Shown: positions 1 through 55,310 of the stretch, in pieces
How positions within the stretch are numbered: position 1 is the first letter of the stretch
Layout of the letters: every line of letters starts with the position of its first letter
Origin: Candidatus Eremiobacteraceae bacterium
Lineage (GTDB): Bacteria > Vulcanimicrobiota > Vulcanimicrobiia > Eremiobacterales > Eremiobacteraceae
Length of the DNA: 55,310 nucleotides
NCBI GenBank assembly: GCA_035710745.1
Contig: DASTCX010000035.1
Span: 94,891 to 150,200, forward strand
Direction of reading: 5' to 3'
Program-made: the position numbers and the translations under genes
Notes under the pieces: generated by a model
What the model saw: only the letters and a program-made list of their open reading frames with translations
Told to the model about the DNA's origin: nothing
Database searches by the model: none

Positions 1-1322
1 CAGTTCATGTTCACCGCCCAGTTGACGGAAAGAGGCACCTGTGTACTGCCATCCAGCCAGGAATCCTCGATGGACCCGCCTACGATCCCCGGCGCCGTCG
101 TCGCCGTTGCGCCGAAGGCGTCTTGACCAAGCTCGTCTGCGTTACAGCTCTCGACCGTGGCGCCGGTCGTGGAGTCATCGGAGCGCGTTCCGCCATTAAA
201 GGTCGCGAAGCCGTTCAGCCAAACCGGAAACGGCGCGCCAGTGTCCCCGGCCCCCGTTCCGGTCGGCCGAAGGACGCCGTTCGCGAACGCGAGCTGCGCT
301 GCGACCAAGCCGGGATAGCTGTTTGTCCAGTCCCAGATGCCGGTAGGTCCCGGCGAGGGATCAAGCTCGAGCGAGCCGGTCCACGTAATGGAGGACTGGC
401 CGCGATTATAGTGCGGAGCGGCCTGATCCAAATAGAAGATATCGTAACAGCTGAACGGGCCGAGCTTCGCAGTATCGTAATCGCACGTATTGATGCCACT
501 GCCGTTTGGATTCGACGCCGACGGAGCCGGCGTCGGCGAGATGTAAGTAAAACCGGTGACGACGTAGGGCGCCTTCGACCCCAAGACTCCTCGAAAATAG
601 TCCTGCGCCATACCTATCATGTCGATGCCCTGCGGGTTCATCATGTATTTCTGCACGGTCGCATCCGGATTAGGACTTTGCGTGCAGTCGGTCGGCGCTC
701 CGACAATCCGTCCGCTGTCACCGTCGCCCATGCTGATCGCCGAGGTCGGCGTAGGACCAGGCTTGGCATGAAGGACGTCGTCGTTGGTGCTCGGCGGAGA
801 CGCCGACGATTCGGCCGTACCGTGCAAACGGATCCAAGTAAGAAATGCCGTGTCGCGCTTGTCGTTTTGATTGAGGCAAACGCCCGGGCTCGCAGGCGGG
901 CCTCCCGTATTACCGTTGATCTCGTTCTTATAGTCGAACATGATCTCTTCGTTCGTATATTCGAGGGACTTGCAGCCTGTGCCTAACGGCGTGTACGTTG
1001 CGTCGAACCAGGAGTGAGACGACGACTGAGACGGCGGAGACGCGTACGCTGGTCCGTCCGTGACATCGTCCTGGCACACGTCCTGCCATTGGTTGACAAT
1101 CTGCCACTTTAAGCCATCGCCGCCGAACTTGTCGTCGACTCCCTTGATCAAGATGTGATAAGGGCGGCAGACACCTCCTCGCGTTAGGCCGTTCTGATTC
1201 CAGTCGCCGCCGGTGGTACACGGAGTCCCGTCAGCGACAAGAAGCGTCCTGGGCGTTCCGCACGAGGCGACGATGCTGGAAACCAATGCAACGATGGTCG
1301 CAAGCAAGGTAACGATGCGCAT
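1..1322 (-). CDS. Putative secreted lipoprotein, unknown family (3' end outside window)
   Basis: The frame stays open from an ATG at 1322 to the window edge, about 440 codons, so the C-terminus is missing. A GGAGGG Shine-Dalgarno sits 7 bases upstream. The N-terminus has a hydrophobic signal segment ending in V-A-S-C at residues 18-21, which fits a lipobox, so the protein is probably lipid-anchored after export. The rest is rich in Gly, Ser, Thr, Asn and Pro and contains several Cys residues. I recognise no catalytic motif or named domain. Codon use looks like its neighbours. Calling it a lipoprotein is inference from the signal; the function is unknown. Confidence 0.7.
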   Translation of the reverse strand, partial: MRIVTLLATIVALVSSIVASCGTPRTLLVADGTPCTTGGDWNQNGLTRGGVCRPYHILIKGVDDKFGGDGLKWQIVNQWQDVCQDDVTDGPAYASPPSQSSSHSWFDATYTPLGTGCKSLEYTNEEIMFDYKNEINGNTGGPPASPGVCLNQNDKRDTAFLTWIRLHGTAESSASPPSTNDDVLHAKPGPTPTSAISMGDGDSGRIVGAPTDCTQSPNPDATVQKYMMNPQGIDMIGMAQDYFRGVLGSKAPYVVTGFTYISPTPAPSASNPNGSGINTCDYDTAKLGPFSCYDIFYLDQAAPHYNRGQSSITWTGSLELDPSPGPTGIWDWTNSYPGLVAAQLAFANGVLRPTGTGAGDTGAPFPVWLNGFATFNGGTRSDDSTTGATVESCNADELGQDAFGATATTAPGIVGGSIEDSWLDGSTQVPLSVNWAVNMN

Positions 1323-1935
1323 CTGAAAGCCCTCCAAATGCATAAGACGCCAGGCCTCGCAGACGAGGCCGGGCCTGGTGATTCACCATCGGGTCACGCG
1401 GCCCTGGCAGAGGTCATAGCAAGCCTTGACGTCGATGCCGCGGCGCAGCAACCCAGCGCGTCAGGCGCCGAGCGCCTGGCGCTATGTTATGGGCGAGGAC
1501 TCGAGCGACACCAACGACTGCGAGCGATAGGGACGGCGGAGACGAGCGGTGCCCGTAGCGGAATCGCGAAACAAAGTCGACCCCCACATCCCGAGCAACG
1601 CGCTCGTTTGCAAGCGTATCATCGTGCTTTGTGAGTATCTCCGCGCCACTATCGGCGGACGTCGTCGGTCTGAGACAGTTAGCACATTTGCCACCGAGGA
1701 TTTGACGCTCTCGCGCTACGTCTGTCTCCAGCAATGCTGCCAATGGCGACTGACGCAACGCACTCTTGTGGACCGCAGATCAACGTGAACGCCTCAACGA
1801 GATTGGAGGTGTCGCGGATTCGATGATCCTTTCTCGCCCTGGCGAACGTTATGCTGTGAAATCGCGGTTGAGGGCGACGTTCTTGTGAACAAACGCAATA
1901 TTGGTTGGAAGCCATTCTTAAGGTGTGATCGCGTC
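1323..1935. other. Intergenic region without a recognisable gene
   Basis: These 613 bases hold only short frames on both strands without a good ribosome site or family resemblance. A perfect 7-bp stem (GGCCTCG-CAGA-CGAGGCC, 1353-1370) lies just upstream of the lipoprotein gene and could be an operator or leader hairpin. No tRNA, repeat or convincing gene remnant was seen. Confidence 0.5.
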
Positions 1936-2442
1936 TTACAGGTCCTCGAAGCCGGGCGGCAATGACGTCGAGATCGTCTTTGAAGCGACATCGATGACGA
2001 GGCTGTACGCCGCCAGCATAGGGACGAGGAGCGAGCGGTCGCCTACGACGAGCATGTCCGCGTGCGGGTAGTGCGCGATCGAAGTCACCGCACCGAGCTC
2101 GCCGAGGCGCTCGTCCGTCACGCGCATCCCGATGAGGTCTTCGTCGCGATACGTGTTCGGCGGCAAGTCGGGAAGGTCGCCGATGCGCGCCGACAGGACC
2201 GCTCCATTCAGCGTCTCGGCCGCAGTCGCGTCCTCGACGCCCTCGAAAAGCACGAGCAGCCGCTCTTTGTGCGGACGGATCGCGGCGATGACGAGATCAC
2301 GATCGTTCCTGGATGCGCGGACCGACAGACCCGGCCGGAAATCGGACGGGTCCGTCGTGACGACTTTCACCTCACCTCGAAGACCGAAGGTTCCGGCGAC
2401 GCGGCCGATGACGGCGCGAGCGTCATCCGCTTTCGACGTCAA
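1936..2442 (-). CDS. rimM: Ribosome maturation factor RimM
   Basis: RimM assists 30S subunit assembly and binds ribosomal protein S19 near the head of 16S rRNA. The 168-residue product has the usual length. Its N-terminal beta-barrel carries the family motif G(R/K)VxGxFGLRGEVKV (residues 13-27), and it ends in the typical PRC-barrel tail with LPPGFEDL. Its ATG overlaps the stop of the upstream KH gene by four bases (ATGA), so translation is probably coupled. It is the last gene of the rpsP-KH-rimM group, a conserved order in many bacteria. Family assignment is firm. Confidence 0.95.
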   Translation of the reverse strand: MTSKADDARAVIGRVAGTFGLRGEVKVVTTDPSDFRPGLSVRASRNDRDLVIAAIRPHKERLLVLFEGVEDATAAETLNGAVLSARIGDLPDLPPNTYRDEDLIGMRVTDERLGELGAVTSIAHYPHADMLVVGDRSLLVPMLAAYSLVIDVASKTISTSLPPGFEDL

Positions 2443-2840
2443 TCGAGGATTTCGACGTTGACTTTCTCGCCGGAACCGACCGACGCGGCCTTCACGATCG
2501 TGCGGATCGCCTGCACGATGCGGCCCTGTCGGCCGATGACCTTGCCGCGGTCGTCTTCGGCGACGCGAAGAAGCAGCACGGGTCCGCGGTCGTCAGTGCT
2601 CGCGCCGATCTGGATCTCGTCGGGCTCGTCCACGATCTGCTCGACGATATACTTCAGCACTGCGGCCGCGCGGCCGATGCCGTCGCGGAGGTTGCCTGGG
2701 TCCTCTTCGTCGTCGATAGGCTGCGGTTCGCGCTGCGGCGGCACATCTTCGTCGTCGTCGAAGTCGATCGCCTCGGCCCGCGGCGCGGGCTGCGGCTCTT
2801 CGTCGTCAAAATCGATGAAATCGGTGGGGCGTTCGGGCAT
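2439..2840 (-). CDS. KH-domain RNA-binding protein (KhpA/YlqC type) with acidic N-terminal extension
   Basis: The C-terminal ~80 residues form a KH domain with the GKVIGRQGRIVQAIRT loop (around residues 98-111), as in KhpA/YlqC proteins that bind RNA and lie between rpsP and rimM. The family is usually about 75-80 residues; this protein has 133 because of an N-terminal ~50-residue segment of Asp/Glu-rich repeats (IDFDDEE, IDFDDDE, IDDEED). An AGAGG ribosome site precedes the ATG, and the rpsP stop lies 10 bases upstream, so the extension is probably translated. What the acidic tail does is unknown; it may mimic nucleic acid or bind a basic partner. Confidence 0.9.
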   Translation of the reverse strand: MPERPTDFIDFDDEEPQPAPRAEAIDFDDDEDVPPQREPQPIDDEEDPGNLRDGIGRAAAVLKYIVEQIVDEPDEIQIGASTDDRGPVLLLRVAEDDRGKVIGRQGRIVQAIRTIVKAASVGSGEKVNVEILD

Positions 2841-2850
2841 GGCTGACCTC

Positions 2851-3144
2851 TTACGACTTCTTCGCGCGCTTCGCTCGCGGCTTACGCGCCTTCACCTTCG
2901 AAGGATCGATGAGCCCTTTCGCCGCGAGCAGCCTCGCGACGGTATCGGACGGCTGTGCGCCGTCGCTCAGCCACTTCTTCACCTTCTCTTCGTCCAGGAC
3001 GATCTCGACCGGATCGCGTCGCGGATTGTAGTGACCGACGATCTCGAAGAAGCGCCCATCGCGCGGCGCTCGCGCGTCGGCGACGACGAACCGGTATGTC
3101 GGCTGTTTTCTCGCGCCCGTCCGGCGCAAACGGATCTTGACCAA
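2851..3144 (-). CDS. rpsP: 30S ribosomal protein S16
   Basis: S16 is a primary-binding small-subunit protein. The 97-residue product begins [10 protein letters not shown] and has the conserved [11 protein letters not shown] and [13 protein letters not shown] segments, ending in a basic tail of Lys, Arg and Ala. The start codon is TTG at 3144, supported by a GAGGAG site about 8 bases upstream and by the conserved first residues. It lies between ffh and the KH gene and is probably co-transcribed with both. Confidence 0.97.
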
Positions 3145-3166
3145 GTGATCTCTCCTCGTTACGTCG

Positions 3167-4453
3167 TTATATCTTGTGCGCGAACCGCTTCATGAGTTTG
3201 CGCGATTGCTCGAACTGCTTGATGAGACGGTTCACGTCTTGCACTTGCGTTCCGCTTCCGGCGGCGATCCGCTTTCGGCGGCTCGCATTGAGCACGCGCG
3301 GCTCGGCCCGCTCGCGCGGCGTCATCGAGCAGATGATCGCCTCGATCCGCGTCGCTTCTCTCTCATCGATCTTCGCGCCGGCCGCGAGCTTGCCCATCCC
3401 CGGCACCATTTTGAGCAGATCGCCGAGCGGACCCATGCGCCGCACTTGACGCAGCTGCTCCAAGAAGTCTTGCAGCGTCAGATCGTGACGGCGGATCTTG
3501 CCGGCGAGCTCTTTCGCCTGGCCCTCGCTGAAGACGCTCTGCGTGCGCTCGATGAGCGTCAGCATGTCGCCCATGCCGAGGATGCGCGACGCCAGCCGGT
3601 CCGGATGGAACGGCTCGATGGCCGTCACCTTCTCGCCGATGCCCGCGAACTTCACGGGCTTTCCCGTCACGGCACGGATCGAGAGCGCGGCCCCGCCTCT
3701 GCTGTCGCCGTCCAGCTTCGTCAGTATCGTTCCCGTCAGCGCGATGCGCTCGTCGAACGCCTTCGCGACGTTGACCGCTTCCTGGCCCGTCATCGCGTCG
3801 ACGACGAGCAGCGTCTCGAGCGGTTTCACGTCGGCCGCGATCGCGCAGAGCTCGTCCATGAGCGGCTCGTCGATCTGGAGACGGCCGGCGGTGTCGATGA
3901 TGACGGCCCCGTAGCCGGTCTTGCGCGCCTCGTCCACCGCCGCCGCGGCGATATGCGGCGGCTTGCCCGGCTGCGAGAAGACCGGCACGCCGATCTGCTC
4001 GCCGAGCACTTGTAGTTGATGGATCGCCGCCGGCCTGTAGATGTCGCACGCGACGAGCAGCGGCCGCCGCCCTTGTTCCTTGAAAAGCAGCGCCAGCTTC
4101 GCCGCGTGAGTCGTCTTGCCGCTGCCTTGCAGACCGACGAGCATCATCGGCGTCGGTCCGGATGGTGCGAAGCGCACCGTCGCGGTCTCGCCGCCCATGA
4201 GCTCGACGAGCCCGTCGCGCACGATCTTGATGACGGACTGAGCCGGCGTCAGCGACTCGAGGACCTCGGCGCCGACCGCGCGCTCGCGGATGCTCGCGAT
4301 GAAGTCCTTGACGACCTTGAGGTTGACGTCCGCTTCGAGCAGCGCGATGCGCACCTCGCGCAAGACGTCGGCGACGTCGGCTTGCGTGAGCTTGCCGCGT
4401 GAACGAAGGCGTTGGAAGATCGCCCCGAGGCGATCGGAAAGCGTTTGAAACAT
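3167..4453 (-). CDS. ffh: Signal recognition particle protein Ffh (SRP54 GTPase)
   Basis: Ffh binds signal peptides of membrane and secreted proteins together with 4.5S RNA and docks on FtsY. The order is an N domain (1-95), a GTPase domain with G1 GLQGSGKTT (107-115), DTAGRLQ (about 190) and [10 protein letters not shown] (about 245), and an M domain from about residue 300 that includes [14 protein letters not shown]. At 428 residues it is slightly short, lacking the long Met/Gly-rich tail of some homologues. It sits directly after acpP; the usual ftsY, smc and rnc genes are not beside it. Confidence 0.97.
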
Positions 4454-4506
4454 TCAGTGCATCGGCGCGGGTGCGAAAAAGGTGGCGGGGCCGCGCGGGG
4501 CCGGGC

Positions 4507-4746
4507 CTAAGCTTTTTCGGTCACCTCTTCGATGTAGCGGACGGCATCGCCGACGGTCTTGATCTTTTCGGCCTCTTCGTCGGGGATGTCTAGATTGAAC
4601 TCGGTCTCCAACGCCATGACGAGCTCGACCTGGTCGAGCGAGTCGGCGCCGAGATCGTCGGTGATGGAGGCGTCGAGCGTCACTTCATCCTCGTCCACGC
4701 CGAGCTGCTCAACGATGCACTTCTTCACTTTGTCGAACACTGACAT
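4507..4746 (-). CDS. acpP: Acyl carrier protein
   Basis: ACP carries growing acyl chains on 4'-phosphopantetheine attached to Ser36 in the motif [10 protein letters not shown]. The 79-residue acidic protein has the standard length. An AAGGAGG ribosome site lies about 10 bases before the ATG. It follows fabG with a 94-base gap that contains a small hairpin (4781-4795), so its expression may be partly independent of the upstream fab genes. Confidence 0.97.
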
Positions 4747-4780
4747 CGGGCTCTACCGACCTCCTTACGTCTGTGGTATT

Positions 4781-4795
4781 GGAACCGGGGGTTCC
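4781..4795 (-). other. Short hairpin in the acpP leader
   Basis: GGAACC-GGG-GGTTCC is a perfect 6-bp stem between fabG and acpP. It lies in the leader of acpP and could be a weak internal terminator or an mRNA-processing site that raises acpP relative to fabG. There is no T-run, so its role is uncertain. Confidence 0.3.
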
Positions 4796-4840
4796 TAGTG
4801 GCTGGGCGCGAGTCCTCGGTCTAAGCGACTTACGTCGCCC

Positions 4841-5590
4841 CTACATATGAAGGCCGCCGTCGACGGCGATGACTTGACCCGTGACGTAGCTCGCGCCGTC
4901 GCCGGCGAGGAACAGCGCCACGCCCGCGACCTCATCCGGTGACCCGAAGCGCCCGAGAGGCACTTTCGCGAGATATCGCTCCTTCACGGCGTCGGTCAAG
5001 GAGCGGGTCATATCGGTCTCGACGAAACCCGGCGCGATCGCGTTGACGCGGATGCTTCTCGAGCCAAACTCCTGCGCGAGCGACTTCGTCAAGCCGATGA
5101 CGCCCGCTTTGGCGGCGACGTACGCGCTCTGTCCGGCATTGCCCATGATCGCGACGACCGAGGATATATTGATGATCGCCCCGCCCTTTTGAGCGAGCAT
5201 CACCTTCCCCGCCGCCGATCCGAGGTAGAACACGCTCTTGAGGTTGATCGCGATCGCCTCGTCGAGCGCGTCCCAACGCATTCTCAAGATGAGCGCGTCG
5301 TACGTCTTGCCGGCATTGTTGACGAGCACGTCGATCCGGCCGAGCGCGGCCTTCGTGTCGTCGACGAGCTTCTGCGCCTGCGCCTGATCCGAGACGTCGG
5401 CCGTCAAGACGTGCGCTTTTCCGCCCTCCGCTTCGATCTCGCGACGCACGGCATCGAGCGGCTCGGGCCGGCGGCCGTTGAGCACGAGCGTGGCGCCGGC
5501 GCGCGCGTACGAAAGCGCGATCGCCCGGCCGATGCCGGTGCCGGCGCCGGTGACGAGCGCTCCCTTTCCTTCGAGCGACAGCGCGGCCAT
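4841..5590 (-). CDS. fabG: 3-oxoacyl-ACP reductase FabG
   Basis: FabG reduces 3-oxoacyl-ACP with NADPH in each elongation cycle. The 249-residue short-chain dehydrogenase has the nucleotide motif TGAGTGIG (14-21), NNAG near 91-94, and the catalytic Ser144, Tyr157 and Lys161. The frame is open much further upstream, but that part is antisense-like sequence inside fabD. The ATG at 5590 gives the normal family length and overlaps the fabD stop by one base (TGATG), which argues for translational coupling. Confidence 0.96.
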   Translation of the reverse strand: MAALSLEGKGALVTGAGTGIGRAIALSYARAGATLVLNGRRPEPLDAVRREIEAEGGKAHVLTADVSDQAQAQKLVDDTKAALGRIDVLVNNAGKTYDALILRMRWDALDEAIAINLKSVFYLGSAAGKVMLAQKGGAIINISSVVAIMGNAGQSAYVAAKAGVIGLTKSLAQEFGSRSIRVNAIAPGFVETDMTRSLTDAVKERYLAKVPLGRFGSPDEVAGVALFLAGDGASYVTGQVIAVDGGLHM

Positions 5591-6546
5591 CACGCGGCGA
5601 AACCGTCCGCTGCGGCCGAGAGCTTCGCGAGGCTCGCCGGGTCGGCGACGTGGAAAACGCGACTGCTTTCGACGCCGTCCAGACGCGCCATCATCGGCGC
5701 GAGCACGCGCGTCGCGCCGCACTCGACGATGATGTCGGGCCGCATCGCGGCAAGGGCGACTGCGGCTTCGTGCCAGCGGACGCGCGCGCTCAAGCTCGCG
5801 ATGAGACAGCGCCGGATCTGGGCGACGCTCGAGTAGGTCTCGACCTCGACGTTGCTGATGACGGCGAACGACGGCACGTCGATCGGCGCCGCCTCGACGT
5901 GCCGCGCGAACGCCGGCACGGCGGTCGCCATGAGCGGGCTGTGCCACGCGCCGGAGACGTTGAGCATGACGACGCGCTTGGCTCCCGCGGCGCGCGCGAT
6001 ATCGCACGCGACGGTTACGCCCGCGACGTCGCCGGAGACGACGATCTGCACGGGTGCGTTGAGATTGGCGACGTCGACGCGCGCGCCGCTTTGGGTGCGT
6101 GCTTGATCGCAGATCTCCTCGACCTTGGTCTGCTCGAAACCGATGAACGCGGCCATCGCGCCAGGCGCGACGTCTGCCGCGGCACCCATCGCGATAGCCC
6201 GCTCGTTCACGAGTGCGACCGCATGCTCGAGCGACAGGGAGCCCGCGATCGTGAGCGAGCAATATTCGCCGAAGGAATGCCCCGCCGACACGAGCGGCGT
6301 CAAACCGAGCGTTTCGACCGCGCGGTAGATGGCGACGTTCGCCGTGAAGATCGCCGGCTGGCTGACTCGCGTCTCGCGAAGCTCTTCATCCGTGCCCGTC
6401 TCGCACGTACGCAGCACGTCCCAACCCAAAACCGCGGAGGCGCGTTCGAAAGTCTCACGCGAAGCCTGAAACGAGCGCGCGACTTCGACGCCCATCCCGG
6501 TCGCTTGCGACCCCTGTCCGGGGAAGACGATGCCGAGGGTTGGCAA
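5590..6546 (-). CDS. fabD: Malonyl-CoA:ACP transacylase FabD
   Basis: FabD moves malonyl groups from CoA to ACP. The protein starts with the typical GIVFPGQGSQATGMG segment, has the nucleophile Ser91 in GHSFGEY, and carries the conserved GAWHSPLM segment in the second half. An ATG at 6666 exists but lies inside fabH. I prefer the TTG at 6546, 10 bases after the fabH stop, which yields 318 residues, close to the family length of about 310. This start is inferred, not proven. Confidence 0.93.
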   Translation of the reverse strand: MPTLGIVFPGQGSQATGMGVEVARSFQASRETFERASAVLGWDVLRTCETGTDEELRETRVSQPAIFTANVAIYRAVETLGLTPLVSAGHSFGEYCSLTIAGSLSLEHAVALVNERAIAMGAAADVAPGAMAAFIGFEQTKVEEICDQARTQSGARVDVANLNAPVQIVVSGDVAGVTVACDIARAAGAKRVVMLNVSGAWHSPLMATAVPAFARHVEAAPIDVPSFAVISNVEVETYSSVAQIRRCLIASLSARVRWHEAAVALAAMRPDIIVECGATRVLAPMMARLDGVESSRVFHVADPASLAKLSAAADGFAA

Positions 6547-6556
6547 TCGATCTCGC

Positions 6557-7615
6557 CTATGCCGTCGCGACTTGCGCCGCTCGTTCGGGCTGGGCGTACG
6601 ACGCAGGCACTTTCCCGACCCGAGCGCCATCCCAGCGCCAGACGTTGGCGCCCCACGAGAGTCCACCGCCGAACGCGACGAGGACGACGATGTTGCCGTC
6701 TTTCACGCGGCCGTCCGAGACCGCCTCGGCCAGCGCGAGCGGGATCGAGGCCGACGACGTGTTGCCGTACTCTTGGATGTTGACGACGCACTTGTCGGGC
6801 GACACCTTGAGCATCTTCACCGTCGCATCGATGATCCGCGCGTTTGCCTGGTGGGGAACGATGAAATCGATGTCGCCGGGCGTGAGACCGGCTTGCGCGA
6901 GCGCGGCGGTCGTCGACGCGGCCATCATGTTGACCGCGACCTTGAAGACGCTTTGCCCCTGCATGTGGACGAAGCCGAGCCGCTTGTCGTGGAACTCGCC
7001 GTTGACGCTCGAATACGGCGTGCGGCTGCCGCCGCCCGGTAGGTAAAGCACGGTCGGATCCGCACCGTCCGCGCCGAGGGTCGCGCCGAGGAAACGATCG
7101 TCCTTGGACCGCTCGAGGAGCGCGGCGCCGGCGCCGTCGCCGAAGAGGACGCAGGTCGAGCGATCCGTGTAGTCGACGATCTTCGAAAGCGTCTCGGCGC
7201 CGATGACGAGCACGGATTCGTACATGCCGCCGCGGATGAGCGATGCGGCGGTCGTCAAGCCGTAGACGAATCCCGAGCACGCGATCGAGATGTCGAACGC
7301 CGGCGTGCCCGCGACGCCGAGCCGGTCGCCGACGATACAAGCCGTCGCCGGGAAAAGATAATCAGGGGTCGCCGTCGCGACGATGATCGCGCCGACGTCC
7401 TTCGGTTGCTTACCGGCGGCGTCGAGCGCGGCGAGCGCCGCTGGAACGGCTATGTCCGACGTCGCTTGATCGGGAGCCGCGATGTGGCGCCGGCGCATGC
7501 CGGTCCGTTGGACGATCCATTCGTCAGTGGTGTCGACGAGGCGTTCGAGGTCTTGGTTCGTCAGAACGCCAGCGGGAGCGTAGCTGCCGATGCCTGCTAT
7601 CCGAACGCCGAACAC
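6557..7615 (-). CDS. fabH: 3-oxoacyl-ACP synthase III FabH
   Basis: FabH condenses acetyl-CoA (or a branched primer) with malonyl-ACP to start fatty-acid synthesis. It has the catalytic Cys113 in IACSG, the His of PHQAN near residue 252, and the Asn of YGNTSS near 282, the full Cys-His-Asn triad. The start is GTG at 7615, nine bases after the rpmF stop. The 352 residues slightly exceed the usual ~320 because of a C-terminal tail of about 20 residues. plsX, which commonly sits between rpmF and fabH, is absent here. Confidence 0.96.
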   Translation of the reverse strand: MFGVRIAGIGSYAPAGVLTNQDLERLVDTTDEWIVQRTGMRRRHIAAPDQATSDIAVPAALAALDAAGKQPKDVGAIIVATATPDYLFPATACIVGDRLGVAGTPAFDISIACSGFVYGLTTAASLIRGGMYESVLVIGAETLSKIVDYTDRSTCVLFGDGAGAALLERSKDDRFLGATLGADGADPTVLYLPGGGSRTPYSSVNGEFHDKRLGFVHMQGQSVFKVAVNMMAASTTAALAQAGLTPGDIDFIVPHQANARIIDATVKMLKVSPDKCVVNIQEYGNTSSASIPLALAEAVSDGRVKDGNIVVLVAFGGGLSWGANVWRWDGARVGKVPASYAQPERAAQVATA

Positions 7616-7624
7616 GAGGCGCGG

Positions 7625-7825
7625 TTACGCCTTCGCCCCGGCCGACTCGTCCGGTCGGGCGACGGCCACGCGGCCGTTATAGTAACCGCAATTGCTGCAC
7701 GCGTAATGCGGCCGGCGCGGCTGATGGCACTGAGGACATGTCGAAACCGCGGGAGCCGCGGTCTTCCAATTGCTCCGCCTCGAGCGGGTGTTCGACTTGC
7801 TCCGTTTTTGCTTCGGGTTCGCCAT
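7625..7825 (-). CDS. rpmF: 50S ribosomal protein L32
   Basis: The small basic protein of 66 residues starts MANPKQKRSKS and has the zinc-ribbon pairs CPQC and CSNC typical of the Cys-containing form of L32. It sits in the classical DUF177-rpmF-fab order. The C-terminus adds about ten residues beyond the ribbon. The presence of all four Cys suggests a zinc-dependent form. Confidence 0.95.
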   Translation of the reverse strand: MANPKQKRSKSNTRSRRSNWKTAAPAVSTCPQCHQPRRPHYACSNCGYYNGRVAVARPDESAGAKA

Positions 7826-7853
7826 ATCTCTCCGGTTCCGGTCGAGTTTGGAG

Positions 7854-7876
7854 CGGTCGACCTTTACGGTCGACCG
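7854..7876. repeat. Intergenic inverted repeat, GGTCGACC type (copy 1)
   Basis: CGGTCGACC-TTTAC-GGTCGACCG forms a 9-bp perfect stem with a GGAG left flank. It lies between the DUF177 stop codon, which it directly abuts, and rpmF. The same stem recurs at 28848-28870 and 48823-48845. Confidence 0.85.
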
Positions 7877-8401
7877 TCAGTTGTTGTCGCGTTCTTGTAT
7901 CAACCGGGACAGGCCTGCCAGCCTCTCGTCCAAGACCGTCTCCTTGCAATCGCAATCGGTCAGGTTGCGGTTGCCGCCGCATACCGGGCAGATGCCCTTG
8001 CAGCGTTCGTCGCATACGGCCGCCATCGGTTCGTCGACCTCGAGCAATTGCACTACGAGATCGTCGAGATCGATGCTCCTGTCGACGAGCGGCGACACAT
8101 CGGAGAAGAGCGCGTCTTTCGGCGCGACGTCTTCGCTGAACGCCTCTTCGATCGTCACTCGAGTCGGACGTTTGAACGCCTCGAGGCAGCGCACGCACGT
8201 CTCGGCTTCGACGCCTTCGACCTGACCTTCCATGTAGACGCCGTGTGATATTCGACCGATGGTCGCGACCACGCGAACGCCGTCAGGGTAACGAGCGCCG
8301 ACGTCGCCCGGCGGCCGGACGACTTGATCGACTTCGATGGCTTCGACATCGCTGCCGAAAAGACGATCGACGGGAATCTTCACAGGGGGAGCCTTGCGCA
8401 T
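7877..8401 (-). CDS. DUF177 (YceD-type) protein
   Basis: YceD/DUF177 proteins precede rpmF in most bacteria and have been linked to 23S rRNA accumulation. The 174-residue product has the family's beta-rich N-terminus, a CxxC pair near residues 90-93 (CVRCLEAF), and a C-terminal Cys cluster with CKGICPVCGGNRNLTDCDC, as in longer homologues that may bind zinc. ATG start at 8401. It begins the rpmF-fab part of the operon, and about 100 bases separate it from the upstream protease gene. Confidence 0.9.
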   Translation of the reverse strand: MRKAPPVKIPVDRLFGSDVEAIEVDQVVRPPGDVGARYPDGVRVVATIGRISHGVYMEGQVEGVEAETCVRCLEAFKRPTRVTIEEAFSEDVAPKDALFSDVSPLVDRSIDLDDLVVQLLEVDEPMAAVCDERCKGICPVCGGNRNLTDCDCKETVLDERLAGLSRLIQERDNN

Positions 8402-8500
8402 ACGAAAGCCCGGCCACGAGGGCGGGCTGCTGGAACGACGGCTTTATTATAGAAAAGCTGCCGCCCGATGTCAAATGGTTTTACGGCTCGGGACGGGCCG

Positions 8501-9544
8501 CTAGCTCGCTTGATCTAGCGTTTCGAGCGCCTTCACGGCATCGCCGAACGACGCCACGGGAATGATCCGGATCCCCGGCGTTCCTTTTATATCCGTGTAG
8601 TTTTGGAGCGGCACGAGAAAGACGGTCGCACCGGCGTGCTTCGCCGCCTGCAGTTTTTCTTTCGTGCCTTCGATCGGGTCGACGGTGCCGTTCAGTTCGA
8701 GCACGCCCGTGCCGGCGACCATGCGCGCAGGTCCGAGATCCTTGCCGGTCAGCGTCCGATAGATCTGCAGCGCGAACATCAGCCCGGCCGATGAGCCGTT
8801 GATATCGTGCACGTCGTACTTCACCGGAATAGGAACGCTGTACGCGCCGGGGTCGAAGCTGACGATCATGCCGAAACGGGGACGTCCTTGGATCGTCGCC
8901 GTCTTGCACGTCACCGTCTCGTGCGACCCGCCGCGGACGAGGCTGAATCGATACGCGCTGCCCGTCGGCTTCGATCGGGTCGCGTCCGTCACGGCGCCGA
9001 TCGTCGCGACGAGTTTCCCATCGACGGCCACGATACGATCGCGCAGGCGTAGGCACGAGGCTGCGGGGGTTTTCGGCAAGATGCGCTCCACGACGACCGC
9101 CGCATGCGAGGGCACGTGGAGTCCCGCGGCTCGTTCAGCGACGACTTCCGCCGTCTCTTGGCTCTGCTTCATGTCGTCGACGAGCGCCGAGTCGAGCTGC
9201 TGGTCGGTCATCGACGGCGGTACGAGGTCCTCGCGTTTGACGATCTCGAAACCCGGCAGGATCTTCGCGGCCGCGTAGTATGCCGGCCGGCCAGGCAGCA
9301 CGTTGACGTCGGTGAGGAACAGCGAACCTGGCGGCGGCGAGTGCCCGGCGATCGCGATGACGCCGTTGAGATCGACGGCCGCGCCCGGACCGAATATATA
9401 GTAGGGCAAGCTGACGTAGAAGAGCAGGTACGTCACGACGAACGTGATCGCGCCGGTCGCGAGCGCGACGCCGAGCAGCGCGAGCCGCCGGCGACGGCGG
9501 AACTCGCGCATGAACTCTTGGTCTTCGGTCGGGATCTCGCTCAA
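8501..9544 (-). CDS. PDZ and Lon-protease domain membrane protein (YlbL type)
   Basis: The protein has one N-terminal membrane segment (about residues 22-48), a PDZ domain in the middle (about 120-215) and a C-terminal Lon-like serine protease domain. The catalytic Ser is in DINGSSAGLMFAL and the Lys in VDPIEGTKEKLQAA, the usual Ser-Lys dyad. YlbL-family proteases are membrane-bound with the protease domain outside the membrane. The start appears to be TTG at 9544, overlapping the stop of the upstream coiled-coil gene (TTGA). The neighbourhood coaD - ylbL is conserved in Firmicutes and related groups. Confidence 0.92.
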   Translation of the reverse strand: MSEIPTEDQEFMREFRRRRRLALLGVALATGAITFVVTYLLFYVSLPYYIFGPGAAVDLNGVIAIAGHSPPPGSLFLTDVNVLPGRPAYYAAAKILPGFEIVKREDLVPPSMTDQQLDSALVDDMKQSQETAEVVAERAAGLHVPSHAAVVVERILPKTPAASCLRLRDRIVAVDGKLVATIGAVTDATRSKPTGSAYRFSLVRGGSHETVTCKTATIQGRPRFGMIVSFDPGAYSVPIPVKYDVHDINGSSAGLMFALQIYRTLTGKDLGPARMVAGTGVLELNGTVDPIEGTKEKLQAAKHAGATVFLVPLQNYTDIKGTPGIRIIPVASFGDAVKALETLDQAS

Positions 9545-10017
9545 CGAGTCGCTGCTCCGTTCCCCGATGCGCCGTTCAAGGTCGAGGCGAGCGTCTGCCG
9601 GCCTTTTTGAACGGTGGCGAGAGCACCGCCGAGCGTCGTATCGAGCTGGGCGAGGACACGGTCGGCGTACTCGTCGGCGCCGCGCCGGATCTCGGCGGCA
9701 CGCGCTTCCGCTTGCGAGATGACTTTGTCGGCGCGCGTCTGAGCGAGCCGCCCGAGTTCGTTCTCATCGAGCAGTTGGCTTTTCGTCGTCGACGCTTCCT
9801 CGACGATACGATCGGCCTGCTCTTTGGCCTGCGAGAGAAGACGGTCTTTCTCTTGCGTCACTTGTTTTGCGCGGCCGACTTCGTCGGGCAAGCTAGCGCG
9901 GAGCTTCTCGATGAGGTCGAGCGTGCGCTCGAGGCCGACGACCCGATAGCCGAAAGGCAGCCATAGCCCTTCCTTGACGGTCGTCTCGAGCTTGTCGATG
10001 ACGCGATAGATGCTCAT
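9541..10017 (-). CDS. Coiled-coil protein, DivIVA/ATPase-stalk-like
   Basis: The 158-residue protein is mostly charged helix (Glu, Lys, Arg, Gln and Ala from about residue 30 to 130) with predicted coiled-coil character, and no membrane segment. The N-terminal 25 residues (around LPFGYRVVG) resemble short DivIVA-like or vacuolar ATPase subunit H-like proteins found between coaD and ylbL-type genes, but I cannot name the family with certainty. It overlaps coaD and the protease gene by four bases on either side. A scaffold role is a guess. Confidence 0.75.
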   Translation of the reverse strand: MSIYRVIDKLETTVKEGLWLPFGYRVVGLERTLDLIEKLRASLPDEVGRAKQVTQEKDRLLSQAKEQADRIVEEASTTKSQLLDENELGRLAQTRADKVISQAEARAAEIRRGADEYADRVLAQLDTTLGGALATVQKGRQTLASTLNGASGNGAATR

Positions 10018-10559
10018 GAGAGCTTCCTTTCCTTTATCTTTGCCTTTGCCTTGGCCGGACGCATCGCGCTCATCGCGCGCAGGACGAGCGGCGGCACGAA
10101 ATCCGAGATGTCGCCGCCGAGCGAGAACACTTCTTTGACGGACGACGACGAGACGTACGCATACTCGATGGACGCCGGGACGAATATCGTGTCCGGATTG
10201 CCGCGCAGCTTACGGTTGAGGACGGCCATCGAATACTCATGCTCGAAATCCGATACGATGCGCAACCCCTTGACGATGACCTGAGCGCCGACGCCGCTGA
10301 CGAAATCGACGAGCAGCCCCGCGAACTGAGCGACTTCGACGTTGGCGATACCGGAGCACACCTCGCGCAGCAATTCGACGCGCCGGTCGAGCGAGAACAT
10401 CGGAACTTTGTTCGGGTTGTCGACGACCGCGACGATCAGTCGCGGAAAACACCGCGCTGCGCGAACGATGATGTCGAGGTGACCGTTCGTCACCGGGTCG
10501 AAGCTGCCGGGATAGACCGCGGGCCGCCGGTTCTCGACGGACCCATTGCGATTACGCAA
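10014..10559 (-). CDS. coaD: Phosphopantetheine adenylyltransferase
   Basis: CoaD transfers AMP from ATP to 4'-phosphopantetheine, the penultimate step of CoA synthesis. The motif YPGSFDPVTNGH ends in His27, part of the nucleotidyltransferase T/HxGH signature, and the C-terminal SSSSVKEV segment is conserved. The start is a TTG at 10559, seven bases past the rsmD stop with GGAG upstream; it gives a ten-residue N-terminal extra compared with typical homologues. The pairing with rsmD is widespread. Confidence 0.96.
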   Translation of the reverse strand: MRNRNGSVENRRPAVYPGSFDPVTNGHLDIIVRAARCFPRLIVAVVDNPNKVPMFSLDRRVELLREVCSGIANVEVAQFAGLLVDFVSGVGAQVIVKGLRIVSDFEHEYSMAVLNRKLRGNPDTIFVPASIEYAYVSSSSVKEVFSLGGDISDFVPPLVLRAMSAMRPAKAKAKIKERKLS

Positions 10560-10566
10560 CGCTGCT

Positions 10567-11172
10567 CTAGCTCCGCGGCGAACGCGGACGGCCGTCGTCG
10601 GCGGAACGTTCGCTCGCCTGCAGCTCGCGTTCTGTCCGGACGCCGGCGAAGGTGAGCGACGTGTCGCCGTACTTCGAGGTCTTGATGAGCTTCATCGAAG
10701 TCGGCAGCGCGAGCGTCTCCTTCGACCTGTGTTCGACGACCGCGATCCCATCGGGGGCCAGCAAGCCTCGCTGCATGAGCAGCGCGAGCTCGTCCGCCGC
10801 GCCGCGCTCGTACGGCGGATCGATGAGGATGACGTCGAACGTGCCGCGCAGCGTGCGAAGCGCGCGGGTCGCTTGCATCGGGAGGATGCGCCAGCGATCT
10901 TCGTCTTCGATGAGGTGCAGCGCGTTCCGGCGGATCGCAAAGGCCGCGGCGCCGTCGTTGTCGACGAAGACCACGCTCGCCGCGCCGCGCGAGATCGCCT
11001 CGAAGCCGAGCGCGCCCGAGCCGGCGAAAAGATCGAGCACGCGCGCGCCGTGGACGCGACGCCCGAGCACGGCGAACATCGCCTCGCGTACTTTCGCCGC
11101 AGTCGGACGCGTCTTGCGACCTTTAGGCGCGCTGACGTTCTGACGCGCTCGATCGCCGCCGGACAATCTCAT
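10567..11172 (-). CDS. rsmD: 16S rRNA (guanine966-N2)-methyltransferase RsmD
   Basis: RsmD methylates G966 of 16S rRNA with S-adenosylmethionine. The protein has the SAM-binding motif VLDLFAGSGALGFEA (45-59) and the catalytic DPPY (118-121) for N6/N2 amine methylation. The 201 residues match the family apart from a disordered Arg/Ser-rich tail. It lies between recG and coaD, as in many genomes. Confidence 0.95.
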   Translation of the reverse strand: MRLSGGDRARQNVSAPKGRKTRPTAAKVREAMFAVLGRRVHGARVLDLFAGSGALGFEAISRGAASVVFVDNDGAAAFAIRRNALHLIEDEDRWRILPMQATRALRTLRGTFDVILIDPPYERGAADELALLMQRGLLAPDGIAVVEHRSKETLALPTSMKLIKTSKYGDTSLTFAGVRTERELQASERSADDGRPRSPRS

Positions 11173-11213
11173 GGGTGCGGTACTTAAAGGGTTGCCGTCG
11201 GGCGCCCTACCGC

Positions 11214-13349
11214 CTACGACGTCGCCTTGATCATCGTGTCGCGATCGAGCGACGCGAGGTGAGCGGCGAGCCCTTTGTTCTCAGGCTTTCGCAGGTGCGG
11301 ATCGGCCGCGACGACGCCTTCGGCTGCTTTTTTCGCCTCGAGGAACACGGGGAAATCGCGTATGAGGTGAGCGAGCTTGAAGTCGTCGCCGCCATGTTGG
11401 CGCACGCCCCCGAGGTCGCCGCGCCCTCGGATCTTCAGATCTTCCTCGGCGACGACGAAGCCGTCGTTCGTCTGCTCGAGCACGTCGAGGCGGCGCGTCT
11501 CATCGGCACCGTCGACGGCGACGAGGATGCAGTACGACTTCGCCGTTCCCCGGCCGACGCGCCCGCGCAGCTGATGGAGCTGGGCGAGTCCGAAGACGTG
11601 CGCGTCGAGGACGACCATGACGCTCGCGTTCGGGATATCGACTCCCACCTCGACGACGGTCGTCGAGATGAGGACTTGGATGAAGCCGTCGCTGAAGAGG
11701 CGCATGACCTCGTCCTTCTCCTGCGACGACATGCGGCCGTGGACCAACGCGACTCGCAGACCGCGCAGCTCCTCCGCACGAAGCCGCTCGGCTTCTTCTT
11801 CCGCGGAATGGACCGCTCGTTCGGACTCTTCGATCGCCGGGCATACGACGAACGCTTGGCGTCCGGCCGCGACCTGCTCGCGGACGAACTCGAAGATCTT
11901 CGGCTTCGCGCTCGCCGGCCGGACGTATGTCTTCACCGGCTGTCGCCCGGGCGGCAACTCGTCGATGATCGAGACGTCGAGATCCGCGTACACGGATTGG
12001 GCGAGCGTTCGCGGGATCGGCGTCGCCGTCATGACGAGCGTATGCGGGGTGTGTCCGCGCGCCTTCGCGCGCAGCGCGGCGCGCTGCAAGACGCCGAACC
12101 GGTGTTGCTCGTCGATGACGACGAGCCCGAGCTTCGCGAACTCGACGTCGTCGGTGATCAGCGCGTGCGTGCCGACGACGACGTCGATCGCGCCGGCCTT
12201 CAACTCGTCGAGCACGAGATCGCGAGTCCGCCGGCGCAGCCCGCCGACGAGCAAGGCGCTGCGAATACCGGCTCGCGAGAGCTGCTCATCGAGCTTTTGG
12301 AATTGCTGCTGCGCGAGGATCTCAGTCGGCGCCATGAACGCCGTCTGATAGCCCGCTCGAGCCGCCAGCAGCATAGCTCCGGCAGCGACCGCTGTCTTTC
12401 CGGATCCCACGTCGCCCTGCAAGAGCCGGTTCATCGGCGCTCGAGCGGTCATATCGGCCCAGGTCTCCGCAAGCACCCGGCGCTGCGCGCCGGTCATGGA
12501 GAACGGAAGCAGCGCGACGAATTCGCTTTCGAGGACGGCGAGCGCTTTACGGTCGAGGAGGATGATCGGAGCGGGCTCGGCTTTGATGGCCGCTCGCCTC
12601 AGCGCGACGCTCACCGCGAGCAAGAAGAACTCTTCGAAGATCAGGCGGTGCCGCGCGCGCTCCGTTTCTTCCATATCCTTAGGTTCGTGGATGGCGCGAA
12701 GCGCCCAGCGTGCGTCGACGAATCGCCGGCCGGCGACGACCCTTGGCGGCAGCGGGTCGATGACGCTCGCCGGGTCGGCGAGCGTCGCGCGGACGCCTTT
12801 GCCGATGAGCCGGCGCAGCGTCCGGTTCGTCAGACCGGCGGTCAGCGGGTAGACCGGCTCGAGGTCGCCCTCGAACTTCTCGCCGTCCTGAACGACGCGA
12901 TGCTGGCTGACGCTCATGCGCGGACCGGCGAGCGTGCGCTCGACACGGCCGCGGAGGAAGAGGCGCATACCAGTCTTGAGCTGCGTCATGAGATACGGCC
13001 GTCCGAACCAAACGGCTTGAAGCAAGCCGCTTCCATCTTCGACGACCGCGGTCGACTTCGACCGCACCCGGCCGCGCAGGCGGACGTGCGAGATCCGCGT
13101 GATCACACCGAGCACGTTGACGTCGCCATCGGGTGCCTGCGCCAAGTCGGCGATCTTCACCGGGGCGCGCAGATCGTCGTAGCGCGTGGGATAGTGACGG
13201 ACGAGATCCCGGACGGTCGCGATGCCGAGCCTGTCGAGTTGCGCGACGAGCGCGGGCTTCAGCGGTCCGAGCGATTGGACGGGCGTCGACGCGGGCGAGA
13301 CCTCGGCCGGCTTGTCGTCCGCGGGTCGAGATCGAGGCGCAAGGCTCAC
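11214..13349 (-). CDS. recG: ATP-dependent DNA helicase RecG
   Basis: RecG regresses stalled replication forks and drives branch migration. An N-terminal wedge/OB region is followed by a superfamily 2 helicase core with Walker A GDVGSGKT, the DEQH box (VVIDEQHRFG), TATPIPRTL and the C-terminal QLRGRVGRG motif; the RecG-specific tail follows. The open frame extends to a GTG at 13403, but that codon is inside tRNA-Cys. The GTG at 13349 gives about 711 residues, near the family's 690, and lies just beyond the tRNA. The exact start is uncertain. Confidence 0.95.
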   Translation of the reverse strand: MSLAPRSRPADDKPAEVSPASTPVQSLGPLKPALVAQLDRLGIATVRDLVRHYPTRYDDLRAPVKIADLAQAPDGDVNVLGVITRISHVRLRGRVRSKSTAVVEDGSGLLQAVWFGRPYLMTQLKTGMRLFLRGRVERTLAGPRMSVSQHRVVQDGEKFEGDLEPVYPLTAGLTNRTLRRLIGKGVRATLADPASVIDPLPPRVVAGRRFVDARWALRAIHEPKDMEETERARHRLIFEEFFLLAVSVALRRAAIKAEPAPIILLDRKALAVLESEFVALLPFSMTGAQRRVLAETWADMTARAPMNRLLQGDVGSGKTAVAAGAMLLAARAGYQTAFMAPTEILAQQQFQKLDEQLSRAGIRSALLVGGLRRRTRDLVLDELKAGAIDVVVGTHALITDDVEFAKLGLVVIDEQHRFGVLQRAALRAKARGHTPHTLVMTATPIPRTLAQSVYADLDVSIIDELPPGRQPVKTYVRPASAKPKIFEFVREQVAAGRQAFVVCPAIEESERAVHSAEEEAERLRAEELRGLRVALVHGRMSSQEKDEVMRLFSDGFIQVLISTTVVEVGVDIPNASVMVVLDAHVFGLAQLHQLRGRVGRGTAKSYCILVAVDGADETRRLDVLEQTNDGFVVAEEDLKIRGRGDLGGVRQHGGDDFKLAHLIRDFPVFLEAKKAAEGVVAADPHLRKPENKGLAAHLASLDRDTMIKATS

Positions 13350-13391
13350 GTGCCGAAAGTTCGCGGCACCTGAGAGCGCCGACCTTGTATG

Positions 13392-13466
13392 TGGAGGCGA
13401 CACCCGGACTCGAACCGGGGATCAGGGTTTTGCAGACCCTTGCCTTACCAACTTGGCTATGTCGCC
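13392..13466 (-). tRNA. tRNA-Cys (anticodon GCA)
   Basis: Seven-base acceptor arms GGCGACA and TGTCGCC pair exactly. The T arm reads CCCGG-TTCGAGT-CCGGG, the anticodon stem AGGGT/ACCCT surrounds a loop with GCA, and the 3' CCA is encoded. The gene is 75 bases with the CCA. It lies immediately upstream of recG on the same strand, so recG may share its promoter. Confidence 0.95.
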
Positions 13467-13521
13467 TCGAGAGACTCGGCTTTTCGGATGAGTGGAAGGG
13501 CAGTCCTCCGGAACGCGCTGA

Positions 13522-14322
13522 ATGACGCGCGCGATGAAGCCGACGAAAGACGAAGTCGCGCGCCAATTCGATCGTATGTCGACGGCGTATGCGCGCAGCG
13601 TCGGCCACGCCGGCGGCGACGATCTCGACATACTCGTCCGGTTCGTCGCGCCGACGAGCGACATGCGCGTGCTCGACGTCGCGACCGGCACCGGCAATAC
13701 GGCGGCAGCGATCGCTCCCTCCGTCGCATCGGTCATCGCGATCGACATCGCGCCGTCGATGCTCGAGCGGACGCGCGAGCTCGCAGCACGCAAAGGACTG
13801 ACGAACCTGACGACCGCGCTCATGGATGCCGAAGCCCTCGATTTCGACGACGCGTTTTTCGACGTCGTGACGAGCCGCATCGCACCGCATCATTTCATCG
13901 ACATAGCGCGGGCGATCCGCGAGATCGCGCGCGTGCTTCGTCCGGACGGCGCTTTCGTCGTCGAGGACAGTATCGTGCCGGACGAGCGTGAGCTCGACAC
14001 GTTCCTCAACGACGTCGAGAGGCTGCGCGACCCGACGCACGTCCGCTCGCTCACCGCACGCGAATGGACCGACCTCCTCGCCTCAGCCGGACTAACGCAG
14101 ACGAAATCGAGCGTGTGCCGCAAGCCGCACCCGTTCGCCGAATGGATCGCGCGCGCTGGAATGGAGGAGGCGGATGCCGAGCGCGTCTATGCGGCGTTCG
14201 CCGCCGCGCCGCCCGGGGCGGTCGAGTGCTTCGATATCGTGTATGAAGGCGGACGACCGCTCAGCTTCACCGACGACAAACTCATCATCCGCGCCGAGAA
14301 GTCGTCCCGACCGACCTTGTAG
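13522..14322 (+). CDS. Class I SAM-dependent methyltransferase (UbiE/Methyltransf_11 type)
   Basis: The 266-residue protein carries the SAM-binding motif VLDVATGTGNTA (about residues 50-61), an acidic second motif (VIAIDIAPSML), and the segment FDVVTSRIAPHHF typical of ubiquinone/menaquinone-type and small-molecule methyltransferases. The substrate cannot be inferred. Two ATGs (13522 and 13534) are possible; the first is chosen because a GGA precedes it. It stands alone between tRNA-Cys and moaA and is followed directly by a repeat pair. Confidence 0.85.
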   Translation: MTRAMKPTKDEVARQFDRMSTAYARSVGHAGGDDLDILVRFVAPTSDMRVLDVATGTGNTAAAIAPSVASVIAIDIAPSMLERTRELAARKGLTNLTTALMDAEALDFDDAFFDVVTSRIAPHHFIDIARAIREIARVLRPDGAFVVEDSIVPDERELDTFLNDVERLRDPTHVRSLTAREWTDLLASAGLTQTKSSVCRKPHPFAEWIARAGMEEADAERVYAAFAAAPPGAVECFDIVYEGGRPLSFTDDKLIIRAEKSSRPTL

Positions 14323-14400
14323 CGGTCGAGATTTATCTCGACCGCCGCGGCCCGGCCTTTGAACGCTCGTCGCCGGTCGAGCTGAAGCTCGACCGCTACA
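14318..14400. repeat. Paired inverted repeats, GGTCGAG type, in opposite orientation (copies 2a, 2b)
   Basis: Two stems, CGGTCGAGAT-TT-ATCTCGACCG (14323-14344) and CGGTCGAGCT-GA-AGCTCGACCG (14374-14395), are arranged head to head. The outer flanks TGTAGCGG and CCGCTACA are also complementary, so the whole 83 bases can fold into one long hairpin. This resembles the paired REP (BIME) organisation. It begins in the stop codon of the methyltransferase gene and ends 39 bases before moaA. Confidence 0.85.
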
Positions 14401-14439
14401 TGACTCGCGGGGCGCAACGGCGAACCGTGTCGTACTTAC

Positions 14440-15462
14440 ATGTCTCATAAGTCGAACGCAGCGCTCGACACGCTCGGCCGCCCCCTCACCGATCTCCGGA
14501 TCTCCGTCACCGACCGCTGCAACTTCCGCTGCACGTACTGCATGCCGAAGGGCGTCTTCGGGCGCGACTTCAAGTTCCTGCCCTCGACCGCGCTGCTGAC
14601 GTTCGAAGAGATCGAGCGGCTGGCGCGCATCTTCGTCGCCCAAGGGATCGAGAAGATCCGCCTCACCGGCGGCGAGCCGCTGCTGCGCCGCGGACTCGAC
14701 CGCCTCGTCGCGCGCCTTGCCGCGATCGACGGACTCGTTGACCTGACGCTCACGACGAACGGCTCGCTGCTCGACAAACAGGCTCGAGCGCTCCGCGACG
14801 CCGGCCTTCGCCGCATCACGGTGAGCCTCGATTCGCTCGACGATGCGGTCTTCCGCGCGATGAACGACGTCGACTTTCCGGTAGCCCGCGTGCTGGCGGG
14901 GATCGACGCAGCTGCGGCCGCCGGCTTCGACCGCATCAAGATCAACTGCGTCGTCAAACGCGGCGTCAACGAGTCGAGCGTGATCGAGCTCGCTCGCCGA
15001 TTCCGGGGCACCGGCCACGTCGTCCGGTTCATCGAATATATGGACGTCGGCTCGACGAACGGCTGGCGCCTTGACGACGTCGTGCCCGCTTCGGAAATTC
15101 TCGCGCTGCTCGATGCCGAGTTCGGCGTCAAGCCTGTCGCGCCGGACAAGCAGAGCGACGTCGCCCGCAGGTACGAGTTCGCGGACGGCTCCGGCGAGTT
15201 CGGCGTCATCGCGTCGGTATCGCGGCCTTTCTGCCGCGACTGTTCGCGCGCGCGCCTCTCGTCGGAGGGGCTGCTCTACACGTGCCTATTCGCTACGGTC
15301 GGACAGGACTTCCGAGCGCCGCTGCGTACGGGCAAGTCCGACGCCGAGATCGCCTCGCTGCTGCGCGGCATCTGGCGCGTCCGCGCCGACCGTTACTCGG
15401 AACTGCGCACCGCCGACACGGTCAAACTTCCGAAAGTCGAGATGTCGCACATCGGCGGGTGA
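14440..15462 (+). CDS. moaA: GTP 3',8-cyclase MoaA
   Basis: MoaA starts molybdenum-cofactor synthesis by radical-SAM cyclisation of GTP. Cys27, Cys31 and Cys34 in CNFRCTYC bind the SAM cluster, and the C-terminal PFCRDCSRARLSSEGLLYTC supplies the second cluster. The protein ends in the conserved Gly-Gly (MSHIGG), needed for catalysis in this family. At 340 residues it is full length. No other moa or mog gene is adjacent, so the rest of the pathway must be elsewhere. Confidence 0.97.
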   Translation: MSHKSNAALDTLGRPLTDLRISVTDRCNFRCTYCMPKGVFGRDFKFLPSTALLTFEEIERLARIFVAQGIEKIRLTGGEPLLRRGLDRLVARLAAIDGLVDLTLTTNGSLLDKQARALRDAGLRRITVSLDSLDDAVFRAMNDVDFPVARVLAGIDAAAAAGFDRIKINCVVKRGVNESSVIELARRFRGTGHVVRFIEYMDVGSTNGWRLDDVVPASEILALLDAEFGVKPVAPDKQSDVARRYEFADGSGEFGVIASVSRPFCRDCSRARLSSEGLLYTCLFATVGQDFRAPLRTGKSDAEIASLLRGIWRVRADRYSELRTADTVKLPKVEMSHIGG

Positions 15463-15526
15463 CCCGCTCCGCGAAATTCTTCAAGAATCATGTGAACCGT
15501 CCGGCCGCTGGGGGTGTACTCGTAGC

Positions 15527-15877
15527 ATGAAGAACCTCATCGCCTCCATCTCGGCCGCGGCCGCGGTCGTCGCCCTCCTCGGCGCAAGTGCGTCGCCGAG
15601 CCCGTCCGTCAGCACCACCGCGGCGGTCGCGATCGCCGACTACTCGTTCAAACCTGCGACCATCACGGTGACTGCGGGCACACGCGTCGTGTGGACGCAG
15701 AAAGACGACGATCCGCACACGGTGACCGCCGACGACGGATCTTTCGACTCCAAAGGGCTCGGCCAGGGAGACACGTACGGGCGCGTTTTCGCCAAGCCCG
15801 GCCGCTATCCGTATCACTGCTCGGCGCACCCCTTCATGAAGGGCGTCGTGATCGTCACGAAAGGAAAAACGCCATGA
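15527..15877 (+). CDS. Secreted cupredoxin (plastocyanin/amicyanin-like)
   Basis: The 116-residue protein has a signal peptide (1-22) and one type-1 copper domain. Copper ligands are visible as His64 (DDDPHTV), Cys98, His101 and Met104 in the YHCSAHPFMKG loop, the amicyanin spacing. It should work in the periplasm as an electron carrier or copper binder. Its stop overlaps the ATG of the metallophosphoesterase (ATGA), and the ECF sigma and anti-sigma genes follow, so all four probably form one operon. The frame is open far upstream inside moaA; the ATG at 15527 gives the signal peptide. Confidence 0.9.
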   Translation: MKNLIASISAAAAVVALLGASASPSPSVSTTAAVAIADYSFKPATITVTAGTRVVWTQKDDDPHTVTADDGSFDSKGLGQGDTYGRVFAKPGRYPYHCSAHPFMKGVVIVTKGKTP

Positions 15878-16794
15878 GCGAAACGTTCGACCGCTCGAAG
15901 TTCCTCGAGTGCATGGCATGGTGCGGCACCGGAGTCGTCTACGCGCTCACCGGCGCGGGCATGGTGGGCCGTGCGCTTGCAGATGTCACCGCCCAACCGC
16001 TGCCGGCCGGCGCGCCGACGTTCGTCCAGATAAGCGACACGCACGTCGGTTTTCACGGTGACGCGAACCACGACGTGCTCGCGACGTTTCAGACGGCGAT
16101 CGACCGCATCAACGCGCTGCCGTCGCGGCCGGAGTTCGTCATGCATACGGGCGACCTGTCGCATCTGTCGGCGGACGCGCAGTTCGACACCGTGAAGCAG
16201 ATGCTCGGCACGATCAAAACGGGCGCGACCTATGCCGTGCCCGGCGAGCACGACGTCATCAACGACAAGGGCGTGGAGTTCTTCAAGATGTTCGGCCATC
16301 CGTCGGGTGAGAAATGGTATAGCTTCGACGCGGCGGGCGTTCACGCGCTCGCTTTGACGAACGTCGTGGACATCACGGCGGGTGGCCTGCTCGGGCGCGA
16401 CCAGCTCGATTGGGCGCGCAAGGATCTCTCGGCGATTCCGAAGAGCACACCGGTCACCGTCTTCGCGCACATACCGCTCTACGCCGTCTATCCCGATTGG
16501 GGCTGGACGACCGACGACTTCTCGGAGCTGCTGACGATGCTGCGCCCGTTCGACTCCGTCACCGTCCTCAACGGGCACATCCACCAGGTCCTGTCAAAAG
16601 TCGACGGGAATGTGAAGTTCTTCACCGCCGCGTCGACGGCGTTTCCGCAGCCGAAGCCCGGCGCGGAGCCGAAACCGCACCCGCTCGTCGTGCCGGCCGG
16701 CGAGCTCGCAAGCCATCTCGGGATCCGAAACGTCACGATCGTCTCGGGCACCCATGAGATCGCGGTAGCAGACGAGACGCTCGCTGGGTCGTGA
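15874..16794 (+). CDS. Exported calcineurin-like metallophosphoesterase
   Basis: The 306-residue protein has a hydrophobic N-terminal segment (about 17-37) and a metallophosphoesterase fold: Asp55 and His57 in ISDTHVG, Asp94 in HTGDLSH, PGEHD (about 123-127) where most relatives have GNHD, then FAHIPLY and NGHIHQ. The Asn-to-Glu change in the third motif is unusual and could alter metal binding or activity. AAAGGA precedes the ATG, which overlaps the cupredoxin stop. Substrate unknown; the sigma/anti-sigma partners downstream suggest a stress or metal response. Confidence 0.88.
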   Translation: MSETFDRSKFLECMAWCGTGVVYALTGAGMVGRALADVTAQPLPAGAPTFVQISDTHVGFHGDANHDVLATFQTAIDRINALPSRPEFVMHTGDLSHLSADAQFDTVKQMLGTIKTGATYAVPGEHDVINDKGVEFFKMFGHPSGEKWYSFDAAGVHALALTNVVDITAGGLLGRDQLDWARKDLSAIPKSTPVTVFAHIPLYAVYPDWGWTTDDFSELLTMLRPFDSVTVLNGHIHQVLSKVDGNVKFFTAASTAFPQPKPGAEPKPHPLVVPAGELASHLGIRNVTIVSGTHEIAVADETLAGS

Positions 16795-16803
16795 GGTAGG
16801 TCG

Positions 16804-17349
16804 ATGGCGGCATCCGCCGATGCCGAACTCATATCTCGCCTCGCCGGCGACGACGAGTCCGCGCTCGACGAGGCGTACCACGCGCACGCACATCGCTGCA
16901 AAGCAGTTGCGATGCGCACGCTATCCGATGATGCCCTCGCTCAGGACGCGGTGCAAGAAGCGTTCCTCTCGCTTTGGCATCATCGAAGCGGCCTCGTCGT
17001 CCGAGCTGCCGGCATCGGCCCCTGGCTCGTCGTGGTGACCCGCAACGCCGCCCTCAACCTCGCGCGCACTGCGCGCCGTCGTTCGGCACGCGAGGCCGCG
17101 AACGCGCCGCTCGAATCGCCGCCCGATCCGACCGAACTCGCAGTCGCTAACGTCGAAGCCGCCGGATTGCGTCACGCGATCGAGCGGTTGCCCGACGAAC
17201 AGCGCCAAGTCATTCGGCTCGCTTATTTCGGCGGGGCGACGCTCGCCGAAGTCGCGGCCCGGACGGGCTCGCCGCTCGGCACGGTCAAGCGTCGCGCGCA
17301 GCTCGCGCTCGCGCGGCTGGCGCGAACGCTCGGAGGTGCAGCGCGATGA
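16804..17349 (+). CDS. ECF-type RNA polymerase sigma factor
   Basis: The 181-residue protein shows sigma region 2 (about 10-90, with DDALAQDAVQEAFLSLW) and region 4 (about 120-175, with LPDEQRQVIRLAYFGGATLAEVAARTGSPLGTVKRR). It starts nine bases after the phosphoesterase gene, and its stop overlaps the ATG of the anti-sigma gene by four bases. The pairing with an RskA-like protein suggests a SigK-type system in which membrane signalling frees the sigma factor. A candidate target promoter is at 18174-18199. Confidence 0.93.
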   Translation: MAASADAELISRLAGDDESALDEAYHAHAHRCKAVAMRTLSDDALAQDAVQEAFLSLWHHRSGLVVRAAGIGPWLVVVTRNAALNLARTARRRSAREAANAPLESPPDPTELAVANVEAAGLRHAIERLPDEQRQVIRLAYFGGATLAEVAARTGSPLGTVKRRAQLALARLARTLGGAAR

Positions 17350-17924
17350 TAGATCATCCGACAGGCTTGCTGCAATCGCTCGGCCTCGGCGAGCTCGATC
17401 GCGACGATGCGCGCGCGGTGATGGAGCATGCGGATACGTGCGCCGCGTGCGCCGCCGAGCTCGCCGATGCGATGCGAGGCGTCGCCGCGCTCGCCTATGC
17501 TGCCACTGCCGAGCAGCCGGCGCATCAAAGACCGCCACTCCGCACGAGAGACTCGCGTTGGCTCGTAGGCGGCCTCGCCGCCGCTGTCCTGGCGCTCGGC
17601 GTTTGGAACGTCCAACTCGAAACGGCCGCAGTGTCCGTGCCGGTCGACGCGCTCGTGAACAGCCATTTCGCGCACCATGCGTTGGCCGGCGCCGGCGGAC
17701 ACGCCAAACTCATCCAGGCGCTCGACGGGTCGTGGGTCTACATGGTAGCGACGGACCTGCGGCCGCTGCAGGCGTATGACGTGCTGGTCGATGGAACGAA
17801 GATCGGCTCGATACGAGCCGATCTCAGGGGCAATGCGACCGGCTACTGGCACCGGCCGGCGGGCAAGATCGCGAGTGCATCGCTCGCAGGTCAGGATAGT
17901 ACGCTACGATGGGACGGCCGCTGA
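17346..17924 (+). CDS. RskA-type membrane anti-sigma factor with zinc motif
   Basis: The protein has an N-terminal anti-sigma domain with the full zinc motif His28-x3-Cys32-x2-Cys35 (HADTCAAC), one membrane segment (about 75-93), and an extracytoplasmic RskA-like C-terminal domain. It should hold the adjacent ECF factor inactive until a signal outside the membrane releases it. It overlaps the sigma gene by four bases. At the 3' end it runs convergently into a small zinc-ribbon gene for 21 bases. Confidence 0.88.
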   Translation: MIDHPTGLLQSLGLGELDRDDARAVMEHADTCAACAAELADAMRGVAALAYAATAEQPAHQRPPLRTRDSRWLVGGLAAAVLALGVWNVQLETAAVSVPVDALVNSHFAHHALAGAGGHAKLIQALDGSWVYMVATDLRPLQAYDVLVDGTKIGSIRADLRGNATGYWHRPAGKIASASLAGQDSTLRWDGR

Positions 17925-18053
17925 CGCGGCAAAACTCTCTCGAAGCATCTCCCAGAACCTGCGGGTGCGCGCGCACGCCGAGCAGATGAGCCAGCCGTTG
18001 ATCTCATAGAGATCATCGGATTCGCACTCGCACGCGCGGCATCGTTTCGACAT
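17904..18053 (-). CDS. Zinc-ribbon microprotein (49 residues), unknown function
   Basis: Reading the minus strand from the ATG at 18053 gives 49 residues with two Cys pairs: Cys5-x2-Cys8 (CRACEC) and Cys24-x2-Cys27 (CSAC), spaced like a zinc ribbon. An AGGAG ribosome site lies 9 bases upstream. The stop lies inside the anti-sigma coding end on the other strand. The Cys spacing and ribosome site are strong evidence for a real gene. Function unknown; DNA, RNA or protein binding is possible. Confidence 0.7.
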   Translation of the reverse strand: MSKRCRACECESDDLYEINGWLICSACARTRRFWEMLRESFAASAAVPS

Positions 18054-18173
18054 CTATATACGCTCCTGTTGCGTTCACAGTTCCCAATCAGGTCGAGCAT
18101 CAAACACGATGCCGCCTTGCGGCCCGCCGGGCGAGCGAGCGCCGCATGAACCGGCAATGACCGTTTTCGCGAT

Positions 18174-18199
18174 GGAACCACGGGGAACGCTATGACGTC
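18174..18199 (+). promoter_or_regulatory. Candidate ECF sigma promoter for the DUF4397 lipoprotein gene
   Basis: GGAACC (18174-18179), a 16-base spacer, and CGTC (18196-18199) match the general ECF consensus. It lies 47 bases before the ATG at 18246. The ECF sigma gene at 16804 is the obvious candidate to use it, though the second ECF factor in this window is also possible. Confidence 0.5.
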
Positions 18200-18245
18200 A
18201 CAACATCGAGGGGCGAATAGTCCGGACTGAAAGGAAACCAGACTC

Positions 18246-19067
18246 TTGAAGAATCGATTCATCGCCGCGTGGCTCGCGGCTGCGGTAGCAACCGCGGCCG
18301 GGTGCAACGGGCTCGGAAACACGATCGCCGGCTCGCTCGGTGGCAGCGGTACCGCCCGATTGATCGTCGCAGCGCCGAAGACGACCCAGAGCGGCATCGC
18401 CTTGCAGGCCGACCACGGCACGATCAACTCCGGCCTCAGCGCGTCGACGCCTATCGGCACGTATGCGAAAGTGAATGCCGGTAACGTCACGTTCGACATC
18501 AATACCGGGTCAGGCACCTCGGACCTCGTGCCCGCGATCAACGTCAACATCACGGCATCGACGAACTACAGCGTCGTCCTCGAGGGTGAACCCGGCCTTT
18601 CCGATTACATGGCCGTCAGCTTCGCCGACACGAACGCGCTCAACAATCCGAACACCGTCCGGTTCAAGGTGAACAACGCGGCGCCGAACCTGGCGACACC
18701 TGTGGACGTCTACGTCTGGCCGGCGTCGCAGTCGATGCCGACGACGCCGACGGTTCCCGCGCTTCCGCTTAATCAGGATTCCGGATCCGAGCCGAACCCG
18801 CCAGGCAACGCGTACATCCCGACTCTCGGAAGCTCCAACACACTGCCGAGCGGCACGTACGATCTCGCAATCGTTCCTCAAGGCACCATCCCCAACGGTT
18901 CGAGCGACCTGTTCGACGGCGCCACCGGCCTCAACGTGAACACGTCGTATTCGTTCACCATCGAAGACAACAACTCGACGCAGAACAACATCGGCGTGCT
19001 CTTGTCGATCGACGAGCCGATCCAGACGCAGAACCAGCTGAGGATCACCAAGCACGCCGTTCGATGA
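18246..19067 (+). CDS. DUF4397-like lipoprotein
   Basis: The 273-residue protein has a signal sequence with a lipobox (A-A-G-C, Cys20), then a beta-rich region in two halves. Segments such as GTARLIVAAP, VDVYVWP and SGTYDLAIVPQGT resemble DUF4397 domains of secreted, carbohydrate- or matrix-associated proteins. It is likely anchored to a membrane outside the cytoplasm. An ECF-like promoter precedes it, and a strong hairpin terminator follows, so it is a single-gene unit. The function is unknown. Confidence 0.75.
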   Translation: MKNRFIAAWLAAAVATAAGCNGLGNTIAGSLGGSGTARLIVAAPKTTQSGIALQADHGTINSGLSASTPIGTYAKVNAGNVTFDINTGSGTSDLVPAINVNITASTNYSVVLEGEPGLSDYMAVSFADTNALNNPNTVRFKVNNAAPNLATPVDVYVWPASQSMPTTPTVPALPLNQDSGSEPNPPGNAYIPTLGSSNTLPSGTYDLAIVPQGTIPNGSSDLFDGATGLNVNTSYSFTIEDNNSTQNNIGVLLSIDEPIQTQNQLRITKHAVR

Positions 19068-19123
19068 CGCGACCGCTTCCGATACAACGACAAACAAACC
19101 CACAAATACAACCCACAAAATGT

Positions 19124-19151
19124 AGTAGGCCGAGCGAATGCTCGGCCTACT
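19124..19151 (+). terminator. Hairpin terminator after the DUF4397 gene
   Basis: AGTAGGCCGAGC-GAAT-GCTCGGCCTACT is a perfect 12-bp stem 56 bases after the stop, followed by TTCGTT. An A-rich tract precedes it, so it may also work for the opposite strand. Confidence 0.75.
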
Positions 19152-19168
19152 TCGTTAGGGTGACTGCA

Positions 19169-19185
19169 TCCGAGCTTCGCTCGGA
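19169..19185 (-). terminator. Hairpin terminator after the sigma-B gene
   Basis: TCCGAGC-TTC-GCTCGGA is a 7-bp stem directly beyond the sigma factor stop codon, convergent with the terminator at 19124-19151. Confidence 0.6.
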
Positions 19186-19188
19186 CTA

Positions 19189-19995
19189 CTACGCGTCGGT
19201 CGGCGTAGCCGTGCGGATCTTCTCGAGCGCGCGGCGCTGCAGCCGCGACACGTGCATCTGCGTGCACGAAAGGCGGCGCGCGATCTCCGACTGCGAGACG
19301 CCCTGGAAGAAGCGCAGATAGACGATGACCCGCTCGCGCTGCGACAGCGTCGCGCACGCGTCGCGTAGGAACGTTCGCTCCAGCAGCAGGTCGAGGCCGG
19401 CGTCGTTCGCGCCGACCGAGTCGCCGAGCGTCGTCGACGACCGCCCGTCGCGGCTGTCCATCTCGGCGTCGAGCGACGCGAGCGCGTATGCCCGGCTCGT
19501 CTCCTGTGCTTCGACGATGTCCTCGACGGATACGCCGAGCCGCGCCGCGAGATCGGCCGGAGTCACCGCTCTTCCCATCTCGATCGTCAGCTCTTCCACC
19601 GCGCGACCGACTGCGACGTTGAGATCTTTGAGGCGTCGCGGCACTCGCATCGCCCAGCTCTTGTCGCGGAAATGACGCTTGATCTCGCCGACGATCGTGG
19701 GGACGGCGAACGAACTGAACTCGACGCCGCGGCTCGGGTCGAAGCGGTCGATCGCCTTGATCAAACCGATTATGCCGACTTGGATGAGATCCTCGAGGCT
19801 CTCAGCGCGGCTCGCGAAACGCGAAGCGAGCTGGCGGACCATCGCGAGGTGCGCGAAGACGAGGTCGTCGCGGAGCGATTGCTCGCGGGTCTCCGCGAAG
19901 CGGGCGAACATCTCGCGACGCCGCGCGACGTCGATGACGCCGCTCGGCGGCGGCGTCGCGGGTCGTACTCCGAATGTCCGTTGAGAAACAGCCAC
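19189..19995 (-). CDS. Sigma-B/F/G-family RNA polymerase sigma factor
   Basis: The 268-residue factor has region 2 (AHLAMVRQLASRF, LEDLIQVGIIGLIKAIDRFDPSRG, FSSFAVPTIVGEIKRHFRD), region 3 and region 4 (LSQRERVIVYLRFFQGVSQSEIARRLSCTQMHVSRLQRRAL), typical of SigB/SigF/SigG. The frame is open to 20070, but a strong GGAGGTGA (20012-20005) lies 8 bases before the GTG at 19995, so I use that. A promoter of its own type at 20059-20083 indicates autoregulation. RsbV-like and RsbU/W-like genes follow nearby at 20819-24092. Confidence 0.93.
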   Translation of the reverse strand: MAVSQRTFGVRPATPPPSGVIDVARRREMFARFAETREQSLRDDLVFAHLAMVRQLASRFASRAESLEDLIQVGIIGLIKAIDRFDPSRGVEFSSFAVPTIVGEIKRHFRDKSWAMRVPRRLKDLNVAVGRAVEELTIEMGRAVTPADLAARLGVSVEDIVEAQETSRAYALASLDAEMDSRDGRSSTTLGDSVGANDAGLDLLLERTFLRDACATLSQRERVIVYLRFFQGVSQSEIARRLSCTQMHVSRLQRRALEKIRTATPTDA

Positions 19996-20058
19996 TGGGA
20001 ACGTCACCTCCCGTTGGTCCGCCGGTGCCGGACCTTCACGCCGGGTACCGCTTACCTG

Positions 20059-20083
20059 ATACCCTGCCACACCGGGCGGAAAC
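20059..20083 (-). promoter_or_regulatory. Sigma-B-type promoter of the sigma-B gene
   Basis: On the minus strand, GTTTCC, a 13-base spacer and GGGTAT match the classical sigma-B consensus (GTTTAA-N12-14-GGGTAT). It lies 63 bases before the GTG start. This indicates a positive feedback loop. Confidence 0.7.
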
Positions 20084-20164
20084 TAGCGATTCCGCAGAGG
20101 CGGACGCGAGCGGTCCGTCAAGCGAACCGCTCGCTCCATATGCGTTACGCACGGCCGCCGGCGA

Positions 20165-20428
20165 TTATGCGACTGCCCGTCCACCGCTGAGCGCGCGGAC
20201 GATCCACAGCAGCACGACGCCGCCGATGAACGCGACGAGAATGCTCCACAAGTTCAGACCCGTCGCGCCGATGTGCCCGAACATGTTGAAGAGCCAGCCG
20301 CCGATGATCGCGCCGACGACGCCGACGATGAGATCGCCGAGGACGCCGCCAGGGCCTTCGCCCGGCACGACAGCTTTGGCGAGAAAACCGGCCACGATGC
20401 CGACGATGATCCACGCGAGTATGTCCAC
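20165..20428 (-). CDS. GlsB/YeaQ/YmgE-family small membrane protein
   Basis: The 87-residue protein has three hydrophobic helices and the family's GxxxG-rich pattern (IVAGFLAKAVVPG, GDLIVGVVGAIIGGWLF). The family is also called transglycosylase-associated, and members are often induced by general stress. An AGGAGG ribosome site precedes the ATG. It is divergent from the small acidic gene at 20594; an inverted repeat at 20480-20516 lies between them. I did not find a clear sigma-B promoter on its strand. Confidence 0.9.
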   Translation of the reverse strand: MDILAWIIVGIVAGFLAKAVVPGEGPGGVLGDLIVGVVGAIIGGWLFNMFGHIGATGLNLWSILVAFIGGVVLLWIVRALSGGRAVA

Positions 20429-20479
20429 GGGTTACCTCCTAAAGCGGTCGACGGTTGATGAGAGTCGTCATTCACACTT

Positions 20480-20516
20480 CCCAAACGGGCGCGCGACTAT
20501 TCACGTGCCGTTTGGG
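20480..20516. promoter_or_regulatory. Inverted repeat between divergent genes
   Basis: CCCAAACGG (20480-20488) and CCGTTTGGG (20508-20516) are perfect arms 19 bases apart. The right arm supplies the -35 GTTTGG of the sigma-B promoter at 20510. It may be an operator for both divergent genes, or simply two facing -35-like elements. Confidence 0.4.
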
Positions 20517-20534
20517 CGACCCGGGCGCGGGTAC
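20510..20534 (+). promoter_or_regulatory. Sigma-B-type promoter of the small acidic gene
   Basis: GTTTGG (20510-20515), a 13-base spacer and GGGTAC (20529-20534). It lies 59 bases before the ATG at 20594. Confidence 0.6.
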
Positions 20535-20593
20535 GATTCGTGCGACGGCAACGCCGTCGAACCCGCCAAATGCATGACCGGAGGAATCGACCT

Positions 20594-20734
20594 ATGATAG
20601 AGGACCTCGAGAAGAACCGACCCGGCGAGGTCGACCCGGAGCAGGTCGACGACGATTCCGACGACGACGAGGCCGAAGTCGGCGAAGCAGACGATACGAC
20701 GTCGACCGACGCGGATGACGAGACGGCGCCCTGA
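20594..20734 (+). CDS. Small highly acidic protein (46 residues), unknown function
   Basis: ATG at 20594 with GGAGGA 8 bases upstream encodes 46 residues, of which more than a third are Asp or Glu (for example DDDSDDDEAE). No domain is recognised; it is probably disordered. The sigma-B-type promoter upstream and the strong terminator downstream mark it as a real single-gene unit and suggest stress induction. Confidence 0.7.
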   Translation: MIEDLEKNRPGEVDPEQVDDDSDDDEAEVGEADDTTSTDADDETAP

Positions 20735-20764
20735 ACACGACGGACCGACGCTGCTTGAAACGAA

Positions 20765-20789
20765 TCGGGGCCGGAAAAACCGGCCCCGA
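20765..20789 (+). terminator. Hairpin terminator between convergent genes
   Basis: TCGGGGCCGG-AAAAA-CCGGCCCCGA is a perfect 10-bp stem located between the acidic gene and the convergent STAS gene, and so probably serves both. Confidence 0.75.
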
Positions 20790-20818
20790 CTATAGATGAT
20801 TCCGCCGCTGCTAGCCGC

Positions 20819-21193
20819 TCATGCGCTGCCGGCGAGAAACTTCTCGCGCAAGCTCGCTTTCGCCGATGCAACGTCATCGTACATGCCGAACACCTTGACG
20901 AGACCGGTCACGTCGAAGATCCTGCGGATCTGCGGGTCCTTGCACACGATGGCGATCGAGCCGCCGTTGTCGCGAGCCGCTTTAAGCGCGGCGACGAGTG
21001 CACCAAGGCCCGTCGAATCGATATATGATACCTTCGCGAAATCGACCACGAGAAGGTTCTGTCCGTCCTTGATCGTCGAGACGAGCGCGCTCTTCACTTC
21101 CGGCGACGCGAACACGTCGATCTCGCCGACGAGTCTGACTTCGCTGATGCCGCTGTCGTCTTTTGAGGGTACCATCGTGACGCAGGTATCCAC
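20819..21193 (-). CDS. STAS-domain anti-anti-sigma factor (RsbV/SpoIIAA type)
   Basis: The 124-residue STAS protein contains VSYIDSTGLGALVAAL, where the Ser of DSTGLG is the expected phosphorylation site. In partner switching the unphosphorylated form binds the anti-sigma kinase and frees the sigma factor. The frame extends to 21271, but GTG 21193 follows AGAAAGG at good spacing. A sigma-B-type promoter at 21232-21257 suggests the gene belongs to the sigma-B regulon. It is divergent from the phosphatase/kinase gene. Confidence 0.9.
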   Translation of the reverse strand: MDTCVTMVPSKDDSGISEVRLVGEIDVFASPEVKSALVSTIKDGQNLLVVDFAKVSYIDSTGLGALVAALKAARDNGGSIAIVCKDPQIRRIFDVTGLVKVFGMYDDVASAKASLREKFLAGSA

Positions 21194-21231
21194 GCCGGAC
21201 CTTTCTCTGCAAGCGCCGGGATACATCTGAT

Positions 21232-21257
21232 GTACCCGCGGACCGCAACGGCTAAAC
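21232..21257 (-). promoter_or_regulatory. Sigma-B-type promoter of the RsbV-like gene
   Basis: On the minus strand, GTTTAG, a 14-base spacer and GGGTAC; the best match to consensus in the window. It would give a leader of roughly 30 bases before the GTG at 21193. Confidence 0.7.
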
Positions 21258-21297
21258 CGCAGGGCGGCCAAACGACGAACGTGAAAGCGTCATACCC

Positions 21298-23733
21298 GTG
21301 AATTGGACTTTTGCGACGATCCGTGACCTGCCGCCGCGGCGACGTTGGGCTGTTTTGACGGCCGTCGCGCTCGCCGGCATCGCCATGCTCGCGATCGATC
21401 GCTATATCCCGGCCGTCCAACTCCGGCCGACCATCTTCTTACTCGTCGTCGCAGCTACAGCTTTCGGCGGTCTCTGGTTCGGGATCGGCTACGGAGTCTT
21501 GGCGGCCACCTCGTTTACTATCGCCGAAGCGCTGAGCGACGGAAAGCCGCTCGACACCGCTCTTTTCATCAACGCGACCCTCGCGGCTGCATCGACGTCG
21601 TTCATCCCCGTCATCGTCTGGTATGTCACACAGCGGGCCCGTCAGATCGCCGCCCTCGAAGCCAAACTCCGCCAGGCCGAATTCGATCGCGCTCAACTCG
21701 TACAGACCGAAGCCGTGCAGACCGCGCTCATGCGCACGGAGGCCAACTACCGCGCCGTCGGAGAGTCCATACCGTTCGGGATCTGGCAGACCGATGCGGC
21801 GGGGAGACTGCAGTATGTCAGCCAGAGCTTCCGTCAGGTCACGGGGCTGACGCTCGAGCAGATCGCCGAAAACGGTTGGCTGGCGCGCGTGCCGCCCGAA
21901 GACGCGAAACACTTCCTCGAACGTTGGGCCGAGCGCGAAACCGCGGGCGATGTCTGGGAGGGCGAATACCGCCTTCATGGCGTCGATGGCAAATTCTACA
22001 CGATCCTATCGCGGGGCGTGCGTATCGAGGACGACAAGGGCGTCACAACCGGTTGGGCCGGCATGAGTCTCGACATCACCGACCGCAAGCGCGCGACCGA
22101 CGCGGTCGCTCTTCTAGAGGAAGTCGGACGTCAGCTGACGCTCTCGCTCGACCCGAACACGATCCTCGAGCGCGTCGCGAACGTCTGCGCCGCCCGCTTC
22201 GCCGACTGGGTCGCGATCGACATCGTCCAAGACGACGGGTCGCTGCGTAGCGCGGCCGTCAGACACACGGACCCGATGAAGCTCGCGTCCGTCGTCGAGC
22301 TGCGGGCGTACCCGCGTGATCCCGAACAATCAACCGGCCCGCAAGCGGTCGTGAAGACCGGCAAATCCGAGCTCTATGGCGACGTAACGGATGAAATGCT
22401 TGTACGCGGCGCGCGCGACGAGCGCCATCTCGAGCTCTTGCGAGCCTTAGGGATGCGCTCGGCGATGATCGTGCCGCTCATCGCGCGCGAGCGCGTCATC
22501 GGCACGCTCACGCTGGTCGACGCCGAGTCGGGGCGGCGCTTCACCGAAAAGGAGCTGAGCGTCGCTGAGGTCCTCGCGGTGCGAACCGCGCTTGCCTATC
22601 AGAACGCGCTGCATTACGCTCGAGAGTCGCGAGTCGCGGATACGCTTCAGCGAGCGTCGCTGCCGAGCGAGCTGCCGCAACTGCCCGGGCTGCGGATCAA
22701 CGCGACGTACCTGCCTGGAGCGACCGAATCGGAGATCGGCGGCGACTGGTACGACGCGTTCCTATTGCCGGACGGCAAGGTCGGATTCACCATCGGTGAC
22801 GTCGCTGGCAAGGGCCTGCGCGCCGCGGTCTCGATGGGAGTCGTGCGCCAAGCGCTCCGTTACGCCGCGCTCGACGGCCTCTCGCCGTCGGCGGCACTCC
22901 GCCGCGTCAACCGTCACCTATGTCTCGAAGGTACGGGAATGGTCACCGCCGTGACCGCCGTCCTCGACCTCGCGAATGATCGCCTGGTCTACGCGGGTGC
23001 CGGCCACCCGGCCGCATTGGTCTGTTCTCGGTCAAGCGACGTCGAGCGCATCTCGACGGCGGGGATGCCGCTCGGACTATTCTCGCAGGCGGCATACACC
23101 GAGGTCGAGCGTCAGCTCGAGACCGGTGATCTGCTCGTCCTGTACACGGACGGCCTCATCGAGAACGAGCGCGATCTCGCGCGCGGCGAGCGCGATCTTG
23201 ATGAAGCGATAAGCGCAGAATCGCGGTCCACATCGCCGAACCCGGCGCTCTCGATACTTCACCGCATGATCTCGGGTACGCCGAAAGACGACGTCGCGAT
23301 CCTCACGATCGGCCTCGCGCGTTGGCCGGTCGATCGTCTCGACATCGAAGCGCCGGCGGTGCCTGCGAGCGCGCGGATGCTCCGGCAATCGCTTCGGCGC
23401 CTCGCTGCGGGTGTCGGACTTGACGAACAGCGTTCGTTCGGGATGCTCGTCGCCGCGGGCGAAGCGATTTCGAACGTCATCGAGCATGCGTACGGCTTGC
23501 GTGAGGGGCTCATCCGTTTGACCGGCAAACGCGTCGACGATCAGCTCGTCGTCGAGATCAGCGACGATGGGAGTTGGCGCGCGCCGCGTTCGGAAGGCCG
23601 AGGCAGGGGACTCGCGCTCATGCGATCGATCGTCGACCAAACCGACATCACCGCCGACGGATCCGGTACGACGGTCACGCTCATCATGTCGCTCGCGCCG
23701 ACGCCGGCGCCGGCGTCGGAGAAGGTCGTATGA
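21298..23733 (+). CDS. Membrane sensor with PAS, GAF, SpoIIE-type phosphatase and RsbW-like kinase domains
   Basis: An 811-residue fusion begins at a GTG. Residues 17-110 hold membrane segments (DUF4118/MASE-like), 145-262 a PAS domain, 285-440 a GAF domain, and 450-675 a PP2C/SpoIIE phosphatase with GGDW (481-484), DVAGKG (501-506), TDGL (617-620) and DDVAI (664-668). Residues 690-800 are a GHKL ATPase with the N-box EAISNVIEHAYG (721-732), DDGSW and GRGLALM, as in RsbW/SpoIIAB. One protein thus contains both the enzyme that dephosphorylates a STAS protein and the kinase/anti-sigma activity that phosphorylates it. A STAS gene overlaps its stop. Confidence 0.93.
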   Translation: MNWTFATIRDLPPRRRWAVLTAVALAGIAMLAIDRYIPAVQLRPTIFLLVVAATAFGGLWFGIGYGVLAATSFTIAEALSDGKPLDTALFINATLAAASTSFIPVIVWYVTQRARQIAALEAKLRQAEFDRAQLVQTEAVQTALMRTEANYRAVGESIPFGIWQTDAAGRLQYVSQSFRQVTGLTLEQIAENGWLARVPPEDAKHFLERWAERETAGDVWEGEYRLHGVDGKFYTILSRGVRIEDDKGVTTGWAGMSLDITDRKRATDAVALLEEVGRQLTLSLDPNTILERVANVCAARFADWVAIDIVQDDGSLRSAAVRHTDPMKLASVVELRAYPRDPEQSTGPQAVVKTGKSELYGDVTDEMLVRGARDERHLELLRALGMRSAMIVPLIARERVIGTLTLVDAESGRRFTEKELSVAEVLAVRTALAYQNALHYARESRVADTLQRASLPSELPQLPGLRINATYLPGATESEIGGDWYDAFLLPDGKVGFTIGDVAGKGLRAAVSMGVVRQALRYAALDGLSPSAALRRVNRHLCLEGTGMVTAVTAVLDLANDRLVYAGAGHPAALVCSRSSDVERISTAGMPLGLFSQAAYTEVERQLETGDLLVLYTDGLIENERDLARGERDLDEAISAESRSTSPNPALSILHRMISGTPKDDVAILTIGLARWPVDRLDIEAPAVPASARMLRQSLRRLAAGVGLDEQRSFGMLVAAGEAISNVIEHAYGLREGLIRLTGKRVDDQLVVEISDDGSWRAPRSEGRGRGLALMRSIVDQTDITADGSGTTVTLIMSLAPTPAPASEKVV

Positions 23734-24092
23734 CCGATCAAGCGCGCTTCACGTCGCGCACGCAAGCCGGCGCCCTCATCTTGGACGTCGTCGGCGAACT
23801 CGATATCCTCAACGCCGGCGACCTTCGCTCGGCGATGTCCGAGGCGGCATCGCAAAACGGCGGGCCGTTCGTGCTCGCGCTCGACAAGCTCTCCTATTTC
23901 GACAGCCAGACGCTCGAGATTCTCGTCGAATTCTGGAAGCGTCTCAACCTCGCGCGCCGTACGATGGTCATCGTCGCGGGTCGTGCGACGCCTGCACGCC
24001 GCCTCCTCGACGTCAGCGCGATCTCGAGCGTCATCACGACGCTCGACACCGTCGACGAGGCGCTCGCCGAGGTGAGCTCGCCGAATTCCTGA
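23730..24092 (+). CDS. STAS-domain protein, second anti-anti-sigma factor
   Basis: The ATG overlaps the stop of the phosphatase/kinase gene (ATGA), so the two are translationally coupled. The 120-residue protein has the STAS fold with LSYFDSQTLEILVEF; the Ser in FDSQT sits where RsbV is phosphorylated, though the usual DSTG or DSSG is DSQT here. It is the likely direct substrate of its upstream neighbour, whereas the STAS protein at 20819 is separately controlled. Confidence 0.88.
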   Translation: MTDQARFTSRTQAGALILDVVGELDILNAGDLRSAMSEAASQNGGPFVLALDKLSYFDSQTLEILVEFWKRLNLARRTMVIVAGRATPARRLLDVSAISSVITTLDTVDEALAEVSSPNS

Positions 24093-24098
24093 CGGCGC

Positions 24099-24320
24099 CT
24101 AGCTCCGTTTTCGCGATGCCTTGTTCTGCTTTGGGACTTTACCGCCGGCTGCGCGCGCCTCGGACAGGCCGATCGCGATCGCCTGCTTGCGGCTCGTCAC
24201 CTTCTTGCCGGACCTGCCCGAGCGCAGTTTCCCCTGTTTCATCTCGCGCATGCTGCGCTCGACTTTTTCCTGCGCCTTCGGCCCGTACTTGTGTTTGCCG
24301 GTCTTGTGTCTTGCTGCCAT
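24099..24320 (-). CDS. Small basic DUF6496-like protein
   Basis: The 73-residue Lys/Arg-rich protein contains KYGPKAQEKVERSMREMKQGKL and GRSGKKVTSRKQAIAIGLSEAR, the pattern of DUF6496-type proteins that are common in soil bacteria near stress genes. It may bind nucleic acid. It converges on the STAS gene with a six-base gap. Confidence 0.75.
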   Translation of the reverse strand: MAARHKTGKHKYGPKAQEKVERSMREMKQGKLRSGRSGKKVTSRKQAIAIGLSEARAAGGKVPKQNKASRKRS

Positions 24321-24407
24321 ACGCGAATGTTTTCCCAGGGTCGGCCTGACTTATGCGGGCGGCGTCCGGGTATATTCAAGACCGGCACGAGGAGGTGCGC
24401 AAAGCGG

Positions 24408-24797
24408 ATGAGGCGATTAGTGGTCATAATGCCGAATACGTTGAGCCGAGCGTTCGAGGCGATCGACGGTCTCGCAGACGAAGGCGCGCTGCGACCCGAC
24501 GACTGCGCCGTGCTGAAGGCGTTCTACGCGACTGGTTGGCAGGACGGTTTCGTCTCCGGCGGCATGACGGCGCTCTCGCGCGCGCTCGGTATCAGCGAAG
24601 CGCGGCTCGATTCGTCGATCGATGCGTTGAGCAAGATCCAGGCGGTCGAGCGCCACAGTTTGGCTGACGATGACATCTCGATCGAGCTGCTCGCGCTCAG
24701 CAGGCCATGGATGGCTGGTGACATCGCGCTCGGCTGGTGGCGCTATCACCTCGTCGACGATGAATCGGGTGAGATCGAAGGACCCTCAGCGGCTTAG
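24408..24797 (+). CDS. Hypothetical protein with helix-turn-helix-like segment
   Basis: The 129-residue product has no recognised domain. The middle part (MTALSRALGISEARLDSSIDALSKI) looks like a winged-helix turn, so DNA binding is possible. GGAGGTG lies about 10 bases before the ATG at 24408; a second ATG at 24429 is an alternative. A GGGTAT at 24368-24373 resembles a sigma-B -10 element but lacks a good -35. It abuts the YihY gene and is probably co-transcribed with it. Confidence 0.6.
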   Translation: MRRLVVIMPNTLSRAFEAIDGLADEGALRPDDCAVLKAFYATGWQDGFVSGGMTALSRALGISEARLDSSIDALSKIQAVERHSLADDDISIELLALSRPWMAGDIALGWWRYHLVDDESGEIEGPSAA

Positions 24798-25658
24798 ATG
24801 ATCCGCCGCGCGCACGCGTTCCTCGCGTTGCTCGCGGATGCCGCGGGCCAAGCCGGCAAGGACAACATCGTCCGCATGGCCGCCGCGCTGGCGTACTACG
24901 CGCTCTTCGCACTCGCGCCGATCGGATTCATCGCACTCGCGGTCGCGGGCTACGCCGTCGGTTCCGCGGAAGCGCAAGCGCATCTCGCATCCGAGCTCGA
25001 TCTGCTCATGGGACCGACGCTCGCCGCAGCGATCGAGGGCGTGCTCGGATCGTACAAGGCCGCCGGCCATTCAGCGGCCACCGGCGTCGGCCTGGCACTC
25101 CTCGCCGTCGGGGGCTCGGGCATATTCCTCGAGCTGCGCGAATCCCTCAACGCGATACTGGGAAGGCGGTCTCCGCAACGCGCGGGCTTCATCCGAATCG
25201 TCACCCTTCGCGCTCTCGCGTTCGCGATGACGCTGCTTGGTTCGGCAGTATTGCTCTTCGGAATGGCGGCGAGCGTTGCGTTTCAGGGATTTCTCAAAGA
25301 CGCAGCCGGGCTGTTCCCGCAGACGAGCGCGATCATCGCGCTCGGCGGCACCGCGGTTCTCCTCGTCATATCGATCGTGGCGTTCGGACTGCTTTACCGC
25401 CAGCTGCCGCGGCCGAAGCCCATTTGGCGCGACGCATGGGCCGGCGCGGCAGTCGCGGCGGTGCTTTTCTGTCTCGGTGAGTTCGTCCTGAGCGCGTATC
25501 TCGGCCGCGCCGCGCCGGTCTCGCCGATCGGGGCGGCCGGCTCGATCTTCGCCGTGCTCATCTGGGTCTTCTACTCCGCGCAGATCGTCTACTACGGCGC
25601 GGAGTTCGCGCATGCGTGCGCGGCGCGAAGGTCGCGCGCTACGACCCCGTCGACGTGA
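24798..25658 (+). CDS. YihY/BrkB-family membrane protein
   Basis: The 286-residue protein has six hydrophobic segments and the family pattern AAALAYYALFALAPIGFIA near the N-terminus and GAAGSIFAVLIWVFYSAQIVYYGAEF near the C-terminus. The family was once called ribonuclease BN in error; its real role is unknown. It starts directly after the upstream stop codon. Its end overlaps the convergent transporter gene by 20 bases. Confidence 0.9.
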   Translation: MIRRAHAFLALLADAAGQAGKDNIVRMAAALAYYALFALAPIGFIALAVAGYAVGSAEAQAHLASELDLLMGPTLAAAIEGVLGSYKAAGHSAATGVGLALLAVGGSGIFLELRESLNAILGRRSPQRAGFIRIVTLRALAFAMTLLGSAVLLFGMAASVAFQGFLKDAAGLFPQTSAIIALGGTAVLLVISIVAFGLLYRQLPRPKPIWRDAWAGAAVAAVLFCLGEFVLSAYLGRAAPVSPIGAAGSIFAVLIWVFYSAQIVYYGAEFAHACAARRSRATTPST

Positions 25659-27000
25659 CCGACGTCGCGACGAGCGCGATCGCTGCCGCCGCCATCAAGA
25701 GCGTCGCCGCCCAGCCAAGCCCATTAGCGAGGGGTCCGATGCGCCGCTCGCCCATGACTTTCTTGTCGTTCGAGATGAGCATGATGAAGACGAGCAGCAC
25801 CGGCGCGAGAAATCCGTTGATCACGGCCGTCCAGAACAACATCATGATCGGGCTGATGCCCATCAGGTTCACCTGCATCCCCACGATGGCCGACGCCGCG
25901 AGGATGGCGTAAAAACGCGGCGCCCGTCCGGGGGTCTCGTCGAGCCCATGCTTCCATCCGACAGCCTCCGATATGGCGTACGCCGTCGATGCCGTGAGTA
26001 TCGGCACCGCGAGGAATCCTGTGCCGATGAGTCCGAGCGCGAGCAGCTCGCCTGAAAAGCGGCCGGCGATCGGTTCGAGCGCTTGCGCCGCCTGCGCCGC
26101 CGTGTCGATGTGATGGACGCCGTGCGCGAACAGCGTCGCGCCCGTCGCGAGGATGATGGCGAACATGACGACGTTCGAGAAGAGCATGCCCGAGTTGACG
26201 TCGACTGCCGCGTAGCGGATCTCCGCGCTCGTCGTCCCCCGTCGCTGCCACAGATGGCGGCGACCGGCTGCGACGTCTTCTTCGACCTCTTGCGTCGCCT
26301 GCCAAAAGAACATGTACGGCGAGATCGTCGTGCCGAAGATCGCGACGAGCGTCGCGAGGTATCCCGAATCGAAGTGGATCGTCGGGACGAACGTACCCGC
26401 GATCACGTCGCGAAGCGAAGGGTGAGCGAGCAGCGATGCTCCGATATACGCGAGCAGGCTGAGCGCAAGCCATTTGAACACCGAGGCGGCGACTTTGTAC
26501 GAGCCCCAGATCTGAAGCGAGACGATGATGAAGCCGATCGGGAGCACGAGCGCGACCGCTTTCACCGGCACGAACAGGTTGACGGCAGCCGCTATCGCGC
26601 CGATATCCGCACCCGCATTGATCGTGTTCGCGATCCCGAGCGCGCCGACGAGCGCGAGCACGACCCAGCGGGGATGGCGCTCGCGCAGGACCCCCGCCAG
26701 TCCTTTGCCGGTGACGAGGCCGATCTTCGCGCAGAGGAACTGGACGGTCGACATGAGCGGCAGCGTCACGATCGTGGTCCATAGCGTCGAGAAGCCGTAC
26801 CCCGCGCCGGCGATCGAATAGGTCGCGATCCCCGATGGATCGTCGTCCGAGGCGCCGGTTATGATGCCGGGGCCGAGGATCGCGAGATACTTGAGCCAGC
26901 CGCTCTTCGTCCGGGCGAGCGCCGCCTCGCGGATGCCGAGATCCGCGGACGGCACAACATCCTGCGGCTCGCGCTTGCGATCGTCGCCCTGCGCGCTCAA
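25639..27000 (-). CDS. NRAMP-related divalent metal transporter with altered metal-site motifs
   Basis: The 453-residue protein has about eleven membrane helices in the NRAMP/LeuT fold. TM1 carries DDPSG (53-57) where classical manganese/iron NRAMPs have DPGN; the metal-binding Asn is Gly57. TM6 has TISPYMFFWQ where NRAMPs have the MPH motif. These changes fit the NRAMP-related magnesium transporter (NRMT) subgroup as I recall it, so Mg2+ or Mn2+ rather than Fe2+ is plausible. The start looks like TTG at 27000, overlapping the stop of a small upstream membrane ORF (TTGA). Confidence 0.88.
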   Translation of the reverse strand: MSAQGDDRKREPQDVVPSADLGIREAALARTKSGWLKYLAILGPGIITGASDDDPSGIATYSIAGAGYGFSTLWTTIVTLPLMSTVQFLCAKIGLVTGKGLAGVLRERHPRWVVLALVGALGIANTINAGADIGAIAAAVNLFVPVKAVALVLPIGFIIVSLQIWGSYKVAASVFKWLALSLLAYIGASLLAHPSLRDVIAGTFVPTIHFDSGYLATLVAIFGTTISPYMFFWQATQEVEEDVAAGRRHLWQRRGTTSAEIRYAAVDVNSGMLFSNVVMFAIILATGATLFAHGVHHIDTAAQAAQALEPIAGRFSGELLALGLIGTGFLAVPILTASTAYAISEAVGWKHGLDETPGRAPRFYAILAASAIVGMQVNLMGISPIMMLFWTAVINGFLAPVLLVFIMLISNDKKVMGERRIGPLANGLGWAATLLMAAAAIALVATSVTSTGS

Positions 27001-27128
27001 GGACGCGAGGTAGCCACGTCGGACTGTTGCACGACGAGCGCGAGCGCGAAGACGATGACGATCATGAGGAACTGCGATGACGCGACGCGGTCGCTCTTCG
27101 CGCGGTCTTTTGATTCGCGAGAGTCCAT
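26997..27128 (-). CDS. Putative single-pass membrane microprotein (43 residues)
   Basis: From ATG 27128 the frame gives 43 residues: a charged N-terminus, one hydrophobic helix (FLMIVIVFALALVV) and a short tail. The stop overlaps the TTG of the transporter gene, which suggests translational coupling. No clear ribosome site is visible before the ATG, so the call is tentative. Confidence 0.45.
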   Translation of the reverse strand: MDSRESKDRAKSDRVASSQFLMIVIVFALALVVQQSDVATSRP

Positions 27129-27186
27129 ACTGGAATGAGGCTACCCCGAAAACCGAGACACGATGCGTGGGGGCACCGCATGGGGC

Positions 27187-27211
27187 GTTAATAATCCGCC
27201 GATGTGGGAAT
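27187..27211 (+). promoter_or_regulatory. Sigma-B-type promoter of the Thr/Ser-rich membrane protein gene
   Basis: GTTAAT (27187-27192), a 13-base spacer and GGGAAT (27206-27211), 37 bases before the ATG at 27249. Confidence 0.55.
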
Positions 27212-27248
27212 CAAACGATAACGTCACTCGAACCTTAGGAGGTACTCC

Positions 27249-27512
27249 ATGCCCTACGTAGTCGCTTCCGACACGTACACGGCGCCGCCGGATACGTCAA
27301 GCTCTTCCACGACGACGCAGCAGAACCAACCCGCACCGGCAACGGTTCCCACCACGAGCACGAGCACGTCGACGACGACCACGACGACGAGCGTCAACCT
27401 GAGCCCGACTACTTGGACGGTGATCGTCGTCGCCGCGATCCTCGTGATCGCGCTCATCGTGATGGCTTCGCGCAGCTCGAACGACGGCAGCTCGACGACG
27501 ATCGTGCGTTGA
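27249..27512 (+). CDS. Thr/Ser-rich single-pass membrane protein
   Basis: AGGAGGT precedes the ATG by 6 bases. The 87 residues comprise a low-complexity stretch of Thr, Ser and Pro (about 10-52), one membrane helix (about 56-75, VIVVAAILVIALIVM) and a short polar tail. The composition suggests an extracytoplasmic flexible stalk. A sigma-B-type promoter points to stress induction. No family recognised. Confidence 0.75.
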   Translation: MPYVVASDTYTAPPDTSSSSTTTQQNQPAPATVPTTSTSTSTTTTTTSVNLSPTTWTVIVVAAILVIALIVMASRSSNDGSSTTIVR

Positions 27513-27872
27513 TCAGGAGGTCCGCTTTAGCCTGACCTTATCGTACGCGCACTCGAGCACGAATGCGTTGAGCCGATACCCGACGCGCCCGCGCTTCGAT
27601 GAAGGCGGAATCGAGCGGATGAGTCCCTTGCGCTCCAATCCGACAAGCGACGCGTGGACGGCCAGCGGTGATATGCCGATGCTCTCGGCCGCCGCTTCAT
27701 GGCCGGGATAGCGTTCGCTCGCAAGGGACTTCGTCGTGCAGCGGGTCCACAAATACGAGAAGACCGCCTTCTCATTGCGTCGCAGGCAGCTCGACCCGGC
27801 GATCGACCCGAAAAGCTCTTCCCACACGTCATCGCAGAGCGTCCGGTCGCGGTTACGCTTAGCCACGTGCAT
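27513..27872 (-). CDS. Winged-helix DNA-binding protein, putative
   Basis: The 119-residue protein has a helical start and a winged-helix-like core (AAAESIGISPLAVHASLVGLERKGLIRSIPPSSKRGRVGYRLN), as in replication-initiator or MarR-like regulators. Its ATG is 86 bases from the divergent ku gene, so it could regulate the NHEJ genes. Its stop abuts the stop of the convergent Thr/Ser-rich gene. Confidence 0.65.
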   Translation of the reverse strand: MHVAKRNRDRTLCDDVWEELFGSIAGSSCLRRNEKAVFSYLWTRCTTKSLASERYPGHEAAAESIGISPLAVHASLVGLERKGLIRSIPPSSKRGRVGYRLNAFVLECAYDKVRLKRTS

Positions 27873-27958
27873 CCCCCACGAACGCCCGTTCGACCGGTAA
27901 GAACGTTGTCCCTCTCGCCGGGCAGTGGCGCGGGGGTCGGTGAGGGAACACCTGTGCT

Positions 27959-28822
27959 ATGGCACATGCGATTTGGAACGGCACGATCAACTTCGGTCTC
28001 GTGACGATCCCGGTGAAATTATTCACCGCGGTCCGAGAGAACGAGCTGCACTTCAATCAGCTGCATGCGAAAGATAAAGGAAGGATCCGTTATCAGCGCG
28101 TGTGCGAGTCGTGCGGAAAGGAAGTCACCTGGGACGACATCGTCAAGGGCTACGAATACGAGAAGGGCGACTACGTCGTCCTCAGCGATGAAGACCTGAA
28201 GCAGGCGAACGTCGAGGCGACGCAGTCGATCGACATCGTCCAGTTCGTCGACCTCGACGAGATCGACCCGATGTACTATGAGAAGCCGTACTACCTCGAG
28301 CCCGAGAAAAAGGGTCGCCACGCGTACGCGCTTTTGCGCGACGCGCTCGCCAAATCGAACAAGGTCGGGATCGCGCGCGTCGTCATCCGCACGCGCGAGC
28401 ATCTCGCCGCGCTCAAACCGAATGGCGACGCGCTCGTCCTCGAGATCATGCATTTCGCCGACGAGCTCGTCGAGGTCGGCGACTTCAACATCCCGGATCG
28501 CAAGGAAGCGCCGCCGGCGAACGAGATGAAGGCCGCGCAGATGCTCATCGGCACGATGTCGGCGAAATTCGAACCGGAAGATTTCCGCGACAAGTATCGC
28601 GACGACGTCCTCGAGATGATCGAAGCGCGCGCGAAGGGCCAGCCGCAAAAGCGCGCCGCGAAGAAGGCACCGGCGACGTCTAAGGTCGTCAACCTCATGG
28701 ACGTCCTCCAGCAGAGCTTGGCCGAACGCAAAGGCAAAGGCGCGGCGAAGGCTCCTGCGAAGTCCGAGGCGAGGAGCAACGGCAAGAACGGCGCTCGCAA
28801 AGTCAAAGTGAAGACCGCGTGA
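27959..28822 (+). CDS. ku: Ku protein (non-homologous end joining)
   Basis: Bacterial Ku binds double-strand ends as a homodimer and recruits LigD. The 287-residue protein starts MAHAIWNGTINFGLVTIPVKLF, has the conserved central beta-barrel core (VCESCGKEV, YYLEPEKKG, MKAAQMLI), and a Lys/Ala-rich C-terminal tail that may bind DNA. A copy of the GGTCGACC repeat separates it from the ligase gene 60 bases downstream, and the three repair genes probably work as one unit. Confidence 0.96.
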   Translation: MAHAIWNGTINFGLVTIPVKLFTAVRENELHFNQLHAKDKGRIRYQRVCESCGKEVTWDDIVKGYEYEKGDYVVLSDEDLKQANVEATQSIDIVQFVDLDEIDPMYYEKPYYLEPEKKGRHAYALLRDALAKSNKVGIARVVIRTREHLAALKPNGDALVLEIMHFADELVEVGDFNIPDRKEAPPANEMKAAQMLIGTMSAKFEPEDFRDKYRDDVLEMIEARAKGQPQKRAAKKAPATSKVVNLMDVLQQSLAERKGKGAAKAPAKSEARSNGKNGARKVKVKTA

Positions 28823-28847
28823 TCTGGGACGCGCATCAAAGCCGCGG

Positions 28848-28870
28848 CGGTCGACCGTAAAGGTCGACCG
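28848..28870. repeat. Intergenic inverted repeat, GGTCGACC type (copy 3)
   Basis: CGGTCGACC-GTAAA-GGTCGACCG with a GCCGCGG left flank and a CTCC right flank; this is the reverse orientation of copies 1 and 6. It lies between ku and the ligase gene. Confidence 0.85.
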
Positions 28871-28882
28871 CTCCATTCCAAG

Positions 28883-29860
28883 GTGAGACGAACGCTCTTC
28901 GGCGGACACCCGCCCGCGCCGATGCTTCCTTCGCTCGGACGCGCGCCGTTCGACTCGGAGGATTGGCTGTTCGAACTCAAGTGGGATGGCGTGCGCCTCA
29001 TGTGCCTCGTCGAGCCGAAGCGCGTGACGGCCGTCTCGCGCACCGGACGTGACATGGTGCCGTATTTCCCCGAGCTCGCGGAGCTGCGCGGGGCTTTCAA
29101 GAAGCTACCGGTGTGCGTCGACGGCGAGATCGTCAGCCTCGACGCGCGCGGTCACTCGAGCTTCCAGCGTCTTCAGCCGCGCATCAATCGTTTGCGCGGC
29201 GGGGATCCGACGCCCGGCCGGCTCGCTTTCGCCGCCTTCGACCTGCTCGGCCGGGTCGAGGCCGACCTTCGCGGCAAGACGCTCGACGAACGCAAAGCCG
29301 CCCTCGAATCCTCGCTTCGCGCGAGCGACGATTTCGTCATGTGTTCGAAGCACGTCATCGGCGCCGGCAAGCGGCTGTTCGCACAGGCACGCAAACTCGG
29401 CATCGAGGGGATCGTCGCCAAGCGACGCGCTTCCGCATACGTCTCGGGCCGGTCGCGAGATTGGTTGAAGCTCAAGGCGGTCCTCAGCCAGGAGTTCGTC
29501 ATCGTCGGGTGGACCGAACCGCGCGGGTCGCGCCGCCACTTCGGCGCGCTGCTCGTCGGAGTCTACGAGAAGGGCGTGCTGCGCTTCGCCGGCCATGTCG
29601 GCACGGGTTTCGATGGCTCGACGCTTGCGGATATTCACCGCCGCCTCGCACCGCTCGAGACGAAACGCAAACCCGTCCCCGAAGACCCGATCGTCAACTC
29701 GCCCGTCCATTGGGTCAGGCCAAAGCTCGTGGCAGAAGTGAAGTTCGCCGAATGGACGTACGACGGCGTCCTTCGCCATCCGGCCTATCTCGGCTTGCGC
29801 ATCGACAAGCGGCCCGAGGAGTGTGTGCGTGAGACACCGGCTGGTACAACCCGAAGATGA
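28883..29860 (+). CDS. ATP-dependent DNA ligase (LigD ligase-domain type)
   Basis: The 325-residue enzyme carries the nucleotidyltransferase motif ELKWDGVR, in which Lys33 would be adenylated, further motifs SRTGRD, DGEIV and EGIVAKR, and a C-terminal OB-fold (VIVGWTEPRGSRRHFGALLVGVY). It corresponds to the ligase part of LigD. The start is GTG at 28883. Its stop overlaps the start of the phosphoesterase/polymerase gene by four bases, so LigD activities are split over two coupled genes. Confidence 0.94.
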   Translation: MRRTLFGGHPPAPMLPSLGRAPFDSEDWLFELKWDGVRLMCLVEPKRVTAVSRTGRDMVPYFPELAELRGAFKKLPVCVDGEIVSLDARGHSSFQRLQPRINRLRGGDPTPGRLAFAAFDLLGRVEADLRGKTLDERKAALESSLRASDDFVMCSKHVIGAGKRLFAQARKLGIEGIVAKRRASAYVSGRSRDWLKLKAVLSQEFVIVGWTEPRGSRRHFGALLVGVYEKGVLRFAGHVGTGFDGSTLADIHRRLAPLETKRKPVPEDPIVNSPVHWVRPKLVAEVKFAEWTYDGVLRHPAYLGLRIDKRPEECVRETPAGTTRR

Positions 29861-31503
29861 GCGCGCGCCCGCGTCGGTCTGCCGCCAAGCCCAACGCCGA
29901 GCACCCCGATCTCGCGGAGTACCGCAAGAAGCGCGATTTCGCGCGCACGCCGGAGCCGGCGTCGTCGAAGCGCCCCGCTCGAAAGACCACGGAGCCCCGC
30001 TTCGTCGTCCAGATGCACCGCGCGTCGCACTTGCACTTCGACTTCCGGCTCGAAGCCGGCGGCACGCTGAAGTCCTGGGCGGTGCCGAAAGGCCCGTCGA
30101 TGGATCCTAAGGATAAGCGGCTCGCGATGCGCGTCGAAGATCACCCGCTCGCGTACGCGAACTTCGAGGGCCAGATCCCAGCTGGCAACTACGGGGCCGG
30201 CCAGGTCATCGTCTGGGATACCGGCACGTACGGTTTGTTCGAGGGCGAGGATCCCGCTCGCGAGATCGAGCGCGGTTCCGTCAAACTCGTCATGCACGGC
30301 AAGAAGCTGAAAGGCAATTTCGCGCTCGTCAAGATCAAAGCTCGCGACGGCAGCCACAACGCGTGGCTGCTCATCAAAGAGGCGGACAAGTTCGCCAAAC
30401 CCGGAGAAACGCGGCGCGACGACCGTTCGGTGCTGACGAAGCGCACGCTCGACGACGTCGCGGACGATCCCGGCGCGAAGACGTGGCAGTCGAATCGGGT
30501 GGCGAGCAGCGCAAGATCGAAACGAGCCGGACGCGTCGCGACGGCACGACAACAAGCCGGTGCAGTTCGGCTCGCGCCTCCGCCTGCGACCGTCGAGCTC
30601 AAGCGGCCCGAAAAAGTGCTGTTCCCGAAGGACCGCTATACGAAGGCCGACCTCGCCGCGTACTATGAGGCGGTCGCGCAGACGATGCTGCCGTATCTCG
30701 CCGGTCGGCCCCTTTCGCTCCAGCGGTACCCAGACGGCATCGACGGGCCGTCGTTCTTCGAGAAGAACGTCGGACGCGGCGCACCCGATTGGTTGAAGAC
30801 AGCGGTCGTCGCGGGATCGGAAGACGGCGCGAGCGTCCGCTACATCATCTGCGAGGACCGCCAGACGCTCGCGTATCTCGCCAACCTCGCCGCGATCACA
30901 CTCCACGTCTGGACGTCGCGCGTCGGTTCGCTCGACGAACCCGACTTCGTGTTCTTCGACCTCGATCCGGGTGACAAGTGCCCCTTGCGGCGGCTCGCCG
31001 AGGTCGCGCTTCGTCTGCGCGACATTCTCGTCCAGATCGGCTTGCGGCCGCTCGTCAAATCGTCGGGCGGCAGCGGTCTCCATGTCCTCGTTCCGCTCGG
31101 CCCCGGTTACGACTATGAGGTCGTCAAGACGTTCGGCGAGATCGTCGCGCGGAGGATGGTCGAGGTCATGCCTGACGACGTCAGCCTCGAGCGGTCGACG
31201 CGCCGGCGCGCAGCCGAGGCGGTCTACTTCGATTTCGTGCAGATCGGCCGAGGCAAGACCATGGTCGCGCCGTACTCCGTGCGAGCGTCGGAGGGCGCGC
31301 CGGTCTCGATGCCGCTCGACTGGCGCGAGATCGAACGCGCCTCGAAAAGCCGCGCGCGCGATGCGCGCTCCCTGTTCCTCACCTGGACCATTAAGACGGC
31401 GCCGGCATTGCTGCGGCGCCGCGGAGACGCGTGGAAGGGCGCGCTGCGCCGGCCGAGGTCGCTCGAAGGCGCCGTCAAGGCGCTACGTGCGAAGTGGCGC
31501 TAG
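29857..31503 (+). CDS. LigD-type 3'-phosphoesterase and primase/polymerase protein
   Basis: The N-terminal domain (about 45-165) is the LigD 3'-phosphoesterase with HRASHLHFDFRLE (54-66) and the KSWAVPKGPS segment. After a low-complexity linker (about 195-250) comes the archaeo-eukaryotic primase-like polymerase domain, with the catalytic DLDP near residue 370 and SSGGSGLHVLVPL near 400. It adds or trims ends before ligation. In LigD of mycobacteria the domains are fused with the ligase; here the ligase is separate. Confidence 0.94.
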   Translation: MSARPRRSAAKPNAEHPDLAEYRKKRDFARTPEPASSKRPARKTTEPRFVVQMHRASHLHFDFRLEAGGTLKSWAVPKGPSMDPKDKRLAMRVEDHPLAYANFEGQIPAGNYGAGQVIVWDTGTYGLFEGEDPAREIERGSVKLVMHGKKLKGNFALVKIKARDGSHNAWLLIKEADKFAKPGETRRDDRSVLTKRTLDDVADDPGAKTWQSNRVASSARSKRAGRVATARQQAGAVRLAPPPATVELKRPEKVLFPKDRYTKADLAAYYEAVAQTMLPYLAGRPLSLQRYPDGIDGPSFFEKNVGRGAPDWLKTAVVAGSEDGASVRYIICEDRQTLAYLANLAAITLHVWTSRVGSLDEPDFVFFDLDPGDKCPLRRLAEVALRLRDILVQIGLRPLVKSSGGSGLHVLVPLGPGYDYEVVKTFGEIVARRMVEVMPDDVSLERSTRRRAAEAVYFDFVQIGRGKTMVAPYSVRASEGAPVSMPLDWREIERASKSRARDARSLFLTWTIKTAPALLRRRGDAWKGALRRPRSLEGAVKALRAKWR

Positions 31504-31518
31504 GGCAGCAGCGGCAGC

Positions 31519-31674
31519 CTAAACCGCGCGCCTCCCGGTCAGCAGATTGTAGATGACGCCGATGACGACGAGCACGATGAGGATGTTGATCAGCGAGCCG
31601 CCGATGTGCGCGACCAAACCGATCAGCCAGAAGACGAACAGGATGACGAGAATCGTCCAGATCACGTTTGCCAT
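31519..31674 (-). CDS. Lmo0937/DUF5670-family small membrane protein
   Basis: ATG 31674, 8 bases after GGAGGG, gives 51 residues with two hydrophobic helices (ILVILFVFWLIGLVAHIG and INILIVLVVIGVIYNLL) and an Arg-Arg tail. This is the lmo0937 family, common among stress-induced small membrane proteins. A sigma-B-type promoter precedes it. The frame continues upstream, but the ribosome site and family length favour this start. Confidence 0.85.
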   Translation of the reverse strand: MANVIWTILVILFVFWLIGLVAHIGGSLINILIVLVVIGVIYNLLTGRRAV

Positions 31675-31728
31675 GCCTAACCCTCCACGACGTTTTGAAA
31701 GCGGCACGCCGCCGCGCTGAGCGGGTTG

Positions 31729-31754
31729 ATGCCCGAATGCGAGGCATTGCAAAC
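31729..31754 (-). promoter_or_regulatory. Sigma-B-type promoter of the Lmo0937-family gene
   Basis: On the minus strand, GTTTGC, a 14-base spacer and GGGCAT, 54 bases before the ATG. It lies immediately beyond the end of the TonB-receptor gene. Confidence 0.55.
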
Positions 31755-31756
31755 CT

Positions 31757-34192
31757 TTAGCGTCGCAACGTCATGACGAACGTCACCGCCGGGCCTTGCA
31801 GCGAGAACGCGTCGGTCGGGATCGGTCCGGCCAGGCCTCCGTACGGCACGCCCTGGCCTGCGAGCGTGTAGCCGGCGTCGTACACGCCTGTGAGGTTCGT
31901 GCCGTAGAGCCCAGCCTCGAAAGCGCCACGCCGCCAAGTCAGCCCGGCCTGCAACTGCGCGAACGGCGGCCGGTTCAGCTCGTTGTAGCGTCCTTCGTAG
32001 CGCACGAGCGCGTCCTCCGAAAGCGCGCCATCGCTGTCATGCTCGAGATCGAAGGTCGCCGTCTGGAGCGGCACGCCGAGATATTGCTCGCCGGCGACGA
32101 TCGAACCGTCTTGGAAGAGCGGGGACACGGTGGTCGGCGCTGCCGCATCGACGGCATACGCGACCCGCGCCCGCGTCGACCCGCCGATGAGCCAGCTCGC
32201 ATGGCTCTCAAGTCCCTCGTAGACCGAATCTCCGACGTTGATCGGAAAGCTCTCGCACTCATTCGGAGGCGGAGGTGGTCCGCCGGAGGGATTGCAATCG
32301 ACCGACGGGATGAAGCGGTGCGACGAGTCGCGCAGCGACGTGCGGAACACGTCGATGCCGACGCGCGCGGACCGTGCGCCGCCGAAGAGGTGCTCGAATC
32401 CGAGCCCGATATCGGTCGCGCGATCCGCGGTGAGGTGCGGATTGCCGATGTCGAAGAAACCGTCCGGATCGGGCGGCGGAAGCGATGCCGGCACGTACAG
32501 CTCGAGCAGCTGTGGCGACTGGAAAGTCGTGCCGAACGATGCCCGGATCGACGTCTGCGCGTCGGGCGTCCACACGACGCCGACACGCGGGTCCGTGCTC
32601 GCGCCAAAGGTGCTGAAGTCGCTCGCATACGCGGCGGCCTCGACGTGGATCTTCGAGCTCGCGTCCACCGCATAGCGGATTCCAAGAGATCGCTGCGTCT
32701 GTCCGAGTACGACCGGGGATGGACCAGCGGCGCCTGCGGCGGCGAGCGGGCCGACGACGATCTGATCCTGTGCGCCGCCGGGAGTCGGCACCGTGCGAAG
32801 CGATTCGGTACGCAGGTCTGCTTTGATCGTGAGCAGGCCAGAAGAGAATGGTCGATCGATCTGAACGACGTCGTCGCCGATCAGATCGCGTTCGTCGAGC
32901 AGGAAAGGATCCGTGCCCGCTGCCGGTCCGACGACCGACTGGTCGAACAGCGACGTCAGATGACGGATCGTGAGGGTCGCCGGAGCCGCGCCCGCCTGGT
33001 CGGCGTGGCCGAGCGGAAGCTGGACGTCGAGACCGTATGCGCCGTCGTGCGTCAGCTGCGCCGAGCCGGAGAAATCGACGTGCGTCGCCTGCGCCGGGAT
33101 CAGTGCCGGCGTTTCGATCGCGCTCAAAGACGCCGAAAGGTCGTGAAAAGCGCTTTGCCCGCTCGCGGTGACGAGCACCGAGCCGGCGCCGCCATCGATC
33201 CCGAAGCGGACTTTCGCGAGCGCCGTCGATCCGTTCACGCCGCTGCCGACGAAGATGTTATCGCCGTCCGTCGACAGCACCGCGGCGTCGGGGTCGCCGC
33301 GCGTCGTCTGCCGATGGAGCGATATCGCGTAGCCGACGCCCGAGTCCGATCCGGTCGCTTGTGCGGTCGCACCGAACGCACCGAACGATCCCATGCTCAA
33401 GCGCATGAGCGCGTGCGACGTCGACGTCGGGTCGAGCGTCTGCACGTTGATCGTGCCGCCGATGGTGTTCGGCCCGGCGAGCGAACCCGGCGAGATGCCG
33501 TCGACGACCTGCACGGATTCGAGCTGCGCCGGATCGATGAGCGACAGGTCGAACGCTCCCGATCCGCCGCTGTTGATCGCGTGGCCATCGAGGTCGACGA
33601 GCGTCTCGGTCGGGTCAGGACCGCGAAGCGATACCGCGGCCGGCGCAGCAGGATTGCCGCCGGTCGGCCGCACGACGACGGCGATGTCGGCTTCATCCGC
33701 GAGCAGCGACGCGAGGTCGCCGCCGCCGCGCGCCGCATAGGTGCGCACGTCGAGCTGCTGCGTCGGCGCCGATGAGGTCTGCAATGCGTCGCCGGCGCGC
33801 GTGACGACGCGCCCGATCGTCGTCAGCGACGACGTCGATCGCGCGAGCTGCACGTCGATGATCGTCGTCTGCCCGGTTACTGCGCTCACTTCACGCGCAC
33901 CGGGCGACTCGTAGCCTTTCGCATATACGTCGAAGACGTACGTGCCCGGTGCGACTGCTATCGAGTAGCGGCCCTGCGGATCAGTCGAGGCCGATCGGGT
34001 GATGCCGTTGCGGACGAACGTCACGAGGGCCCGATTGACCGGCGTACCGTCGATCGTCGTGACGGTGCCGGTGACGGGAGCGCTTTCAATCGCGGCGGGC
34101 GCCGCGACGGCAGGCTCGCCGAACATGATCACTGCCGCGAGTAAAAGCGGAGCGAAGAACAAGCGTCGCGCGCGCGACAAACTGATGCGCAT
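31757..34192 (-). CDS. TonB-dependent outer-membrane receptor with N-terminal carboxypeptidase-regulatory domain
   Basis: The 811-residue protein has a signal peptide (about 1-30), a CarboxypepD_reg-like domain (about 40-115, VTGTVTTIDGTPVNRALVTFV), a plug (about 140-255; DPTETLVDLDGH and GPNTIGGTINVQT) and a long beta-barrel ending with Phe-containing VTFVMTLRR. It should import a ligand across an outer membrane with TonB energy. This is the main evidence that the organism is diderm. No adjacent TonB/ExbB genes identify the ligand. The gene is a single unit by spacing. Confidence 0.93.
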   Translation of the reverse strand: MRISLSRARRLFFAPLLLAAVIMFGEPAVAAPAAIESAPVTGTVTTIDGTPVNRALVTFVRNGITRSASTDPQGRYSIAVAPGTYVFDVYAKGYESPGAREVSAVTGQTTIIDVQLARSTSSLTTIGRVVTRAGDALQTSSAPTQQLDVRTYAARGGGDLASLLADEADIAVVVRPTGGNPAAPAAVSLRGPDPTETLVDLDGHAINSGGSGAFDLSLIDPAQLESVQVVDGISPGSLAGPNTIGGTINVQTLDPTSTSHALMRLSMGSFGAFGATAQATGSDSGVGYAISLHRQTTRGDPDAAVLSTDGDNIFVGSGVNGSTALAKVRFGIDGGAGSVLVTASGQSAFHDLSASLSAIETPALIPAQATHVDFSGSAQLTHDGAYGLDVQLPLGHADQAGAAPATLTIRHLTSLFDQSVVGPAAGTDPFLLDERDLIGDDVVQIDRPFSSGLLTIKADLRTESLRTVPTPGGAQDQIVVGPLAAAGAAGPSPVVLGQTQRSLGIRYAVDASSKIHVEAAAYASDFSTFGASTDPRVGVVWTPDAQTSIRASFGTTFQSPQLLELYVPASLPPPDPDGFFDIGNPHLTADRATDIGLGFEHLFGGARSARVGIDVFRTSLRDSSHRFIPSVDCNPSGGPPPPPNECESFPINVGDSVYEGLESHASWLIGGSTRARVAYAVDAAAPTTVSPLFQDGSIVAGEQYLGVPLQTATFDLEHDSDGALSEDALVRYEGRYNELNRPPFAQLQAGLTWRRGAFEAGLYGTNLTGVYDAGYTLAGQGVPYGGLAGPIPTDAFSLQGPAVTFVMTLRR

Positions 34193-34264
34193 GATGCGGG
34201 AACCGCCTTGTCGTCCGGCCGGCGGCCGGATGCGTGGGAACCGAGGGGCCGGATCCGCGTTAGG

Positions 34265-34951
34265 TCAGGCGGCTTTGGGCGGAGCGCGTTTCCCCGCACG
34301 ACGGGAAAGGACGGAGCCGCGTCCTGATGCAGGCGGAGTTTCGATCAGTCGCCTGTGCGCGTCGGCGCGCGACCCGGCGGCGTCGCGCCGAGCGACGAGC
34401 CGTACGAGCGCGGACGTCAAGCGACGCGTCGAAGCCGACAGCGCGCGCAGACCACGCCAGAGTGCAAGCGCGACGAGGATGCCGGTCGCGCAAACGATGC
34501 TCGACCCGAGCCAGATCGAACCGCCGAGGGTCGAAGCGAAGCCCGGCTGGATACCGGTCGCGAGGCGACCGTCGATCGACTCCATCGCGACGAGGACGAC
34601 CAACGTCGCGGGTACGATTGCGAGCACGAGGCGCAGCGGCGTGCGCAGCCCGCTTGCTCCGAGCACCGCGTCGAGCGCGCCCCTGAAGCGCCGCGCGTCG
34701 GCGAGAGCAGCGATCAGGAACACGAAGGCGCCGACGAGCGTCAGCCCCGCCGCGACGAGCGTCGCGATCGATCGCGACACGTGACCGATGTGGTCGTACG
34801 TGTCGTGCGGCACGAGGTAGTCGCCCGCCGCATCGATGGCATAGTGCGCTGCGACGGCGGCGACGCACGCGGCCGAGAAAAGAACGGCGATGCCGAACAT
34901 GGCCGGCATCGCGCGGCGTGCGAGCGATCTCATCCTGAGGCGGACGCGCAT
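34265..34951 (-). CDS. Four-helix membrane protein of unknown function
   Basis: From ATG 34951 the 228-residue protein has four hydrophobic segments (about 15-37, 57-82, 103-123, 137-160) and a basic, Arg-rich C-terminal tail. The frame is open much further upstream but runs antisense-like through the anti-sigma gene. It starts 44 bases after the anti-sigma stop, so it may be the third gene of the sigma operon. An inner ATG at 34933 is also possible. No family recognised. Confidence 0.65.
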   Translation of the reverse strand: MRVRLRMRSLARRAMPAMFGIAVLFSAACVAAVAAHYAIDAAGDYLVPHDTYDHIGHVSRSIATLVAAGLTLVGAFVFLIAALADARRFRGALDAVLGASGLRTPLRLVLAIVPATLVVLVAMESIDGRLATGIQPGFASTLGGSIWLGSSIVCATGILVALALWRGLRALSASTRRLTSALVRLVARRDAAGSRADAHRRLIETPPASGRGSVLSRRAGKRAPPKAA

Positions 34952-34995
34952 GAGAGAGCGATTCGCGTCAGGCGGCGGCGCTCCCCGGGCGCCGC

Positions 34996-36201
34996 CTAGA
35001 ATCGGCGGCGGCTCGCTGCGACTATCCCGCCGGCAAGAGCGACACCCAGGACGTACGGCCCATAGGCCACGATCCAGAGCAGTGCACCGACGATCGCGAT
35101 CGTGAACGCTTTGACCGATCCGAGCGCCGCGGCCCACGAGCTGGCCAGTTGCGCACCGATGCCGACGCTCACCGAGCGGGCAGGCGCTTCGTCCTGCAGG
35201 TCGACCGTGACAGTCGACATCGCGACGCGATGCTGCAGCGCTTGTACCTCTGCGTCGAGCTGCTCGATCTGTTCGCGCGTCGAAGAGACCTGGTTCTCGA
35301 CGGCGAGCACGTCGTCGATCTTGCCAGCGCGCGACATGATCTTGAGAAGGTCGGATTCGGTGCTGCGCAGGTTGCGAAGCCGCGCTTGCCCGTCGACGAT
35401 CTGCGTCGAGACGTCCTCGGCGCCGACCGATCGCGACTGGACTCCGCCGATCTTGCCGAGCGCGTCGAGCGTCGATTCGAAGCGGAGCTGCGGCACGCCG
35501 ATCTCGACGTGTGCCGTGTGCACGACGCCGGGCTGCGTCGGCGTCTCGTCGTCGAGCGAGAGCATCTCGCCGCCTTCCGCGCGCGCGGTCGCGCTGACGC
35601 TGCCGATCGCCTTCTCGACGTCGGGGACGATGAGGCTCATGCCCGCGGTGCGAGCGACCTGGCCGGTGCTTTGCATCGAGGGCTCGAGCTGTGCTTGACC
35701 TGTCTTCGCCGCGGCTGCGGGTGCGGGGGCGCCGGCGTCTCGTCCGACTACGGCGTTCGCCGCGTAGCTTGCGGGCGCGATGCGTTCGAGCGCGATCGGC
35801 GTCGAGCCGTTCGTCGACCCGTACGACGCGAGCGACTCGGGCGCGGGCTTCGGCGTGATGAAGATGCCGAACACGACGAGCGCTCCAAGCGCCGACGACA
35901 CGACGAGCGCGCGCCTCCACGGCGTGAGCGACCACCACCAACCGAACCATGGATGACCGAGCCGCTTGCGCTCTTCTTCTTTTTCGATCGCGTCGAGCGC
36001 GCGCGCGAGGCCACGCCCGCTCGGCTCGGGAGCGGTCGCCTCGAGCTCGAGCATCGCGGTCTGGATCTTCGCGAGCTCATCGACTTCGGCAGCGCACGCG
36101 TCGCATGACGCGACCTCGAGCGCAGCCGACTGCCGCTCGCCCATCGGCAGCGTGCCGTTGACGTACCAGGGCAGCAGCTCTGCGATCTTCGCGTGGCTCA
36201 T
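34996..36201 (-). CDS. Anti-sigma factor fused to a DUF4349 domain
   Basis: The 401-residue protein has an N-terminal anti-sigma-like domain (LPWYVNGTLP, then Cys33-x2-Cys36), a membrane helix (about 96-113), a DUF4349 domain outside (about 185-355; a coiled-coil core with RLRNLRSTESDLLKIMSRAGKIDDVLAVENQV), and a second membrane helix near 365-385. The zinc-motif His expected four residues before Cys33 is Glu29, so zinc binding may be lost. It overlaps the ECF gene by four bases, as sigma/anti-sigma pairs do. DUF4349 may be the sensor. Confidence 0.87.
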   Translation of the reverse strand: MSHAKIAELLPWYVNGTLPMGERQSAALEVASCDACAAEVDELAKIQTAMLELEATAPEPSGRGLARALDAIEKEEERKRLGHPWFGWWWSLTPWRRALVVSSALGALVVFGIFITPKPAPESLASYGSTNGSTPIALERIAPASYAANAVVGRDAGAPAPAAAAKTGQAQLEPSMQSTGQVARTAGMSLIVPDVEKAIGSVSATARAEGGEMLSLDDETPTQPGVVHTAHVEIGVPQLRFESTLDALGKIGGVQSRSVGAEDVSTQIVDGQARLRNLRSTESDLLKIMSRAGKIDDVLAVENQVSSTREQIEQLDAEVQALQHRVAMSTVTVDLQDEAPARSVSVGIGAQLASSWAAALGSVKAFTIAIVGALLWIVAYGPYVLGVALAGGIVAASRRRF

Positions 36202-36797
36202 GAGACGTCCGCCCGGACGCCGCGGCGCTCGAGCGTCTCTTTGAGCCGCTTTTTCGCGTAGAACATCCTCGTCTTCACCGTGTTCACCGGACAGCCGACG
36301 ATCTGCGCGATCTCGGCGTAGCCGTAGCCGTGTCCGAACGTCAGCACGAGCACCGCACGATGCTCGGCCGATAGGGTGGCGAGCGCGAGCGCGACGTCGT
36401 TACGCACGCTCTCGTGCAGCGCGGCAGCCTCTGGCGCGAGCCGCTGGTCGTCCGGCGCGTTCTCGACCGCATGAAGGTCGACGACCGGCGGCCGGCGGCG
36501 GCGCAGCGCATCCATCGCCTTGTGATAAGCGATGCCGAAAACCCAGACCGACGGTTTCGATCTGCCATGGAACCGAGCAGCGTTCTTCCAGACCTCGACG
36601 AGCACGTCGTCGGTGAGCTCCTCCGCCAGTTCGACGACATGGACGAAATGGAGGAAGTACCGGAACAGCGGCCGCTGATACGCACCGTAGAGCCGCTCGA
36701 AGGCGGCGCGATCCCCGCGCGCGATCTGCGCGATCCACAAACCTTCGAGCGCCGGGCCGTCGTCGGGTAGCGGCATACCGTCTAGTCGCTTGGACAT
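36198..36797 (-). CDS. ECF-type RNA polymerase sigma factor
   Basis: The 199-residue factor has region 2 (RGDRAAFERLYGAYQRPLFRYFLHF, LTDDVLVEVWKNA, VWVFGIAYHKAMD) and region 4 (LSAEHRAVLVLTFGHGYGYAEIAQIVGCPVNTVKTRMFYAKKRLK). The frame extends to 36869, into the cupin gene; I use the ATG at 36797, 20 bases after the cupin stop. Its stop overlaps the anti-sigma start. The operon may run cupin, sigma, anti-sigma, membrane protein. Confidence 0.9.
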   Translation of the reverse strand: MSKRLDGMPLPDDGPALEGLWIAQIARGDRAAFERLYGAYQRPLFRYFLHFVHVVELAEELTDDVLVEVWKNAARFHGRSKPSVWVFGIAYHKAMDALRRRRPPVVDLHAVENAPDDQRLAPEAAALHESVRNDVALALATLSAEHRAVLVLTFGHGYGYAEIAQIVGCPVNTVKTRMFYAKKRLKETLERRGVRADVS

Positions 36798-36817
36798 CTC
36801 AAAAGGTTCATCGGGCG

Positions 36818-37153
36818 CTACCCGTGTCCGGACGCACCACCGCTCGGCGGCCCGAAGAAAAACACCCACACGGCGAATGTTTCGCCGATGTCTTCGAAGC
36901 GATGGGCCTCTCCCGCCGGGACAAATATGAGGTCCCCGGCCGCCACGCTCTGCCGGCCTTCCGGGGACGCGAACGACGCCGTGCCGGTCGCGACGACGTA
37001 CAGCTCATCGCAATCGTGCGGGGTTTGCGGATCGACGCCGCGGGGCGCATAGTATTCGACCTCGACGCCGTAGCGGTCGACTATGGGCGTCGCGAGGTTG
37101 TCGGAAGGACGTGGTTTCGCCGCCGCGTCGGACGGACCGATGATCCAGCTCAT
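36818..37153 (-). CDS. Small cupin-domain protein
   Basis: The 111-residue single-domain cupin has the metal-site motifs HDCDELYVVATGTASF and AGDLIFVPAGEAHRFEDIG; the last His is a typical ligand and another lies in PHDCDE. Small cupins range from sugar isomerases to dioxygenases and sensors, so no reaction can be assigned. It lies immediately upstream of the ECF sigma gene and could be co-transcribed. Confidence 0.85.
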   Translation of the reverse strand: MSWIIGPSDAAAKPRPSDNLATPIVDRYGVEVEYYAPRGVDPQTPHDCDELYVVATGTASFASPEGRQSVAAGDLIFVPAGEAHRFEDIGETFAVWVFFFGPPSGGASGHG

Positions 37154-37175
37154 GTGCGATGAGTGCGCAGAAAAC

Positions 37176-37238
37176 GAGCGGTCGACCTTTGCCTCTGAGA
37201 AAATGTAGCGGTCGAGCTTTAGCTCGACCGCCGCGGCC
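37176..37238. repeat. Intergenic repeats: half copy (4a) and full GGTCGAG copy (4b)
   Basis: A left half, GAGCGGTCGACCTTTGCC (37176-37193), is followed by a complete stem CGGTCGAGCT-TT-AGCTCGACCG (37209-37230) with GTAG and CCGCGGCC flanks. They lie between the cupin start and the end of the lipoprotein gene. Confidence 0.8.
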
Positions 37239-37257
37239 TTCCCTCACACGCCTTCTA

Positions 37258-37932
37258 TCACGGATAGCCCGGCGGGAAGACATACGCCGGTATCCAGCTC
37301 GGCGGCGTGCCGATGACGAGCGTGATCTCCTCGAACGGTGAGAACGCGATCGTCGTCGGATCCATTCCCGGCTGGAGCACGCCGTCGATGTAGACCGAGA
37401 CCGAGCCCGAGTAACCGGCAAACCCGTTCGTGCTCAGCGGCTCGCCCCAAAGATCGAAGTACTGCGCGAGGGTGAACGCCCTGCCGTCCGGCGGCTCGAT
37501 GTGGATGATGCCCGTCTCGTCGTGCGTGTGCACATAGTAGACGCATTTGGCATGATAGACGAACTTGTTGTGGCCAGGCTGCTTCATGCCGGTGCCGCGC
37601 GGCAGCGCGATCTGTTCGCCGTTGACGAACATAGAGAGGTGGACGTGGTGGTGGAACTGGTTGTCGAGCGCGCCCTTGCAATCGATGCCGTCGATCTGCT
37701 GGCCGTGACCGCCGGTCGACGTGTCGCCTTCGGGAAAGGTGTCGGTCCCTACGGTCGTTCCGATGACGAGTTGCATCGGCGTCGGCGACGGCGTCGGCGA
37801 CGGTGCGAGCGTCGGGCTGGGCTGCGGGTTCGGGGCGACCGCGCTCGACGCCCCGCCGCCGGCGCCGCAACCGATCGACGCCGCCGCTGCGATGGCGCAT
37901 AGAACCATGCCGGCGAATGCGGTTGATCTCAT
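37258..37932 (-). CDS. Histidine-rich lipoprotein (tandem copy 1), unknown family
   Basis: A 224-residue protein with a lipobox (SIGC, around residue 22), a Pro/Ser/Thr spacer, and a conserved domain. That domain contains QFHHHVHLSMFVNGEQIALP and HAKCVYYVHTHDETGIIHIE, clusters of His, Asp, Glu and Cys that suggest a metal site. GGGGGGAGC precedes the ATG at 37932. The protein is closely related (around 70% by eye in the domain) to the next gene upstream, so the pair arose by tandem duplication. Function unknown; outer-membrane or periplasmic copper or iron handling is a guess. Confidence 0.75.
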   Translation of the reverse strand: MRSTAFAGMVLCAIAAAASIGCGAGGGASSAVAPNPQPSPTLAPSPTPSPTPMQLVIGTTVGTDTFPEGDTSTGGHGQQIDGIDCKGALDNQFHHHVHLSMFVNGEQIALPRGTGMKQPGHNKFVYHAKCVYYVHTHDETGIIHIEPPDGRAFTLAQYFDLWGEPLSTNGFAGYSGSVSVYIDGVLQPGMDPTTIAFSPFEEITLVIGTPPSWIPAYVFPPGYP

Positions 37933-38031
37933 CGATTGCTCCCCCCAAGCGACTCGGTGAATCCTCGATGATTCCTCGCCACCCGGCAGCGCCTCCCGCC
38001 GAGTCGCCGCTCGCTCGAAGAGCAAACGAGA

Positions 38032-38057
38032 GCGGCCGATCGTATACGATCGGCCGC
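38032..38057 (-). terminator. Perfect palindrome between the two lipoprotein genes
   Basis: A 26-base perfect palindrome centred between 38044 and 38045 (arms GCGGCCGATCGTA) lies 25 bases beyond the stop of lipoprotein copy 2 and likely ends its transcript. Confidence 0.65.
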
Positions 38058-38082
38058 CTTTCTCAGTGCCGCGGATCCGCGA

Positions 38083-38760
38083 TCACGGATAACCCGCCGG
38101 GAAGAGGTACACCGGTATCCAGCTCGGCGGGGTGCCGATGACGAGCGTGATCTCCTCGTACGGCGAGAACGTCACCGTGTTCGGATCCATCCCCGGCTGC
38201 AGCACGCTGTTGATGTACACCGCGACCGCACCCGTGTAGCCGGCGAAACCGTTCGTGCTCAGCGGCTCGCCCCAGATGTCGAAGTATTGCTTAAGGTTGA
38301 AGGTCCGCGCGGTCGGCGGTTCGATGTGGATGATGCCCGTCTCGTCGTGCGTGTGCAAGAAGTACGCGCACGTCGCGTGATAGATGAACGCGCCGTGCCC
38401 CGGATTCTTCATGCCGGTGCCGCGAGGCAGAGCGATCTGCTCGCCGTTCACGAACATCGAGAGATGGACGTGATGGTGGAACTGGTTATTGAGAAACGCG
38501 CGGCAGTTGATCCGATCGACCTGCTGACCGTTTCCGCCCGACGCGGTGTCGCCTTCAGGAAATACGTCCGTGCCGATCGTCTCGCCGAGCGAGAGTTGGA
38601 TCGGCGTCGGCGTCGGTGTCGGCGACGTGAACCGCGACACTTTCGCGGCCGGCGGTTGCGAGAGGACGGATCCGCCCGTCGTGCCGGAACCGCCGCAGCC
38701 GACGATGGTCGCTACCGCGACGGCACCGGCCGCTATAAAAACGAGTGCAGATGTCTTCAT
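38083..38760 (-). CDS. Histidine-rich lipoprotein (tandem copy 2), unknown family
   Basis: The 225-residue protein has a lipobox (TIVGC, Cys24), a Thr/Pro-rich spacer and the same domain as copy 1 (QFHHHVHLSMFVNGEQ, then ATCAYFLHTHDETGIIHIE, ending GTPPSWIPVYLFPAGYP). The two copies diverge mainly in the leader and spacer, while His and Cys positions are kept, so they are under purifying selection. Start ATG 38760. A palindrome separates the two genes, so they may be expressed separately. Confidence 0.75.
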   Translation of the reverse strand: MKTSALVFIAAGAVAVATIVGCGGSGTTGGSVLSQPPAAKVSRFTSPTPTPTPIQLSLGETIGTDVFPEGDTASGGNGQQVDRINCRAFLNNQFHHHVHLSMFVNGEQIALPRGTGMKNPGHGAFIYHATCAYFLHTHDETGIIHIEPPTARTFNLKQYFDIWGEPLSTNGFAGYTGAVAVYINSVLQPGMDPNTVTFSPYEEITLVIGTPPSWIPVYLFPAGYP

Positions 38761-38878
38761 TAGCAATGAGCCCCCATCGATCTGCCTAAGCTCCTCTAAG
38801 TTCTACCCTGGCCGAGCGGCGTCCCCGCGAGGTACCAGGGCCTTTCTTCCCTTTTTACGCTTCGTCAAAAAGGGGGAG

Positions 38879-38908
38879 CGGTCGAGATTCATCTCGACCG
38901 CCGCGGCC
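38879..38908. repeat. Intergenic inverted repeat, GGTCGAG type (copy 5)
   Basis: CGGTCGAGAT-TC-ATCTCGACCG (38879-38900) with GGAG left and CCGCGGCC right flanks, between lipoprotein copy 2 and the receptor remnant. Confidence 0.85.
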
Positions 38909-38924
38909 TTTCATATACGCTCGA

Positions 38925-39422
38925 TCAGAGCGGAGCTATGAGCTTGAACGTGATCTGACTGCCGGCAGCATATTGCGTCGTGTTGAAGCCGTTGTTCAGC
39001 TTGAGCAAGTACTGCTTGTCCAAGATGTTCGTCCCGGCTATCTCCCAGCCGAACCCGCTGCCGTCGGGCGGCGGACGTCTGCCGATCGACGCGCCGAGCT
39101 CGACATGCCCCGGTAAGCGACCGGTCCCGTTCTCGAACTGTGCCGGGAAGCCGCTTCCCCACGTCGTCTGGAGCGTCGCGTAGCGCTGCGGCGCGTATAC
39201 CCACGTATACGCTGTATTCAACGTGTTCGTCTGGTCGTGATCCTCGAGCGCGAAATCGTTCGCACCTTGCAGCGATCCGGGTGAGAACAAGAACGTGCCG
39301 CCCGAGATGCGCTTCGCCGAGCTTTGGCCTAGGAATTCGAACGAGCCGTCGGCCGCGGACGTCGTCGTGAACCTGTCCTGAGATTTCGCTTTGTTCATCG
39401 TCGGCGGACGACCGTATGACAT
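38925..39422 (-). pseudogene. C-terminal remnant of a TonB-dependent receptor
   Basis: The frame encodes about 165 residues that resemble only the last strands of a TonB-dependent receptor barrel: RYATLQTTWGSGFPAQFENG, GRLPGHVELGASIG, GFGWEIAGTNILDKQYLLKLNNGFNTTQY, ending in the family-like ITFKLIAPL. There is no signal peptide and no plug; a full receptor has 600 or more residues. An ATG overlaps the dinB stop (TGATG), so the fragment could still be translated, but it would lack export. Most likely it is decayed by deletion. Confidence 0.65.
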
Positions 39423-40474
39423 CAGGTGAAGAGCGATATCTGCTTCACCGACGTCTGCACGAGCGTGCTGACGCGAACGCCGACGAGCCGCACCGGCGTG
39501 TCGTCGACACCCGCGCGGCGCAGACAAAAGATCGCGGCGCCCGCGATGACGCGAGCGTCGTCGGTGGGTTGCGCCATCGACGTCTGCTTGCCGGTGACGG
39601 TGAAGTCGCCGCGTTTCACCTTGACGCCTATCGTGTGCGCGCGAAGACCGCGCTTGCGCAATCGTTCTGCCAGTTCGCCGGCTTGTTCGCGAATGATCGG
39701 GATCATCGGCTCGACGCCGATGACGTCGCGCTCGAACGTCGACTCGCTCGAAATCGATCCCGCAGTCCAGTCGCCGTCATCGGAGCTCACCTCGCGATCG
39801 TCGATGCCCCGCGCGAGGTCGCGAAGGCTCAGGCCCCACTTGCCGAAAAGTGCGAACGCTTCTTCATCCGACATCGCGGCGATCTGTTCGCATCGTACGA
39901 TAGATCGGTCCCGAAGGCGCGCTTGCGTCTTCGGCCCGACGCCCCACAGCGCGCCGACAGGTTTGTCGGCGAGATACGCGCGCTCATCGCCGGGCGCTAC
40001 CGCGGTCAAGCCGTCGGGTTTGCCGTCGTCGCACGCGACTTTGGCGACCATCTTGTTCGACGCGACGCCGATCGAGACGGCGAGCGACGTCGCAGCGCGG
40101 ACCGCATCCTTGAGCCCGCGCGCCGTCGTCACCGCCGCGTCGAGGCCGATGTCGCCGACGTCGAGGAACGCCTCGTCGAGCGAAAGTCCTTGCACTCGTT
40201 CCGCGTGGGTCCGATAGATCTCGAAGACCGCTTTGCTCGCGGTCCGATACTTGTCGAAGGTCGGCGGCACGATGACGAGATGCGGACAGCGCTGCTGGGC
40301 CATGAAGAGCGGCATCGCGCTGTGGATGCCGTAGGGTCGCGCCTCGTACGAGGCCGTGAGCACGACCGCGCGCCGGCTCGAGCCCGAGACGACCACCGGT
40401 TTACCGCGCAGCGACGGGTCGTCACGCTGTGCGACGCTCGCGTAGAACGCGTCGAGATCGGCGTGAAGTATCAC
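39422..40474 (-). CDS. dinB: DNA polymerase IV (DinB, Y family)
   Basis: DinB copies past damaged bases. The 350-residue protein has the catalytic Asp6 and Asp8 in HADLDAFYASV, SLDEAFLDV near residue 100 with the third acidic pair, the IGVASNKMVAKVA thumb-side segment, and a little-finger domain. The tail ends QISLF (345-349), a good match to the beta-clamp-binding motif QLxLF. Start GTG at 40474, ten bases after the M61 peptidase stop, so it is in that operon. Confidence 0.95.
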   Translation of the reverse strand: MILHADLDAFYASVAQRDDPSLRGKPVVVSGSSRRAVVLTASYEARPYGIHSAMPLFMAQQRCPHLVIVPPTFDKYRTASKAVFEIYRTHAERVQGLSLDEAFLDVGDIGLDAAVTTARGLKDAVRAATSLAVSIGVASNKMVAKVACDDGKPDGLTAVAPGDERAYLADKPVGALWGVGPKTQARLRDRSIVRCEQIAAMSDEEAFALFGKWGLSLRDLARGIDDREVSSDDGDWTAGSISSESTFERDVIGVEPMIPIIREQAGELAERLRKRGLRAHTIGVKVKRGDFTVTGKQTSMAQPTDDARVIAGAAIFCLRRAGVDDTPVRLVGVRVSTLVQTSVKQISLFT

Positions 40475-40484
40475 GCGGATGAAC

Positions 40485-42362
40485 CTACGGTTTGCGGCGG
40501 GGTGCGGTGATCAGGCGCAAGACATCGTCGGATCCGGGAACGCGTTCGAGGTGCGGGTAGCGATCGCCGCCATGGTACGCGATGTCGACGGTCCGATACA
40601 GGTCGTCGTCGAGGACGATCAATTCTATCTGCCGATTCGGGTCCTTCGCGTCGGCGAGCGCCCGATGGAGACCTTCGATCGAGAACTTGCGGCCGTTCAC
40701 GGCGACGATCTGCGTCTGCGGGCCGATGCCTGCGATCGCCGCGGGGGAGGCAGCGAGGACGTCGTCGATCTTGCCGTCGCTTCCGGTCGAAAAGCCAAGC
40801 GAATAACGGAAATTCGCGCTTCCGCCGGTTTCTTCGTCGAGCTCATCCCAATGGTTCGGGGTCCCCGTCCAGTAGAGGCGCCAGCCGGTAAGATCGATGC
40901 CGAATGACGCCGGATGCGGCGCGACGTCGTAGACCCACTTCTGGAAGAACCCGTTCCAATCGTACGGCTGAACGTTTTCGAGCGCTGCGACGACGTCATC
41001 GCGCGTGTATGGGACGACCATCGGCGGCGTGCTCTGCTGACCGTCGAACGCCTTGAGGAAATCGTCGAGCGATCGCCCGCCGTGCGACTGCGCTCGGATG
41101 ATCGCATCGACCGACAGCCACACGAGCTCGCCCTCGGTGTAGAAATCGCCTGCACTGCGTCGCTGAGACGACCACTCATCGGGTGCGTTGTACAGATACG
41201 GCGCGGCGATCGCGGTGTCGACGAGCGGATCCGCCAGCCGGCCCGGCTCGTAGTCCATCTGAGCATAGATGTTCGCGAGGTATTCCGGGTATTGCGATGT
41301 CGGCACAAAGCCGCTGCGGAATGCGAGCATGTCGCCGAGATACTGGTTCAAGCCTTCGTACACCCAAAGCAGATCGGTGCGCTCGGGCTTTTGATAGTCG
41401 GGCTGGATGAGATCCGCCGGCCTGCGGTACTTACCGTTCCAGGAATGCGAGTATTCGTGGGGGAGCAGATCGGCGCCGCTCTCCAGCTGCGCGGCGTTCG
41501 TCCAATAGTCGGCGCTCGCGCGATTGTCGCTCGATTCGTGATGTTCGATGCCTTGACCCGGGATAACGTCGGTGAGCGTCAGGAGAAAATGGTAGTGTCG
41601 CCAGTGCCGCGCGCCATAGAGCGCATCGGCTTCGGCGATGAGGTTCTTGTAATGCTGGACGTTCCCGTCGCTCAGGTCGAGGTCTTCGGGTGCGTCGCCG
41701 AAAGCGTCGATCTCGTTCGTGTAGCCGCCGCTGTCGAGCAGGACGATCCGGCGCCCGTATCGCCCGGCGTCGAGCGGTGAGTCGACGAGCGTCAACAACG
41801 ACGTCGTCGCGAAGTCGACCCTATCGCCATCGCGCTTCGGTCCCGAGAGCGCGGTGCCGAAGGTCCAGCCCGTTGGTAAGATGATGCTCGGCGTGAAATC
41901 GATGTCGGATGACGGGCGGCCGGCCGGATAGAGCAACACTCGGTTCCAGTTGATGATGACGATGTTCGGCGTCGCCATCGGATCCGATGCGGTGATCAGA
42001 TTGTCGAACGAGACGTCGAGTCTCGTCGCGCCCGGCGGCGGTGTCAAATGGAACGTCGAGAGGTCGACCGTGTCACGTGTCCATGCGACGTCGATGCCGT
42101 TCGCGCGGATATGCAGCGATGCGACGCCTTGGATCGGACCGCTCGGAGAGTGCTCGCCCGGTATCCACAGCGGATAGTAAAGCGTCATCGGGCCGTTCGC
42201 CGTGACCGGCACCGTTTCGGTGACGTGAAGGATGTTGCGCGGCGCTTCGCGCGCGTCGACCACGAGCGTTATCGGCGCTGCGGCAGCGTGCGCCGTCGCG
42301 GCCGCGGCGATGAAAGCCGCGGCCGCTGCGAAGATGCCCGTTGACAGCGCGGCCGGTTTCAC
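40485..42362 (-). CDS. Secreted M61-family metallopeptidase with PDZ domain
   Basis: The 625-residue protein has a signal peptide (about 1-28), an N-terminal beta domain, and a gluzincin catalytic domain with the zinc site HEYSH (302-306) and a Glu-rich helix about 50 residues later, then a C-terminal PDZ domain (about 525-610). The layout matches M61 glycyl-aminopeptidases. It should act outside the cytoplasm. Its ATG overlaps the stop of the upstream secreted protein gene (ATGA). Confidence 0.92.
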   Translation of the reverse strand: MKPAALSTGIFAAAAAFIAAAATAHAAAAPITLVVDAREAPRNILHVTETVPVTANGPMTLYYPLWIPGEHSPSGPIQGVASLHIRANGIDVAWTRDTVDLSTFHLTPPPGATRLDVSFDNLITASDPMATPNIVIINWNRVLLYPAGRPSSDIDFTPSIILPTGWTFGTALSGPKRDGDRVDFATTSLLTLVDSPLDAGRYGRRIVLLDSGGYTNEIDAFGDAPEDLDLSDGNVQHYKNLIAEADALYGARHWRHYHFLLTLTDVIPGQGIEHHESSDNRASADYWTNAAQLESGADLLPHEYSHSWNGKYRRPADLIQPDYQKPERTDLLWVYEGLNQYLGDMLAFRSGFVPTSQYPEYLANIYAQMDYEPGRLADPLVDTAIAAPYLYNAPDEWSSQRRSAGDFYTEGELVWLSVDAIIRAQSHGGRSLDDFLKAFDGQQSTPPMVVPYTRDDVVAALENVQPYDWNGFFQKWVYDVAPHPASFGIDLTGWRLYWTGTPNHWDELDEETGGSANFRYSLGFSTGSDGKIDDVLAASPAAIAGIGPQTQIVAVNGRKFSIEGLHRALADAKDPNRQIELIVLDDDLYRTVDIAYHGGDRYPHLERVPGSDDVLRLITAPRRKP

Positions 42363-43036
42363 ATCCCGCCGGCGTGCGTCGTGGACGGCTTCACGTCGGG
42401 ATTCTTCTCAGCGAAAGCGCCGCTCGGGTTCGGGACGAGCCAGAACTCGAGATCCCACAAGTGGGCGAAGTGAAACGCGAACGCGACTTGCGCCGTCGAT
42501 AGCGCCTTGCCCGTCTTGACGATATCCGCTGCGGTGACCGACGCCGGGTCTCCGCCGACTTTCGTTATCGAGCTGTCTTCCATGCCGCCGAACTTCAGCG
42601 TCGCATCAGGCTCCATCAACGCGTAGTGCACGTGGTTTTCGAATTCGAACCAACGAGCCGGGATGATGCCCCATCTCGATGGCGGGTGCTTCGCGTCGGT
42701 CCATAGCGTGCTGTAGTCGACGCCGATAAGACGGCCCTTGACGTCGTACCAGATCTGACTCGGGTGCGTTTCGTCACTGACCCAGTACTTCGGGTTGACC
42801 CACGATATCGCGCCGGTGCGGTCTTCGTTGTTATACCGGAAGTAGCCGGCGGCGCTCGCTTGCGTCGTCGTGCCGTACATCTTTTGCAGCTCGGCGGTCG
42901 CCCTGGTCACGAACGGCTGCTCCGCAGCCGTCGGCGTGTCGGGCGGTGCCTTCGTCGCCGCCGCGTTTGACGCCAATGGAGAAAGAGCCGCGAGCGTAAG
43001 GCACGCGGCCATGATGAAGGCGTGTTTTTGCTTCAT
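42359..43036 (-). CDS. Secreted protein of unknown function
   Basis: The 225-residue protein has a signal peptide (about 1-26) and a domain rich in Trp, Tyr, His and Asp (RYNNEDRTGAISWVNPKYWVSDETHPSQIWYD, ENHVHYALMEPD, HFAHLWDLEFWLVPNPSG). No family recognised. It overlaps the M61 gene start by four bases, so the two are probably co-translated; it could be a partner or substrate-binding protein. The ATG at 43036 is chosen for the signal peptide; the frame is open further upstream. Confidence 0.7.
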   Translation of the reverse strand: MKQKHAFIMAACLTLAALSPLASNAAATKAPPDTPTAAEQPFVTRATAELQKMYGTTTQASAAGYFRYNNEDRTGAISWVNPKYWVSDETHPSQIWYDVKGRLIGVDYSTLWTDAKHPPSRWGIIPARWFEFENHVHYALMEPDATLKFGGMEDSSITKVGGDPASVTAADIVKTGKALSTAQVAFAFHFAHLWDLEFWLVPNPSGAFAEKNPDVKPSTTHAGGM

Positions 43037-43061
43037 GCGCGCAGGTTCGGCTCTTTTGAGC

Positions 43062-43430
43062 CTAGCCCTTGCGCTGGTGGAGCAGGAACGAGTTGCCTTC
43101 GGTGTCCTCGCAGACCGCCATGAAGCAGTCGCCGGTGTCGAATGGCCCGTCGAGAATCGTGACCCCGCGATCGCGATATCGCTCGACTGCGGCTTCGCAG
43201 TCCTCGACCGAGAACATGACGCCCGCGCTCGGATGCCATGAGCCATCCTGCATCTGCCACACGCCGAACGTCGCGCCATCGGCGAGTTCGAACTCGGCCC
43301 CCTGCGAGAGCTCGACGCTCATCGGCAGGCCGAGCGCGTCGCGGTAGAACTTCACCGCGCGCTTAGCATCTTTTGCGAGGTACGTGTGGACGTCGATGCC
43401 CTTGATCGTGGTTGCCGTAGCTGTGCTCAT
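43062..43430 (-). CDS. VOC-superfamily (glyoxalase/bleomycin-resistance-like) protein
   Basis: The 122-residue protein shows the beta-alpha-beta-beta-beta fold pattern with VHTYLAKDAKRAVKFYRDALGLP and VCEDTEGNSFLLHQRK. Such proteins bind metals and act as isomerases, dioxygenases or antibiotic-binding proteins. It lies 25 bases upstream of the secreted protein gene and is the first gene of the run that ends with dinB. A perfect dyad sits 73 bases upstream. Confidence 0.85.
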   Translation of the reverse strand: MSTATATTIKGIDVHTYLAKDAKRAVKFYRDALGLPMSVELSQGAEFELADGATFGVWQMQDGSWHPSAGVMFSVEDCEAAVERYRDRGVTILDGPFDTGDCFMAVCEDTEGNSFLLHQRKG

Positions 43431-43502
43431 CGTCTATCCTCTCGACGGCTTCGTGCTGCGGCGTCCGCTTCCGCGCCGCCGGCTACGGCAATCCTAACCC
43501 TT

Positions 43503-43529
43503 CAAACCTGACATCTGCTGTCAGGTTTG
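43503..43529. promoter_or_regulatory. Perfect 27-base dyad, probable operator
   Basis: CAAACCTGACA-TCTGC-TGTCAGGTTTG is an 11-bp perfect dyad with a 5-base centre, upstream of the VOC gene. There is no T-run, so it is more like a repressor or activator site than a terminator. Confidence 0.6.
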
Positions 43530-43558
43530 TTGGCGTAATATCTTTTTAGGGCTAGGCG

Positions 43559-44716
43559 TCAGGGCCGGATGCGATCGTACGAAGTCGCGAGGCGGTTCCA
43601 CACTTGCGTCGCAGGATCGTTGTCGTCGGTACGGTTCGTCAGCACGACCATTGTGAGGCGGCGATGCGCGTCGTACCATGCTTCGGCGGTGAAACCGTCA
43701 TAGAAACCACTATGGCCGCGCCAGAGGCGACCGTCGTGTTTGTCACTTTCGAGGATCTCGTTCTTTCCGCCGGGTGCGAGCATGGTCGCGAGCGATTTGC
43801 TCGACACGAGGGATCCTCCGAAGAGTGCGTCGGTGAATCGCGCGACGCCGATCGCGGTCGCTGCGACGCCGCCGTCCGTCCACACGGGCCCCCAGTCGTA
43901 GGTCGGAACGCCGAGATCGCGCGCATCCTTGAAGGTGTCAATTAGTTTGCCGTGCTCGAGATCGTACCCCGGAGATATCCGCGGCGCGAACCGCGCGACG
44001 CGATCGATGTCGACGTCGTCTTGAAGATGCAGTGGCTCGAGCACGAATCGGTCGAGCTCCGCGCCCACGCTTGCGCCGCTCGCTTTTTCGATGACCCCGC
44101 CGAGCATCACGTAGCACGAGTTGCAATAGTCGAATCGCGAGCCGGGCGAAAAGCGGACCGGTCCCTCGCGACGTTCGAGTTGATCGCGGGTCCAAACGTG
44201 ATTTGGATCGCCGAGCAGCTTGAGGATGATCGGATCGTCCTCGTCATCGCGATAGCCGCTCGTATGGCCGAGCAGGTTCATAACCGTGACGCGCGACGCG
44301 TCGGGCAGGTATGCCGGGACGTACGGTGTGATCGAGTCGGAAAGGCGCAACCGCCCCTCTTCGACAAGTCGCATCGCAATCGTCGCGATAAACATCTTAC
44401 TGACGCTGGCAAGCACGAACATGCTGCTGTCCGTAATCGGGACGTTGGTCGAAAATGTCGACCGACTCCAGACGCCGCTCTCGCCGGTCCAGATGACAAG
44501 CCCATCGTCGGCGATCGCCGCCGAGACCCCAGGGGCACCGCTCGCGATGCGCGCCTCATCGAGCACCATCTGGAGCTGCGCGGCTTCACCAGCCGTCACG
44601 CGCGAGGGCGCATTTCTCGCCTCAACGTGAGATGGTAGACCGATGATCACGGCGGCTGACGCGGCAGCGACCCAGAGCGTCGCGATCTTGCGCACGGTGG
44701 TCGTTTCAAGCGACAT
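43559..44716 (-). CDS. Serine hydrolase, beta-lactamase/DD-peptidase (class C-like) family
   Basis: The 385-residue protein has a signal or membrane-anchor segment (about 10-30) and the three class C motifs: Ser104-Val-Ser-Lys107 (SVSK), Tyr197-Cys-Asn199 and a HSG near 340. The family includes esterases, D-amino-acid peptidases and beta-lactamases, and the substrate cannot be told. The start ATG 44716 is chosen because the frame upstream runs antisense to the WYL regulator gene. It is divergent from that regulator. Confidence 0.9.
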   Translation of the reverse strand: MSLETTTVRKIATLWVAAASAAVIIGLPSHVEARNAPSRVTAGEAAQLQMVLDEARIASGAPGVSAAIADDGLVIWTGESGVWSRSTFSTNVPITDSSMFVLASVSKMFIATIAMRLVEEGRLRLSDSITPYVPAYLPDASRVTVMNLLGHTSGYRDDEDDPIILKLLGDPNHVWTRDQLERREGPVRFSPGSRFDYCNSCYVMLGGVIEKASGASVGAELDRFVLEPLHLQDDVDIDRVARFAPRISPGYDLEHGKLIDTFKDARDLGVPTYDWGPVWTDGGVAATAIGVARFTDALFGGSLVSSKSLATMLAPGGKNEILESDKHDGRLWRGHSGFYDGFTAEAWYDAHRRLTMVVLTNRTDDNDPATQVWNRLATSYDRIRP

Positions 44717-44755
44717 CCGAAAGAATCCCACGAAGCATTGCAAAAGTGGGCTGTC

Positions 44756-45709
44756 GTGAAATCGGAGCGCCTTCTCGCGATGCTCCTCATGCTCCAGGCG
44801 CGCGGCCGGGCGAGCGCACGCGAGATCGCGTCGTCGCTCGAGGTGTCGGAGCGGACCGTGTATCGCGACCTCGACTCGTTGAGCGCCGCGGGCATTCCCG
44901 TCCATGCCGAGCGCGGAGCGCACGGCGGCATCGTGCTCGCCGACGGCTACCGGCGCGCGCTCACGCAATTCCGTGACGAGGAGATCCGAGCGCTCTTCGC
45001 TTCGGCGGCCGAGACGCTCGCCGACGTCGGGCTCGGCGACAACTTGCGCCGCGCCCTCGAAAAGCTGAGCGGCGCGCTGACCGAGTCGCAGAAGCGCGCA
45101 GCCGCGAACGTTCGCGGGCGCATCCACATCGATCCGCGACGGTGGAAGCAGGCGCAGCAGCCGCGAGCGATGCTCTCCGCGCTCCGCACCGCATGCGCCG
45201 AAGACCGCCGCACCGTCCTCCATTATCGCGATCGCAACGCGAAGGTGAGCGAACGCATCGTCGAACCGCTCGGTCTCGTGGCGAAAGCCGGCGTCTGGTA
45301 CCTCGTCGCGCTGTACGGCCCGGAGATGCGCGTCTTCCGCGCGGATCGCATGCTCGGCCTCGACGTCATGCCCGAGCGTTTCGAACGACCGCCGGACTTC
45401 GATCTCGATAGCTACTGGACGAAGTGGAGCACGGAGTTCGAGCGCAGCCTACCGGGCTTTGCGGTCGTCCTTCGCGTCGCGCCGAACGCTGTCGACGACG
45501 TGACATCGTACTGGGAGTGCGAACTCGTCGGTCAAGGACGCCGCGGCTGGAAAACGTACAAACTGCTCTTCCCCGGACTTGAAGTCGCGGTCGCGCACGT
45601 GCTCGCGTGGGGCGATCGCGTGGAAGCGGTCGAACCGGCGGAGCTTCGTTCGACGATCGTCACGCGAGCTGCCGGCGCGATGCGTCGCTACGCGCCGCGA
45701 GAGCCCTGA
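44756..45709 (+). CDS. HTH and WYL-domain transcriptional regulator (YafY type)
   Basis: The 317-residue protein has an N-terminal helix-turn-helix (ARGRASAREIASSLEVSERTVYRDLDSLSAAGIPV), a linker and a WYL domain (KVSERIVEPLGLVAKAGVWYLVALY) followed by the WCX-like C-terminus. WYL proteins respond to DNA-damage or ligand signals. GTG 44756 is preferred over TTG 44738. It is divergent from the serine hydrolase with only 39 bases between starts, and it may regulate that gene. The big BNR-repeat gene follows 35 bases downstream. Confidence 0.88.
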   Translation: MKSERLLAMLLMLQARGRASAREIASSLEVSERTVYRDLDSLSAAGIPVHAERGAHGGIVLADGYRRALTQFRDEEIRALFASAAETLADVGLGDNLRRALEKLSGALTESQKRAAANVRGRIHIDPRRWKQAQQPRAMLSALRTACAEDRRTVLHYRDRNAKVSERIVEPLGLVAKAGVWYLVALYGPEMRVFRADRMLGLDVMPERFERPPDFDLDSYWTKWSTEFERSLPGFAVVLRVAPNAVDDVTSYWECELVGQGRRGWKTYKLLFPGLEVAVAHVLAWGDRVEAVEPAELRSTIVTRAAGAMRRYAPREP

Positions 45710-45744
45710 AGGGAATGGCTTTGCGGCGACAAGAATCGCCGCGC

Positions 45745-48708
45745 ATGAGACACTTCCGCGCTCTTGTGCTTTCGTTCGTAACGGTCGCGCTTTTCGTCGC
45801 GCCGTCGCTCGCGTCAACGGACGTCCATCCGTACGACGCGATGCACTGGCGCATGATCGGACCGTTCCGCGGCGGCCGTTCGAACGCCGTCACCGGCGTG
45901 CCGGGAAACCCGACGCTCTTCTATTTCGGCGCGGTCGCCGGCGGCGTGTGGAAGACCGACGACGCCGGACGGACTTGGAAGCCGATCTTCGATTCGCAGC
46001 CGATCGCGTCCATCGGCGCGATCGCGGTCGCGCAGTCCGATCCGCGCGTCATCTACGTCGGCTCCGGCGAAGCGGACATGCGTTCCGACATAACGTACGG
46101 CGACGGCATGTACAAGTCGAGCGATGCCGGCGCGACCTGGCGCCACATCGGGCTCGACGACACGCGCCAAATAGGCAAGGTCGCGGTCGATCCGCAAAAT
46201 CCGGATCGCGTTTTCGTCGCAGCGCTTGGCCACGGGTGGGGACCGAACACGCAGCGCGGCGTCTTCCGCTCGCTCGACGGCGGCAACACATGGCAGCGCG
46301 TCCTCTATAAAGATCAGAACACGGGCGCCATCGACGTCGTCATCGACCCGAACGATCCCAAGACCGTCTTCGCGGCGCTGTGGCAGACGCGGCGTCCTCC
46401 GTGGAATATCTACCCGCCTTCGAGCGGTCCGGGCACCGGGCTCTACATCTCCCATGACGGCGGCACGTCGTGGCAACAGGTCACGTCGAGCGGTTTCCCG
46501 CGCGGGCACGTCGGCCGGATGGGTATCGCCGTCGCTCCGAGCGACTCGCACCGCGTGTACGCGATCGTCGACGCGGCGAAAGGCGGCTTGTACCGGTCGG
46601 ACGACGGCGGCGCTACCTGGTCGCTCGTCGACGCGGACCGGCGCTTGTGGCAGCGCGGCTGGTACTTCTGCAAGCTGGCGGTCGATCCGGTCGATCGCGA
46701 CACCGTCTACATCTCCGATACGGCGTTCTACCGATCGACCGACGGCGGCAAGCATTTCACGGCGATCAAGGGATCGCCGGACGGCGACGACTTCCATCAA
46801 CCGTGGGTCGACCCGCGCGATCGCGACCGCATCGCGCTTGCGAGCGATCAGGGGACGAGCATCAGCGTCGACCGCGGGCTGACCTGGAGCTCGTGGTTCA
46901 ATCAGCCGACCGGACAGTTCTACCATATCGAGGCTGACGATCAGTTCCCGTTCAACGTTTACGGCGCGCAGCAGGACAACGGAGCCGCGAAAGTGCCGAC
47001 GCGAAGCGACGCGTTCGGCATCACGTCGTTCGACTGGCAGATGATCGTCGCGGGCGGCGAATCGGGCTACGTCGGCGCCTCGAGCACCGATCCGAACATC
47101 CTGTACGGCGACACGGTGAGCCGCGAAGATCTGCGCTCGCGCCAGACACAGTCGATCGACCCGACGATCGCCTTCCCTGGGCTTTACCGATCGACGTGGA
47201 CGCTGCCGCTGGCGCAATCGCGTTCGGAAAAGGGCGTGCTCTATTTCGGACGGCAGGTGATCTTCCGCTCAGCAGACGGCGGCAACAGCTGGCGCATCAT
47301 CAGCCCCGACCTGACGCGGCCGAACCCGGCCGTACCCCACAGCCTCGATCCGCCTACGGCGGCGGACAATGATGGGACCGGCGTGCGGCGGGGCGTCGTA
47401 CAAGCGATCGCGCCGTCGCCCATCCGGGCCGGCGCGATATGGGCGGGCACCGACGACGGCAAGATCTGGCTGACACGCGACGAGGGGGCGACGTGGAGCG
47501 ACGTCACACCGAAGCAGCTCGGAGCCTGGAGCAAGGTCGGGATCATCGAAGCGTCGGCGTTCGATCCTGCGACGGCCTATGCCGCGATCGATCGTCATCA
47601 GGTCGACGATCTTCGTCCCTACATATATAAGACCCACGACTGGGGCGCGACGTGGACGCCGGCCATGCGCGGCATACCCGCTGGCGCGTACGTCAATGCG
47701 GTGCGTGAAGATCCGTCGAGACGCGGTCTCCTCTACGCGGGAACCGAACTCGGCGTCTTCGTCTCGTTCGACGATGGCGCCAACTGGCAATCGCTGCGTC
47801 TCAACATGCCGGTCGTGCCGGTCCGCGACCTCGTCGTCAAGCAAGATTCGCTCGCGATCGCGACGCATGGGCGATCGTTCTGGGTCCTCGACGATCTCTC
47901 GCCGCTCCATCAGGCGATGTCGACGTCGAGCCCTGCCTGGCTCTTCGCACCCGAGGCGGCGATCCGCATGCGCGCACACGTCGACCCCAGCGAGGCGCTG
48001 CCGCCCGAGGAACCCGCAGGCGAGAATCGCGCCGACGGAGCGTTCGTCGACTACATCGTCAACGCGAAGCTGACGGGTCCGTTGACGCTTTCGATCTACG
48101 ACGCATCGGGCGCGCTCGTACGGAACTATTCGAGCGCGCATCCGCCGCAAGCGGTCAACCCGGACGAGCTCGACTTTCCGGCGTTCTGGGCGCCGCCCGG
48201 ACAGGCGTTGTTGGCGTCACCCGGCGCGCATCGGTTCGCCTGGGATTTCGCGTACGCGCTGCTGCCCGGCGAACCGCAAAGCGGCTTCCTCGGAGGCGTA
48301 CTCGCACCGCCGGGTCGCTACACTCTACGACTGGCGGAAGGCGGGCATACGTGGTCGCAACCGCTCGTGGTCGAGAAAGATCCGCGCGTGCGCTCCTCGG
48401 ACGCCGACCTCGTCGAACAGTTCCGAGTCGCTCGCGAGATCGAGGCGATGCGGGTCCTCGCTCACACAGCCTTTGAAACCGCCTTGCACAAGGGCAAGAA
48501 GGCTTTGGCGGGAGGGCCGCCTACGCAAAGCCCCGACAACTCGGTCGGATCACCGACCGTCGAGTTCACGAGCCTTTGGGCCGTCGGCAACGGCCTCGAT
48601 GCGCTCCAGGCCGCGGTCGAAAGCGCGGACACGCCCCCTACCAGCGACGAGATGCGAGCGCTCGCACATTGGCGATCGGACCTCGACCAGGACCGTCGGC
48701 AACTGTGA
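45745..48708 (+). CDS. Secreted BNR/Asp-box repeat beta-propeller protein (sortilin/VPS10-like)
   Basis: The 987-residue protein has a signal peptide (about 1-24) and at least eight Asp-box repeats, S/T-x-D-x-G-x-T-W (for example TDDAGRTW, SSDAGATW, SLDGGNTW, SHDGGTSW, TRDEGATW, SFDDGANW), which form beta-propeller blades. The C-terminal ~230 residues are a separate beta domain. Such proteins occur as exported VPS10-like glycosyl-hydrolase-annotated enzymes; the enzyme activity is unproven. A second ATG at 45715 is possible. A small RNA candidate follows. Confidence 0.88.
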   Translation: MRHFRALVLSFVTVALFVAPSLASTDVHPYDAMHWRMIGPFRGGRSNAVTGVPGNPTLFYFGAVAGGVWKTDDAGRTWKPIFDSQPIASIGAIAVAQSDPRVIYVGSGEADMRSDITYGDGMYKSSDAGATWRHIGLDDTRQIGKVAVDPQNPDRVFVAALGHGWGPNTQRGVFRSLDGGNTWQRVLYKDQNTGAIDVVIDPNDPKTVFAALWQTRRPPWNIYPPSSGPGTGLYISHDGGTSWQQVTSSGFPRGHVGRMGIAVAPSDSHRVYAIVDAAKGGLYRSDDGGATWSLVDADRRLWQRGWYFCKLAVDPVDRDTVYISDTAFYRSTDGGKHFTAIKGSPDGDDFHQPWVDPRDRDRIALASDQGTSISVDRGLTWSSWFNQPTGQFYHIEADDQFPFNVYGAQQDNGAAKVPTRSDAFGITSFDWQMIVAGGESGYVGASSTDPNILYGDTVSREDLRSRQTQSIDPTIAFPGLYRSTWTLPLAQSRSEKGVLYFGRQVIFRSADGGNSWRIISPDLTRPNPAVPHSLDPPTAADNDGTGVRRGVVQAIAPSPIRAGAIWAGTDDGKIWLTRDEGATWSDVTPKQLGAWSKVGIIEASAFDPATAYAAIDRHQVDDLRPYIYKTHDWGATWTPAMRGIPAGAYVNAVREDPSRRGLLYAGTELGVFVSFDDGANWQSLRLNMPVVPVRDLVVKQDSLAIATHGRSFWVLDDLSPLHQAMSTSSPAWLFAPEAAIRMRAHVDPSEALPPEEPAGENRADGAFVDYIVNAKLTGPLTLSIYDASGALVRNYSSAHPPQAVNPDELDFPAFWAPPGQALLASPGAHRFAWDFAYALLPGEPQSGFLGGVLAPPGRYTLRLAEGGHTWSQPLVVEKDPRVRSSDADLVEQFRVAREIEAMRVLAHTAFETALHKGKKALAGGPPTQSPDNSVGSPTVEFTSLWAVGNGLDALQAAVESADTPPTSDEMRALAHWRSDLDQDRRQL

Positions 48709-48728
48709 CCCATGGCACGGCCCCGGTG

Positions 48729-48758
48729 ATGACAGCGACGGGGGATGTCTGCTAGAAT
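48729..48758 (+). promoter_or_regulatory. Candidate housekeeping promoter for a small RNA
   Basis: ATGACA (48729-48734), an 18-base spacer, and an extended -10, TGC-TAGAAT (48750-48758). Starts would be near 48765, and a strong terminator follows within 50 bases. Confidence 0.45.
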
Positions 48759-48764
48759 CATCCG

Positions 48765-48815
48765 TAGGGAAACGGAACGCCCGCCGGCAGATGGAAGACC
48801 GGAGGGCGTTTTGTT
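48765..48815 (+). ncRNA. Candidate small RNA of about 50 bases
   Basis: Between the extended -10 and the T-rich terminator there is no room for a protein gene. The transcript would consist of a short leader and a GC-rich hairpin. It is proposed only from the promoter-terminator spacing; it could alternatively be a leaky remnant or a terminator for the BNR gene alone. Confidence 0.3.
48776..48815 (+). terminator. Factor-independent terminator after the BNR-repeat gene
   Basis: AACGCCCGCCGG, an 11-base loop and CCGGAGGGCGTT (one mismatch) followed by TTGTTATT. It is about 70 bases beyond the BNR gene stop and would also end the candidate small RNA. Confidence 0.75.
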
Positions 48816-48822
48816 ATTGGAG

Positions 48823-48845
48823 CGGTCGACCTTTACGGTCGACCG
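48823..48845. repeat. Intergenic inverted repeat, GGTCGACC type (copy 6)
   Basis: CGGTCGACC-TTTAC-GGTCGACCG with a GGAG left flank, identical in its stem and loop to copy 1, between the terminator and the permease gene. Confidence 0.85.
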
Positions 48846-48866
48846 GAGCCGAACGAAGCTCGGCTC
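48846..48866 (-). terminator. Hairpin terminator after the first permease gene
   Basis: GAGCCGA, a 7-base loop and TCGGCTC lie directly beyond the TauE/SafE stop at 48867. Confidence 0.5.
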
Positions 48867-49640
48867 TCAGAACATCCGAACTGCCGTCACGGCCATGACG
48901 AGCGCGGTCGCCGGGCGGACGACTTTATCCGGTAGCACGCCGCAGAGGCGGCTCCCGATGATGACGCCGGGAATCGAACCGACGAGCAAGCTGAGCGTCA
49001 TCGGGAAGTTGATGCTCCCGAGCGCCCAATGGCCGGCGGCTGCGATCGGAACGATGATCGCCGCGAACGCGACGCCCGAACCGACGAGCTGTTGAAAACG
49101 CATCGTCGGCAAGATGAGATAGAGCAGCGTCATCGCGATCGAACCGGCGCCGATCGACGTCAGGCTGACGAGGAAGCCGACACCGAGTCCGATGAGCACG
49201 ATCACCGCCGCCTTCGGGCGCAGGGGCACCCAGTTCTTGCTCTTCTCGCGATTGCTCTGGATGTACTGGCCGAACAAGATGATGCCGGCGACGAGGAAGA
49301 GCAGCGAACCGAGGCCGTGCTTCAAGTACTCGTTGAGCGCATCGATCGAGATCAGCCGTTTCACATAGCCGAGCATCAGGACGCCCGCGACGGCGCCGGG
49401 GATGCCGCCTATCGCGAGCAGCAAGACGAGTTTCCAGCGCACCGTCTGTTGGCGCCAGTGCACGAACATGCCGACGAGCTTCGTCGGCACGCTGTACGCG
49501 AGATCCGTGCCAACGGCGACGAGCGGCTGGACGCCTATCAACAAAACGAGGACCGGCATCATGAGCGCGCTGCCGCCCACGCCGGAGAACCCGACAGCGG
49601 TTCCGACGAGAAGGCCTGCGAGCGCTATGTGCCAGTCCAT
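48867..49640 (-). CDS. TauE/SafE-family permease (copy 1)
   Basis: The 257-residue membrane protein has about eight hydrophobic helices and the TSUP pattern (GLLVGTAVGFSGVGGSALMMPVLVL and, in the second half, GVGFLVSLTSIGAGSIAMTLL). The family exports sulfite, sulfonates or other organosulfur anions. The start ATG 49640 gives exactly the same length as its neighbour and a GGAA ribosome site 7 bases upstream; a GTG six bases further upstream is less likely. It is a tandem paralogue of the gene at 49674. Confidence 0.88.
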   Translation of the reverse strand: MDWHIALAGLLVGTAVGFSGVGGSALMMPVLVLLIGVQPLVAVGTDLAYSVPTKLVGMFVHWRQQTVRWKLVLLLAIGGIPGAVAGVLMLGYVKRLISIDALNEYLKHGLGSLLFLVAGIILFGQYIQSNREKSKNWVPLRPKAAVIVLIGLGVGFLVSLTSIGAGSIAMTLLYLILPTMRFQQLVGSGVAFAAIIVPIAAAGHWALGSINFPMTLSLLVGSIPGVIIGSRLCGVLPDKVVRPATALVMAVTAVRMF

Positions 49641-49673
49641 GATCACTTCCGGCGAGAGTGCTTTAGCCGCGGC

Positions 49674-50447
49674 CTAGAACATGCGCGTTCCGGTGAACGC
49701 CATGACGACCGCAGTGGCGGGCCGCACGATCTTCTCAGGCAAGATGCCGCACAGACGGCTGCCGATGATGACGCCTGGTATCGAACCGAAGAGCAAGCTG
49801 ACCGTCATCGGCCAGTTGATGCTGCCGAGCGCCCAGTGGCCAGCCGCAGCGATCGGCACGATGATAGCGGCGAACGCGACGTCCGACCCGACGAGCTCTT
49901 GGATCCGCATGCGCGGCAGGATGAGGCACATGAGCGTCATCGTGATCGAGCCGGCGCCGATCGAGGTCAAGCTGACGAGGAAGCCGACGACGAGACCCGT
50001 CGCCAGGATCCACGGCGCCTTCGGCCGGAGCGGCACCCAGTTCTTGCCCTTATCGCGCCTCGATTGGATGTACTGGCCGCCGACGATGAGCGCGGCGACG
50101 ATGAAGAGCAGCACGCCGAGCCCGTGTTTCAGGTTCGAGTTCAGCACGTCGAGCGGCACGAGTTGCTTGACGAAGCCGAGCAGGAAGACGCCGGCGAGCG
50201 CGCCCGGCACGCCGCCGATCGCGAGCAGGAGAACGAGCTTCCAGCGGATCGTCTGCTGGCGCCAGTGGACGATCATGCCGACGATCTTCGTCGGAACGCT
50301 ATACGCGAGGTCGGTTCCGACCGCGATGAGCGGCTGGACGCCGAGCATGAGCACGAGCACGGGCAGCATGAGGGCGCTGCCGCCGACTCCGGAGAACCCG
50401 ACCGCAGTGCCGACGAGGAGCCCCGCGAGGGCGATATGCCAATCCAT
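49674..50447 (-). CDS. TauE/SafE-family permease (copy 2)
   Basis: 257 residues, similar to copy 1 at well over half of all positions and identical over the N-terminal MDWHIALAGLLVGTAVGFSG. The internal repeat of two halves (each with a G-rich G-x-G-G-S/G-A-G-S motif) is as in other TSUP permeases. GGAG lies five bases before the ATG. The pair lies on one strand, 33 bases apart, so both are probably expressed together and may have different substrates or dose. Confidence 0.9.
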   Translation of the reverse strand: MDWHIALAGLLVGTAVGFSGVGGSALMLPVLVLMLGVQPLIAVGTDLAYSVPTKIVGMIVHWRQQTIRWKLVLLLAIGGVPGALAGVFLLGFVKQLVPLDVLNSNLKHGLGVLLFIVAALIVGGQYIQSRRDKGKNWVPLRPKAPWILATGLVVGFLVSLTSIGAGSITMTLMCLILPRMRIQELVGSDVAFAAIIVPIAAAGHWALGSINWPMTVSLLFGSIPGVIIGSRLCGILPEKIVRPATAVVMAFTGTRMF

Positions 50448-50613
50448 AGCGACTCCGTAGGGATTTAGGTGAGAATGCTCACTAGCCTATCGTATCGTCG
50501 CCCCCACGTACAGTGACGACGGTCCGGAATTGGCGTCGCACGCCCCTAAAACCCGGAGCCGGAAGTCCCCCATTAATTCTATAGGGAATAAGGTCTTCCC
50601 GCAGCGCGGGCGG

Positions 50614-51006
50614 CTACCCGCCTTCTTCGTGAAGGTAGCAGAGCTCGAGCTTATTCCCGTCCGGGTCGTCGAAGAAACTCGCATAGTAGCGCGGCGTGTA
50701 GACGATCGGCCCGTCCACGTCGACGGCGCCGGCCTTGGCGGCGACCGCCGTCACGCGGTCGACTTCTTCCTTCGACGAGCAGCGGAACGCAAGGCGGTTC
50801 TCGTTGGGCCTGTGGTCAGGATCCACTTCGAAGCCGAAAAAGTCGCCGTTGCGATCGTCTCCAGGCCTGCGCCATGTCGGCCATTCGTCGCCCGCTTTGC
50901 GCGCCTCGAGTTCGAAGCCGAAGCTGCGCATGATTGGATCGTAAAACGCGACCGCGCGTTCGCGATCGCGGACGCGCAGGTCTATGTGGCTGTATAGCGG
51001 TTTCAT
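50614..51006 (-). CDS. VOC-superfamily (glyoxalase-like) protein
   Basis: The 130-residue protein has the VOC pattern with YSHIDLRVRDRERAVAFYDPIM at the N-terminus and ASFFDDPDGNKLELCYL at the C-terminus, with His and Glu residues at the usual metal positions. Substrate unknown. It is not closely related to the VOC gene at 43062. A CCCGC-AGC-GCGGG stem at 50598-50610 beyond its stop is a likely terminator. Confidence 0.87.
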   Translation of the reverse strand: MKPLYSHIDLRVRDRERAVAFYDPIMRSFGFELEARKAGDEWPTWRRPGDDRNGDFFGFEVDPDHRPNENRLAFRCSSKEEVDRVTAVAAKAGAVDVDGPIVYTPRYYASFFDDPDGNKLELCYLHEEGG

Positions 51007-51073
51007 GCCGCCGCGGGTTCAACGGCGCGGCGCGCGACTCATTGAGCCTGCTTCGCGCCGATGCGCGACGCGA

Positions 51074-51313
51074 TCACGACACGTGAGCGAGGGTCCGGGG
51101 TTCGCTCGTCGCGAGCCCACCTTCGACGGCCTCCGTTTCGGCCTGAGTCCCGCGACGCCGCTTCGTCGCCGCCGTAGCGGCGGCGCAGCAGCGCCCGCAG
51201 GTGACGCGGCCTTCCCTTGCGTCGCGCGTCATGCAGATGATGCAGCGGCCGGTTTCGCGCGCCTTGATCCTGCGCTTGCGGCTCTGTTCGCGCCAGTAGT
51301 CCGAAATGTCCAT
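51074..51313 (-). CDS. Small zinc-binding protein, treble-clef-like
   Basis: ATG 51313, six bases after GGAGGT, gives 79 residues. Two Cys pairs, CIIC (residues 25-28) and CGRC (about 39-42), separated by a short basic turn, suggest a treble-clef or HNH-like zinc knuckle. The C-terminal half is Thr/Ala/Glu-rich. No family named. It is convergent with no gene and stands alone. Confidence 0.7.
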   Translation of the reverse strand: MDISDYWREQSRKRRIKARETGRCIICMTRDAREGRVTCGRCCAAATAATKRRRGTQAETEAVEGGLATSEPRTLAHVS

Positions 51314-51458
51314 GTGCAAACCTCCGACTCCAATTCAACCACGCCGTGATGCCCGCGCAAAGCCGGCCGGATATTGACCCGGTCACAGCGCGAGCCCCCT
51401 CTCATTTGGACGCGGCCATAGGAGTTCATCGTCCGGTCGGGCGTATCGTAGCCAAGTC

Positions 51459-52475
51459 ATGCCTGCGAGAAGCGACGGTCTCCTCAGATTGCTGCGCGAA
51501 CTCGATTCTGCCCGCACGATCACTCTCGCGCACGCTCGCGAGGTGTACGGAGGCGGCCTGTCGGCAGCGACGTGGAAGCGCGTCAAGAAACGTCTCGAGC
51601 GCGAGGGCTGCGCGCTGCGCTGGGATGCCAAAGAGAAGCGCTTTCACGTCGTCGATCCGATGTGGACGATCAAACCGGCGCCGTCATCGCAGGCGCGACT
51701 GCGCGACCGCGTGACGATGCTCCGCGCGAACGCCGCCGCGCTCGGCTCGCCGTACGTCGACGAACTGGCGCCGCTCTTCGAGCGTTGGGATGCGCAACTG
51801 GCAGGAGCGAGCGAGGGCGCCCCGCCGCCCGTCCACCGCCCGCAGCCGCGCGCCGATGACGCGTTCTACGAACGTCTCACGCAAGTCGAGTGCGCGCTGC
51901 GCGATCACCGTATGATCGCCTTCACGTATACGAACACGACCGGCGGCAAGCCGAAAGCGCGTCAGATCGAACCGTATGCGCTTCACGAAAATGTCGGGCG
52001 CTTCTACGTCTGGGGGCGCGAAAAAGTGCGCCAGGCTCCGAAGTTCTTCGCGGTCGACCTCATGCGCGACGTGACGCTCGAAGACGGATTCGAGCCCGAT
52101 CCGAAGCTCAGCCTTTCCGACGCGCTCGAACACAGCTTCGGCATGTACGTCGGTCAGCGTTCCAAGCCCATGCGCGTCGTCGTCGAGATCGACGCGATTC
52201 GCGCCGCATACGTCCGCGCACGCCGCTGGCCTGCAGAAGTCGCGAGCGAGGACGGCGAGGACGGGAAGCTGCGGATCACGTTCGCCGTCAACGATCCGCA
52301 AGAGGTCGTCTCGTGGGTGCTTGGCTTCGGCGGATCGGCGCGCGTGGTCAGCCCGGCGATCGCCGCCGACCTCGCGCGGCGCGCTGCCGAAGAGATGGCC
52401 GAGGCGCACGGGTGGTCGCGTCGCGCGGCAAAAGGCGATGGGATGATGGAGTTCGAGTGGCCGAAAGAATCGTGA
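51459..52475 (+). CDS. WYL-domain transcriptional regulator
   Basis: The 338-residue protein has an N-terminal winged-helix segment (about 8-60), a WYL domain around 150-220 (MIAFTYTNTTGGKPKARQIEPYALHENVGRFYVWG) and a C-terminal region that resembles the WCX extension. It belongs to the same broad group as the regulator at 44756 but is not a close copy. Its stop overlaps the GTG start of the frameshifted beta-barrel gene (GTGA), so the two may be coupled. Confidence 0.87.
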   Translation: MPARSDGLLRLLRELDSARTITLAHAREVYGGGLSAATWKRVKKRLEREGCALRWDAKEKRFHVVDPMWTIKPAPSSQARLRDRVTMLRANAAALGSPYVDELAPLFERWDAQLAGASEGAPPPVHRPQPRADDAFYERLTQVECALRDHRMIAFTYTNTTGGKPKARQIEPYALHENVGRFYVWGREKVRQAPKFFAVDLMRDVTLEDGFEPDPKLSLSDALEHSFGMYVGQRSKPMRVVVEIDAIRAAYVRARRWPAEVASEDGEDGKLRITFAVNDPQEVVSWVLGFGGSARVVSPAIAADLARRAAEEMAEAHGWSRRAAKGDGMMEFEWPKES

Positions 52476-54392
52476 ACGTCCGATATGCTGCATGTTTCGC
52501 ACTCGCTTGCGCGCTCGCGCTCTTCTTCTCTTCGGGCAGCGCTGCGAGCGCCGATGCAGCCGCTTCCCCTTCACCGCTGCCGACCGCCACAGCCGCATCT
52601 ACCTTCCAGATCCACGGCGATCTGAGAACGATCTTGCTGTCGCAAGGCGTGAGCGGTCCGGGCCTGACGCCGATCGAGGGACCGGGCTTCGTCAATGGTG
52701 CGCCTGCAGCGCCGGTGGTCACCATACGATCCTTTCTCCGCCGCGCCGCTCGTACCGGGCGACGTCGCGCAGGAACAGGTGTCGCTCGACGCGTCGTGGC
52801 ATCGGCGCACGTTTTCTTTGGAGGCGATCGGCGGGGTCGAAGCGCTCGACGGCGATCGCACGAACGAGGCGTATTGGGCCGAACCGATGCAGCCGCAGGA
52901 CGATCCGCATCTCGGCTCGACCGTCACCGGTTATGCCGTCGCGTTCCCGACGCACCCGGGAATCGATGACTATACCGGCGCGCGTGCGGGTCTGACGCAG
53001 ATCCGCGCTTCGTTCGAGCGCGCCGGCGTGTCGCTGCGGGCCGGCTGGTTCGATCTCGGTCAGACGCTTGCGTGCGTCTTCACGCCTCCGGCGACGACGA
53101 ACGCGCTTCCGTCATTGACTATGAAGACGCCCGAGAGCCTCGCGCCGAGCCCGTTCGCGCTCGATGCGTGGGATGCATCGCCCTCGACGCTGCCGCTGCG
53201 CGGATTCGATCTTGCGGGCGACGCCGGCGCCATCTCGCTCGAAGCGGCCGATGCGGCGCTGCCGGCGCTCCCGGGAACGCCTGCGCGGATGGAGACGCTG
53301 TTCGCCGGCCGCTCGTTCGCCGGCGGCGACGGCTGGATGGTGCAGTGGCTCCACGTCCACACCGGCGGCGACCCGATCCTGACCACGACGGATTTCGGCG
53401 CCCTTCCGACCATCGAACAAACCGGCCAAGGACCGTTTGCGTTGAGCGTGCTCGACGGGCAGCGCGAGACGATCACCGGTGCCGGCGCGAACTTCGAAAC
53501 ACCGCTCGGTCTTCACGCGACGATCGACGGCGCGTTCTCATCGTACCAGGCCGATCGGATCGACAACCGCGGCGTCGCGGTCGACGGGTTCGTCCACGCC
53601 GGATTATCGCATCGGCTCGGCGACGGGCGGGTCGGAGTCGACTTCTACCGCTTCGGACCGACGTATGCCACGATGATCCTACCGTACGGCGCGCCGGAGA
53701 ATATCTGGAGCGTTGCCTATTCGTGGCCCGGCCCATGGTTGAAATCGGATTTCCAGCTCGTCGACTCTTCGACCGCGGGCGTCAACCGTCAAGGTCCGCT
53801 CATCTCGTACAGCCGCGACGACGGCCGCAACCAGCTCTACGTCACGTGGGCGAGATTTCGCCAAATCAGCCCATTCACGGTTAGTGACGGCCGTGCGCTC
53901 GGCTTCGTCGAAGGCTTCTTCCTCATCCAAAGCGACCCGCTCGACGCGACGACCGGTTCGTTCCAGCGAGCCAACGTCTACGTCGGTCATGAACTCGGGC
54001 GCTTCGGCGACCTCGGACTAGACTTCTCCGACGACGACTTGCACCGGCCGTATGCCGGCGGCGAACGCCTCGACGCCGTCTCGTTCGACGCGCCTCAGTA
54101 CGTCGTATCGCTCACGAAGCGTGCGTCTTCTCATCTCGTCGCGGCCGCCGGCTTCGCATATTTCGGAACGCGCGGCTCCTGGGCCGGCGCCGGCCCTCCG
54201 AACGTCGATTTCGCGATGAAAGCCGCGTTCGCGGGCGCACAGATCGCGGAGCCGGACGGAGCGTTCATGGTCACGGCGCGTCGAAGTGTTTTCGGCGGCT
54301 CGCCATATTTCAGTCCGTCCTTCAATTTGCGCTACGGTTCGCCCGATTTTTTGGCGACGACCCTCTTCGTCGAACGGCGCCTGCCCTTTTAG
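52472..54392 (+). CDS. Outer-membrane beta-barrel protein with a frameshift near 52,720
   Basis: A GTG at 52472 starts a signal peptide (CFALACALALFFSSGSAASAD) and about 80 residues in one frame; from about 52,700 the reading continues one base further on, from 52695, for 565 residues to 54392. The second part has alternating beta-strands rich in Tyr, Gly, Asp and Phe and ends with an aromatic residue (RRLPF), as outer-membrane proteins do. A single extra base in the GTGGTC at 52712-52725 would explain the break. It may be a sequence error or a real inactivation. Confidence 0.7.
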
Positions 54393-54462
54393 GCGGCATG
54401 GCGTCCCAGTAAGGGCGCCGAACGGGTGAAACCGCGTTGCCGGCGACGGAGTATCTTCCGAT

Positions 54463-55140
54463 ATGTTTTACGACCCGACCTACTTCATCTTCATCGCCCC
54501 CGCTCTGCTCCTCGGTCTATGGGCGCAGACCCGGCTTCGCGGAACCTTCGCCCGCTACGCGCGCGTCCCGACGAGCAGCGGCGTCAACGGCCAGACGGCG
54601 GCGCAGATACTCATGCAGCAGGAGCAGTTGAAGATCGGCGTGCGAGGCACGCCGGGCGTGCTCACCGATTTCTACAACCCGGCGAACAAGACGATCAACC
54701 TGTCTCAGACGTCCGGACAGAACTCGATCGCATCGGTCGCCGTCGTCGCGCACGAGCTCGGCCACGCGGTGCAAGACCAGCAAGGCTACACGCCGATGCG
54801 GCTACGCGCCGCGATCGTGCCCGGCGTCCAGATAGGGGCGTGGGTCGGACCGCTCATGTTCATCGCCGGCTACTGGCTGCGATCGCCCGAGCTCATCTGG
54901 GTCGGCATCTTCCTCTTCGCGCTCACCGCGATCTTCGCGGTCGTGACGCTTCCGGTCGAGTTCAACGCGAGCCGGCGCGGCCTCGCGATGCTGCAGACGA
55001 GCGGTATCCTTTCGGCGCAAGAGATCCCCGCCGCCAAGCAAGTCCTCGACGCAGCGGCGCTCACCTACGTCGCTGCCGCCGCTCAGGCGGTCCTGACGCT
55101 TCTCTACTACCTCTCGCTCGTGAGCGGCCGCCGGCGCTGA
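54463..55140 (+). CDS. YugP-type zinc metallopeptidase (neutral zinc peptidase 2)
   Basis: The 225-residue membrane protein has the zinc site HELGH (97-101) inside an N-terminal membrane-linked domain and further helices near 120-165 and 205-220, the layout of YugP/Zn_peptidase_2. Its substrates are unknown; it may process membrane proteins. It follows the beta-barrel gene by 70 bases. A degraded copy of the repeat and an insertion sequence follow. Confidence 0.93.
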   Translation: MFYDPTYFIFIAPALLLGLWAQTRLRGTFARYARVPTSSGVNGQTAAQILMQQEQLKIGVRGTPGVLTDFYNPANKTINLSQTSGQNSIASVAVVAHELGHAVQDQQGYTPMRLRAAIVPGVQIGAWVGPLMFIAGYWLRSPELIWVGIFLFALTAIFAVVTLPVEFNASRRGLAMLQTSGILSAQEIPAAKQVLDAAALTYVAAAAQAVLTLLYYLSLVSGRRR

Positions 55141-55164
55141 CGAATTAATCATCGCGTTGGAAAA

Positions 55165-55185
55165 GCCGCGGCGGTCGAGCTAAAG
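55165..55185. repeat. Half of an intergenic repeat (copy 7), interrupted by an IS
   Basis: GCCGCGGCGGTCGAGCTAAAG matches the right half of the GGTCGAG-type repeat in reverse orientation. The expected partner, CTCGACCG, is missing, and the sequence switches to the IS end at 55186. Confidence 0.75.
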
Positions 55186-55310
55186 TGTAGGGTCTACACA
55201 GCTACGCTACACTTTGCGAGCCTGCGCGAGCTTGTGCAGGGGTGCCTTCCCGTTGAGCGCTTTGTGCGGTCGCTGGGTGTTGTAGAAGTTCGCGAAGTTG
55301 TAGATGATCG
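55186..55310 (-). mobile_element. End of an insertion sequence (IS481/IS3-like), partial
   Basis: The IS end begins TGTAGGGTCTACAC at 55186, with the transposase stop 21 bases inside it. The other end lies beyond the window, so the element length and target duplication cannot be seen. TG start and QRPH-type transposase both suit the IS481 family. Confidence 0.7.
55207..55310 (-). CDS. Transposase C-terminus (IS481/IS3-type DDE), partial
   Basis: The minus strand reads 33 residues before a stop at 55209-55207, ending NTQRPHKALNGKAPLHKLAQ then ARKV. The Y-N-x-Q-R-P-H-x-A-L motif is the signature of the DDE integrase core C-terminus in IS481 and IS3 families. The rest, including the catalytic Asp residues, is outside the window. 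Confidence 0.8.
   Translation of the reverse strand, partial: IIYNFANFYNTQRPHKALNGKAPLHKLAQARKV

Follow-up and report, generated by a model that had tools for sequence, protein, structure and literature searches.

The window, a 55,310-nucleotide stretch of a Candidatus Eremiobacterota genome, encodes a SigB-family sigma factor (SigB2), an RsbV-type antagonist, a protein in which a sensor, phosphatase and kinase are fused, a second STAS protein, and several small genes preceded by SigB-type promoter sites. Genes, domains, the promoter motif with its position and conservation, and the residues of the sigma factors were read directly from the DNA. A single congener was used for footprint comparison, and 101 genomes for comparison across the class. 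The features are as follows.

17904..18053, minus strand: zinc-ribbon-like protein, 49 aa, a new predicted target (48/49 residues identical in the congener)
18080..18105, minus strand: putative promoter of the zinc-ribbon gene, GTTTGA-N14-GGGAAC (versus congener, boxes 10/10, spacer 8/16)
19189..19995, minus strand: SigB2, SigB-family sigma factor, 268 aa, GTG start, RBS GGGAGGTGA (TIGR02980 SigBFG, 9.8e-81)
20059..20083, minus strand: putative sigB2 promoter, GTTTCC-N13-GGGTAT (boxes unchanged in the congener, spacer 9/16 and differing by 1 bp in length)
20165..20428, minus strand: GlsB/YeaQ (Transgly_assoc) small membrane protein (PF04226, 6.4e-14)
20510..20534, plus strand: putative promoter of the acidic-protein gene, GTTTGG-N13-GGGTAC (congener comparison)
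20594..20734, plus strand: 46-aa acidic protein, conserved in the congener
20765..20789, no strand: perfect 10-bp inverted repeat between the convergent acidic-protein and rsbV2 genes (sequence and fold)
20819..21175, minus strand: RsbV2, RsbV-type anti-anti-sigma factor (PF01740, 1.1e-21; TIGR00377, 6.8e-23)
21232..21257, minus strand: putative rsbV2 promoter, GTTTAG-N14-GGGTAC (congener comparison)
21298..23733, plus strand: fused sensor-phosphatase-kinase (RsbU-RsbW fusion) with hydrophobic N-terminus, PAS, GAF, SpoIIE and HATPase_c_2
23730..24092, plus strand: second STAS protein (PF01740, 8.1e-14), Ser kept (YFDSQTLEIL)
27187..27211, plus strand: weak SigB-type site before the Thr/Ser-rich protein gene, GTTAAT-N13-GGGAAT
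27249..27512, plus strand: Thr/Ser-rich membrane protein, 87 aa (open reading frame)
31519..31674, minus strand: Lmo0937-family small membrane protein, 51 aa (NF033488, 39.9 bits, cut-off 30)
31729..31754, minus strand: putative promoter of the Lmo0937-type gene, GTTTGC-N14-GGGCAT (versus congener, boxes 10/10, spacer 8/16)

The host, a soil bacterium, had been taken for a diderm, which is borne out by Omp85 in the genome, a TonB receptor inside the window, and the cultivated Eremiobacterota relative Vulcanimicrobium alpinus, a Gram-negative organism that possesses an outer membrane (PMC9758169). The genome encodes three SigB-group sigma factors.

The sigma factor and its neighboring switch proteins

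SigB2 scored 270.7 bits against the SigB/SigF/SigG family model TIGR02980 (cut-off 234.35) and 209 bits against the SigB equivalog TIGR02941 (cut-off 315); it is SigB-like and lies outside the curated SigB equivalog. Its best solved relative is S. aureus SigB (8x6g_H). For the open complex of S. aureus sigma-B the promoter bases in contact with the factor have been defined (PMC11156646), and they are the invariant letters of the motif found here. R97, R100, R110, Q236, M237, and R241 are kept both in SigB2 and in SigB1, the product of a core operon described below, while S235 is T in SigB2; the position of S. aureus F79 is R in SigB2, differing likewise in nearly all other alignment rows. Conservation of the residues that contact GTTT and GGG points to SigB-type promoter specificity. 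The start of sigB2 was placed at the GTG at 19995 and not at 20070, because a start at 20070 falls within the gene's own promoter.

RsbV2 retains the phosphorylatable Ser of an RsbV protein in YIDSTGLG; an alternative GTG start is possible at 21196. In the fusion protein the SpoIIE domain matched PF07228 at 5.5e-42, as an RsbU-type phosphatase would, and the HATPase N-box EAISN is intact; the nearest solved relative is Rv1364c (3ke6_A, 2.9e-34). The start of the second STAS gene overlaps the fusion stop (ATGA). No stand-alone RsbW was found within the window.

Some partner switches operate without a sigma factor, and the fusion and STAS proteins could form a separate switch of that kind, for example in secretion or c-di-GMP signaling, with sigB2 adjacent only incidentally. 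The genome encodes six SpoIIE phosphatases, and a PAS-GGDEF gene elsewhere in it also has the motif, both of which would suit such an arrangement, but rsbV2 has a SigB-type promoter and sits between sigB2 and the divergent fusion gene, and in another genome a related fusion and STAS protein likewise adjoin a sigB-rsbW pair. We regard a separate switch as unlikely.

SigB-type promoter sites in the window and genome

The original prediction placed five sigma-B promoters in the window, before sigB2, rsbV2 and the genes for the acidic, Thr/Ser-rich and Lmo0937-type proteins, and every one reads as described at its coordinates, at plausible distances from the gene starts given the sigB2 start at 19995. 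Their proposed fit to the known Bacillus sigma-B consensus was also upheld: GTTT and GGGNA are kept, and relative to GTTTWW-N12-17-GGGWAW only positions 5-6 of the -35 and position 4 of the -10 are relaxed. As SigB-type promoters four of the five are strongly supported; the one before the Thr/Ser-rich protein is weak, its -10 being GGGCAC in the congener and the motif preceding 2/7 other family homologues of the gene. A sixth promoter that had gone unnoticed, at 18080-18105, precedes the 49-aa zinc-ribbon gene.

Within the window GTTT-N15/16-GGGNAY has seven matches; five are called upstream of a gene, and another is the site at 18080-18105, whose small gene was overlooked by the gene finder, hence an upstream count of 5-6. 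Among 1,994 letter-permuted motifs the mean was 0.03 upstream matches and the maximum 1. Three matches to the strict pattern GTTT..GGGTAY fall within 1.2 kb, versus 9 in 2.97 Mb, an event of ~2e-5 genome-wide. At five window sites the boxes are identical to those of the congener at 50/50 positions, versus 49/79 for the spacers (Fisher p=4e-8).

The proposed check, motif enrichment upstream of genes genome-wide, was run by pattern search, as was all genome-wide motif work, and enrichment was found. The strict pattern is not enriched in this genome (9 matches versus 9 for the reversed pattern), but a looser -10 is, with 35 versus 23 in this genome and 27 versus 11 in the congener. Of the 35 looser matches, 13 lie ≤200 bp upstream of a start (2.2 expected, p=1e-7), and outside the window the same comparison gave 7/28 (1.8 expected, p=0.0015). 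The equal frequency of the strict pattern and its reverse, and the many loose matches that fall within genes, are what chance strings in a GC-rich genome would produce; the position of the sites, the footprints seen against the congener, and the recurrence of the motif across the class ahead of three families of stress genes argue so strongly against this that we consider chance exceedingly improbable. It is ruled out for the group of sites as a whole, though single sites could still be chance.

A predicted class-wide regulon and the core sigB1 operon

Across the class the motif was found upstream of 16/38 lmo0937-type, 15/29 GlsB/YeaQ and 12/30 GsiB-like KGG genes, where permuted motifs gave means of 0.16, 0.11, and 0.06, respectively, and a maximum of 2. 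The class homologues are related and these counts are not independent; the matches span about 11, 9, and 5 genera, and about half of the homologues have no exact match. In the 101 genomes GTTTN15-16GGGWAY occurs 1,674 times, versus 1,252 for the reversed pattern (Wilcoxon p=2e-8). Expression of Listeria lmo0937 is sigma-B dependent (PMC2813243, PMC7690807), and B. subtilis gsiB has a SigB promoter (PMC9847131). The class-wide presence of the promoter before known stress-gene families (lmo0937, GlsB, KGG) is what a general stress regulon would display. The KGG protein itself scores 1.2e-9 against PF10685, and a six-frame search of this genome with PF10685 gave no match. Other GlsB/YeaQ members in the class have GTTT..GGGAAG upstream; before the glsB of the window no full SigB motif was found, with GGGAAG conserved and a poor -35. 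The small general-stress regulon predicted for the window holds insofar as stress genes with the promoter occur there, but it extends over genome and class and is not confined to the window. Judged by these comparisons, the regulon and its promoter are common to the class and predate the SigB copy of the window.

A core rsbV1-rsbW1-sigB1 operon, of a type present class-wide, lies elsewhere in the genome, between iscS and alaS. SigB2 is a second copy, confined to this genus among the 101 genomes, and the two factors are monophyletic (support 99/97) with an identity of only about 55%. The core operon resembles the SigB2 system in sigma family and base-reading residues (S235T aside) but differs in being class-wide, in having its own RsbW, and in lacking a SigB-type promoter. 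Some genomes of the class have GTTT..GGGAAA matches ~1.2 kb ahead of sigB1; these were dropped as autoregulatory sites, being inside a coding gene where annotated. In this genus RsbW1 is degenerate, with key residues of the ATP site lost.

SigB1 is probably responsible for reading at least some of the class regulon. It might also be the main reader of the window's promoters, which would make sigB2 and rsbV2 targets in a cascade and not self-regulated, a possibility to which we assign slightly less than even odds. Six genomes of the family in which only SigB1 was found keep the motif before lmo0937, and the base-reading residues of the two factors are identical except S235T; against this, a promoter of this kind is missing before the core operon, and the copy in the window is the only one that adjoins promoters. 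Readings of the sites by SigB1 and by SigB2 may both be true.

A probable auxiliary module and its relation to known systems

We consider it probable (roughly 0.8) that the window carries an auxiliary, self-amplifying SigB partner-switching module with SigB-type promoters before sigB2, rsbV2, and small stress genes. The predicted feedback on sigB and rsbV agrees with SigB-type promoters before both and a SigB-family factor encoded beside them, and the original interpretation is supported as far as sequence can carry it. The signal, the flow of phosphate, the assignment of sigma factor to site, and expression are what we infer. Stress would be sensed by the membrane-anchored PAS-GAF protein, whose SpoIIE domain would dephosphorylate RsbV2 and/or the coupled STAS protein. 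Dephosphorylated RsbV2 would sequester an anti-sigma factor, either the HATPase domain within the fusion or the core operon's RsbW1, and its withdrawal would free a SigB-type sigma factor. RNA polymerase with this factor would read GTTT-N15/16-GGGNA before sigB2 and rsbV2, giving positive feedback, and before the acidic, zinc-ribbon and Lmo0937-type genes of the window, as well as targets elsewhere in the genome such as that for the GsiB-like KGG-repeat protein. With the stress over, the HATPase domain of the fusion would rephosphorylate RsbV2 and/or the coupled STAS protein. Only tentatively, we suggest a wider scenario in which one genus, within a class-wide SigB stress response in diderms, added an autoregulated SigB2 and moved the role of RsbV kinase from RsbW1 to the membrane fusion; RsbW1 would be kinase-dead but perhaps still an anti-sigma factor, and one protein would set both directions of the switch.

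The module shares with SigB of Bacillus, Listeria, and Staphylococcus a SigB-family factor, an RsbV-type antagonist, a SpoIIE phosphatase, rsbV under a SigB-type promoter, the consensus GTTTWW-N~14-GGGWAW, and lmo0937- and GsiB-type targets. Unlike those systems it occurs in a diderm phylum, with sigB2 outside an rsbW operon, several SigB-group factors in one genome, a single membrane protein joining phosphatase and kinase, and a free fourth -10 base (T, C or A). The mycobacterial SigF/Rv1364c system (3ke6) also has a fused sensor-phosphatase-kinase and multiple RsbW homologues, which in M. smegmatis have divided duties (PMC7693655), and its SigF consensus, GGWWT-N16-17-GGGTAY, can be likened to the motif here. 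A Rv1364c-type fusion joins sensor, PP2C, GHKL kinase, and antagonist in one chain; here the chain has the first three, and as antagonist there are RsbV2 and a coupled STAS protein encoded separately. A further difference from the mycobacterial system is that RsbW1, found class-wide, is without key ATP-site residues in this genus. RpoS/RpoE or PhyR-type responses of Gram-negatives are alike in general stress role but differ in sigma families and promoters.

Sigma-B has so far been regarded as a stress system of Gram-positives, and according to a review Gram-negatives have no SigB orthologues (PMC7522486); in literature of incomplete coverage we found no paper describing a sigma factor system in Eremiobacterota. 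Here both switch and promoter code appear to run throughout a Gram-negative-type phylum, with the agreement reaching to the contacted bases and the target families (GsiB-like, Lmo0937, GlsB). This speaks for a SigB regulon that is either old or transferred, and would provide a natural example of SigB duplicates that share their promoter specificity. Eremiobacterota are abundant in poor soils and almost uncultured, and the finding provides a testable stress regulon for them.

One further window site, 18163-18188 on the plus strand, fits the loose pattern, but an ECF promoter explains it better, with GGAACC-N16-CGTC conserved in both species; the DUF4397 lipoprotein gene that it precedes lies downstream of a gene pair for an ECF sigma factor and its anti-sigma factor. 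The 46-aa acidic protein had no match in Pfam or NCBIfam. The inverted repeat at 20765..20789 has no T run and was not flagged by a terminator scan; it is perhaps a terminator shared by the two genes that converge on it.

A SigB-type module and its promoters

The source genome comprises 2.97 Mb in 41 contigs. The window, on contig C35, carries an auxiliary, putatively autoregulated SigB module, for which we infer the mechanistic steps of signal, phosphorylation, partner and sigma choice. Its genes are:

19189-19995, minus strand: sigB2, a SigB-family sigma factor (SigB2)
20165-20428, minus strand: glsB/YeaQ
20594-20734, plus strand: gene for a 46-residue acidic protein
20819-21175, minus strand: rsbV2
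21298-23733, plus strand: PAS-GAF-SpoIIE-HATPase fusion gene
23730-24092, plus strand: STAS gene, coupled to the fusion gene

In profile searches SigB2 passed the SigB/F/G family cut-off and missed the SigB equivalog cut-off. The closest solved relative of the fusion is Rv1364c of Mycobacterium tuberculosis (3ke6, 2.9e-34), a phosphatase-kinase regulator of the SigF pathway (PMC7693655). A perfect 10-bp inverted repeat lacking a T run (20765-20789) separates the convergent acidic-protein and rsbV2 genes.

The five promoters originally predicted, before sigB2, rsbV2, the acidic-protein gene, a Thr/Ser-rich membrane protein gene and an lmo0937-type gene, are all present, the Thr/Ser site being weaker, with GGGCAC as its -10 in the one congener compared. 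GTTT-N15/16-GGGNAY matches the window seven times, five of them upstream of called genes, and 1,994 letter-permuted motifs gave at most one upstream match each. Another of the seven (18080-18105) precedes a 49-residue zinc-ribbon gene overlooked by the simple gene finder used for the gene calls. Between the congeners the boxes of five window sites are identical at 50/50 positions and the spacers at 49/79 (62%; Fisher p=4e-8); the sigB2 spacer differs in length by one base, and half of the spacer positions have changed in the lmo0937 and zinc-ribbon promoters. Nearby, shortly after an ECF sigma/anti-sigma pair (16804-17924), a conserved ECF-type promoter, GGAACC-N16-CGTC (18174-18199, plus strand), precedes a DUF4397 lipoprotein gene (18246-19067).

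In the open complex of Staphylococcus aureus sigma-B, contacts are made to -35G, -34T, -33T, -32T, -15G, -14G, -13G and -11A (PMC11156646), which are the invariant letters of GTTT..GGGNA; at the base without a contact the promoters differ (T, C, A). Sequence comparison indicated that the base-contacting residues are conserved in SigB2, except for S235T, and in SigB1, the product of the core operon on contig C4.

Recurrence across the genome and class

There is good evidence that this diderm phylum has a genuine set of SigB-type promoters and a corresponding regulon. The predicted diderm host was borne out by an Omp85 protein encoded in the genome, a TonB receptor encoded in the window, and the cultivated member V. 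alpinus, a Gram-negative organism that has LPS and an outer membrane (PMC9758169). SigB2 groups with Eremiobacterota (taxonomy name Vulcanimicrobiota) in SigB trees. One SigB clearly of this type in the tree (L034) is filed under the title Rhodospirillales bacterium; that genome bin is probably misnamed.

The strict GTTT..GGGTAY pattern was not enriched by count in the source genome (9 matches versus 9 reversed). With a GGGNAY -10 there were 35 matches versus 23 reversed, and 27 versus 11 in the congener. Enrichment upstream of genes was found by position: for 13 of the 35 a co-directed start follows within 200 bp, where permuted motifs predict 2.2 (p=1e-7), and 7/28 versus 1.8 expected with the window left out (p=0.0015). 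Among the conserved targets elsewhere in the genome are a GsiB-like KGG-repeat protein (PF10685, 1.2e-9), a RecQ helicase, and glycosidase-like, DPP-IV-like beta-propeller and PAS-GGDEF proteins. The predicted regulon, with targets in the window, is not confined to it.

Class-wide, the motif precedes 16/38 distinct lmo0937-type loci (permuted mean 0.16), 15/29 GlsB loci (0.11) and 12/30 KGG loci (0.06), with a permuted maximum of 2; by our count from locus tables, motif-bearing loci cover about 11, 9 and 5 genera, respectively. Across 101 genomes GTTTN15-16GGGWAY occurred 1,674 times versus 1,252 reversed (an excess in 68 genomes and a deficit in 26; p=2e-8). In Listeria, lmo0937 depends on sigma-B (PMC2813243, PMC7690807), and gsiB of Bacillus subtilis has a SigB promoter (PMC9847131), so these targets fit what is known of SigB even with the motif set aside. 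Many class genomes carry an lmo0937 gene on the same contig as core sigB, at a distance of about 7-12 kb (G019:C5, G029:C31, G033:C16, G047:C37, G051:C94, G054:C8, G063:C102, G085:C149, G087:C2, G088:C195, G093:C261).

Sigma factors and their regulators

The genome encodes at least three SigB-group factors: SigB1, in the class-wide arrangement iscS-DUF948-ytxH-rsbV-rsbW-sigB-alaS; SigB2, found among 101 class genomes only in the two of this genus, whose copies of the factor are 94% identical; and a shortened one on C39. The motif precedes lmo0937 in six family genomes where SigB1 is the only SigB found, so the regulon predates SigB2, and SigB1 is its likely reader; no motif match was found upstream of the core rsbV-rsbW-sigB operon. 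Of the proposed feedback on sigB, the promoter before sigB2 is present, and its reading by SigB2 itself is a plausible prediction.

Most class genomes examined encode a core-operon RsbW1 whose N-box is canonical (EACTN). The position of its gene in the source genome is:

10283-10714 of C4 (L114), minus strand: RsbW1

In both species of the genus the N-box reads EACNC (EACNCCIQNG), its Asn having been lost, and the G1 Asp has gone too (VERRGA), suggesting that RsbW1 is likely kinase-dead here; the fusion retains an intact N-box (EAISN). In M. smegmatis, kinase and anti-sigma duties are divided among RsbW homologues (PMC7693655), and by analogy a similar division is possible in this genus.

In the third factor region 3 is shortened and the recognition helix differs (SQMYVSRLEK); its gene adjoins SpoIIE phosphatase and STAS genes. 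The genes of this locus on C39 (L115) are:

9128-9622, minus strand
9744-10373, plus strand
10680-11456, plus strand

Further second SigB copies occur in the family (G002:C237, L226; G008:C50, L232; G009:C27, L235), each adjoining an RsbW-like protein in which the N-box Asn is replaced by Tyr; the G008 copy has lmo0937 and glsB genes nearby.
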